52,298 bases of DNA from Discostella pseudostelligera. Taxonomy: Eukaryota; Bacillariophyta; Thalassiosirophyceae; Thalassiosirales; Thalassiosiraceae. The first letter of the stretch is position 1. Every line of letters begins with the position of its first letter. Where the stretch lies: contig JALLBK010000036.1 in assembly GCA_036940085.1 (NCBI GenBank), positions 1 to 52,298 of the forward strand, given 5' to 3'. Shown piece after piece: positions 1 to 52,298 of the stretch. The notes beneath the pieces are model-generated. The model worked only from the letters and a program-made list of their open reading frames with translations. It did no database searches and was not told the DNA's origin. The position numbers and the translations under genes were made by a program.

Positions 1-1035
1 CTCCTCATCATCGTCAGCAACCGAATGCAATCCAAAACTTTGACTCAGTGCAAAGCTTACTCCACCTCCATTGCCACCCAAACTTGGCAATTGGGTCAAA
101 TTCCCATGATCTTGATTGATAGTATCTCGATTATTGCCAATCATCTGATTGTGGGGATGATTCCTATAATACTCCTTATATTGGGTATTGGTGGTATGAT
201 CCTCGCCTATTCGTACCCACTCCGTATCCCCGTCGGGATAGCGCAGTAGATGCTCACCGGTGTGAATATCGTATTGTTGTACGTCGGCAATATACCATTG
301 GGAGTCGACGGGCCAGAAGACTCGTACTTTTTTACCCGTCATGCAGGAGGCGCAGTATCTGTTTTAGTGAGTGGATTGTTCGATTGAGAGAGAGGGAGAG
401 AAAAGGGAGAGAGTGTGATGCAAAGATGGGGAACGATGATGGCATGAGAAGATTGTTATTGAATAAAGGGCAAGGCAACAAATCTCAACAATCGAAATTG
501 TCCAAGATCAAGATGTGACGATTGATGCTGTCAACTATCACCACAACCCAAACAATCGACGACACCCCACACTTCAAACAAACACCAGAGAGAAAGTAAT
601 TGGAAACATACCNTCTTCTTCTTCTTCTGGATCTTCAAACAATAACAAAGGACCAGTGGAGGGACCTTCGGATTTGCCACATCCGGCACATCGACTACAG
701 CTGCTAGTGTTACTGTTGATGTTGGTGACGTTGTTGGTGGTGTAGTGTGGCGGCGGTGATGTTGTTGTTGATGAGATTGCCGGATGTCGCGGAGGATGAT
801 TCATTGGTGGTGGGACAGAAGCGGCAACATCATTTGTGTCATCGGCGGCGTTGGCGGTAGTTTTAGTAGATGCCACCGAATTTGTGACTGCAGGTGCAGA
901 CGCAGCTGCAGCAGCATGATCAATCTTTTGCTTCTTGGCCTTTTTGGTTTGCGGCTGCGGCTGTTGCCCAGCATGATCGGGCAGGTTGGTGTTGGCGGCG
1001 GTAGTGTCGCGACCTGAGCTACTCTGCACCGCCAT
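1..1035 (-). CDS. Cys-rich zinc-binding plus Tudor-like domain protein (partial, runs off left edge)
   Basis: Exon 1 is 1035-612 with a strong start context (ATCATGG). Exon 2 is 358-1 and stays open to the window edge. Exon 1 encodes a low-complexity Ala/Thr/Pro-rich segment with a basic KKAKKQK stretch (possible nuclear signal), then a cysteine cluster CSRCAGCGKSEG. Exon 2 begins YCASCMTGKK, which would supply the remaining CxxC pair of a zinc site. It continues VRVFWPVDSQWY..YPDGDTEW, the hydrophobic and aromatic pattern of Tudor/PWWP-like modules. The intron (611-359) has GTATGT and CAG ends. The join is out of frame by one base as written. An N at 613, inside a CTT microsatellite, lies just before the donor, so the local length is uncertain. 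Chromatin or methyl-mark reading is inferred from the Tudor-like fold only. No close family name is claimed. Confidence 0.6.
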
Positions 1036-1886
1036 GATTCTTCAATGTTCAGATCCGACGGTAGTGCGTAGTAATTGTTGGAACACTGACGATGTGACGA
1101 TTGACGACGACGACGATGCTTGGATAGGCGTAGAGGGATAGGTATTCAACGACGCGACCCTTCAACTACCGCTCTTCCTATGGACGACGATGAACCGATG
1201 CCGATGCCGAAGGGTCGATTGGTGATGAGTTGAACTGCTTTTGGTTTTGGGTTTGCCTTTGGGTTTGGCTCTTCGGATGGATTTGATTGTTCGAACGGTT
1301 GTTTTCGTTTTTGTTTTGTGGTGTTCTTGTGATTTGCTTGCTTTGGTGCATTCTTCTCTTCTTGTGCTTTGTTGCCCCTTGCGCAGCTTGTGGTTGTGGG
1401 TGAAGAAGAGCAAAGAAGTGCGTTGAGGATGGACCGTTGAGAGCCCGCCAGCCCAACCAAATCTTAACTCCTCTGTGGATTCGTGTAGGAGGAGTACTTC
1501 TCGTAGACCTCGTAGGCGAGTACCAGTTTTCTCGCATTTGAATTTCTTAGAATCAAGAATGGGCCTTTCTTCAACTTCCCGCCAAAAATGAGATTACACG
1601 TGGCAGAGATTTGGCGGGAAAGAAAGGACTCGACTCCACAAACTTACACGTGGAGATCGACTTCTTGAACTTCCACGCGGCAGAGGTTGAGATACGCGGC
1701 CGACGCAACTCGAGGAGGCTCGATCGAGGCTGACGATGAAGATGATGAAATGCGGCCATGAATCGGGAGATTGGATGAAATATTGTACTGTTGTTGCTAA
1801 TCGGACATCTAGTATATCAAAAAAACACCTCTTCAACGTTACACTTGCATCGATGATCATCTCTACGTTCCATTCACTGAACAACT
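1036..1886. promoter_or_regulatory. Upstream region of the Tudor-like gene with paired inverted E2F-type sites
   Basis: No convincing gene lies here. TTCCCGCCAAAAA at 1576-1588 and TTTGGCGGGAA at 1610-1620 are inverted copies of the classical E2F core. CACGTGG (G-box) occurs at 1597-1603 and again at 1647-1653. The sites are about 550-600 bp upstream of the minus-strand start at 1035 and about 270 bp beyond the stop of the next gene. Which gene they serve is unknown. Confidence 0.45.
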
Positions 1887-3113
1887 TTACTCCAGCGTTA
1901 CAACGCCGACATAATTTGCGTGGAACGAACCAAGATACAGTTTCCCATTATGCTCAGTAACTCCAGTAACCGTAGATACATCTCTCCCATCAGGGTCCTG
2001 AAATATCCGTATGATAAGAGCTGGACTGTTCTCATCGCCTGGGTGTATTTCTGCGGCGGCTCCATACTGTAGAACCTTGGGTGCCAATGACTTTGGAAGC
2101 ATCATCAAGAATGAGCGAATGGGCCGACCAATCCATGTAGGCATTGCAAATATTGCACCCACCAATGGGTCCATTGGTGTAGCGATGGCAACATAGCATA
2201 ATCCACTCTGGAACGAACAATCCACTCCATCTAGAAATCCTGGAAAGTTATCCAGTATCCTCTCCGGTTTCGCTCCCTCCTCATTGAGCGGATACTTCAT
2301 CACACTTCCTTCAAAAGTAGATGTATAAAGAACATAGGTTTCATCTGCATTCACTGCCACACCATTGGTAAATGCCCCCCCGGTCGCGAGAATGTCCACC
2401 TTCCCCGTCTCGGGAATGTACCGCAATAACCGTCCAGTTCGTTTTCCACGAACACCCTCCACCTTGGACGCATACATAATATCCCATAATCCCGATTTTA
2501 CATCTCGATCGGATTTGACATCACTTGCATCCGAGAAATAGACATGTCCCGTCCTTGGTCCAATGTCGACATCATCGGCATAATTTATGGAAGACCATGA
2601 TCCATCTTCCAGTTGGACACGAGAGGCAACTAGTTCCACATATGGCTTTGTTGTTGTTGTTGTTGTTGTTGAATCGGCAAAGTATAGACAGCCATTTTTG
2701 TCAAATTTCCCTCCCAGAGGTGCACCCACTCCCAAGTCAGCAATTTCCGTCGACTTGGCTGTCATGATGGAAGAAGATTCTTCACCATTCGCTCCTTTCA
2801 TTGGTTCAAAGTCCGTAAGTGACACCAACTTTGCGTTCTCATTCATAATGTACATTTTGCCATGATTGTCAAAGATGATTGTTTCGGAATGCACCAATAA
2901 TGGCACCTGACCTTCATGGACTTTGCGTTCATAGATCTTGGTTAATTTCCCACTCGACAAACGTAGACTAGTATTGCTGGGATCAACCTTTGACATTGCT
3001 GGACGATGTTGTGGTGGGATTTCGACGGCATATCCATGTGGGAAGAGATGTGGTTCGAAGGTGCGGGCCAGTGTGGCGATGGCGATGACGATGATGGATA
3101 ACAAGATTTTCAT
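1887..3113 (-). CDS. Strictosidine synthase-like / APMAP-type beta-propeller protein, secreted or membrane-anchored
   Basis: Single-exon gene of 408 residues. Residues 1-17 form a hydrophobic signal peptide or anchor (MKILLSIIVIAIATLA). The core matches the strictosidine-synthase-like family: YFADS and GHVYFSDASD, then TGRLLRYIPETG, then the diagnostic TNGVAVNADETYVL turn. The C-terminal GVTEHNGKLYLGSFHANYVGVV completes the six-bladed propeller. A poly-Thr run (residues about 150-156, a GTT repeat near 2651-2671) sits in a loop. In animals and plants most such proteins are hydrolase-like (arylesterase or lactonase) or of unknown activity. Alkaloid synthesis should not be assumed. It is divergent with the Ala/Glu-rich gene at 3649 and shares its 535-bp promoter. 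The fold assignment is secure, the substrate unknown. Confidence 0.85.
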   Translation of the reverse strand: MKILLSIIVIAIATLARTFEPHLFPHGYAVEIPPQHRPAMSKVDPSNTSLRLSSGKLTKIYERKVHEGQVPLLVHSETIIFDNHGKMYIMNENAKLVSLTDFEPMKGANGEESSSIMTAKSTEIADLGVGAPLGGKFDKNGCLYFADSTTTTTTTKPYVELVASRVQLEDGSWSSINYADDVDIGPRTGHVYFSDASDVKSDRDVKSGLWDIMYASKVEGVRGKRTGRLLRYIPETGKVDILATGGAFTNGVAVNADETYVLYTSTFEGSVMKYPLNEEGAKPERILDNFPGFLDGVDCSFQSGLCYVAIATPMDPLVGAIFAMPTWIGRPIRSFLMMLPKSLAPKVLQYGAAAEIHPGDENSPALIIRIFQDPDGRDVSTVTGVTEHNGKLYLGSFHANYVGVVTLE

Positions 3114-3648
3114 GGTAGCCTACTTGAAATACACAATCGAGTTGATAGGATGATAAGACCGATGTCTAACAGTAGATATAGTAGCGTTTGACGAGGAAGA
3201 TATTATCTCTTTATCGATGCCTTAGGGCGTATCGTAGTAGTATCGCACTACCATACCCATATGTTGCCGCCGATGTCCATGGTCTGAAGGTCCGTGGTCC
3301 GTGATGTCCGTGATGTTATGCGTGATGGTGATTGGTGAGATCCTGTGAGATCTTTTGCGAACTCCGGGCGACTGCCACGAACAAGGTTCAATGTCCAAAG
3401 ATCTTGCTGACGTGTGCAAGAAAGATTTCACGAGAAAGAATGGATCCATTCTGTCTCGCTGTGACGTCAACCCAGAAATCAGCGAATCCGATTTCCCTCC
3501 GACTCTGATCTCGAAATCCTTCCTTACCATGATATTTTTGTTCTCCATCCCCGCCGAAGCCACCCCCCTATCATCGACCTCGTCAGGTGCTTTGTTGAAC
3601 CATCATTATTTCATTTCGAGTACTATTTGCACACCGTTTTTCATCGCC
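3114..3648. promoter_or_regulatory. Divergent promoter with a perfect TGACGTCA (CRE/bZIP) palindrome
   Basis: The 535 bp lie between start codons of divergent genes (3113 minus, 3649 plus). TGACGTCA is at 3462-3469, 180 bp before the plus-strand start. TGACGT-type elements are known CO2/cAMP-responsive sites in diatom promoters. Use here is inference. A weak open frame reads into the plus gene from 3355, but the signal peptide at 3649 argues against starting there. Confidence 0.4.
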
Positions 3649-4218
3649 ATGCCTCGATACACATCCCTCCTCCTCCTCGTAGCTATTGCATGCGCCACCA
3701 CAACTTTGACGTTTGCGGAGGAAGCCGCTGCCGTAGCGGCAGAGACAGCAACTGAGCCAGCGGCGGCGGAGGGTGAAGCGGCTGTGGCGGAAGGAGACAA
3801 GAAGGACGAAGCGGCGGCTGCAGAGGGTGAAGCGGCAGCAGTTGATGGTGAAGCGAAAGACGAAGCGGCGGCTGCAGAGGGCGAAGCAGTAGAAGCAGTT
3901 GAGGGCGATGCGAAAGACGAAGCCGCGGCTGCAGAGGGCGATGCGGCAGTAGCAGAGGGCGCAGCAAAAGATGAAGCAAAGGGAGAAGCCGGTGCACCGG
4001 AGGGTGATGCGAAGAAGGACGAGGAGAAGGACAAAGAAGGTGCCGCTAAGGATGAAGCAGCACCTGCCGCCGAGGCAGGCGCAGCAAAGGATGCTAATGC
4101 TACTAGTGCTACTGCTGAGGGAGCTACCACAAGCGGCGCATCACCGTATTCCGTGACTACCACTGCTGCTGCGTTTGCCATGGTGGCTACGGGTGCGATG
4201 GGTGTCATGGTCTTTTAA
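3649..4218 (+). CDS. Secreted Ala/Glu-rich repeat protein with C-terminal hydrophobic tail (possible GPI anchor)
   Basis: 189 residues. The start at 3649 was chosen because the first 23 residues form a classic signal peptide (MPRYTSLLLLVAIACATTTL then TFA), in a good CGCCATG context. The mature part is almost entirely Ala, Glu, Asp, Lys and Gly, built on KDEAAAAEGEA-like units. At DNA level the unit starting GACGAAGCGGCGGCTGCAGA recurs at 3805, 3859 and 3916 (periods 54 and 57 bp), a coding minisatellite that probably varies in copy number. The last about 25 residues are hydrophobic (TTTAAAFAMVATGAMGVMVF), preceded by small residues SGAS, as in a GPI-attachment signal. A transmembrane tail is the alternative. 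The sequence suggests an acidic cell-surface or frustule-associated protein. There is no recognised enzymatic domain. Confidence 0.7.
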   Translation: MPRYTSLLLLVAIACATTTLTFAEEAAAVAAETATEPAAAEGEAAVAEGDKKDEAAAAEGEAAAVDGEAKDEAAAAEGEAVEAVEGDAKDEAAAAEGDAAVAEGAAKDEAKGEAGAPEGDAKKDEEKDKEGAAKDEAAPAAEAGAAKDANATSATAEGATTSGASPYSVTTTAAAFAMVATGAMGVMVF

Positions 4219-5719
4219 TTGTGCTTTGAGACTGTCATGTGATTATGAAAGAATTGCGAGACGCTCAGGTATCAGTTATGACACGAGATGTGACGAGGCA
4301 CCTTGAAATTAAACAATCTTTAGTACTGCGCTATAAAAATCGTAGTCTCGCCAGTATTAACAATTACGTTAGGCAATATCGTGTAGACAAACAGCCGGCA
4401 TTATTGTATACTGTATCTTATTCCAAATGGTAAAAGACAATTCAGTCTCATCAGTCTCATCAACCATCACTCGTAATGAATTTAGTAAAATGGCTGCATC
4501 CACGGCACGTACAATCGGTTATCGTCGCATGAATACCTTGACCAAATCACGTTTCATGTACTTCGCATAGACAAAGCCAACTAATCTACCAATTGTCGAT
4601 GCAATGTAGCTAGCGACTGTGCAACGTGTGTATACTGACATCTCCCGGCAATATTGATGTGAAGACAAATCCCGATGAGTACAGATGTCGAAACGAGTAG
4701 TGCGATGTAGGAAAAGACACCCAAGATTGGGTGACTCATTATCCAACGCACGAAATTGATAATGTTCGAGGAAATGCAGCCCGTACGTAGGATTAATATA
4801 TCGAGAAGTACTGGTGATGTTGAGAGGACGACAAGGAGTGAGCAGTGTGCATAGCTCCTTTTTCCATGATCTTCGTACTAAAAGTGAAACAATTCTTTGA
4901 TAATGTGCTCCTCTGATCGATGCTGTTGATGGTGGTGATTATGATGTGACTGCACATTTGTGGATGTCTTGTAATTATTGGCAAGCAGAATCGTTCTCCT
5001 CATCATCGGGCTTTTGTAGGGGGTGCTAATATTAATATTGCCGTTGACGTTGATGTTGTCGTTGTTACTGATGCTGAGGTTGTTGCCATCGTCGTCGTCG
5101 ACTAGACTGTTGCTGCTGCACTCATCTTCTTTACCGCCCTCAACTTTAGCATTTAGTTTTTAGAGGCACGTTGTTGCTTCTTCGTCGGATCCGCCACTCG
5201 CTTATTCGACGTCCATTTCTTCATGTTCATGAAGCTGCCCTTGTGTTTTCAATTTTTCCTTCTCATCGCCCAATGTTCTCTTACTCGACACTGATAGAGA
5301 TAATACTTCTATCTGACAACAATAATATTATGATTGTCATAACCAATAGCAGCGTTCAGTCTATGTTCATGGTCATCATGTTCATGTTGTGTTGATTCAC
5401 AACAACAACATCACTAAGGGCTACTACTTATCTCCGTTCGGATTTATTTCTCGTGTTTGGGCCATTCTCTTGAAGGATTTTCTTGCCAACTTATTGACTC
5501 TCCTGAGGAACTCAGTAAATATCCAAATTCAAATTTGTCTATTTAGAACAACATTACTTACGGATGTGTGTCTCTCTCCTTCCATTCACATCCATTATTT
5601 TATCTCCAAGGCTCCATCACTCCATCTCGCACAATGACCGCGACCGCCGCTGCCCGCCGACATACCTAGCTACCGCTATCGTAGCATCGAAGTCAATTAC
5701 TGATTATGCGGCAAGCATC
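4219..5719. other. Gene-free stretch, no supported feature
   Basis: About 1.5 kb between the Ala/Glu-rich gene and the GT92 gene. Only short frames without coding character occur, such as one on the minus strand at 4746-4519. A GTT/GTC-rich simple-sequence stretch lies near 5040-5110. Part of 5170-5719 is presumably the 5' leader and promoter of the GT92 gene. No tRNA, repeat family or E2F-type site was seen. Confidence 0.4.
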
Positions 5720-7527
5720 ATGGATGTCCGGAAGCAAAAGGACAACCACTGCCCACCAACCACTACGATATGGTGCGAAGCATTCCAATGTACCATAGCA
5801 GAGGAGGAGATCGTCATGGCTGGCGTGCCGACAGGAAAAATAAAGTACTTACCAACGGTGCAACGATCAATTCGTCCAACATATAATAGGAAGGACAAAT
5901 CAAGGTTGATGCTGGGCACGTTCATGTTCGCACTTGTCGTCTATCAGCAATATTCAAGTTGGTGGATGATGCTCCTCGGGTCGTCGATGATGATGCAGAC
6001 GATCGATCTAGGAAGAACGGCACCGCCAACAAATCAAAACGACCGTAACCTACCACACCATTCTTTCTCGGCATTAGTCCCAATGTCAGCTGTTTCCGAA
6101 GCCGAACGGCAAGTCATTCCAGGCACATTTAACTATGGATATTCCGCCAGCACTGCAAACGACACATCCTCCTCCGCACTAGTAATCACTGGTGCTTCGA
6201 TTTCAGGCGACTATCACTCCTCCTCCTCCTCCAACAGTACACTTTGGATTCAGTTATTTGTGTCGGCGAGAAAGTTCTTCGAAACGACGGTAGCAATGGA
6301 TGCTTGCTACTCTCGTGATGAAAACATACAAAAAGAGGATGTGCAACCATGGGATGAAGTGAAGAATGAAACATTCTTATGTCGAATCGGCACACGTAAG
6401 GCATATTTTGAGTTGATGCCGTCCAATGGTGTGGATGGAAATACCAATGAATTGATTCAAGTTTGGAGATGCCCCCTGTATGATGGTGGTTCAAATCACT
6501 CGAATATTCTATCAGATTATGATTTCCAAGCGTTTCATCGGCATATGCATGACGATGGAATGGCATTACCCATTGAGGTTCTACACAAGCGTGCAGGTAA
6601 AGAAGATGAAGACACTATTCCAGTGCTGGTGAAAATGTTCCTCCCGATATACGAGCCAACCATTGGGATTCATCGAATACGTTCCGATTTGCCAGCGGGT
6701 AAACCTTTCCTGAGTCAACGTCACAACATCACGCTATGTGTCGTATCTCATGTCAATGCCATTTCGCATTGGAATGAGTACATCCGATATCACACTGATA
6801 TCATTGGTATTGATCATATTCACATGGGATTGTACACAACCTTTGGTGAAGGACAGAGAGACAAGACAAATCAGTTGTACAAAGTAATCAATCGAAATTT
6901 CAAGCACGATATTGACGAAGGAGCACTGTTGGTATCAGCTCTTTGGGATGATGATTTTGACATAAATTGTCCCGATCAAGAGTTTCCTAAAGTGAATTTC
7001 TACCAACAGTGTCTTTATCGAGCCAAGAGCACATCGGAATTCGTTGCTACTTGGGATCTGGACGAATACTTCCTTTTCCATAATTTGGACGATTCGAAGA
7101 AACAACTGAATTTGCCTGCATTTCTAAGAGGAATCGAACATCCACAATGCCATGATTGGTGTTTTGTTAGTGTTTTGTTACAATGAAAAGTTCTTTGGCA
7201 GGATTCGACGATGGCAATACTGGCACTGGATTGGTGGCGTTTGAGTATCTGAAGCGAATCAAGGAAACAGACACTACTTGGCAAAAAAGCATCAGCCGAA
7301 CGAAGAATGTATTTCTCAATAGTTATCACACGCCTGGCGCATGCCTTCCACCAGGAAGTAGAGATTTGGCAAACACTGTTGCCATTGAACCTTCCGATGA
7401 TGGTGAATGTGGCTTTTACATTGACGAAGCTATCATGGTTCACGCTCGAGGTATGCAATATGGAGAACATGAACTTGAAGACGAGGATACTGTTCAGAAT
7501 GAACTGCTTGATGCGCTCTTAAGATAA
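5720..7527 (+). CDS. Family 92-type glycosyltransferase, frame interrupted by an 11-bp tandem duplication
   Basis: Type II membrane layout: a short basic N-terminus, a hydrophobic anchor near residues 60-85 (MLGTFMFALVVYQQYSSWWM), a Ser/Asn-rich stem, then a GT92 (DUF23) catalytic domain. Diagnostic parts are NITLCVVSHVNAISHWNEYI, YQQCLYRAK and ATWDLDEYF, where DLD is the metal-binding DxD. It probably transfers sugars to N-glycans or surface glycans in the Golgi. The frame runs from 5720 (or 5816, another good start) to about 7170 and resumes in another frame to 7527. Between them TGTTTTGTTAG (7160-7170) is followed directly by TGTTTTGTTAC (7171-7181). Removing one copy gives a continuous domain. 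I found no GT-AG intron that repairs the frame. It may be a pseudogene, an allele or an assembly error. Its stop is only 3 bp from that of the opposite-strand gene. Confidence 0.75.
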
Positions 7528-7530
7528 TAG

Positions 7531-8025
7531 TCAATGTGCTGTCAGACCACTGAAACTTTTGTCGAGAATAGTACTGCCGAGAGACTCGTAATATGCACAG
7601 CAGAAAGGAGTTGGTTTTACTTCTAATATGCTACTTATGTTCTTCGATCCAATTAGAAGTTCATCTCTGAATGCCAACCAGCAACCAGTATCCTCTCTCG
7701 GGATCGGATGACGGGAAAGAGATATTACCTCCATTTTTTTTGCATGCGAAAGACAGTCGAAATACCTTTCCATCGATCTATCAAACATTAATAGTTGACA
7801 AGTAGTTGAGGAGTTATGCCATTTTGCAATGTGATGTACTCACATAATAGTTGACCTCTTGTTTGTGGGAGTGTTCCTACGTAGAACTTGGTACCAAAAA
7901 TCCTCCCTCCAGCACCAACTTTTCCACTTTTTGGCGAATAGCAGCAAATTACCCCCATCTCCAATCGTCACTTCACCGACCAATATCATCCCTTTGCCAA
8001 CCTCATCTTGATCCAGCGTTGTCAT
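7531..8025 (-). CDS. Small two-exon protein of unknown function (5' end uncertain)
   Basis: Exons 8025-7844 and 7777-7531 are joined by a 66-nt intron with GTGAGT and TAG ends, with splice phase preserved. This gives about 142 residues from the first ATG. The frame stays open about 100 bp further upstream to a stop near 8127, so an upstream exon is possible. The C-terminal half (MERYFDCLSHAKKMEV..TGCWLAFRDELLIG..FCCAYYESLG) has a balanced, folded-protein composition with several Cys and aromatic residues. I do not recognise the family. It is tail-to-tail with the GT92 gene, the stops separated by 3 bp, so the two 3' UTRs must overlap. It may be expressed normally or act partly as an antisense partner. 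Confidence 0.5.
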
Positions 8026-8099
8026 ATCAGTAATGGCAAAGTCTCCTAAGTCGTCTAATGCTGTCGGGGCGGCAAAAGGTGCGGCAGGTTCCACAGGTT

Positions 8100-9075
8100 T
8101 GAAGTCGAGAGGGAGGAAGCACCATCACATACTACTACCAACAATGACTACTACCGTCATCGTTGTCATCTACATCATCATCACACACAATGCACAGCAC
8201 GCTACTCCACTCACTGCCGAATCACCGCTGATGCAATAATGAACTGGTCGTTGTCGTCATCGTCGTCATGGTCGTCGTCGTCATCGTTGTCATCGTTGAT
8301 CGTCATCATCACTGCGATGCAACAATCACATCGTCATCATCATCGTCGTCATCATCGTCATTGTAAACAATCACATTGGTGTCACAAAGTCGACACGTCC
8401 GTTGACAAAGCCGACATGCCTGTCACCAATCCTTCACCTTCTCGTCGCGATAAGAGGCAAAAACAGGGTTCTCCAAACAAGTCTCCAATTAATATTCCAT
8501 CTACCAACAAGTCGCCATCAACCATCATCATCGTCATCATCGTCATTGTAAACAATCACATTGGTGTCACTGTCATCGTATCATTGCATAAAAAACAATC
8601 ACAACATCATCATCATTGACATGATGCAACAATCAAATTGTCGTTGTATCATCATCTTCATCATGCAACAACCGTATCATCACCCAACAATCAAATTCAT
8701 GCAACTATCAAATTGACGTCTTATGGTTATCGTCCTTATTTCATCATCGTTGTCATTGACATCACATCACGTGTGCAGCTCGCCATTGCAACAATCACAA
8801 CATCATGCAACAATCAAATCAATGGTTAATGCAACAATCACTTATTTATGAACGAAACAATCATCAACTCCGACCCATCATCATCATCATCATCATCATG
8901 ATCATGATGCAACAAATTGTCATCGTATCGTCATTGCCAATCGCCACTGCATCGCAACAATTAAGTCGCCATCATCACTGCATCGCCGCAACAATCAACT
9001 CGTTGTTGTATTGTCATCGTAATCACCACTATCATCTTCATCATGCAACAAATCTTCATCGTATTATTGGTGTTA
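8100..9075. repeat. Degenerate satellite-like array of ATCATCGTC and ATGCAACAATCA words
   Basis: Non-coding, dominated by CATCATCGT trinucleotide runs and the word ATGCAACAATCA with variants. A 38-bp segment at 8348-8385 is repeated identically at 8533-8570 (offset 185 bp), so an older tandem array is likely. Further diverged units begin near 8622, 8807, 8906 and 9045. Open frames here are His/Ile/Ser-rich by-products of the repeat. Confidence 0.65.
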
Positions 9076-9096
9076 ATTCAAGTATTATGTATTATG

Positions 9097-9144
9097 TGCG
9101 AGTAATAGTTAAAGTATTATTATGCGAGTAATAGTTAAAGTATT
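9097..9144. repeat. Two-copy 22-bp direct repeat, 26-bp period
   Basis: A 22-bp segment beginning TGCGAGTAATAGTTAAAG at 9097-9118 recurs exactly at 9123-9144, separated by ATTA. It lies at the edge of an AT-rich stretch (9060-9260) between the satellite-like array and the epimerase promoter. No function can be assigned. Confidence 0.7.
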
Positions 9145-9468
9145 GACTGAAACAAGAGGTCTACATAGGAATAGTACGATCGCGCGAACTAAGCAATAAT
9201 ACTTGTACTATTACAACTTACATTTCAAGTCTTATATGGTACTAATAATTAGAGTATTATCTCCCAAAAAGTTGATTCGGACAATGTGCACGTGGGAATA
9301 GTACTGAGCGACACCCCCCCTGAAAAGAGTTAAAGTGGAAAAGTAATAGTAGGTATATTTGTTTTTGCGCCCCACCTGAACGATAGCGTCTCAGGGTGAC
9401 CACTAGAGAGAGAGAGGACTTATTGTTTGGATTTTGTTGCGATGTTGGATGGAGGTGGTGGCTCGAGG

Positions 9469-9480
9469 TTCCCGCCAAAT
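9469..9480. promoter_or_regulatory. E2F-type site upstream of the epimerase gene
   Basis: TTCCCGCCAAAT lies 181 bp before the start codon at 9661. The intervening leader also carries CTCGTCTGTCCGTC twice (near 9505-9540). The E2F consensus match is visible; regulation is inferred. Confidence 0.4.
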
Positions 9481-9660
9481 CTTTGACTGTAAGATCTCAT
9501 CAGCTCGTCTGTCCGTCGACAATCTCGTCTGTCCGTCCCGGATGTCGAACGATGGTGACCCAAATGTCTCGGTCTGTTCGTCGCCGCGCTCGAATCTTCC
9601 CTCTCCAATGCGATCTCGCATCGCGGATCGCGGCACAAAAACACATAACACCGATGCACC

Positions 9661-10581
9661 ATGACCATGGCGGCCTCCAACTCCCCTATCCATATCCAGC
9701 ACACCAAATCCGGTGCTCGCTGCACCATCTACCCCTACGGAGCCCATCTAACCTCCTATCAAACATCCTCTGGTAAAGAGCTCCTCTTCCTCTCCCGTGA
9801 TGCCATCCTCGACGGCACCAAGGCCATCCGTGGTGGCATACCAATATGCTTTCCTCAATTCGGCCAGCCAGACAAACGAATGCCACAGCATGGATTCTTA
9901 CGTAATAATTACTGGAGTGTAGTCGAGGGGAGTATGTTTGATGATGAGGAGGGTGCGGGAATATCGATGGAATTGGAATTGAAGGATGCGGTGAATGCTC
10001 GTGGTGGCAATTGGGATGTGAATACGAACTTCAATGCCAAGTGCACTTATACTGTCAAGATTGGTGACAATGGATTTACTACCACTATCGTTATGGAGAA
10101 TTTGGGAGAGACATCTTGGGAGTTCCAGGTGCTTCTGCACAACTACTTCTTGGTGCACAATCACATGGCACTGAATGGGGAACTGTGTCATGTTCATGGA
10201 TTCGAAGGATATGCTGTGGATGATAAGATTTCCGGAACGAACTATATCCATGGTAGTGATCCCGTGACTATTCCCGAAGATCTCATCATTGATCGAGTGT
10301 ACTCTCCTCGTAAGGATGGTGCAATTGACTTACACTTGACAATTGCCGCTGGCCCATCGAACAATCTCTCCTTGTCTGCTAGTGGAGAGGTGAATGGTGT
10401 GAAAGTTCCAGTATCGGGTGTGGTTTGGAATCCACACAAGGAAAATGCATTGGCCATGGCTGATTTTGGTGATGATCAATATCATGATATGATTTGCGTC
10501 GAGCCGGGAATGCTCAGTGATGTGCCACCATTGGATGGAGGGAAGAAGGCTAGCTTTACCCAGGTTGTGACTTGTCTGTAA
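9661..10581 (+). CDS. Glucose-6-phosphate 1-epimerase (hexose-6-phosphate mutarotase, YeaD-like)
   Basis: Single exon, 306 residues, the usual length for this family. It interconverts the alpha and beta anomers of glucose-6-phosphate (EC 5.1.3.15), feeding glycolysis, the pentose phosphate pathway and polysaccharide synthesis in the cytosol. No targeting peptide is visible. Conserved blocks: YGAHLTSYQ, RGGIPICFPQFG, PQHGFLRNNYW (His and Arg of the phosphate and sugar site), the LLHNYF block, and VVWNPHKENALAMADFGDD followed by CVEPG, which contains the catalytic Glu region. Two ATGs are possible, 9661 and 9667. The second has the better context (CCATGG). The 3' end is convergent with the BT1 transporter gene, 105 bp between stops. 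Confidence 0.92.
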   Translation: MTMAASNSPIHIQHTKSGARCTIYPYGAHLTSYQTSSGKELLFLSRDAILDGTKAIRGGIPICFPQFGQPDKRMPQHGFLRNNYWSVVEGSMFDDEEGAGISMELELKDAVNARGGNWDVNTNFNAKCTYTVKIGDNGFTTTIVMENLGETSWEFQVLLHNYFLVHNHMALNGELCHVHGFEGYAVDDKISGTNYIHGSDPVTIPEDLIIDRVYSPRKDGAIDLHLTIAAGPSNNLSLSASGEVNGVKVPVSGVVWNPHKENALAMADFGDDQYHDMICVEPGMLSDVPPLDGGKKASFTQVVTCL

Positions 10582-10686
10582 TCCAACAGTGAACAGTGGC
10601 ATGGACGATTGACTGTGTCGGTGTCAGCATCTCATCTGAGATGCATATTGTATCAAAATCTAGTAGTGTTCGTTTTTCTATGTGCA

Positions 10687-12851
10687 TTATAATAAGTAAT
10701 GAGGCTCAAGCCGTGGATCCCCGTTGGCATCGTCATCTATTGCTTCATCTGCATCGTCACCATTTGCAACTGGCCCGGACGTCACTACTACGTCTTCCTC
10801 GGCACAATCCGCAAACCACCCCTCCTTTTTCCAATCTATCAAATGATCTGTCTGCAACAAATTTGGGATCAAGAATATTGCAGGAATGCCCATTGCCAAG
10901 GGCACACATATCTGGAATACTACAATGAGATACGGTAAGGCCTCGAAGTCACAATTGTCACCCACAGTCTTCATTCCACTCCAACGAATTACTCCCGATC
11001 CGAGCAGATTGCTGACCATGCTGCTAAAATTGGCAATTCCGACTGTGTATGCTGAGAGAAGGTAGGATATGACAATCATGAGATGAATCAGGTTGGTTAA
11101 CTGGACGGAGCAAAATCAAGGAACGAATCGACCTACCAAATACAGCAGATTCCATGCCTGGAGGAGCAATCTTTGCATGGAGCGACGACATCGGTATAGA
11201 TTGCAGGATGATAACTAGATTTTCGAAGATTGCATTGCCGAATAAAAAGAAGACTTTGTCCGGAATACCAATAACAATATTCCATCGCTTGATAATGATC
11301 AAGTCGATGATCGACGCAAAGGAACCCACAAGTAACGTCAATATGAGTGCAGGACGGAATCTCCACCCGCTCAAGAAGTTTTGGTAAAGTATAACACCGA
11401 GGAAGTTGACTATGGATCCAATGACGCCAGTGATTGTTATGTAGTATGTATAATCGAAATTCGGCCCTGTCAAGGTTGCGATACAAGGTCAGACAAAGAA
11501 CATGAAGTTTTGCTTGCGAAGTTATCAAGTGCATTCTAGCGATGATCCACCTACTCAGCACTCACCATCAGGAACACATTCTTCGCTTGCGGTGTAAAAG
11601 TATCCCAGTGCCGATCCAATAGAGATCCAGGACAAATTTGTCAGGACGATGGACAAAAACACCCAAAAGAACTGGAGTCCAAACCACAGCATTGGCAAAA
11701 AGTTAGTGATGTACCGGCGAATAACGATTTCATCACGACTTCCTGCAACTTACGGTTCTTGGGAATATGTAAAATGTAGCCACCACGAATGCTGATATCA
11801 GCACTGCTGCAAATGCCAACCCAATCTCAAGATTGGCGTACGTCGTTACTGCTGCCAGTAATGGTGCGGATAGTCCGCAGAGCGTGATGATAATAAATGG
11901 TGTTTTCTTCTCTTCAAACGACCCTCTGTCAAATAAGCAACCTCTGCACAATTTCACCATCCCCGGTTCAGTATCTTTTCTCATCTTCTCGGGAATCCAA
12001 CCAACCAATGTCGGATAAAATGGAGTCAGCGACAATACCATTGCAATCCAAAATAGTATATGGAAATATCCCGCATCGGATAATGGACCAACATACGATT
12101 GGGTTATAATCCCACCAAGGAGACTGCATCCAAATTTAAACGAGATAATGGATGATCCCGACTCAGGATGTAGGTGCATAATTTCAGCATATTTCCCCTC
12201 CCCCAATATATCTAATGTAGCCGCCTCATAACTCACGGCAGTAAAGCATATAACAATCATGTCCGCAAGGCGCCCCACAGCATTGGACCCCTGTTGTATT
12301 GCACTTGCGGCTGTACCGGAATGATATATTCCCAATAATGCCGAAGAGCCAAGCAAGCCAATCAAGATAGAATAGAGAGCAAAATACCGTTTGTTGTATC
12401 CTTGAATTGTAAATAAATCACTGGCCACCCCAATAAATGGCTTCATAGCCCACGGACTCATAATCATACTCATGTAAAGCTGTTGTCGTGATGCACCAAT
12501 TCCTAATTCTTTGAAGAGTGGCAATCCCAATGACATGATTAATGAGAATGCACCCCCGCCAACACAGCAATTGTCAATGGCCAACCAGGATAAAAATCTC
12601 CATGAAAAGAAGCCCGATAGTTCAGAGAAGTATGTTCCGGTAGAACTGAAGGGGTGGCGCCATGTTGGCGGATGGATGGCGTGCGGTGTTGTTGTCTCGG
12701 CATTTTCATGAGTCGCCGAGGAGGTAATAGATGTATTTATTTCGTAGTGTGGCTCGGCGTCGTCGACGGTGTTGTCATGGTCGCGCACGTCATTATCATC
12801 GAGGAGGGGGGAGGTGTCAATCGTCGCGATGGCGGCGATTGAGGGTTTCAT
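10687..12851 (-). CDS. BT1/folate-biopterin-type MFS transporter
   Basis: Four exons: 12851-11754, 11671-11566, 11466-11137, 11051-10687. Introns are 82, 99 and 85 nt, and all phases match. The protein has 632 residues with about 12 hydrophobic segments after an 80-residue hydrophilic N-terminus. Family blocks: WLAIDNCCVGGGAF, SPWAMKPFIGVASDLF, the EGKYAEIMHLHPESGSSIIS loop, FGCSLLGGIITQSYVGPLSD, and PPGMESAVF followed by AYTVGIANFSS. The last of these is created by the third splice junction and matches the conserved PPG..ATVFA..GISNF motif. BT1 proteins carry folates, biopterin or other metabolites across plasma or plastid membranes. The substrate here is unknown. The C-terminal tail is acidic. 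It is divergent from the aspartic protease gene and convergent with the epimerase. Confidence 0.88.
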
Positions 12852-13373
12852 TGCCGTGAAATTATATTGTGGTGATGTCGAGGGCTGAATGTGGGCATGA
12901 TAATTGTTGGATAGGGCGGCGATGGGTGATCAGTGATCATTCATTGCCTCAATGACATAATGAATGCTGAATGCTCAACGGCATCGTCATGTTGTCATGG
13001 TCATGGTCGGCACGTTCTTGCTGTTGCTGCAGGCTGCACGTAGCTTCTTGCTTCCTTGTTGCTTGTGCGTTGTGCGTGTGGGAATTCGTAGGAGAAAATG
13101 GCGGGAGAGAAAGAAAAAGGCGGGAGAACACTGGCGGGGAATCAGAATTCAAAATTCTACGTGATCCGCACTAATTCCCACGCACAACTCGAAGTTCTGG
13201 AAGATCGGCAGCGGCAGAGAGGAGCCCCTCGACCATGACACCACATCTCATGTCATGCACCACTCCATGACGAACAGAATTCTCCCCTTCCACTTCCACT
13301 TCCGCTTCCGCTTGCACTTCTCGCCGTAGGCCTCCCAATCCAACTAATACATTCATCATAATTATCAGCCACC
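12852..13373. promoter_or_regulatory. Divergent promoter with three GGCGGG(G)A boxes
   Basis: This is the region between the BT1 transporter and the aspartic protease. Three E2F-type cores on the plus strand lie within 45 bp: AAAATGGCGGGAGA near 13095-13108, AAAAAGGCGGGAGA near 13115-13128 and CTGGCGGGGAA at 13131-13141. They are about 240-280 bp from the protease start. A CATTCATTGC/AATGAATGCTGAATGC-rich stretch near 12938-12976 is weakly repetitive. Confidence 0.45.
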
Positions 13374-14760
13374 ATGCTCGTCCGTTCCATCGCCGTCGCC
13401 TCCCTCCTATCGAGCATCGTCTCTGCCGCCGCGGCAGATGATGGCCTAATTCGCATGAAGCTTCAGAAGCGTTCCGATCATGAAATGGTCGCTGCCCACT
13501 TGAAGCGCGAGAACGATGCCCTTCGTCTTGCCATATCGAACAACAATGGTGCCGTCGCATCCTCCCCCGTCGTCGCCTCCATCAAAACCAACATGATGAT
13601 GCGCGGCTCATCTCTTCAGGCACAATTTGACGAACAAGTCGCCGCCGCTACTACCGAGGTCGAAGTGGGAGAGGGCAAGGCAGAAAATGTCATCATTAAA
13701 GATTTCTCCAACGCACAATATTACGGCACCATCCAAATCGGCACGCCGCCTCAAGAATTCACCGTCATCTTCGATACCGGCTCGTCCAATCTATGGGTAC
13801 CCAAGGTCAATTGCAAAAATTGTGGGTATTGGTTCATCAATGGTGGAAAGAAGAAGTATGATGACACTAAATCTTCCACCTTTCAAGAAGATGGTTCCGA
13901 TTTTCATATACAATATGGTTCCGGTGATGTTCAGGGCTTCTTCTCCGTAGACAATATCCAACTTGCTGATGATTTAATTATATCCAATCAAAAGTTTGCC
14001 GAGGTGTCCGATGCTGGTGGATTGGGTGCCGGGTACATTATGGGTCAATTCGATGGGATATTGGGATTGGGATTTGAGGGGTTGGCATTAGGGGATGCTA
14101 CGACGGTGTTTAAGAATGCTATTGATCAGAATGTTGTGGAGAAATCAATGTTTGCTTTTGATTTGGGGGATGAGGCCGAGGGAGAGCTTACGTTGGGTGG
14201 CTATGGTGAGTGTGTTGTTTACTCTGTGACTCCATGTGCTGTGTATGATTGATTTACTTTCGACCAAGTGAACTCATTGGAATCTTTGCCTTCATTCATC
14301 GACAGACGAGTCAAAGTTTACGGGAGATATCACATGGATCCCTCTCTCCGAGCCTAAATACTGGCAAATCGAAGTGGAGAATATTCAAGCTGGTTCATTC
14401 TCCTCTGGTCCAACATCCGCCATTGTCGACTCTGGCACCTCCCTCCTAACCGGACCTAGTTTGCAAATTATGAAAATTGCCTCATCCGTCGGTGCTATGC
14501 CCAATATTATGGGAGAATATACCATTGATTGCAGCAAGGTGGCCTCCATACCCGATCTGGAATTTCACATTAACGGCAAGTCATTCACAGTTCCTGGAAA
14601 AGACTTGGTAATTCAGAGTTCTGGCACGTGTCTATTTGCCATGATGGGTATGGATATCCCAACCGGACCTCAGTGGATTATGGGGGATGTTTTCATGCGC
14701 CAATATTACACAATCTTTGACTATGGAGGTGAGAGAGTTGGTTTTGCCACGCCAAAGTAA
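13374..14760 (+). CDS. Pepsin-family aspartic protease (cathepsin D-like), secretory/vacuolar
   Basis: Exons 13374-14205 and 14306-14760 with a 100-nt intron (GTGAGT..CAG) give 428 residues. The start is in a strong context (CCACCATGC). A signal peptide (MLVRSIAVASLLSSIVSAAA) is followed by a basic pro-segment, then the mature enzyme starting near DFSNAQYYGTIQIGTPPQEF. The first catalytic motif is FDTGSSNLW (about residue 132). The flap contains YGSGDVQGF. The second catalytic motif is VDSGTSLLTGP (about residue 320). The C-terminal WIMGDVFMRQYYTIFD and VGFA block is complete, so the enzyme should be active. Expected roles are acidic proteolysis in vacuole or secretory compartments. It follows directly on the divergent promoter shared with the BT1 transporter. 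Confidence 0.93.
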
Positions 14761-15245
14761 GATGGATCTTCCCGAAATAAAGGAGGTCACTGCAAAATTC
14801 AACCACGATGTGATTTCTGAGTGTGGATGCGTATGGATATGTTAGAATTAAATAGTAATTGAATCTGTAGCCTTGACCTTGCATCAGATCAATTATTGGC
14901 AGATGAGATGATGTGGATTGCATGCGCTTCTTTGACTTTGACCCAATGCTCTATCTGGCAGGGCGCAGCCGGCGCGCAAAAATAACTGCCACGTGGAAGA
15001 TTGACATCCTATGTGTTATGCCACGTGGAAGATGCCAGCACTGACGTCAATGATGGCAAATGACGGCAGGGGGGGGGGGCATGCAGCTCGAACACGTTAG
15101 CGATAGAGTGCAGATTCCATAGGTACATCAACGATCGAGACGAATAGATGGATGAATCATCATCTGACGATGCGATGAGGCTGCGAATTGAGAATCAGTG
15201 CATGATAGGCGGCAATTATTTTCCATAACCATACAATCTTATCTC
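14761..15245. promoter_or_regulatory. OvoA promoter: duplicated G-box element and TGACGTCA palindrome
   Basis: TGCCACGTGGAAGAT occurs twice, at 14987-15001 and 15019-15033 (32 bp apart, three helical turns), each with the CACGTG palindrome. TGACGTCA follows at 15042-15049. All lie about 200-260 bp before the ATG at 15246. These are sequence matches to bHLH/bZIP sites. Light, redox or CO2 responsiveness is only an inference. A run of nine G is at 15071-15079. Confidence 0.5.
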
Positions 15246-18200
15246 ATGATGATGCTCCAATTTGCCACGAAATCGAGAGTCTCTGTATCCTTCCTCCGCT
15301 GGAACAAACCAGCTTCGCATGGCCGCGCAACCTTTGGCAATGTAGCAAATTCGAATGTGAAGGCGAATGACGTCGCTCGTAGTAATCGCACATCCACTCT
15401 ACCTTTATCATTATGGCTTAACTACGATACTAATGTGGGGTTCACTGCCACATGTATCAAGCCTGGGTACACCTCGCTGGGAAATCCATTCACCATGGCA
15501 TTTTTGGCCAAGCGGGCAAAGAGCAGCTGCGCAGCTAGTATCAATCATGATGTGGATGGAGAAGATATCAACGGTGCTGCCATCATTGGAAGAACTCACG
15601 CCGGTGTGCTAGGCGGAAGGAGTTATCAGGAAGCATGGATGGTCAATCTTGGTAGGGGCGATGATGCGTGGTTGCCTGGACCGCGCAGTGCCGATTGGTT
15701 TACTGGATTACACCCTACGGTTTGTCCTGGTAAGTGCACATTATTATCTTTGTTTGCAAGTGAGATGTGATGGTCGCGATGGAAACAGCGTACCAATACT
15801 TTACTGTTCATCATGTTGTTGTGGATAATATGAACAGGTGTCGATGACAATGGGATTCTCCGTTCGCTTCCCCTTCCCAACCTTTCGAACGTGACACGTC
15901 AGGGCGCCAAAGATTATTTTGACAACTCGTGGACTTTGTTCGAGATGCTGTTTGCAGGGTTGAATGGAGAGGAAGCATTTTACAGGTGAGTGAAGTGTTT
16001 GGTCTACCGGTCTGACATCGAGTTTGTAGTTACTATTACAATAATCCATTTCATTTCTTTCACAGGCCGCCCGTCCATGGACTCCGTCATCCTCAAATCT
16101 TTTACTACGGTCACACGCCCTGCCTTTACATTAATAAGCTACGTGTCACGGGCGTACTATCCGAACCTGTCAACGCATACTTCGAATCAATATTTGAGGT
16201 TGGAGTAGACGAAATGCTTTGGGACGATATGCACAAAAATGATATGATCTGGCCGACTGTTAGTGAAGTATTTGAATATCGTAAACAAGTCTACGACACA
16301 GTTGTCGATGTAATAATGAACCATCCCAGCTTGGAATGTGCGGACGGAAAAGGCTTGACTGTGAATCAAGAGCATCCAATGTGGGCATTGTTCATGGGTT
16401 TTGAGCACGAACGAATTCACTTGGAGACGAGCTCTGTACTGTTTCGGGAAATGGGTATCGATTTAGTCCAACGTCCAGCCAGTTGGCCTGGGCTGCATCC
16501 GACTGCCTACAACAACACTTCCACAAGCTCCCACCCGATTGAGGAAGTAGATTATCCATCCAACAAAATGATTGATGTGCCTGGAAGAACGGTGTCGCTG
16601 GGTAAACCGATCGATTTTCCATCGTATGGTTGGGACAATGAATATGGCACTCGTACTGTGTCTGTGCCTAACTTTCAAGCATCAAAACATATGATTACCA
16701 ATGGTGAGTTCTGGCAGTTTGTTGCTGAGGGGGGATATCGTAGGAAGGAGTTTTGGTGCGATGATGGCTGGTTGTGGCGATCGCATCGAAACTTGAAATG
16801 CCCCTTCTTTTGGCAATCGATCGGGCCTCAGGGATCTCATGAATATAAATTGAGAATGATCTTTGAGGAGATTCCAATGAAATGGGATTGGCCAGTGGAT
16901 GTAACATACTATGAAAGCAAAGCGTTTTGCAGGTGGAAGAGTGAAAGGGATAGATTGCCGATGGCAAAGTCATATCGTCTTCTTACGGAAGCTGAGCATC
17001 AAGTCATTCGCTATGAACAACACAATTTAGAGGCTGCTCGAACTTCGGTATCAGCAGACAAAGTTATGGTAACTTCTGGGGCCGACTTTCCGAACGGGCC
17101 GACGGGAGCGAACTTGAATATGGCATATTCATCATACTCGTCAGTGGATTCCTTCCCGCCCTCTCACACGGGCCATCACGACACTATCGGCAATGCTTGG
17201 GAGTGGACGGAGGATCACTTTAACCCGCTCAAGAACTTTGAGGTGCACCACGTGTATGATGACTTTTCAACTCCATGCTTTGACGGAAAGCATTGCATGA
17301 TTGTTGGTGGATCATTTATGTCCACAGGCGATGAGGCGTCGGTCTTTGCACGCTTCCACTTTCGACCACACTTTTTGCAACATTCCGGCTTTCGATTGGT
17401 AACATCTGATGAGGATGCGCCAGCGACACATCTGTTCCCGGGCACTTTTTCTGGGCAGGCTGCTGCTAGAGATGCTGCTAAGGTCGGACTTGAGACTACT
17501 GTGCAATCAAAGAGCAACGTTTACGAGACAGATGATTTGCTGAGTATGTATTTGGGTCTCCATTTTCCATTGTCAGGTTCGACGGGCATCTTGGAACACA
17601 AGAACTCTCCAATTCACGGGCTGCGCTTTCCTCAACGAGTCGCCGAACTGCTTTGTTCTCTGAAACCTGTGCGGACAAACAACCGTGCCCTGGACGTTGG
17701 GTGTGCTGTTGGCGGTTCTTCATTCCAACTCGCAAAATCTTTTGACCATGTTGAGGCTTTCGACTTCAGGTAAGTAAATACAATATGAATGCTCCTCCTC
17801 ACATCATTCGCTTGTGATGATTAACTCTTGTATGCAAACTGTCAGTGAGAACTTCATTGCTGCCGCAAAGAAAATGCAAAATGGAGAAGAGTTAACATTT
17901 GACATTCCGATCGAAGGTGACTTACTTGAGAGAGTGTCTGTTGTTTATGAGTCTGGGGTCGATGCCACTGTGATGAACAAAGTCAACTTCTTCCGGGGTG
18001 ATGCTTGCGCCCTTTTTGAGTACGCAGACGACAAGCAGGGGTTTGGTACATTTGATGGTGTCATTTTAGCAAATCTTCTGTGCCGTCTTCCTGATCCAGT
18101 GGCTTGTCTGAATGCAATGCCGAAGATTGTAAATAAAGGTGGGATTGTTGTGATAGTGACTCCGTTCTCCTGGTTAGAAGGTACGTTGCAGCAATGGACA

Positions 18201-18461
18201 TTGCCCATTTTAAAGGTGTTGTAATTTCACACTGATTGTTATTTGCCCATAAAAGAATTTACTCCTAAGTCTAAGTGGCTAGGGGGCTTTCATGATCCGG
18301 CAACAAAAAAACAAAGGCATTCGAAAGATAAGTTGAAAGAAATAATGGATGGGCTTGGCTTCGAGAAAATTCATGAGGAACAGATGCCTGTAGTTATTCG
18401 TGAACACCAACGGAAGTATCAATACATAATCAGCGAGGCCACTGGCTGGCGGAAAAATTAA
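15246..18461 (+). CDS. ovoA: 5-histidylcysteine sulfoxide synthase with fused methyltransferase (ovothiol biosynthesis)
   Basis: Five exons: 15246-15729, 15838-15985, 16066-17769, 17846-18180, 18256-18461. Introns are 108, 80, 76 and 75 nt, all phase-consistent, giving about 958 residues. OvoA joins histidine and cysteine oxidatively and then methylates the imidazole to give ovothiol A. Visible parts: LGRGDDAWLPGPRSADWFTG, the DinB-like iron domain with FEHERIHLE (HxxxHxE, about residue 325), the FGE/sulfatase-modifying-like domain with IGNAWEWTEDHFNP and GGSFMSTGDEASVFARFHFR, and a C-terminal SAM methyltransferase with ALDVGCAVGGSSFQLA and GVILANLLCRLPDP. The N-terminus is about 130 residues longer than bacterial OvoA and rich in Arg, Ser and hydrophobics (MMMLQFATKSRVSVSFLRW), possibly an organelle presequence. 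Ovothiol is reported from diatoms. It is convergent with the sulfotransferase, 65 bp between stops. Confidence 0.93.
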
Positions 18462-18526
18462 ATATGCTTAAGCGTCGCCAGGTATCAGTGATTGACAAGT
18501 CTCAATGTGAACATGTGGCTCAAACC

Positions 18527-21240
18527 CTAACTAGTGTTGTTGAATTTTTCGAGCCATTTCTTCTTGGGAGTAGTCGGCCAATAGGGCCTAGCGTTTTTCT
18601 CCCAGATATTGTAATCTATTTGAATTGTCTCATTCATGTCAAACCGATTTCCCCTCCAAGCTGGAAATCTGAAGTCAGTTCCGGTCAGACAATTTTTGAT
18701 GTCGTTGTACAGGCGAATGTCGAGCCTATTTCGAATGGTTAAATTGTTCAGTACTTCAGGTTCTATCACCAGTGGGTACAACTTGTTGGTATAATGTGAC
18801 TCGGCCTCGCACCAGGGTGAATATTTTCTTTGAGATATGCCTGGTACCCCAAAAAAACGCTCCACTGCTGCGACATACTCCTCATTTTGGAGCATCTCTG
18901 ATATGGCGATGAAGTTGTAACGAAGTAACTTGGCCTTCGCGACGCGGAATTGTTGTGTAAAAGGTACTATTCGCTCTCCTGGCTCTTCAGGTGGGTTCAG
19001 CAGGGGACACGATAGCCCCGCGAACCACTGTAGGTAGCATTCACAACCGCATTTGACCATATGAAAATATACTTTTTTATCCGGTTGCCCCGACCCCACG
19101 CATAGATTCGGACGATTATTGTTGTCCCCATAGTGGTTGCTCCAAGCCTCCAATGTGGCAGCATTTTCTTCGGTTGGCACAAATGTGTCGTTGTTCAAGA
19201 GTTGCTTGCAATTCCATCTGCCTTCGTCTGTATTATGAAATAGAGAGGCGGTAATTTATTATGTAAGCACCAAACAGGATATGCTTTTTCGGAACGGTAC
19301 CAGCCATCTTACATTTGAAATGACTTAAAGACCTGGCAACCTGTGGAGACAGAAGAACCGAATCATCGTTCAGGAGGCGAAAAAGACAGCGTGAAATGAA
19401 TATGTATGTTCTGCAGGCTCACCGGTTCCCTCAAGTGTGTCACATAAAATGTAGTTTCATCAACGGACCCAGGATCTTCTGCCGCAGTAAACTCGTCGGA
19501 TGCAAATTCGAGTCCATGATGCGCAGCAACCTTCTGAAAGTATCTTTTCAGATTCGTTCCCTAAACCAAATTGTAATCAACGTACTATAGTGAGTACTAT
19601 CATTCTGCAAAGCAATGGTGTGTTGCAACTCTTACTACTCACCCCTGCTTTTCGTGAGTGGTAAAAATAAAGCCGTGTGAACTTGGACGCCTCCGTCCAA
19701 CTACCATCTGGAAGGGCTACTCGAAAATGAGGCTCACATGCTGGGGATGCAAACTTCGCAATTTCAGCATTTCTCGATAAAGATAAAAGGGGTGCTGGCG
19801 TCACTAACTCAACAGACCCTGATGAAGAGGAGTCAGAATAATGTTCATTGTTGGGCTCGAATTTCTTCAGCCACTCCTTTAGTGGCTTCTGATACCCTTT
19901 AATTGGATTCTGACGCTCCCAGACATCGTGATCAACCTGTATTGTTTCCTTCGTCTCAAATCGGTTATCATCCCATGATGGAAAATCATTTATCTCACTA
20001 TCATCTAAACAGTCTCTAATCTCATGGTAAAGCCCAATATCAATCTCGTTCAGTTCTGTCAATGTATCGAGAGTCTCATTTTGTATCACCAGTGGAACCA
20101 TTTCATTCGCATAATGAGATTCAACTTCACACCAGGGATGGACATCTCGCTTCGGAATGAGGCCGGGAACACCAAAGAAACGTTCCACCGCATCGACATA
20201 ATTCGCATGTTGCAGCATTTCCGTAATCACTATCATATTGTAACGCAGCAACTTGTTCTTCGCAATACTGTATTGTTGTGTCATGGGCACTTCTTCTGGA
20301 TTGGCTTTCGTTGGACACGAGCCCGAAAACCATTGGCTGTAACAATTCACTGCACATTCCGCCATCGCAAATTTCTGTATGCGCAAGCAGGATGCAGGAT
20401 GATGACCATGACTTTGATTCCACGTCTCCAACTTTTGAGCATTCTCTTCCGTTGGTACATATGATTTGTTGTTAATCAAGTTGTCGCAATCCCACCGGCC
20501 TTGATCTGTGCATTAATGAAAGAGAGAATGTCGAAATTTAATGAGAGAAATCACAGGGAAGTGAAGAATAGCGCCATCGGCAACCAATAAATATATGCAA
20601 GACTTCTACAGTCCTTACATTTGAAGTGGCTGATGGATCTTGAAACTGGCTCTCGAAGATGTGTTACATAAAATGTAGCTTCATCATCGTGATCGTGGGA
20701 GCTCGGATCTTCCGCATTAAAATACTCTACTGCTTCGTATTCAAGTCCATGATGTGCTGCCACTTTCTCAAAGTATCTTCGCAAGGTTGTCCCCTGCGCA
20801 CACAATCAATGGAATCGACATGGGACATCTTGGCGTTTTAGCTAAAACATATGTGTAAGTAACATGTACTGCAAATGATAATACCTCACCCCTGCTTTTC
20901 GGACATGGTAGAAGTAAAAACGCGTGAACTTCTTTGCATTTGTCCACTGCCCATCGGGAAGAGCCACCTGGAAATGTGGCCGACATGCCGGAGAATAAGG
21001 TACTAATTGCGCATTGCTATGATGATACCTCCCCAAAGGTTTTGATGGAGGTAATGATGTCTCATTCGGTGTAATCAGATAACGACTGAAGACAAATATA
21101 AATATGCACACAGAGCCCAAACTAAATGCTAGCAATAGCAATAGCCCGTAACGGAATGGGAGGCTTGCCCTTGTCGACGACGACGACGACGACGACGATG
21201 CTGCGGTCTTGGTCTGCATGCCGATGGTTGGACTGGACAT
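18527..21240 (-). CDS. Two-domain (tandem) carbohydrate-type sulfotransferase, Golgi type II membrane protein
   Basis: Six exons: 21240-20890, 20793-20619, 20505-19643, 19560-19423, 19340-19313, 19227-18527, giving 751 residues with all phases matching. Residues about 31-51 form a signal anchor. Two homologous modules follow, each with RPHFQVALPDG/EPHFRVALPDG, a 5'-phosphosulfate-binding loop (RKAGGTTL at 114-121, RKAGGTNL at 460-467), a 3'-phosphate block (HLREPVSRSISHFK and HLREPVARSLSHFK), then R-W-(D/N)-C and RFFGVPG regions. It should transfer sulfate from PAPS to a glycan in the Golgi lumen. Both modules have an intron directly after RKAG (phase 0) and one in HFKC (phase 1). Module 2 has an extra 82-nt intron after REP. 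This shows an internal gene duplication including introns. Substrate unknown. Confidence 0.85.
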
Positions 21241-21690
21241 CGCGATGAAAGCCGCAAATTATTGCTCGGGGTGTGCCCACAGGGTTCCGGAAGAACTCTA
21301 AGAATTGGCTCGTCGAATTACTCTACTTAGTGGGTCAGCGGCGAGGCATCAATGGCAACTACTACCATACCAGGCAATGGTATTGGCATTGGCATTGGCA
21401 TGGATATGAAGTGTTGGTGCAACTCGACGATGGTCGAGCCTTCGCGCGCGCTGTTGTTGTGTGGGTGGGAAGTTCGCGGACGGACGGACAGACGTCGTCG
21501 GCGTCGCGGGGGCAAGTGGCGGGAAGCAGTGGCGGGAAGCAGTGGCGGGAAAGTGGATGCGGCGGGCGGGCGGGAACACGACCATGTCCATCTATGTCCA
21601 TGTCATGATGTCGGATGTCGGCGGCTTAGTACCAGCTGCCCCTGTACTGAATAAAGGCACAATGATCAATGATAAGAAGACAACATTATT
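21241..21690. promoter_or_regulatory. Divergent promoter with three perfect tandem 13-bp E2F-type units
   Basis: GTGGCGGGAAGCA repeats at 21516-21528 and 21529-21541, with a third copy GTGGCGGGAAAGT at 21542-21554. Each contains TGGCGGGAA. The array is about 140-175 bp before the plus-strand start at 21691 and 275-315 bp before the minus-strand start at 21240. A GGCATT/GGTATT stretch (near 21376-21400) and a GGCGGGCGGGCGGGAA tract (21561-21576) flank it. Confidence 0.55.
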
Positions 21691-24457
21691 ATGGCAACAA
21701 ATATATCATCATCTTCGGCGGCGGCGGCGGCGGCACTGCATCTGCATTCCGACCTCATTATGGAACCAGATAGCTTGAACTGGAATCTGCTGACGCCTCC
21801 CTCTTCTCGTCGGCGTCGTCGTAGCCCACTGTCTGCGGCGTACATCGACAACGATGAGAGAAATGAAATAGGTGTCATTAAACTGCACCCATCCTTAAAT
21901 CGCGTTGCCTATGCAACAACTCGTTCTCAATACATCAATGATGATACTTCTTGTCGGGAGGAAGGGGACATTGGAGAGACGAGAATCATAGTTCATGATA
22001 TTGATTTCACCGACATGAATTGTACTACGAACATTGGCAGTGGAAAGAATAATCATCCAGAGATAGTGGCCTCGTTTACGCTACATGAACTTTGCTCGCA
22101 AATGAATGAATTTCGGAATGATCAGAATCGCATCATGAATTTGCGTGAGAGGAAGGTGCGCAGCAGCAACAACTCGTCCAGAACAATAACAAAAACCACT
22201 GTCGAAATGTTAGGTGGAGTTCAGAACATTGATTTTTTATCTTGCCATGCTAAAATTTCCAGGAAGGTGACAGATGAGGACGAGGATGGACCATTGAACC
22301 TGCAACACCTGCGGCTCATAATAGGATTCCGACAATGCGTTGTGGTAGTTTCCATCGATCAATCAATTGGGGACGCGCCAATTCGTAGTTCTGCTACTGC
22401 TAGCGAAAGCAGAGGAGAGACACGAGGGCTGCAGGTCATAGCATATATCGGCCCTGACAATTTGGATGGTACATGTGAGAATCATAATGAAAAGGATATG
22501 AAGAAATTGCCAAGCTCGTTTCCAGTGCCGATATCAGAAACCATATTCGCTTATGGTTGTTATGATGGTGGGATACGTTTTTATGACATTCGTCGGCAGA
22601 GAACAGGTGAGTGGGCAACTACTATTGGCCGATCATTGTATTGAAATAGGTATTTATTCACTCATCACCTTTATTGCTCATTACATTACAGTAAAATCGT
22701 GCCTTGGTCCAAGTCGGCGGAACAACCCAGTTGTGAAAATGTTGCTTGCAAATAAAGTTGGGACCAATAGCGATGCCGTGGCACCCTTCGTCTTGAGGAA
22801 CAATCATATAAGACATCAAAATACAACAATTATTCGTCGTCCAAGGATTATCAGTGTGTCTACAACCGGTGATGCATATTTGTGGGAGCTTGAGTTATTG
22901 GATCTTGACAATGATGGAGAGGTTGTAAAGTTAAACGTCCCACCCCCGCTGGCACGCATGAATGGCTTGGTTGCGGCAGTCAGTGGTAGTGGCATGCCCG
23001 TGGTGTATCCTCCTGCCTTGTCATCTACTAGTATTGCCAGCCTCTCTCCATTGTCGGGTTGGGAACTGATGGATGAGGTTAACAGTCAATTTGAAGTATC
23101 CTACGACCCCCAACATGATGTATTTTATTGGGTATTTTCTCCTGACTGCATTGGAACGTCACTCAAACCCCAATCGTCTCGGGAAGAACAGTTGAATACG
23201 AATGCAGTTATGGTGTGCTGGAGATTCGCAGAGTTGACATTCGACAAAGGATGGCCACCGCCCTTATTGCCGCCACACTGTGTAGTACAGTTGCCTCGAA
23301 CGAGAAATGGGAGAGTCTCTACGAATATGGTTGCTGGCCCAGGTTTCATCAATCATCAGTGTTTGACAACATTCTATGTAACTTCATCCGATGAACTCAT
23401 GGTCGTCAAAGCAGACTTAAAGGGGCGTGATGAGCCAATCCACTTACAGAGCAGAGTGTCGATGCTGACAGATTTGAATAAAATTGCAAGTAATGACAAG
23501 AGAGGATTCACTTGCGTCAGCGTTGCAGCTTCGTCCAATATCAATCGACCTTTCGTTGCAATTGGAACTCAATACGGTGTATTATTCGGAGCAATTGCGC
23601 GAGAGAAACCTATTGAAAAGGAGCCGGAACAGCAGCATGCAAGTCCTTCATCGGTCCATCGGTTCTCCGACATCACATTTGAACAGAATTGGTCATTTTC
23701 CGAGGAACAACAGAGTCTACTTGCAGAGAGAATACACGAGCTAGAATGCCGCAACAAAGAACTTGAATTTCAACTCGATGAGATGATACAAGAAGCACAT
23801 GACACTTTTTCCGACATGGAATGCAGTGGGTTGCAATCTCATCTTCATGACGTTCTTGAGACTGAACTAGGCACCGCATTAACGACAATTGAACGGTTGG
23901 AAAACGATTTCAATGTGAAGAACGAATCTTGTGAGGCACTGGAGAGGAAAGTTGAGAAATTGGGATCGAATCTCGATCGAGTCCATCAGGATTTAGTGCA
24001 AGAACGTCATATCCATCAAACAACAATGCAGAAGCTTGCAGCTGCAGAAGAAGTGGTTGCAGTGTCAGAGAAAGATGCAGCTTGTAGACGCTACGCAATG
24101 GCATTGTTGCAAGAAGAGTGCGATGATCTGCGTAGTGAAATTGTAGAACTCATTGACGATTCAGATACATGCCATGGTCAGAGAGTAGTCAGGTCGACGG
24201 AAAATTTGCAGAACGAGCTTTCAATTGCAAAAAAGGCAGAAGAGTCGCTTCGAAAGCACATCATTCATCTTGAGGAAGAAATGAAAGCCAAAGACAATGA
24301 TCTCAAATTAGCAAAGCAGCATGCCGTGGAATATTCCCAGAAAAACAACGAGCTACTAGCGAATGTGGAGGCGCAGGAATTAGCACTAGAATCACTGGTG
24401 AACCTACTCGACCGTCAGCGAATCGAGGTACGAAAAGAAGGACGCAGCTCGGCATGA
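21691..24457 (+). CDS. WD40-like propeller plus long C-terminal coiled-coil protein
   Basis: Exons 21691-22606 and 22692-24457 with an 85-nt intron, phase 1, giving 893 residues. The N-terminal two thirds carries WD40-like features: FAYGCYDGGIRFYDIRRQRT just before the intron, RPRIISVSTTGDAYLWELEL after it, and further beta-rich repeats such as YDPQHDVFYWVFSPD and RPFVAIGTQYGVLFGAI. From about residue 640 the sequence becomes a heptad-rich coiled coil (LLAERIHELECRNKELEFQL onward) to the C-terminus. This architecture is typical of scaffold, trafficking or basal-body proteins. I do not recognise a named family. A poly-Ala run near the N-terminus comes from a GGC repeat. It shares the E2F-type divergent promoter with the sulfotransferase. 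The end is convergent with the next gene, 216 bp apart. Confidence 0.75.
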
Positions 24458-24673
24458 AGAAATCATTTTACTCAGGGAGCAATTGTCAGTTAGGCTGAAT
24501 TGATTGCGATAGCAAAGATTCACCGTCCCAGCATTTAGCTTGTTGCGATGATACCTCTGCTTGCTGCCTTCACTATCTTCTTTACAAATGTGTTAATAAT
24601 ACCTATTCAAATTTGTGTGATGATGTGACTCTCTTGCATTCGACTTAGTGACCGTAATATCCCCTTCTCTGAC

Positions 24674-25408
24674 TCACCCATCCATTCCACCAGATGACGA
24701 TGCCCTACGAATAATCCTCGTCCACTTCTCCAGAACAACACTTATATCCTGAGTCATGAGCGTTCCACATCCACCCCAAACTAATCTATCCGGGATATCA
24801 CGTAAATTTTCACCCACATATCTAACCGCCTTAAATCCTGCGCTACCATAATATCGAACTAGTCGTTTATGCTGATATTCGGCATCATCAATGGCTAAGA
24901 ATTCACAGGTAGTACAACCAGATTCATACCCATGTAAAAAACAAATGTAAGCGATGAGTAACCCGGGGCCAAGGAAGGTACCACCCATTTTTTGTTTGGA
25001 GTTGAAGATTTCCATTCGATCGGCATGTAGAATTTTTCCACCCGGACGGATGAATCCCTCGACGTATCCTAGGATGGGAGTGTCATCGTTTGAGTTAGAT
25101 GGCGATGACGCCGATGCTGATGAAGTCGACAATGCCGTTGCCGTACCACGATATCCCGGCCCCCTAACCGAAAAGTTGAGTTTTATCCCGTTATTTGACG
25201 CAAAGGTTGTTATTTCTTCAATGTCGGCAATTGTATCGCTACTCGGCGGTGTTGCCGATAATGATATTATCATCGTCGACGACGGCGGTATTGATGATCG
25301 CGGCGGAATTATAAATGCCGCTACTGAACCGGTTAGCGATGCTGCCAATAAGAGGCAATTCAAGAAGTAGAAGTACATTATCGCGACGACGCAATTATTC
25401 TTCACCAT
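24674..25408 (-). CDS. Probable plastid-targeted GNAT-like protein
   Basis: Single exon. The start at 25408 (MVKNN) is preferred over an upstream in-frame start because it begins a signal peptide (VVAIMYFYFLNCLLLAASL) ending GSVAAFIIPP. The A-F junction resembles the diatom plastid ASAFAP-type cleavage site. The 244-residue product has a Ser/Thr/Ala-rich linker, then a globular part: GYVEGFIRPGGKILHADRME, GPGLLIAYICFLHGYESGC, CEFLAIDDAEYQHKRLVRYY, GSAGFKAVRYVGE. The arrangement (strand, cofactor-loop-like LGPGLLIAY, then HKRLVRYYGSAGF) resembles N-acetyltransferases of the GNAT fold, but the acetyl-CoA motif is not canonical. Treat the enzymatic call as tentative. The CpG-poor block starts a few hundred bases upstream of it. 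Confidence 0.6.
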   Translation of the reverse strand: MVKNNCVVAIMYFYFLNCLLLAASLTGSVAAFIIPPRSSIPPSSTMIISLSATPPSSDTIADIEEITTFASNNGIKLNFSVRGPGYRGTATALSTSSASASSPSNSNDDTPILGYVEGFIRPGGKILHADRMEIFNSKQKMGGTFLGPGLLIAYICFLHGYESGCTTCEFLAIDDAEYQHKRLVRYYGSAGFKAVRYVGENLRDIPDRLVWGGCGTLMTQDISVVLEKWTRIIRRASSSGGMDG

Positions 25409-25800
25409 GTCTAGAGAGTAGAATGATGTCTGCCATGTCCATGCGCCATGGGCCATGGTCCATGATGACGACGACTGTGGTCGTGTGTCGGCCAGACGGA
25501 ATGACGTACAATACGTATGTAGGTAGGTTTCAGGTTTCACACCCACTGCCACGTGTAGCCTTGATATTTCACATCAATGCTCCATGCTCCTCCCTCCTCA
25601 TCATCCATTGGTGGCTCATCATGAAAGTATCCTAAGGAAGGCACCTCCATCAACATTGGGAGTAGCCTAAGTCGAGGTACCATAGAAGATAGCATTGTTC
25701 CCATTTTTGTTCATTGGACATTCGGTTGAGGGGCAGCAGCCGAGTGAGGTGATGAGGTCACGACCATGACTCACTACTAGCCGTAGCAGAGGAGGAGCAG

Positions 25801-28140
25801 GAGCAGGAGCAGGATGCAATGGTGAGTACCAGCACCATCAGGATGATCATCATGGATGAGGAATCATGCACCATGGTCATCATCATTGTGGCATTTGACA
25901 AGGGCTGTCTCATGGGTGAACAAGGTGATTGTACTAGTAATCTTGATGAAAATGACTGTGTTGTTATGTGTTCTTTGTGGGCTTGACTGCAGCAGCAACA
26001 GGATTCTGCTTCTTGAAAGGCTGCATTGGCTGTGGTATCTGAAGCATCAATGGGGAAGGAGTGGGGTTATTTGATGGTGGCAGGGTATGAGAGTATCTAA
26101 TATCTATGTTGGTCACTTGTGAGACTTCTGCTGGTCACTGGACCACTGGCACTGACACTGGCTATGACAATGCTAATGTGTGAGGATGGAGGTGGCTGGT
26201 GGCCAAGTGATGGTGGTGGTGATGGTGAGAACAAAATGTAGAAGACACTGAGAGGATGATGAGGAGGAGTGAGGATTTCTTAGTTATGATGGAGGCTGAT
26301 TAGGCTGGTGGCAGGGCTGTGGGGGCTTAGGATTTGGAGTGAGGAGGAGTGAGGACAAGCAAGAAGATGAAGAAGTAGGTCAGAGTGAATATGAGATTCA
26401 TGCTGATGATGAGTACAAGCAGGCCCTGCCTGCAGACTGCAGAGTGCTGACCCCTGACCCCTGACCTACTAAGACCCAAGCAGATGAGGCCTGCTGTCAG
26501 TTACAACAGGTTACAAGAATGATTGATGGCTTGATTGCCAGTACAATACAAAAATGCAAGAGACAATGAGGGGGAGTTGGTGGGGTTCTGTTGCATGCTA
26601 GAGTGGATGAGGCTGAGTGTGGTAATTTGGATAATGTAAAATAACCATACTGAGGAGGTTGAGGTTCCTTGCATTAATGATCATCCTTGGAGTTTGGAGT
26701 GAGTGATCAGGATGCAAAGAACTGATGAGCCACAATGAGCCTGATGATGAGGAGGCTGCTGGTGCTGGACAGTTGTCCAAGTAAAGGAGGAGGAGTGATT
26801 CAACAAACATGCTGATGCTGATGCTGATGCTGTGGAGTGATAAACACTCCTGATCCTTGGGACTGAAGCATGAGGACTGAGGACTGAGGAGGACAAGGAG
26901 GCTGCTACCGGAAGGCTGAGGACAAAGCTGACGCTCAGATGTGCTTATGATAGACATTTCTCTAGCCTACTTTGGGCTTTGGAGGAGCAGCAGTGATCAT
27001 GAAACAATCTGAGGATGACATGCAACAAGATGGACAACAAGCTGAAACAGAGGAGAGAACCCAGATCCCAAAAAGATGAGTGATCCAAGCATCAAAGTGC
27101 TACTATGTAGATGTAGTAGATAGGTAGGGATGAAGTTGAAGTTGAAGGGTTTGTGGGGCAGTGATGCAATTGTAGCTACCAACAGCACCCTACAAAGTGA
27201 CAAGACAACCTGAATCTGAGGACTGCTGTCAACTGTCAAAGAAGAGTGAGGCACAAGAACAAAGGAGGACTGATGCAGACCAACAATGCTGATGCAGGCA
27301 ATAATGCTGGTGTGGTTGATGAGGATGAGACACCACCAGGAGTTCAAGACAGAATCCAGCAGACTGAGGAGTGAGGAGGAGGATCATGTTTAGGATTATG
27401 ATGCTAGTTAGTTAGAGGAGCAGCAGTTTGAACAGCTTGAAGCAATGAAGTGGGAAGCCCATCATGGTGTGAAGGGTGCTTCATGCATGCTGCCACAGGT
27501 TGTGATGGATTGGGATAAACAGCAGCAGTTCAAGAATGAGGAGCAGCAGGAACATGAGAAGAGAGCAGTAGTACTACCTCTCATCTTCCTCCTCCTCCTT
27601 GTGCTCCTGCTCATTCATCCTGAAGCCTCAAGCTGCTCTCCTGCATCATCATCATCATCTCATCCTCTCAGCCTGCTGATGAATCCTGTCACTTCTTAGC
27701 AAGAAGGAGCTGCTGCCACTCATCCTTCAACCTTGGCATTATCATCCTCATTCCTTTCCGTAGGTTCTTCACATTGCACCACCACCACTCCTCCTCCTGG
27801 TGATACTAACACCCCTCCCCAGACTAAGAGTATCTATCAATCCCATCCTGCCCTGATCCTCCTCATCATCATATTCCTGCTGCTCCTCCAGCAGCTATTC
27901 CTCGGCACTGTCATCCTTGTCATTGTCATCCCCTAAGCCTACTAAGCCTCCTGCTGAAACCTTCTGCTTAGTGCTTAGCAAGCTACTACTCCTCATCATC
28001 CTTATCCTTGGCATCAAGATCCTCATGCTCTCTATCCCCACTACAGCACATCACACAATGACTCCTACTCCTCCTCACTCCCTTCCTCAGCATCTCTGAC
28101 AAGCTAATCCAGAATCTGGCAAAGTTCATTGTTTCTTGTT
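25801..28140. other. CpG-depleted non-coding block (decayed repeat or TE DNA)
   Basis: In these 2,340 bases I count four CG dinucleotides (26909, 26932, 27759, 27903), although GC content is ordinary and GpC is common. The flanking gene at 24674-25408 has CG in nearly every 10-20 bases. The plus strand is purine-rich (GAGGAG, GATGAGG) up to about 27560 and pyrimidine-rich (CTCCTC, CATCCT) from there to 28100, a switch in strand bias. No long coding frame exists. Short tandem duplications are frequent, including 7-bp units at 26447-26466 and 26871-26891. The pattern fits heavy cytosine methylation followed by deamination in a silenced repeat, but no intact transposon end is visible. Confidence 0.65.
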
Positions 28141-28446
28141 TCTCGTTCAAGTTTTTGGTGAAAATTGCTTTTGCTAAAATGTAAACTTTTTTGATAAAAT
28201 GTCATGTTTTAAATAAAACAGTTCACTAGTTCTTGATAAAGTTCATTAGTACTCACAGCAATGTATGGCATTGCCATTTTATTCATTATTGCAGTATTCA
28301 CTCTCCCGAGTTATTACATGATTATTCTACATACTTTCATTGACCTGGTGTTCACTCTCCCCTTGTTCTTATGTTGGTCCCAGTCATGGCATTACCATGC
28401 TTCCTGCCAGCAGCAGCTTTACTACTTGTTTGAGCATCTTCATCAT

Positions 28447-29250
28447 CAGCATCCTCTTCCTCCTCACTCTCCTGGTTGTCATTGGATGATGAATCATCCT
28501 CACTGTCCTTCCTATCATGTTGGACTCTGCTACCACAATCATCTCTGAGGGGCGGACAGCATTCACCACCCGACCTGGTGTATCATCATCAACATCATAG
28601 CTGCTGTGCTCATCATCACTGTCAGTAGTAGCATCCACCCTCACCATCCTCCCTTCTGATGGAGCATTGTTTTCATTGTCTTCTGCTCTCATTTTCAACT
28701 TTCAACACATTGCGAATATTCTTCCGTGTCCACCCATCAGGGTACGCCACACCTGCCCCATCCTCCAACCAATAACCAATTATCCCAACCCACATGCAGT
28801 GAGTCAAAGTAAGGTTGCCCCTGATCAAATACCCTTTTCCAGTTCTTCACCCCCTCCTCAAAGTATTTTATCTTTTATCCCATTATTGTTCCAAGTTGTC
28901 TTGCCAAACTCATGCTTCTTACTCTCACCCCTGGTAAATAATGGCTTGGGCTGCTCCTTAGTGGTGTCGGTGGGATCATGACACCACATCTCATTGTTAT
29001 TCTTGACGTTACAAATAACATAGGCCATATCACTGGGCCTGATCATGTCCAAGAAACATTTACTAGCATTTGCCTTCAAGGTCTTTTGGATGTAGCTGTT
29101 GGAGTGCAGCTTTTGGACGTAGTAAGCAACGATGTCATACTAGAGTGGGTATAGTGCTTGAGGATCCTTATTCTGAAGGAAACTTGACATCCCTTTGATG
29201 AGCTTGTCGGGATCTATATTGTCCTTGCTTGGATCGCCTAGCATGGTGCA
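28447..29250 (-). pseudogene. Decayed multicopy/mobile-type ORF with stop and three 7-bp frameshifting duplications
   Basis: Reading the minus strand from about 29242, the frame gives LGDPSKDNID..FLQNKDPQALYPL, then an in-frame TAG (29140-29138, explainable as CAG to TAG). It continues DMIRPSDMAYVICNVKNNNE and KKHEFGKTTWNNNGIK. The frame then breaks at three perfect 7-bp tandem duplications: 28866-28879, 28767-28780 and 28693-28706. Removing one copy of each rejoins KNWKRVFDQ, WDNWLEDGAGVAYPDGWTRK and NVLKMRAEDNE into one frame, ending in an acidic tail (TTDSDDEHSS). The block is CpG-poor. No known domain is claimed. Its style matches repetitive hypothetical proteins of diatom genomes, which is inference. 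Confidence 0.55.
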
Positions 29251-29356
29251 TTGGTACAGGAGGTATTAGACACATGTGTGAGAATAATGAAGATTACCAG
29301 CAGCAGGAGACATTCAAAATTCAAAATTCTCACCACCAAACCTCCTGCACTGCTCA

Positions 29357-29362
29357 TCATCC

Positions 29363-29411
<49 letters not shown>

Positions 29412-29546
29412 TCTTCATCTTCATCTTCTTCTTCATCTTCATCTTCATCTTCATCTTCTTCTTCTTCTTCATCATCTTCATCATCTTCATCATCTTCATC
29501 ATCTTCATCATCTTCATCATCTTCATCATCTTCATCATCTTCATCA
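29357..29546. repeat. (ATC)n / (CATCTT)n microsatellite ending at an undetermined base
   Basis: A CAT run (about 29362-29409) passes into CATCTT and CTT variants that continue to 29546, directly before an N at 29547. The true length is uncertain, since assemblers often place N at such tracts. It ends 74 bp before the start codon of the metallophosphoesterase gene and would lie in its promoter or leader. Confidence 0.85.
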
Positions 29547-29620
29547 NTGGAACCAGGACTTTAAATAATGATCATTGATCATTGGAGGCTAATTAATTCC
29601 GTGTATCGATAACGATAGCG

Positions 29621-32600
29621 ATGACAGGCTTCATGAAACTATTGCTACCACTACTGCTGCTGTCTAGTGCCTTCGTCGTTCCAACGACGTCCAAATCTAA
29701 AAATCGTCATGAATCAGCGGCGGCGTCATCATCGCTCGAAAGGGGGGCGAGAGTGAATAAAAAATGGAATGCATATCATGGGCATCATGCGGAGGGGGTG
29801 GTGCAACGATCCAAGGGGACGCCTTCATCATCATCTCATCATGGGGCGTCCTCGGACCGCAGAGTCATACCATGGGTTTCCATCGCCATTTTGATGAACA
29901 TCCTCTTCTTCTTTCGAAGTTTTGCTGCTCCCTTCTTTGATCCTTTGGTGAGTGGGTGTTATGTATCAATTCTTTCATTGATACTTTGTCAATTGTGTGT
30001 GCAACTCGCAACTCACTTGCCAATTTGTTAATTATGATATCAATTTCAATTGTATCCTTCTCTGTAGGGAGAACCACGCCAAGCCACCGCCTCCTCCGTT
30101 TACTTTTCATTACTTGCCTTCCTCTATCTTTGGTTAGCCTCCGTGACCGTACTAACCGTCCTTCCTCAGTTCTCTACCAATTACAATATCATTATTGCCG
30201 CGGCACTATTCTTCTACATGGTGTTCGTTAGCACATGTGCATTGTTGTTGGGTCGATTAGCCATCCGTGGCGCATACTACATTTGGTTATTTTGGAAGAT
30301 TGGTGGTCGTAGGAGTAATCATTCTTTGGAGTCGAGATTATCGGGGTTACTTTCGACACTCTCTAGCTTTATTGGGCTGTTGCAAAGTACTCGGAATCAG
30401 CACAACGGGGAGAATGTTGTGAATGACAATAGAAAGGGTAGTCGAGTTAACTTTGCCCAGCAGCAGCAGCAGCACAACAAAAAGCAATTCCCAGTCCTAA
30501 TCGCCTTCCATCGTCCATTCCGAAGATTGTTTCGAAGTTCCGTAGCCCTATCTGCAGGATTGTGCTTTATTTACTCCCACTGCTGGTCAAGAACACTTTC
30601 GGCATTTGATGTGTCAAGGAAGGAAGGTGGACTTGTTTGTCAGGCAGTCTTTCTCCCGATGGTCATGTTTGGTAGCTCTGCAGTCTACACGACGGGTAGA
30701 AGTAGTGACTGTCACTTGGATTATTCCTGTGCCGATGAACGATCGATTTGGATTTTGTGGGCAGCTGCCATCATTGGACATTTGTGGGCCTATGCCATGC
30801 ATGAGTTTGGGGGAAAGCATCGTCATGATTACCACAATGGATCACAACATTGGTCAAAGCAAAGAGAGTATAGGCGTGGGTCCAAGTTCGGTGGCCCAGA
30901 GTCGGATCCTTCTTCGTCTCGTAGCAGCTGCTATGATTTAGATTCCCCAATTTATCGCATGGATAGCAATGAAATGATTAATGAAATGGAAGAGGAGGAT
31001 GTTGCGATCGACAATATCACCAAGCGACAAAGTATTGGAGAGTCCATCTCGGCTACCATCCAAAAGTTTTCAAAGACCAAGCCGGAGCAACCGGAGGATG
31101 TATTTCCAATGGTCAGTTGGTACTCCAATGTGGTGTTTTCGACAGGCTTTGATATGTTGGTGTCGTTGAAGATATTTCTTGGAAGATTTGATGCCAGGAA
31201 AATGCAGGTAGCGCTACTGAATGAATCAATAGGAGATTTCGGCAAACCTCACAACAAAGCATCGGATAAGGTCTATGCAGAGGGCGTCTTTGATTTTAGT
31301 TGTGGTAAGCATTTTAGCAACGGAGAAGAGTCCGACGGCTCGCAAGAGCATGGGTTTTGGTTCGACTTTGTTTCTGATTGCGGTGACGGGTTCAACTCAT
31401 CGTATCAAGTATCACGAATCCTTGCACAACCAACGCTCAATATCGCCACGGCCTCAATACCTTCGTTTGGGCGTAGGGCACTCCCTCGTGGAAAGCTGTT
31501 GATAAATGGAGGCGATCTTGCTTACCCAGACCCAAATTCACATAGTTACGAAAAGCGTTTCTTCCGGACGTTCGAGGACGCCATGCCGCCGCCACCATCC
31601 TTCCGCCGAGAGCACATTTCGATTCGTAAACCTGCCCTACCGGTGCAAGGGTGGAACAACAATGGTGCAAAAACAACTGCGACAGAGCTATCCAACTACG
31701 AAGGTCCATGTGCTTTCCTTCTTCCAGGAAATCATGACTGGTTCGATGGGCTGGCAACATATACCAGATATATTCTATCCCGAGACTGGCTTGGGGGGTG
31801 GCTCATGCCCCAACGAACAAGTTACTTCGCTCTGAAACTCCCACACGACTGGTGGGTGTTAGGGTGTGACCTTGCTCTTGACAACGATATCAACATCGAA
31901 CAGTTTCAATTCTTTGCCCATTTGGCGGCGTCGATGAGGCCTGATGATTGTGTGATTATCGTTTCACATGTTCCTCACTGGGTCCTCAACGAATATGAAA
32001 ATCACGCCAGTGACGATGCAAAAGAAACGCATCTGAGTGAGTTAGTACGGACTCATCTGAGGGGTAGAGTGAAGCTTCGTTTGGCGGGAGATTTGCATCA
32101 CTACACTAGACATGTGCCAATAAGTGTTAAGAAATCGGCTACAGGAAATAGCCACCCTGTACTGATAGTCGCTGGCGGTGGTGGAGCGGTGAGTAATTTT
32201 ATATTCATTTGTGTGAAGAGGTATGCCCGCCTTCTACTGCAATCTCACGTTCGGTTGTTTCAGTTTTTGCATCCGACACACTGCTTTCAAGATCAGATCA
32301 AAGTCGGCAAAGAGCGACAAGAATACTCGCGTGTTTGCGCTTATCCAAGCACTAAGATTTCGCGTCATCTATCGTGGCTTAACTTGTGGCAGGTTAGTAC
32401 TGTCCTTTGAAGTCTGAAATCAATTATGTGGTTGAATCTTTCGCCTCTAATTGTTTATTATCTGCAGTTTCGGTGGAGAAATTGGCGTCTCGATATTTTA
32501 TGGGCAATCACCCATTTCGGTATATGTTCTTCGTTCTTTCCTCTATGCGGGGTGTACGGTGAGATTTGGCCGCCTAAGATCAAATCAGCGCCATCCAACC

Positions 32601-33875
32601 TATCGCTTACAACGCTTCTGTCTCATCATTTGCATCGCAAGATGATTATTTGGCGTTCAATCCGACGCATCACCTTGGGTACTTGATCATGTGGGTTGTC
32701 CACCGAGTGATGCTGCTGTTCGTGTATATCTTCGTGTCAGGACGAGTGTCTCTTCTATTCACTCTGGTCATCATAGTCATTACATACTCCTTCACTGATT
32801 CATCGAACCTCAAATGGAAGACTCATTTAGGCTGGAGCATGGTACATGCGATGGCACATATTTCATCCGCGCTCATCTGCATTTTGTTCGTCGAGTGCAT
32901 GGCAGAGTTTGTGGTGAAAGAAGGCCTCGTCGTTACTGAAAGTGCCGATGGAGCATCAAACGCTCAATTTTGTGGCACGGGCTTGGCAACTTCAATATAT
33001 GACGAATACACTCTTCATTTTTCACATACGCTCGAAGACTTTCAACTCCTGAATACCACCAATTCAATTGCGCCGCCAGATTTGCTTCCCAATTGTCGGT
33101 TCGACGAGAAATTGTACAGTGTGGTCTCGAGTACATTTAGTTGGCTGTACCATGAAGCTCCCTTTTTGAAGACTACGTTGGCCGTGTTCGACCTTCCGGG
33201 TATCATCGGCTCAACTCATGTTGCCATGTGCGACGCCCTTTGTCCATCCTCTGGCGGTGGCTTCCGCTCCGATATAGGATGCACCTACTCCCATGTATTT
33301 TTGAAGTACCAGCAGCTAGATCGTATTACTATCATCAAGTATCTATCGTCCATCGCACTCTACTTTGTGATCTTTGCAGTTCCGATTGCGGGGAATGTTT
33401 TTGGAACGTGGCTGGCTATCAGCTTGAACTTTTTGAATTGTCAATTCGATGCTGGCTTTTCAAGTCTACGGATGGAACACTGGAAAAATTTTCTTCGGTG
33501 AGTAGTTTCATTATTATTGTTGCACATGTCCTACTTCGACATTCTGCTCAATGGTTTTACGCTCATCCACTGTGATGTCAACATAAAATGAAAAGCATGC
33601 ATATTGACGAAAATGGTGATCTGGAAATATTTGCTGTTGGATTAAACCGTGTCCCAAAGAAGTGGAGGAAGGACCCATCTTGGGATGGTGTTGAAAAGGA
33701 ACATCATGTCGCTGACGGTAATGATGCCTCGTCGGCAACTCCACCATCATGGATGTGGGAAACACCGAGCAAGTGGATACCATGGCGTAACAGTGACAAA
33801 TTTGCACCACAGATTATTGACTACTCGAAGATAACGAAACTTGGTAGCGCAACCGCCGAGAAGAAGGTCAATTAG
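29621..33875 (+). CDS. Multi-spanning membrane calcineurin-like metallophosphoesterase
   Basis: Six exons: 29621-29947, 30068-32188, 32264-32392, 32468-32558, 32642-33497, 33596-33875, with all phases consistent, giving 1,267 residues. An N-terminal signal or anchor is followed by at least four hydrophobic segments (exons 1-2), a luminal or cytosolic catalytic domain, then several more membrane segments (MWVVHRVMLLFVYIFVSG, VSLLFTLVIIVITYSF, YFVIFAVPIAGNVFGTWL). Metal-ligand motifs: GGDLAYPDP (about residue 590), LLPGNHDWFDG (about 660), IIVSHVPHW (about 742), LAGDLHHYTRH (about 782). The catalytic set is therefore complete. The substrate is unknown (phosphoester, lipid or nucleotide). Intron 2 (32189-32263) is 75 nt and free of in-frame stops, so its retention would insert 25 residues beside the catalytic domain. 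Confidence 0.86.
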
Positions 33876-34436
33876 TGAACCAGCACAATTGCAGATGCAC
33901 CAACCTCCCCACCCAAAAGATGTACAAAATTAAACCTTCCGACATTATTTTTTGTTTGATTCTCACTTCTTTTGATGCTTACTGCGGCTGCAAGCTGTGT
34001 AGATGATATCTCTAGAATTCATTACCTCCTCGTAATTCATTGCCTTGCTTCGCCACCGATCATTGAGTGATCGTATAGAGTCGTCTTAAGAGTATTAGTA
34101 GCAGGGCGGCGATCAACGTGGATCCACTTTTCCCGCCATTTTCGCCATCGATCTTCGCCAAATTAATCCCGCCATTTCTGCTAATGACCGTTTCGCCAAA
34201 TGGTCTTCCCGCCATTTTCTAACGGTCATTAGAAAAGATAAGAACAAGAAAGAAGGAGAAGATGGTCATAGCCGCCGCCATCTTCACTCTTCATCATGAC
34301 AGACATTGCCGCTGCCGCCGCCGCAAGCACCGGCCCTACTATCCTACTATGGCGCACACTTTAATACCTACTCGCGTATCATCATGACGACGACGACGAT
34401 GACGACGACGGTGACGCATCATCTGCTTGGTGTGAA
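33876..34436. promoter_or_regulatory. Promoter with three TCCCGCCATT boxes and a perfect MSA element in an inverted repeat
   Basis: E2F-type boxes lie near 34128-34145 (TTTCCCGCCATTTTCGCC), 34167-34178 (ATCCCGCCATTT) and 34206-34219 (TTCCCGCCATTTTC). CTAATGACCGTT (34181-34192) and AACGGTCATTAG (34221-34232) form a perfect 12-bp inverted repeat with a 28-bp spacer. TCTAACGGTCA at 34218-34228 fits the plant mitosis-specific activator consensus YCYAACGGYYA at every position. This is 205-310 bp before the start at 34437. Confidence 0.6.
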
Positions 34437-37400
34437 ATGATTGGTCGACATCAACGCCAGCCTGAAAGTGGTGGAAGCTGGAGGGTTCCTGGTCATGACG
34501 ATGAACCACCGCCGCAGCAGCGACGACAACACTCCAATACTTTCTCCGCGGATGCTCCGTCAATGAATAGTTATTATTCCCCACCACAACAACAACATCG
34601 GCATTATCTAAACAATAGCAATTCTATTACTGGCAATGGTGGTGGTGGTGACGACAACAGCAACAACTTCTTTGATCAACAGCAACGTAATGAGCATGAA
34701 TTTACTACCTCCCGTCGAACCAAAAATTCTTGGCCGCAATCCTCGAATAATGGCCACCAATCCAATTCTACCCTGGGAATACTGTTAACAATACTATTTC
34801 TCATATGGGGATCATTTTCTGGATCATCATCCTCCTCCTCCATTCTCGATTCGACATGGAATTTTGCAGCGTCGACCATACCAGGTTTCTCTCGTCTTGC
34901 GGGGGGGACGAAGCTGGGCCGACGATTATCTCGTGGTCTGGGCAGCAGTAGCAATGATGATAATGATGGGGAAGATTTCATTCGGCCTGATTTTGTCTAT
35001 GAACATCCCTACGTCTCCAGCTCGTATTACACCTCAACCAAAAGCATTAAAACCTTGTTGGCCAACGAAGAAATTCAAGTGAAGAAGAATTTACTATTAG
35101 CTGCCGAGGAGGAGAGGGAGGCTGCCATGCAGGCAACAGCAATAGGAGGAGCGGGGGGTAACAAGAGAGGAGAGATTAAAACGCGATTGGCAATTGTACG
35201 GCCCTTTTGTGAATTTGATGCCGAGGCCTTACCTTCGACATTTAGTTGTTGGAATGGATTGCCACCGTGCAAGGCTGCCAGGGAGGATATTGGTGATGAT
35301 TATGAGGATGAGAATGAAGAGGATATGTATGAACTCAATATCGATGGAGAACTCGTGGCCTACAAGAGAAACAGCAGCTTGGGAGGAGGTGGATATGATG
35401 ATGATGAGGAGGATCGGCATTTGTTCGATTTTGTTGGGAGCGATGCCATGAAGAATGCCGTGGCCGATGTCTTCTTATTCTACTCACAGACATTTTCAGA
35501 GAATGAGGTGGCCATCAAGGCGGTGGATACCATTATTGATCAATTCTTCGAACCGGGCGGGTGGTCTCAATGTTTTGCCAACATTTATGCCATTGAGGCT
35601 AATATCCCCCAGGAGTTGGATTTGTACATTCCAAGTGCGCAAGAGGAGTTGTACAATTGGGTAAATGGACCGAATCGACAGTATGAGGCGGCATTTCGTA
35701 TCATTCAGAGTGGGGAGTGGGGAGAGTATGATGGATTCTATCTGATGGAGGGTGATTCGGTACCGATTAAGGCCCATTGGTTGGATGTGGTGTTGAGTGA
35801 GATTGAGAAACATAGACCGTTCGCCGTCTTGGGAGCGTGAGTGACAAATTGACTGACTTGCATCATGGAGCAATTGCGCTTTTCGACGTCGCCTCTAACA
35901 GACGTGCTACTTTTATATCTCTCATTTCGGCTTGTGCAGTCAATATGATGGAGATAAATGGGATAATTTCTACGAGAAGATTCCGATTTCACTCCTACAC
36001 CATACGAACGGCAATGCCATCTACAATACATCGCATCCATTGCTTGAACGTCTCGTGGGTCAATTGGAAATTGAAGCACCGTGCCCGTACAACTCCATCC
36101 CCTACGATTATCGCATGTCTCAAATGTGGGTGGAAGGCACGTTGGGTATTGTCCCCACCCTCGCTCCAAAGATTATGCTGAATGAGGAGGGTGAAAATAT
36201 TACCTTGTCGAACAACCTAGAAATGTTCAGGAAGTGGGCGGACATTTGGGAGAAGGAGAACCCCTACAAATTCACTCCAGTAATCCATAACTACGCAGCA
36301 ACGAATCTAATACCACGCCACCTTGGTCCTGAATACATCATCCACGGAGCCAAATTGTACTCTCCATGGGACCCAACAAAAACGGAAATAACATTGGTGA
36401 TCTCCGAATGGTTCTATGATCGATCGTTGCATTTAATCAAGAACTTGGATGAGAAGGATCATCCATTTTCCCAGGTGGTAGTCATGGTTCCTCCCGTTGC
36501 TGGAGCGCGTGAAGATTATGATCAGTTGACCAGCATTCCGGTGCGGACACAACATCGAGGGTCTCCAGACTACATGGACCTTTGCGATGCAGAAGTGACA
36601 ACTGATTGGTTTATGATCACGAACTCTTACCACCAGGTCGCTCGCCATGTTGATTTAATGTTTACGCCCGGGAAATTCCAGCCCGTTATTCCTTTTACTC
36701 CGGCGACGTTGGCATTTTGCTTCAAGTTTCCGTATTGCAAGGAGACAATCAATCTGGCCCAGGTAAGTACGTTGCATTGATAGATGGACCATTTCAATTG
36801 TTGCATTGGTTTGATATGATCTCATCTTCTTTCTTACTTTGGATATTGCATTCTGACAGCGAATCAATCCAGGCCACGACAAAGTCATACTTGACATGGA
36901 CATGCTGTACCATACCGAATCTCGCAATGCCTATTGCAAAGAATGGAAGGAGGCTAACGGCGAGGAGGGAGAAGACCTCTACAAACACCAACAACGGCGG
37001 CTCATGTTTCGAAAGAAAATCATTGGCCCATCAGGTCCTACTGGAACTTCCTACTTTGCATGGATGGTGCGAGAGAAGAAGGATGACATGTACAAAATGA
37101 CAGATCGATCGCTTTACGGAGCAAGGCCTCCTTTTATCAAGGTCTTCTCTAAGGAGGAGAAACTTGATGGCATGTCAGCAGATGAGCGAGCCAAACGTGT
37201 CGGGATGACGTTGATGGATAACACGACGGATTGCAATTGTGGAGCGTACGAGACGGAAGTTGAATGCACTGAGTCAGGTATTGGATGTTTATGGCGGCCT
37301 CTATTTGAGAGTTGTCATCCGCCCGAGTTGATTGATGGCAGTGAACCGATTTGTCCATCTACGGAAGCCCCAACCATGGCCCCGACAATCTTCCTTGAAG

Positions 37401-39655
37401 ATGAAACTGAGAGCCCCTCTCCTGACGTCGTGCCGCCCCCGGAAGATGATGTAGGCCCCGTCCCTGAAAGCGATCCATGGTATATCAGCATGTTCAAATC
37501 TAGAGAACATGATGCGTACACGTCCGAAACCAATACCACGGAAGATTTTACTCTAATGGCGGATGATGATGACGCAATCCCTGGATCAGAAGCTGGTCCT
37601 ACACAATCTAGAAAACTCCAGGCGGACTCCTACGATCCTTTCTATCAAACAAACTTATTTGCGGATCCACGGCTGGACACTTCTGATGTACCGAAACGGA
37701 AGTTGCAAACCAAAGTACTCGACGATTTGTACGTCACGAATGCTCAAGCTCAAAGAGATGCGACAACCCTGCCTATGAAGGTGTGCAACTCATGGAATCC
37801 GACCATAGTACCTCGGAATCGAACAAAATCAAATATATGGGATGGACCATCATTGGATCCTGAATCGAGATCGTTTTCGGCAATGTCAACCTCTCGTCCG
37901 AGGAAACTCTACGGCTCACATTTACGGCTTCACCATCTAACGTCTCGGGAGCAATTTCCAGATTTGCTTAACATTTTGGACGACTCTTCTGCGATGAAAT
38001 ACTCTTGGCAGACTTTAACTGTCCCGATCAACATACCTAAATATACTGCATTTAGTGATGGTCGTAAGTCCAATGTTCCACTGGACCCACCTGAAATTGA
38101 GCACAAGACGTTCGTCAATTATGAAAATGATAACTACCAGCCTATCCGGATCACATTCGCAGCTGATCATTTGCTTGATTTTAGCATCTTTCACGAGTCA
38201 TCGAACAAAAATGAGAAACGATCGCAGTCGGTTACTATGGCTACGATTTCAAGGATTGAAACATTGACTGGGGATATTTTGCCAGCTGTGGCAGAAACTT
38301 GGGCTAGTGCGATCTCTGTCCTCCAGTCCGATGACAACATGTTTCCATACGGCCATAAATGTGGAGCAGCAGAGATTTCGTCGCATCATTTGTCACGAGG
38401 ATTTCCAGATACTGATATTGTCATACACGTGACTGTTGATGGGCCACAGTGTTACAACGATGCAAATGCACTGAGAATCGTTTCGTACTCCACTGTTTGC
38501 TCATTTGACCAACACATGCGTCCGATCTCTGCGAACATTGATTTGTGTCTTGAGAATGTAGATTTATCCTTCGGAGATGTTTCTGACAAGGAGAGTCTTC
38601 GCCTCACTGGTACATTGACTGTAGAGGTGGGCAAGATACTTGGCCTGAGTCCAGCTCTTTTTCGGTACTTCCGCAATCCTCTAACGAAGCAACCGTATGG
38701 ATCCACGGAGCGGACCGTTCGATGTGTTGATGGTGCTGAAGAGACCCTTTTTGTTCCAAATATACTGCAAAGTGCTTCGCTTGTTGAAGATATTGGAAGG
38801 TGGGAAGTGACGACTCCGACTGTGAGGCAGGTTGTTCGAAACCATTTTGATTGCCAGAGTTTGCTCGGTGCTAGGCTTAGCCAATCAGGTTCATCGTCAT
38901 GTTTTGGTGACTTTTTCGATCCACGATATCATTTCGACGACAATCTCGCTCCATCAGGGGGGTCAGCTGACATGGCATACTCATTAAGCCCGCTGACTTT
39001 GGCGCTACTCGAAGATTCTGGATGGTATCGCGTAAATTTTGAGAAGTCAACCGTTCCCTTGTTTGGACGGGGCGCCGGATGTGGTTTCGTCGAAGGCAAC
39101 TGTGTTGGGCCACCTCAAACCAAATTACCCGACTACAGCCAAGGATACTTTTGCAATGATCAAGATAGAAATATTTCGGGCCATCCATCAGGTTGTGATT
39201 ATACTCATAATCACAAGGCAGACTGTATGAGATTTGAAGAGTCCGAAGCGAGCAATTGTCCCTTGCAAATAGAAAACATCAAATCTTGCTCCGACCAAGC
39301 GAACACTCCGTCCTTCACTGGCGAAGTCTACTCCGTCAATAGTCGTTGCTTCGTAACAGACACTCCTTCTTCCATTTGCTTAGAATCATACTGCAACTCC
39401 ATCGACTCAAAAATAGATATCGTTGTGAATGAAAAGGTCTTCCAATGCGACTACGAAGGACAGGAAATCAATCTCGGTCAAGAATATACTGTAAAATGTC
39501 CGCGACTTGCTACGGTGTGCCCCCACCTCGTTTGCCCCGCAAATTGTTCAGGAAGAGGCGTATGCGATTATTGTCTTGAAGTACCGCAGTGTCTTTGTGA
39601 AGATCCTTTTGACAAGACAGCTGGATGCTACGGCGACATTTCTCAGGAAACATGA
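34437..39655 (+). CDS. Glycosyltransferase-like protein fused to a catalytically dead leishmanolysin (M8)-like domain
   Basis: Three exons: 34437-35836, 35940-36762, 36860-39655 (introns 103 and 97 nt, phases consistent), giving 1,672 residues. A Gln/Asn/Ser-rich cytosolic tail precedes a signal anchor (about 112-127, LGILLTILFLIWG), so it is a Golgi-type type II protein. A glycosyltransferase-like domain follows: YLMEGDSVPIKAHWLD (about 437-452), FAVLGAQYDGDKWDNFYE across splice 1, NGNAIYNTSHPLLERL and DYRMSQMW. A Cys-rich linker and a Thr/Pro/Asp-rich stretch lead to an M8-like domain (about 1050-1500) with YGHKCGAAE, MRPISANIDLC and SADMAYSLSPLTLALLEDSGWY. The peptidase zinc motif HExxH is replaced by VEVGK (1329-1333) and the downstream ligand His is missing. 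It ends in an EGF-like CPANCSGRGVCDYCLEVPQC. Both halves lie in exon 3. The role of the dead peptidase is unknown; binding is a guess. Confidence 0.75.
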
Positions 39656-39681
39656 CAGTAAGTACGACGCGGCTTTGGAAT

Positions 39682-42594
39682 CTACAGCTCGACAACCTTC
39701 CTAAATTTGTCTGCTTCCCCCGACTCCATGAAGTCTTTTGCTCTGATGAGCTCCGATTGCTTGTGGCGTTCTTTGAAGAAAGGATTCTCGCCTGGGGAGT
39801 ACGTTGGGCAGTCGTAACAACCACGCTGAGGACAAGATGCCGAGCCTGGCGACGAAAATCAATCAGAGATACTCCTTAATAAGTGTGGACCCGGCTTTAT
39901 CAGAGAAATTGACGATAAGTCACTCACCATGGCATTTCGCCTTCAAATAGTGGTACCATGAGCTCTTGTGATTAGCATCACTGTCAATTCCGGAAACGTG
40001 AAGGGCGGTGTGGCTTCTACCTCTGCCGAAATGTCGGTGGTCAGATCTTCCGTCACCGTCGTCGCGAGATGACTCCATCTCTTTTAACTCATCATATGAC
40101 ATGAAATGCATGCAATTTACCGGGCACGCCTTTTTTGTTTGTTGTAAGGGGGTTCAAGAATAGTACCCAGAACAGGTGAGGGGTACGAAAATCAATGGTA
40201 GTAGACCCTAAATGTTAACATATCACAACAGCATCTTACCATGACAGCACTCTCGACATCAAGCGTCGAACTTTGATAGAAAGTTCTAGCTCTGCCGGTG
40301 TCTTCGATCATTTTGAATGACGACGGAGAGATTTGGGCACACTGGTAGTTGTCGCAGAAATGATTAGCAAAAGCGGGAGAGTATGGGGCAAAGGATGGGA
40401 AGCAACATCTCACCTGTGCGCAGCCGATACAAGTCTCCTCATCAATGAAGACGAATTGTCCATCTCTCATCCTCCGCGGAGTCTTTCCATCCGACGTCAT
40501 CTCTACCATTTCATGGCTGCTCTTCTCCCTCTTTCGAGGCGCTCTTCCATTTTCCTCATTCCTTCCATCATCCTTCAAAAAATTCCACGCACTTTCTACT
40601 CCCAGCACATCAATATCATTGTCCTCGATCGACATTGCATCGTGACGGCGCATCAATCGCTCTTCGTAGTCGTCGAATAACTCACATTCGTCCATCAATT
40701 GCGATGGCATTCGTTGTTGCGACTCCTCCATCATATGTTCCATTTCCAGCAGCAACTGCACGCGCTCCTCCTCAGCCGGGGAAAATATACCATGCGCCTC
40801 AAGATCACGCCAAACCAACGGTAGTGAGGCATGCTTCAGTAATTTTTCAGTGTTCTTCCTTCCTGTTACTAGGACGCCAATGTCACCTCCGTCATGCATT
40901 GACGCCGAAGATGATGTCATTTTTCGATTGTATTGATTCGCATCCTTCGTCACCAGTATCTTCCTCTGCGAAACATCACGAATATAGCCCATCCATGCTA
41001 TCTCCAGATACAATGTTCGGAATTCGCTCAAGGTCAACCGTCCTGAACCATGGTCATTGGAATAGCGGGATAGTAGTAGGGATATGCTTGGATCGTAGGG
41101 ACCGATGGTGATAGCGGGATGGCTTGTTTTAGGAGAAGATGACGATGATAATGTTGTGGAAGTGGTGGAAGAAGAAGCGAACGGAGAAGAAATGCAGGTG
41201 GTCATCCACCTTGCGATACCAGCACGATCCATCGCCCTATTCCTTTCGAGTGAAGAAGCTGTGCCATCCGCAGTTGCATCTCCTTTGTGTCCAATACCTC
41301 CTTCGTTCGTCTCCAGGGTGACAGAATAGGAATCGAATATCGTATCAATTGCATTCAAAAAGAACGGTGTCGCCATGGGTTGTAACGGTGTCGGCAAAAA
41401 TAGGCTCCCATCAATAACATCACCATTCCGGGAAATCGTATTCTGCATGTCTTCGTAATCTTCGTTTTCGCCTTCCTCCTCCATCAATAAAAACTTGGGA
41501 TTGTATTTCATTGCATCCGTCAATTCTGGCAATGCCTTCCCCTGCGATATGAGTAGTTGTTTTGGTGATGCATTGCATCGTATCATGTATGCAATTTCTT
41601 CCTCGTCATCCAGCATTCCATTTGTTGTCGATTTTGTTGCAGTGTTGGTAGCAGCAGTAGGAGTAGTATCGTATAATTGCACGCCACCATGACCATCGTC
41701 ATAGTAGGAATTGGTCAAAATTGTCTCAATGGCCGATTCGGCAAAGTCGTTGTTTGCGTAGATGTCACCTTCATGATGTGTAGAATACTTCTCGTCACCA
41801 ATTACATTCGGATGATTATCGTCGGTTATTCGTTCATGATCGTTGTCATTATCCTGGGAAGCACGATCTTGCCATCTATCAGTTGTTACTGGAGAGATGA
41901 TAGTAGTATCTTTGTCGTTGTGTACTTGTGTTCCTCCACTATTCTCCCATGAGGTTGAAGTTGACGACGACGATGGTGATGATGCAGCCATTGCGTCAAA
42001 AGATGCAGAAACAGCAGCAGCGGATAGCTTGGCCCAATCGTCGGCTACATCCCATGATGACGATGATGAGGCAGTACCGGCGGCAGTAGTAGTAGTAGTA
42101 GTAGAGGAGGAGGAGGAAGAAGAAGAAGAAGAAGAGGGAGAAGATGATGCTTCGTACTCGCCATCATCTTCAAAGAATATTACATGGGCAACATCTTCAT
42201 CGTTGGCGGTGATGCCTGAGTTGTGCGAAGACAGTGGCCCCACTTCTATTGATGGAGTTTTGGAATGCTGGCCAATAACAACATGATCATGACAGCTACA
42301 ACTACGACAGCGATGATGATGCTGATAATGATGAAGTGTTGGCTTCACGACGAATGATGAGAACGATGCTGCGCCAAGAATCTTCCAACTGCTGATGTTG
42401 CTATTGCCGCCGCTGCCATCAAAGCTGCTGCTATTGATGACGGATAAAATGACGATTACGGCGGTGACGATAGGCGCCATTGATGCCGGTGTAGAAGTAG
42501 ATGGATGACGGAATGGCATGACAATTATCCTCATGGTGCCAGATGAGCATAATATTATGATGCAATCGATGAAGGAGCGAGATCGACGCACCAT
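39682..42594 (-). CDS. Plastid-type 4Fe-4S ferredoxin-domain protein with long low-complexity N-terminus and EF-hand-like segment
   Basis: Exons 42594-40414, 40341-40240, 40129-39928, 39845-39682 (introns 72, 110 and 82 nt), all in phase, giving about 882 residues. An upstream in-frame start at 42885 is rejected because it would make the promoter motifs coding. A hydrophobic signal (MAPIVTAVIVILSVINSSSF) is followed by about 550 residues rich in Ser, Asp and Thr. An EF-hand-like stretch comes next (LLLSRYSNDHGSGRLTLSEF). The C-terminal module has FVFIDEETCIGCAQ|CAQISP and ACPVNCMHFMS, the CxxCxxC...CP signature of one [4Fe-4S] cluster, and ends with a conserved-looking CPQRGCYDCPTYSPGENPFF tail. 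This tail resembles plant and algal chloroplast ferredoxin/DnaJ-ferredoxin proteins, but no J domain is present. Intron 1 splits the cluster motif. Its stop is 26 bp from that of the GT fusion gene on the other strand. Confidence 0.8.
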
Positions 42595-42961
42595 CGACTT
42601 TGACTTCGATGTTGATGGTGGGTGATGGTGATGCTCTCTTTTGGATGTGATTTCTATTGATTCCTTCCTACGTGACGTCAGCCGCTTCGGCAGATGGCTT
42701 CCTCTTTCCCGCCATTTTCGCCCTTCTTGGCCTTCTTGGCCATTCTCGGCCCTTTTTGGTGTTTCTCGGCCCTTTTCCGTATCGGCCCCATTTGGCCTTT
42801 CTCGGTCCTTTTCTTCGATGAATGGAGGGGTGACAATGGTCAATGTAATGCTAATGAAATAATAGTATCGTATTACTCCTACCAAGCAGCGTTCATTAGA
42901 AAAGCAGTAGATATAGAATCAATCACAGGCCCGCAGTAGTTCTGTTTGTAGATCTTCAAAT
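42595..42961. promoter_or_regulatory. Divergent promoter with E2F-type box and TGACGTCA palindrome
   Basis: TGACGTCA is at 42673-42680 and TTTCCCGCCATTTTCG begins at 42705. TTTCCCGCCATTTTCGCC (18 bp) is identical to the copy at 34128. Downstream, TCTCGGCCCTTTT-like units recur three times between 42740 and 42815. It serves the ferredoxin-domain gene (minus) and the acidic protein gene (plus). Confidence 0.55.
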
Positions 42962-44059
42962 ATGAGCTCTGCACGAAGTTATCCCAAACGAACTCGCCAT
43001 TCCGCAGCCGCCGCTGGTGGCACCATCGGAACCGGCACTTCCTATGCCCAACGACGAGGAGGACGCCCACGTCGTAGTACGGGTGACATAGCCAATACTA
43101 CTGATACTATTGGTGGTGATGATAATGAGAATGATTTAGATTTAGATGTTGATGGTGTGGAGGATGGAGCTGCATATATGGGTAGTGGTGGTGGTGGCAT
43201 TTCATATTTGCCATCATCCTATGGCAGTTTGCCCAAACGACGAAAAATCAATGCTCTCCATCCTGGCAGTGGCAGCGGCGCCACTACTGCCAATCAACGT
43301 TGGGTCAAAGTCTACCGACGTCCCATGGCACCTACCGATGAACCCTATTTTGGCAGTAGTCCCTTTGCTTCCTTTACATTGCCAACTTGGGTGAAGTTGC
43401 AAGATTTGACCATGGACGAACGGGCGGCTTATGATAAGTTGGAAGAAGAAAAGATGAAGAATAATACTACTGCAAAATTAGCACAAGATGCGGGAAGGGA
43501 GAGGGAGAGCAGTAGTGATGATGCAGTGGTGGTGGTGGTGGTTATGCCATCAGCTCCAGTAGTGGAGGCGGGGGAGGCAGCGGCTCCCACTGACAAGGAG
43601 GGGGTTGACAAACAACATGAGACACCATCATCTACTAATGTCGATCCGTCTACTAGTATTGCATCTGCTAATCCTAGCGCTGTTGCTGTCGTTGATGAAG
43701 GCACAAACACTCCACTCATGATGATGAATTTGGAAGGAGAAGTGAAGTTGGAGAATACAGCGATGCAGGAGGCTGGTGTGGAAGATGGCGTCTCCGAAGT
43801 GCCAGTGGAAACGTCATTACCGAAGGTGGGAGAGGAGGTCAATAATGATATGGAAGTTGCAAACGATGATACTAATCATGGTGGTGGAAATGGAATCGAT
43901 GGTAGTATTGATCAAGGTCGAGTTGATGATGATCCGTCGGGATATAATGCTGAGGAGGAGGCGGAGGGAGATGAAGACGACGAGGACGAGGAGGACCAAG
44001 AGGAAGAGGACGATGAGGATAAGGAGGAAGGGGGCGATGATTTGGCTCAGAATTCATAA
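42962..44059 (+). CDS. Acidic, nuclear-type low-complexity protein
   Basis: Single exon, 365 residues. The N-terminus is basic (SYPKRTRHS, QRRGGRPRRS, and LPKRRKINALH as a likely nuclear localisation signal). One short conserved-looking segment follows (RWVKVYRRPMAP..FTLPTWVKLQDLTMDERAAY, about residues 115-160). The rest is disordered, ending in a run of Glu and Asp (about 335-358). The RWVKVY..LPTWV pattern faintly recalls the tryptophan-rich core of BCL7-type chromatin-remodeller subunits, but this is weak. A histone-binding or chromatin role would fit the acidic tail and nuclear signal. It is convergent with the Clp gene (49 bp between stops) and divergent from the ferredoxin-domain gene. 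Confidence 0.6.
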   Translation: MSSARSYPKRTRHSAAAAGGTIGTGTSYAQRRGGRPRRSTGDIANTTDTIGGDDNENDLDLDVDGVEDGAAYMGSGGGGISYLPSSYGSLPKRRKINALHPGSGSGATTANQRWVKVYRRPMAPTDEPYFGSSPFASFTLPTWVKLQDLTMDERAAYDKLEEEKMKNNTTAKLAQDAGRERESSSDDAVVVVVVMPSAPVVEAGEAAAPTDKEGVDKQHETPSSTNVDPSTSIASANPSAVAVVDEGTNTPLMMMNLEGEVKLENTAMQEAGVEDGVSEVPVETSLPKVGEEVNNDMEVANDDTNHGGGNGIDGSIDQGRVDDDPSGYNAEEEAEGDEDDEDEEDQEEEDDEDKEEGGDDLAQNS

Positions 44060-44108
44060 GTATGTCAATCGGTAAACCCTTACGATTGGATTATTAACAA
44101 TTTCATAT

Positions 44109-47100
44109 TCAAAGCATCATGTCCGGCTGTAATTCATCCCTGCCGTTCAGATAAGCCTTGGAAAGGCGCGACGACGAAGCAGCCGAAGAGCCAATGCCAC
44201 CACTTCCATCATCGACTTCTACCATTAATGATGCACCATCCTTATCGCGCACAATCACAACAGTTGGACATCCTATCATGGAATTTTCTACTCGTCCCAT
44301 GTCTACTGTTGCCCGATCACCGTCTACTAGAAACCCTCGAACTATGGCATCGCTTACCGCATCCTCGAATATCCTCTGCGCCGCCCGCCTCATAGGCCGT
44401 GCACCAAACTGGGCAGCATTCATGGCTCCGTCACTCATAATGGACTCTATAATTGACTCGGTTGCGACAAGTCTAATCGATCGTTCCTTGTATGCGCGTT
44501 CAATGGATGCATCCACAATGGCAGTAGCAATGTCACGTAGATTGTCATCATCCAGTGGAGAGAAGACTATGATCTCATCGATTCTATTAAGTAGCTCTGG
44601 CTTCATCTCCTTCTGGAGCTCCTCCTGGACAACTTCTGATAGGGCCGAGTATTCTTCTGCGGCAATCATTGATTCTACCATTGCGCTATCATCGCCATTC
44701 AGACCCTCGTTGCCCATGACGAATTCCTCAAAAGTTGTGGAACCTTCTTCCCCGCCACCTCTTCGCTTCTTCTTCTTCCGAATGCCAATATTTTGCGTAC
44801 GCTGCAGTCTTTGCTGACTGACCAATTCCAGTATCTGTCGACTGCCCACATTGCTCGTCATTACCAAAATTACATTCTTAAAGCAAATTGATCTCCCCTT
44901 TCCATCCGTCAAGACACCATCTTCCATTACTTGGAGCAACACATTCAAAACATCGCGATGCGCCTTCTCAATCTCATCCAACAATACCACCGAGTGAGGC
45001 GCCCTGCGCACCGCCTCTGTTAGCTGCCCCCCTTCTTCATATCCTACATAGCCCGGTGGTGGGCCAGTGAGCCGTGAGGCAGTATGCTTCTCCATATACT
45101 CCGACATATCGATACGTATCATATCCTTCTCACTTCCGTAGTACTGCGCTGCCAACGACTTTGCCAGCCAAGTCTTTCCGACCCCAGTGCTGCCGCAAAA
45201 TAGGAAGGATGCCACGGGTCTACCAGCATCGCGTAGTCCGCTGCGTGCACGACGGACGGCGCGTGCAATGGATTTAATGGCACGTTGTTGTCCCTTCACC
45301 CGTTCGGCAAGAGAAGATTCAAGATCCAGCAATGTCGAGGACTCTGTCGATGTTAGCTTCCCAATGGGAATATTCGTCCACTTGGATATGATTTCGGAAA
45401 CGTCCTGCTCCGTAACCTCCGGTAGAGGACTCATGGGAATAGATGTGGAATGAAAGGCGTGTTCCATTTGTACCGCGGCCCCAGCTTCGTCCAGTAAGTC
45501 AATTGCCTATGAAACAAAAAGATCGACAATGAGTAAAACATTCATTGCAAAAGGGTAGAAAGCAGCCGAACGGTTGCGCACGCACCTTATCAGGAAGAAA
45601 TCGATCTGTAATGTATCGTTCACTCAACTTGGCGGCCGCAACCAAACTATCTCTCGTATATCTCACACCATGATGCGCACCATACTTCTCCGAAATGGCC
45701 TCCAAAATTGCCACAGTCTGATCCACTGTGGGTTCCTTCACCAACAGTGGCTGCAATCGACGTTCCAAGGCTGCATCCTTTTCAATGTATTTGCGATATT
45801 CGGATATGGTCGTGGCACCAATGACTTGCAGCTTACCCCGCGCTAATGCCGGTTTGAGCATGTTAGCAGCATCGATACCACCCTCGGCAGAACCGGCGCC
45901 TACTAGGGTGTGAATCTCTGCATGTGTAGTTTAGTGTATGTCACGGAGAAGAGGAGATAACAAAGAAGGAAATGATATGAAAGACGTCGATAGACTGTAC
46001 GAGATGCACCACAAAACATGAGCACTACTTACCATCAATAAATAAAATAGTCGGTGGCGCCCTCTCATCAGTAACCTCCTCCACAATCGCCTGCAATCTC
46101 TCCTCAAACTCACCCCGATACTTCGTCCCGGCCACCAAATTCGCCAATTCTAATGATACTACTCGATGATTCCGTAATTTGGCCGGACACAATTTGGCCA
46201 ATTGTTGAATCATATTCACCTCTTCTTGCTTGGTAAACAAATCTTCTCCATTGGTCCCACTATCAATACTTCGATCGAATAATTCATCAAGACGTTCCAA
46301 CATGTTAGGTGCTGCCAATATCTGTGCCACGCCCTCAGCAATGGCCGTCTTTCCTACGCCAGGTTCACCCATTAGACAAGGATTGTTTTTCCGTCGACGG
46401 ACTAATGTACGAAGAGCCGATTGGATTTCGAGATCACGACCATGGACAGGATCTAATTCCATCCGGGTGGCTAGGTCGGTTAAGTCGGTACCTACATCAT
46501 TCAAGGTGGGTGTGGAGGATTTTTTGTCAGACACACCGGTTACCAATTCACCACCACCACCACTACCACTTCCACTGGAAGGATATTTCATATCCATAAT
46601 CAATCGCCGACAAAATTCCGCTGCCGAAAATGTGGAACTATCCCAAGAAACACCCTCCATACGTAAAAACACTGCCAATGCGCCACGAGCATATCCTCGT
46701 TCTTCGACACTGGCGTCAATTTCATCGGGGACACGTCCCAAGCTGGCATCATATCCCAGTAACGAGAGTAAGACATGTTCGGAATTGACTGTGGGAGAAT
46801 CTAATGAGTCGGCAATGGACCCAGCACGTGAGAGGACACGTTTGAGTGGTGGAGCAAAGGGTAATTCCACATCTCGTGCCTTGCGATTCATATTGAGTAA
46901 TTGGGGTGATATGGCAAAGATACTATTTTTCTTTGGTTTGTTATTCTTGTCACCATCGTCCTCCCCATTATTCTTTGCATCATCCTCCTCCTCATTCTCA
47001 TCTTCACGAAACATATTCTCCACCGTCAATCGAGCCTTGCGCAATGTAATCCCATAAGAATTTAGGGTTTGGCGCGCCTTTTCGGGTCGATCGATAATGC

Positions 47101-47518
47101 CCACAGTCATGACCTCACATCCCACACTTGGCTGGGAGAGACGGGCGGATTCGGTTTGGGCGGTAACGAGTGAACCAATGCATTCCTCGGACATTCGTTC
47201 AAAGATCATGGAGAGTGAGGAGGAGGAGGAGGATGACGAAGAGGTATGATGACGACGTTGGTGATTAATTGTTTTCGCAGTAGTCGAGTGGGGAGAAGTA
47301 ATGCATTCATCTCGTCGACGTCGTTGTGGCAGGAAGGTCGATTGACCAATTGAAAAGGATGACGTTGGAAATACTAGCGCTTGCACGAAATTTTTATTGT
47401 AGATGCCATTATTGATGTTATTGTTGGGGCAGAGACACAGGAGCATCAGAAATAACATAACGCTGCCGGTGCCGCGGCGTCGGCGGTATGGCAATGATGA
47501 TTTTGTCATTATATGCAT
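44109..47518 (-). CDS. ClpC/ClpA-like AAA+ unfoldase, probably plastid-targeted
   Basis: Exons 47518-46033, 45917-45586 and 45506-44109 (introns 115 and 79 nt), all in phase, giving 1,071 residues (an alternative start is at 47509). A signal-like hydrophobic segment ([11 protein letters not shown]) is followed by [11 protein letters not shown], resembling a plastid bipartite presequence. Clp N-repeats ([36 protein letters not shown]) are interrupted by an acidic/Lys insert. NBD1 has [13 protein letters not shown] and [12 protein letters not shown], the Walker B spanning the first splice. NBD2 has [13 protein letters not shown] and [11 protein letters not shown] with sensor TSNVG. The linker between the NBDs is short and lacks a ClpB-type coiled-coil middle domain. 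The usual ClpP-docking tripeptide (I/L-G-F/L) is replaced by IGI followed by a Lys/Arg/Gly-rich insert. Protein unfolding for degradation is expected. Confidence 0.88.
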
Positions 47519-48194
47519 TCAATTGCTAATAGAGACGGTAGCGGTGACAATGAAGATGACAACGACGATGTCGAACGATAGGCACGAGAGAGTGGTTGTG
47601 AAGTGTAGGAGTATCGCTTTATTGGCCATAGACAGGCGCCATTGTCATCATACGGTCATCTTCATGAGGGAGTTTGCGTGGCCGGGCAGAAGATCTTGGA
47701 TCCAGCGAGGTGACTTATCGCCAAACACCTGACTCAGCTTGACTTTCCCGCCACAACACCCAACACATACCGGAGCGCGATGATGGTCATTATGATCGTG
47801 ATGATGAGAGGACTATGTTTGACTATGTGTTAATTACAGGAACATCATGTACATAAAGACGACAACGGTGCAAGATAGGTACACAACAACATCGAGAAAA
47901 CCATCTGCTGGTTATTACACATCGACATTCGATACACCACCCTTCCTTCATATTCAGAAAATACACAACAGACACTCGATGCGGAGAGTTATATTTTCCT
48001 TCTTGCTTCTTCTCGACCGACACTCATCATCAACATCAACACTGACATTGACATCAGATATCATGTGAACGGCACCACGCCACAATCAACAACGTAAATA
48101 GATAAAAAAATTGGCCAGGATGGGGTGGGAGGTGACAGAGATGACAACAACTTTCTGCGCAACGTGTTATCACCCATTGGTTGGGATAAGAGCA
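47519..48194. promoter_or_regulatory. Upstream region of the Clp gene with one E2F-type box
   Basis: No gene is supported. TTTCCCGCCACAA lies at 47744-47756, 226 bp upstream of the minus-strand Clp start. The rest is AC/TG-rich sequence containing the 3' flank of the VWA gene. Confidence 0.35.
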
Positions 48195-50375
48195 TTAGGG
48201 AGCATTGTTTGCCCTATTTGCCCTCCATGAATGAATTCGAGCCTTGAGTGATTGGATTGGGTTCCAATTTAAATTGAACATGTGATAATAGTGAGCAAGA
48301 CCAAAGAGTGCCACAAGAAGCTCAATAGCAAGAACAACAGAAGATGTAATAATGGCAGATCTGTTGGGGTTGGGATTCTTCGTTGGTGCGGGGGTTGGAA
48401 TGGGAAGTGGAATCGGGGTATCTACTCGACCAGGTGGAAAAAGATTTGGTTCGGTGGTGTTTTGTGTAGGACTTGGAGTTGGACGTGGAGTTGGACGTGG
48501 AGTTGGACTGCTGGTGCTACACTCTTTAGTACAACAAGTCTTATTCGGGTACTCCATATCTTTCACTGGAGAAACGCATATTTCATTGCCTTGAGGTAAG
48601 CACATGATCTTATTAATCAAACACCAAATCAACCTGGCGATGCACTTACATTCCTCATTCTCCCACAAGCTGTAGGAGGCTTCGGCAGAACAGTTCTTGG
48701 GCAAAAGATGTTCATAACCACTGCTACAATTTCCGCATGTGGAATTTGGGCCTCCAAGAGATCTTAAAGCTTCGAGTTGACATTCGCTCGGATGAATCTT
48801 TGGGACATATTCCGACACCTGACCTTTTATCCACTCTCTCATCCATTCAGTTGCATTCTCCCCCATAATCTCCTGTAGAGTTTCCATGTAAATATCCACG
48901 CCCACGACACCCAACAACAAATCACCGTAAAATACAGGCACCGATACAGTTGTACCCAATTTACCATCACTCTTGAATACGTATGGCTCAACCCACGCAA
49001 CAAAATCCTCATAACTATTGTCTGCAACCCAGAAGCGAACAGCTTGTAGTAAGCACCCATTGCCGATATCAAGTTTTCACTCTCATTGTCACTGATATGA
49101 GTCCAAATTCCATTGGTGTTGCACGCAATCCGTTTCATGACATCCACATTTGACTCGTCGCCAAGAGTGTAGGTGAAAATCGTTACATTCCTATCAAAAT
49201 ATGTTGCTTTGAAATTGTCGACACCATCCTGAACAAATTCAGTTAGTTCATCAGTTGCTTGCACCAGATCATCTTGTGACTGCTCTGGGAGAGAACCTTC
49301 TGAGAGTAATATGATTGCAACGTTGCATTCACGTGCAGCCGTGTGCCCGTTCGGTATTGAGTTGTGAAGTATATTAAAGGTCTCGTTGAATGCATTTGTA
49401 AAGTTGTTTGTTCCGCCGGCTTCAAGTGAGTTGATGACGCTTTTGATATTGTTCTTGTTGGCTTCGGTTGCAGGAACAAGAAATTGTTCGTTACCCAATA
49501 CGACAGCAGTTTCATTGAACACGATGACCGCAATCGTATTTACCACTGTGAGTGTGTCAATAACCATCATTGCAGCATCCTTTGCTGTTTGGAATCTGTC
49601 GTCATGATGATCCATGTGGAGTGAAATGTCTAAGACGAGCACCACATCCTTCGGCCCACTTGACGCTGCGACAAACCAAGGTCTACGGCGAGGATCGAAT
49701 TCCCAGCATGTAGACTGATGCTTTGCTGGAGTCATGCGAAAGACTCCGTTATGAGCACCAAAGTATACTGAGCCAGGCATTCCAAAATATTCTGAATCCA
49801 CATAATATTTGGAATTCGAATCATACGTTTGCACCATGAGCTGTTCAGCTAAGCGAGTGTAGCAAACTGTTTCAAATACTTCTTGGTCAGAGGGATTAGC
49901 TGTTTCGAGATACTCAGGATGTTCAGGATCATGCGGCAGAAGAGCTTTTGGAATGGTGACTGAAGATATCGTAGTATCCCAATTGACTGGTCGTTTGCAG
50001 TTTTTTGTGAGATGGAGTCGGAATAGAGCAACGGAATACAACAAATATGAATATTGTCACACACTCACATCCGCATTCACAATCGGTTATCGATATGTCA
50101 AATTCATCTTTCTTGAAACATTGTGGATTGGGAAATGCAGATGAGCAAGTATTGGTATTGTTTCTGTAGCAACTATTGAGTGTATCAGAATCACAGCGCT
50201 TTTCATATTGTGTTTTGATTTCGTCGCGAAGGTCCATCGCCCTACCCTTCAAGTGCGCCAAAATTTTTTCTGCACGCTGATTCTCTGTCAAAGCATTGAC
50301 ATTTATTAGTTGAATATTCCCAGTGGCGATAGCCAATAAGAAGAGAGTCAAAAGGGTATTCTTGGTCATGGTCAT
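48195..50375 (-). CDS. VWA plus Cache-domain surface protein, frame broken by one missing base
   Basis: Exons 50375-50069, 49986-48650 and 48589-48195 (introns 82 and 60 nt) would give 679 residues if one base were restored near 49022-49030. There GAYYKLFASGLQ continues only in another frame, as DNSYEDFVAWVEPYVFKSDG. Architecture: a signal peptide, an N-terminal Cys-bearing region, a Cache-like first half (YYVDSEYFGMPGSVYFGAHNG, RRRPWFVAASSG), a VWA domain (VVLVLDISLHM to GGTNNFTNAF), the remaining Cache part (VPVFYGDLLLGVVGVDIYM), a Cys-rich segment, a Thr/Pro-Arg repeat, and a C-terminal membrane helix. The layout recalls calcium-channel alpha2/delta-like proteins. The MIDAS motif is degenerate (DISLH instead of DxSxS), so metal-dependent binding is doubtful. 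The 60-nt intron is in frame and stop-free. A sequencing error is possible. Confidence 0.7.
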
Positions 50376-51021
50376 GTCCTCGTCGATTGATGAATTATTT
50401 ATTGGAGCTGAAGCAGCTTGCGACTTTTGACCATACTTCCGGCTTCCGGATAGTGGTGGTGGCAGGTGGTGGCCTGTTGTGGCTATGGAAGTTTGACAAA
50501 TATCTCAGCGATAGTTTACGCAAAATCAACATGGGAATTTATAGCACTCGCTCTAAGCTCTCATGATCAGAGATGTCACTTCGCCACTCAGATGTCATAG
50601 TCATAGTGAAAGTGCAAAAATGACATGGTCATAAGACGTTCTCATGTCAAGAATCTTCAAGAACGCACTTCATCATACACTGATACAGCAACATCATTAT
50701 CAATTATTTGTAATCTCGAGATAGCATATATTAAGGAGTTCGATTTGAAGTGATGGTCAGCAGAGAATAGAAGATTATCGCATGGTGGTGGCTCACCAAA
50801 AGCTACCATATGGACTATTGAAAGAATTTCGAAGGAGCAGCTTCGAACAAAGAGCATAAACTCGTTGTTGGTGCAACTCATCAACCAATACCTGTTGCGA
50901 TTGAGCTTGACCATCCACACTATCAGCTGCATCTGCATCGCGCATTGCCCCACCAATATCCTCCCCTACACTCTGACCAGTCTGTCAATAATGCACCTAG
51001 CGACACACCCCACTCTAATTT
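50376..51021. other. Gene-free stretch between the VWA gene and a small gene
   Basis: 646 bp comprising the upstream region of the VWA gene and the 3' flank of the small gene at 51022. Near 50438-50465 there is a CTTCCGG duplication and a GGTGGTGGCAGGTGGTGG tract. No coding frame, known motif or RNA gene is supported. Confidence 0.35.
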
Positions 51022-51372
51022 CTAAAAGCTTTTCGTCTTACGCTTCTCCCCCCTAACTCCTGATTCCATCTCCATCAAATCATCACTCCACGGACCTCGT
51101 CCACGTCCATCCACCTTCTCCTTCACATACTTGTCCAACTCCCAAAATGTCACGGGGGGTATAGAATCGACATCCACCTCAATTTGACATCCCCCATCGA
51201 AATCATCCCACGCATAACGCATAACGATTGTTGGACAGACGACGCCGCCCGCCAGAAATCCAGCTGGACGCTTTCCCACCAGAAATTGAAACTCGCAATC
51301 CTGCAGCTCGCGAGCATCACCAATGACGCTAGAAGCAGCGCAGGCAACAGCAGCACTAGAATTAGTAGTCAT
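51022..51372 (-). CDS. Small protein of unknown function next to a copia fragment
   Basis: Single exon, 116 residues from an ATG at 51372. The middle has a folded-protein look with several Cys, Trp and Phe residues (FQFLVGKRPAGFLAGGVVCP, MRYAWDDFDGGCQIEVDVDS, WELDKYVKEKVDG) and a Lys/Arg-rich C-terminus. I do not recognise the family. The start lies only 39 bp after the stop of the copia frame on the same strand, so the element has been inserted immediately at the gene's 5' side, or the gene's original leader is lost. Expression is uncertain. Confidence 0.5.
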   Translation of the reverse strand: MTTNSSAAVACAASSVIGDARELQDCEFQFLVGKRPAGFLAGGVVCPTIVMRYAWDDFDGGCQIEVDVDSIPPVTFWELDKYVKEKVDGRGRGPWSDDLMEMESGVRGEKRKTKSF

Positions 51373-51376
51373 AAAT

Positions 51377-51411
51377 CACTCTAGAACCAATTCATTACTA
51401 CCATTAGAGTG
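51377..51411. other. Short inverted repeat between the copia stop and the small gene
   Basis: CACTCTA (51377-51383) and TAGAGTG (51405-51411) are perfect 7-bp arms around a 21-bp loop, filling the gap between the copia stop codon and the next ATG. It could mark an insertion junction or be chance. Confidence 0.35.
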
Positions 51412-52298
51412 TCACTGTTTAGCAATGTCTGCTTCGGTGACAGCGGGATTGGTGATGTATCGGTGTTTGAAGGTGACAGTGTTGGATACTCTTTCATCAT
51501 TTGTCTTTCTGACGTATATTCGGTGGCACCGATAATGTTCTGGCGACGTTCCCAAATACCACCCATCAAGTGACCTCTCTTCCCAGCTCTTCCTTTTGTT
51601 GGGACTGTTGTAGATTTGCACTTCACAACCCATCGGGCCTAGTGGCATTGCGTTGTAGTCGAAGGGTCCATTTACATAATGGTATGCAGAGACGTTGGGG
51701 TTTACGTTTGATTGGCGGAGTAGGTTGAGCGTGAGTATGGTTTGAGGCAAGAGTCGGTCCCACAGGTGGAGGGGGAAGTTATTGCTCAAGCCGGATAGGA
51801 CTGACACAAAGTGGCTTTTGAAGGTTTGAATTGCCCATTCAGCTAGATTGCTTCGGTGAGTGTCAGGTGGGACCAATTGCATTTTACAATTGCTTTTGAT
51901 TGCTTCCTTCAGCGCTTTGGGGGCTTCGTTGTCGAGGATGTGCAGTTTGCGTGACATTACTTTTGAGCTTGTCAATTGCTTCCACAGGGCGAGGTAAGTA
52001 TTCACCATGCTTTCGGATGTTCTGCTTTTCATTGGCTCCGCATTGATGTAATTTCCATCAACTTCACACATTACCATGATGTATTTGTTTCCCCTACTCG
52101 GTGTTACAGGGAAACCACCGGTTTGGTCAGTGTACACTGTGTTGTGTGCATTGAAAACCAATATGTAGATGTCGTTTTTCTTTTGGTTGGGTGCAGTTGG
52201 TGCGTCTTCGTCACTTGTCTCAGTTATCGCCTTCTTTTTGGTTGATCGTACATTCATTCTTTGCATTTTCATGTGACCTTTTAGTGTTTCATCAGATT
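51412..52298 (-). mobile_element. Ty1/copia-type retrotransposon polyprotein fragment: pre-integrase and integrase (partial at right edge)
   Basis: The frame enters from beyond 52298 and runs to a TGA at 51414-51412, about 295 residues within the window. The first residues (TLKGHMKMQRMNVRSTKK) are the basic stretch after the gag-pre-integrase zinc finger. The integrase core follows with recognisable D, D and E regions: FNAHNTVYTDQTGGF, RKLHILDNEAPKAL, and THRSNLAEWAIQTFKSHF. Then comes the copia-specific LWDRLLPQTILTLNLLRQS, and GCEVQIYNSPNKRKSWEERS to GWYLGTSPEHYRCHRIY. No reverse transcriptase follows: the frame stops and unrelated sequence begins. The element is therefore 3'-truncated or its ORF ends prematurely. 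No LTR was found inside the window. The catalytic triad residues themselves appear intact. Confidence 0.85.

Follow-up and report, generated by a model that had tools for sequence, protein, structure and literature searches.

A leishmanolysin-fold domain apparently stripped of its zinc ligands is joined to a glycosyltransferase-like protein in Discostella pseudostelligera and related diatoms

The leishmanolysin-like (M8) domain encoded within a 52,298-nucleotide stretch of the D. pseudostelligera genome (hereafter the window: assembly GCA_036940085.1, contig JALLBK010000036.1) has, as read from its aligned ligand columns, lost all three zinc ligands, and is joined within one predicted protein to a glycosyltransferase (GT)-like half. 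By the same reading the pairing of GT and dead M8 domain is conserved, and the related M8 group is dead as a whole. That the pairing is common to many relatives suggests that the dead peptidase was retained to do something else, probably to bind. The protein offers a conserved example, open to experiment, of a peptidase that persists as a pseudoenzyme within what is probably a glycosylation enzyme. Its relatives, some intermediate in state and others naturally split one way or the other, bear on when catalysis was lost and why the domain was kept.

The gene lies on the forward strand at 34437-39655 and comprises three exons encoding 1672 residues. Exon 1 (34437..35836) contains a Q/S/D-rich N-terminal tail, a hydrophobic segment and the start of GT-A domain 1; exon 2 (35940..36762) the remainder of that domain and most of a second, GT-A-like domain; and exon 3 (36860..39655) the end of the GT half, a Cys-rich PSI-like patch, a linker, the M8 domain and the stop. 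The two introns (35837..35939 and 36763..36859) are both of the GT..AG type, and each join is gap-free against the seven homologues displayed. The first-pass annotation had proposed a single gene joining GT-like and M8-fold parts, and this is borne out: exon 3 is open over its full length, homologues have both parts, and a transcriptome ORF of the homologue P0004 (MMETSP, 'type:complete') covers the two together, beginning just before the GT part and so excluding the hydrophobic segment. Two separate genes were not seen.

The protein is laid out as an N-terminal tail, a hydrophobic segment at residues 112-130, a GT-like region (about 250-880), a linker and the M8 domain (about 1120-1660). The hydrophobic segment – short, and defined by hydropathy only – has the highest hydropathy peak of the protein (1.69, at residue 112) and is a possible type II anchor. 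Beyond it, the GT-A fold was found in the predicted structure of a relative, which contains two GT-A domains. Domain 1 carries LMEGDS (residues 436-441; 35742..35759, + strand), a candidate ExD motif whose E.D is present in 37 of the 39 alignment rows having letters there, along with HHTNGNAIYN (residue 487) and DYRMSQ (523) in exon 2; this domain is probably the working transferase. In domain 2 the place expected for the GT-A acidic motif, itself inferred from pattern, is occupied by TNS, and the domain may be structural. The Cys-rich patch begins at residue 865, and the Pfam PSI family (PF01437) was matched in three of 47 members, with a best E of 0.0032. As to the GT family, Pfam gave none for the GT half across 47 relatives, NCBIfam none for four relatives, and a PDB sequence search with the GT half no GT family match; since Pfam holds no match, the transferase half may represent an undescribed diatom GT family. 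A viral-structure search returned GT-type or unnamed matches from giant viruses and phages, with query-normalised TM at or below 0.21 among the rows listed, and a protein search for GT paralogues in the organism's own assembly gave the window locus only.

The same pairing is found widely among relatives. Three protein searches yielded at least 261 homologues. With fusion defined as at least 100 aligned GT residues plus at least 200 aligned M8 residues, 44 of the 261 matches listed are fused, and HExxH is absent throughout all 44; 16 have at least 500 GT and at least 400 M8 residues aligned, the others being partial. The genera named in the fused records belong to the Thalassiosirales. A further 37 of the matches listed are near-full GT proteins without an M8 match, their sources including Chaetoceros debilis, Ditylum brightwellii, Attheya, Synedropsis, Stephanopyxis turris and Proboscia alata. 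Some M8-less records are probably cut: in Thalassiosira sp. AJA248-18 the GT protein (P0018) stands on one contig and a partial M8 record (P0195) on another. A GT tree of 58 rows, built by a quick method, placed 18 of its 19 fused rows in one group of 32, alongside 14 unfused rows; the remaining fused row, P0029, falls closer to the base, next to P0061.

For the M8 domain we built a tree of 142 rows – the window and the 141 homologues whose M8 alignment covers 330 positions or more – from which the HExxH columns and three columns either side were left out, the third-histidine columns being kept in. Three fused homologues (P0026, P0045 and P0087) have too little M8 to be included. The rows comprise 39 with HExxH, 42 fused without HExxH, and 61 with neither HExxH nor a GT part in the record, many of these 61 being exon or contig fragments, so that a truly unfused state is not implied.

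It is against these rows that the state of the zinc site is best judged. The M8 domain (residues 1120-1660; 37994..39616, + strand) matches PF01457 at 87.2 bits against a cut-off of 21, the best stretch being residues 1162-1633. In place of HExxH stands VEVGK (residues 1329-1333; 38621..38635), with Lys at the second zinc-histidine position; downstream, within GSSSCFGDFFDPRYHFDD (residues 1418-1435; 38888..38941, + strand), Phe occupies the third zinc-histidine column, where 38 of the 39 HExxH rows have His. No zinc histidine is left in 40 of the 42 fused rows. The two exceptions are P0012, in which one remains, dependent on the alignment, and the basal P0029, in which there are two (HEIGK with SHW); both zinc-helix histidines are missing in 41 of the 42. 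A basic residue, Lys or Arg, fills the second zinc-histidine column in 39 of 42 fused rows; for the dead group described below, the figure is 95 of 101 rows. The fold, meanwhile, has been retained: a structure model of the domain has the leishmanolysin fold, and each of the 26 cysteines of the window's domain is kept by 95-100% of fused rows. All but one of these, 25 in number, are present also in at least 85% of HExxH rows. Loss of HExxH and of the SHW-region ligand, together with retention of the M8 fold and cysteine pattern, had been read from the window's letters at first pass, and each part of that reading holds.

In the M8 tree the 101 HExxH-less rows of the dead group fall together with SH-aLRT support of 94. 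Their neighbour, P0050, keeps HEMAH, has Gln at the third histidine and bears a PF01607 label; two HExxH-less rows, P0051 and P0241, lie outside. The pattern suggests, tentatively given a quick tree with long branches, that the second histidine may have been lost first and its basic replacement then kept. Across nine orthologues, mean identity is 0.64 for the M8 part (98% aligned), 0.60 for the linker (89% aligned) and 0.86-0.88 for the GT parts; within the M8 domain, the old catalytic half has an identity of 0.59. The dead domain is therefore kept whole, while its old catalytic half diverges at a linker-like rate.

Both halves occur apart as well as together. The D. pseudostelligera assembly has M8 matches on eight contigs. 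HExxH is retained at loci on C398, C168, C413 and C558, and dead domains are found in the window (VEVGK), on C660 (NLIGR) and on C205 (TETSR). A locus on C742 (L003, G000:C742; about position 1279) reads AEIGH with the SHW region intact, and an intron boundary may fall at the first residue of AEIGH. The C660 paralogue (L017, G000:C660:10500-20400) occupies 1599-3825 on the minus strand; no GT match was found within the 9.9 kb examined, about 6 kb of which is 5' of it, and its frame has a signal-peptide-like stretch, MMRILPILICLSS, at the N-terminal end. Two overlapping ORFs there repeat one stretch and contain an ambiguous residue, which may be an assembly scar. The C205 locus (L018, G000:C205:14000-21595; about 6027-7499, + strand) has a motif nearest to that of a distinct solo group, with Cyclotella cryptica P0200 among its members, and stops near the contig end. 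Elsewhere, on hydropathy only, a signal-peptide-like stretch lies just within the annotated start of P0179, and hydrophobic starts are seen in P0159, P0160, P0161 (Conticribra weissflogii) and P0164. From the other side, the GT parts of P0013, P0017 and P0019 are 84-85% identical to that of the window, with tails that lack M8. Sequences of the kind RKLE..T.DPWYE appear in these tails, more than once in P0017 and P0019, and the tails end in ..EF. With solo dead M8 domains on the one hand and GT proteins without M8 on the other, it is probable that the pairing has come apart each way. Such solo forms with signal-peptide-like starts, and GT halves without M8, speak against an obligatory tether, and two-way splitting fits better with two parts of one pathway.

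What, then, might the protein do? The M8 domain most likely serves in binding, and the account that we tentatively prefer, while holding it at slightly less than an even chance, is of a transferase in the lumen that has a pseudo-metzincin as its binding arm. The protein would be a single membrane protein of the secretory pathway, its bulk anchored in the Golgi or ER lumen by the N-terminal hydrophobic segment; of the two GT-A domains that follow, the first would probably be the working transferase and the second perhaps structural. The linker then leads to a leishmanolysin-fold domain without zinc ligands, in which the second ligand position is almost always taken by a basic residue; this residue may preserve positive charge at the former place of the zinc. 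The cleft, unable to cut, would recognise a protein or glycoprotein and either present it to the transferase or bring the enzyme close to its substrate. As each half is also found alone, the M8 module would probably act in the same pathway when unfused. A fuller version, which we regard as doubtful, is that a family of diatom Golgi transferases made a metalloprotease into an arm for recognising substrates or partners: with a nearly fixed, positively charged Lys/Arg in place of zinc in the cleft, the domain would hold peptides or acidic glycans and so select the wall or secreted proteins to be glycosylated, and gene splits would later have freed this arm as a secreted protein of the same pathway.

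The main rival to a tethered binding arm makes the protein a proprotein: cleavage in the Golgi at R[RK]L tripeptides of the linker would leave a membrane transferase and free the pseudo-M8 domain into the wall or outside, a scheme that is possible if on the unlikely side. The linker (residues 890-1119; 37304..37993, + strand) has three such tripeptides, and across 45 fused proteins including the window – relatives, hence non-independent – they number 54 in the 11034 residues of linker and likewise 54 in the 46317 residues outside it, a density about four times as high in the linker. R[RK]L tripeptides are common to these proteins and to the diatom RXL proteins (silaffins, silicanin-1); according to PMC5525289, RXL domains are typical of diatom biosilica proteins, and are removed in silaffins by an unknown protease. 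The solo dead M8 forms with signal-peptide-like starts also accord with a freed domain. In silicanin-1, however, the RXL domain comes after the signal peptide (PMC5525289), not between folded domains as the tripeptides do here. The linkers of 13 of the 45 fused proteins, moreover, are free of R[RK]L, and 12 of these 13 proteins belong to the paralogue group around QLVGR. The M8-proximal site, PR[RK]L, also occurs in the solo protein P0161, and may therefore belong to the M8 domain instead of serving as a separator.

Other accounts fare less well. That the dead domain regulates other M8 peptidases as a decoy or inhibitor-like partner, or serves the transferase only as a structural or oligomerisation part, is unlikely: potential targets exist in the four HExxH contigs of the same assembly, but such roles leave the fusion to a transferase unexplained. 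Less probable still is metal-dependent activity through a rebuilt site. The candidate ligands His1403, His1432 and Asp1434, chosen from a scan of all columns, are conserved in 95-100% of fused rows (His1432 in 95%) against 26%, 0% and 3% of HExxH rows; the putative site is opposed by the missing zinc-helix histidines and by the want of HExxH in any fused homologue, and the ligand columns, their zinc histidines gone, give it no support. Finally, an artefact of two adjoining genes or a decayed pseudogene has a negligible chance of being correct, computational as the gene model is: the frame runs open across the junction, 44 homologues drawn from several source collections share the architecture, and one transcriptome ORF contains both halves.

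Both dead metzincins and Golgi transferases with several domains have precedents. Leishmanolysin (GP63, family M8; 1LML) differs in that here the three zinc histidines are lost and the domain stands behind a GT-like protein, and in that the element C..W.P..VPR, at residue 1050 of the linker, is present in 38 of 42 fused rows and in none of the 39 HExxH rows. A dead M8 domain acting as binder has an analogue in the catalytically dead ADAMs: ADAM22 is reportedly without catalytic activity and binds LGI1, and ADAM22-LGI1 complexes are present in the structure-match list for the M8 model. Comparison with LARGE1 and other dual GT-A Golgi enzymes gave an rmsd of about 20 over both domains, and the domain arrangement therefore differs; a profile search of PDB sequences, LARGE1 included, gave nothing at E of 1 or below. 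That search likewise gave no sequence match to the GlcNAc-1-phosphotransferase GNPTAB, which is not known to have an M8 domain. For the combination of a GT half with a dead M8 domain, and for a dead diatom M8 domain as such, no description was found in the titles and abstract openings of the open-licence papers searched. In the predicted secretome of Nitzschia putrida, PMC9054022 places leishmanolysin among the most enriched proteins.

Four other frames in the window deserve record. On the plus strand, 16016-17770 encodes a sulfatase-modifying-factor (FGE) domain (E 1.3e-31) and 5519-7183 has a weak, sub-cut-off match to Glyco_transf_92 (E 9e-4); on the minus strand, 44112-45506 is a ClpX-like frame (AAA_2, E 6.1e-62; ClpB_D2-small, E 9.4e-10) and 51415-52296 a retrotransposon-type fragment (SH3_retrovirus, E 2.4e-6).
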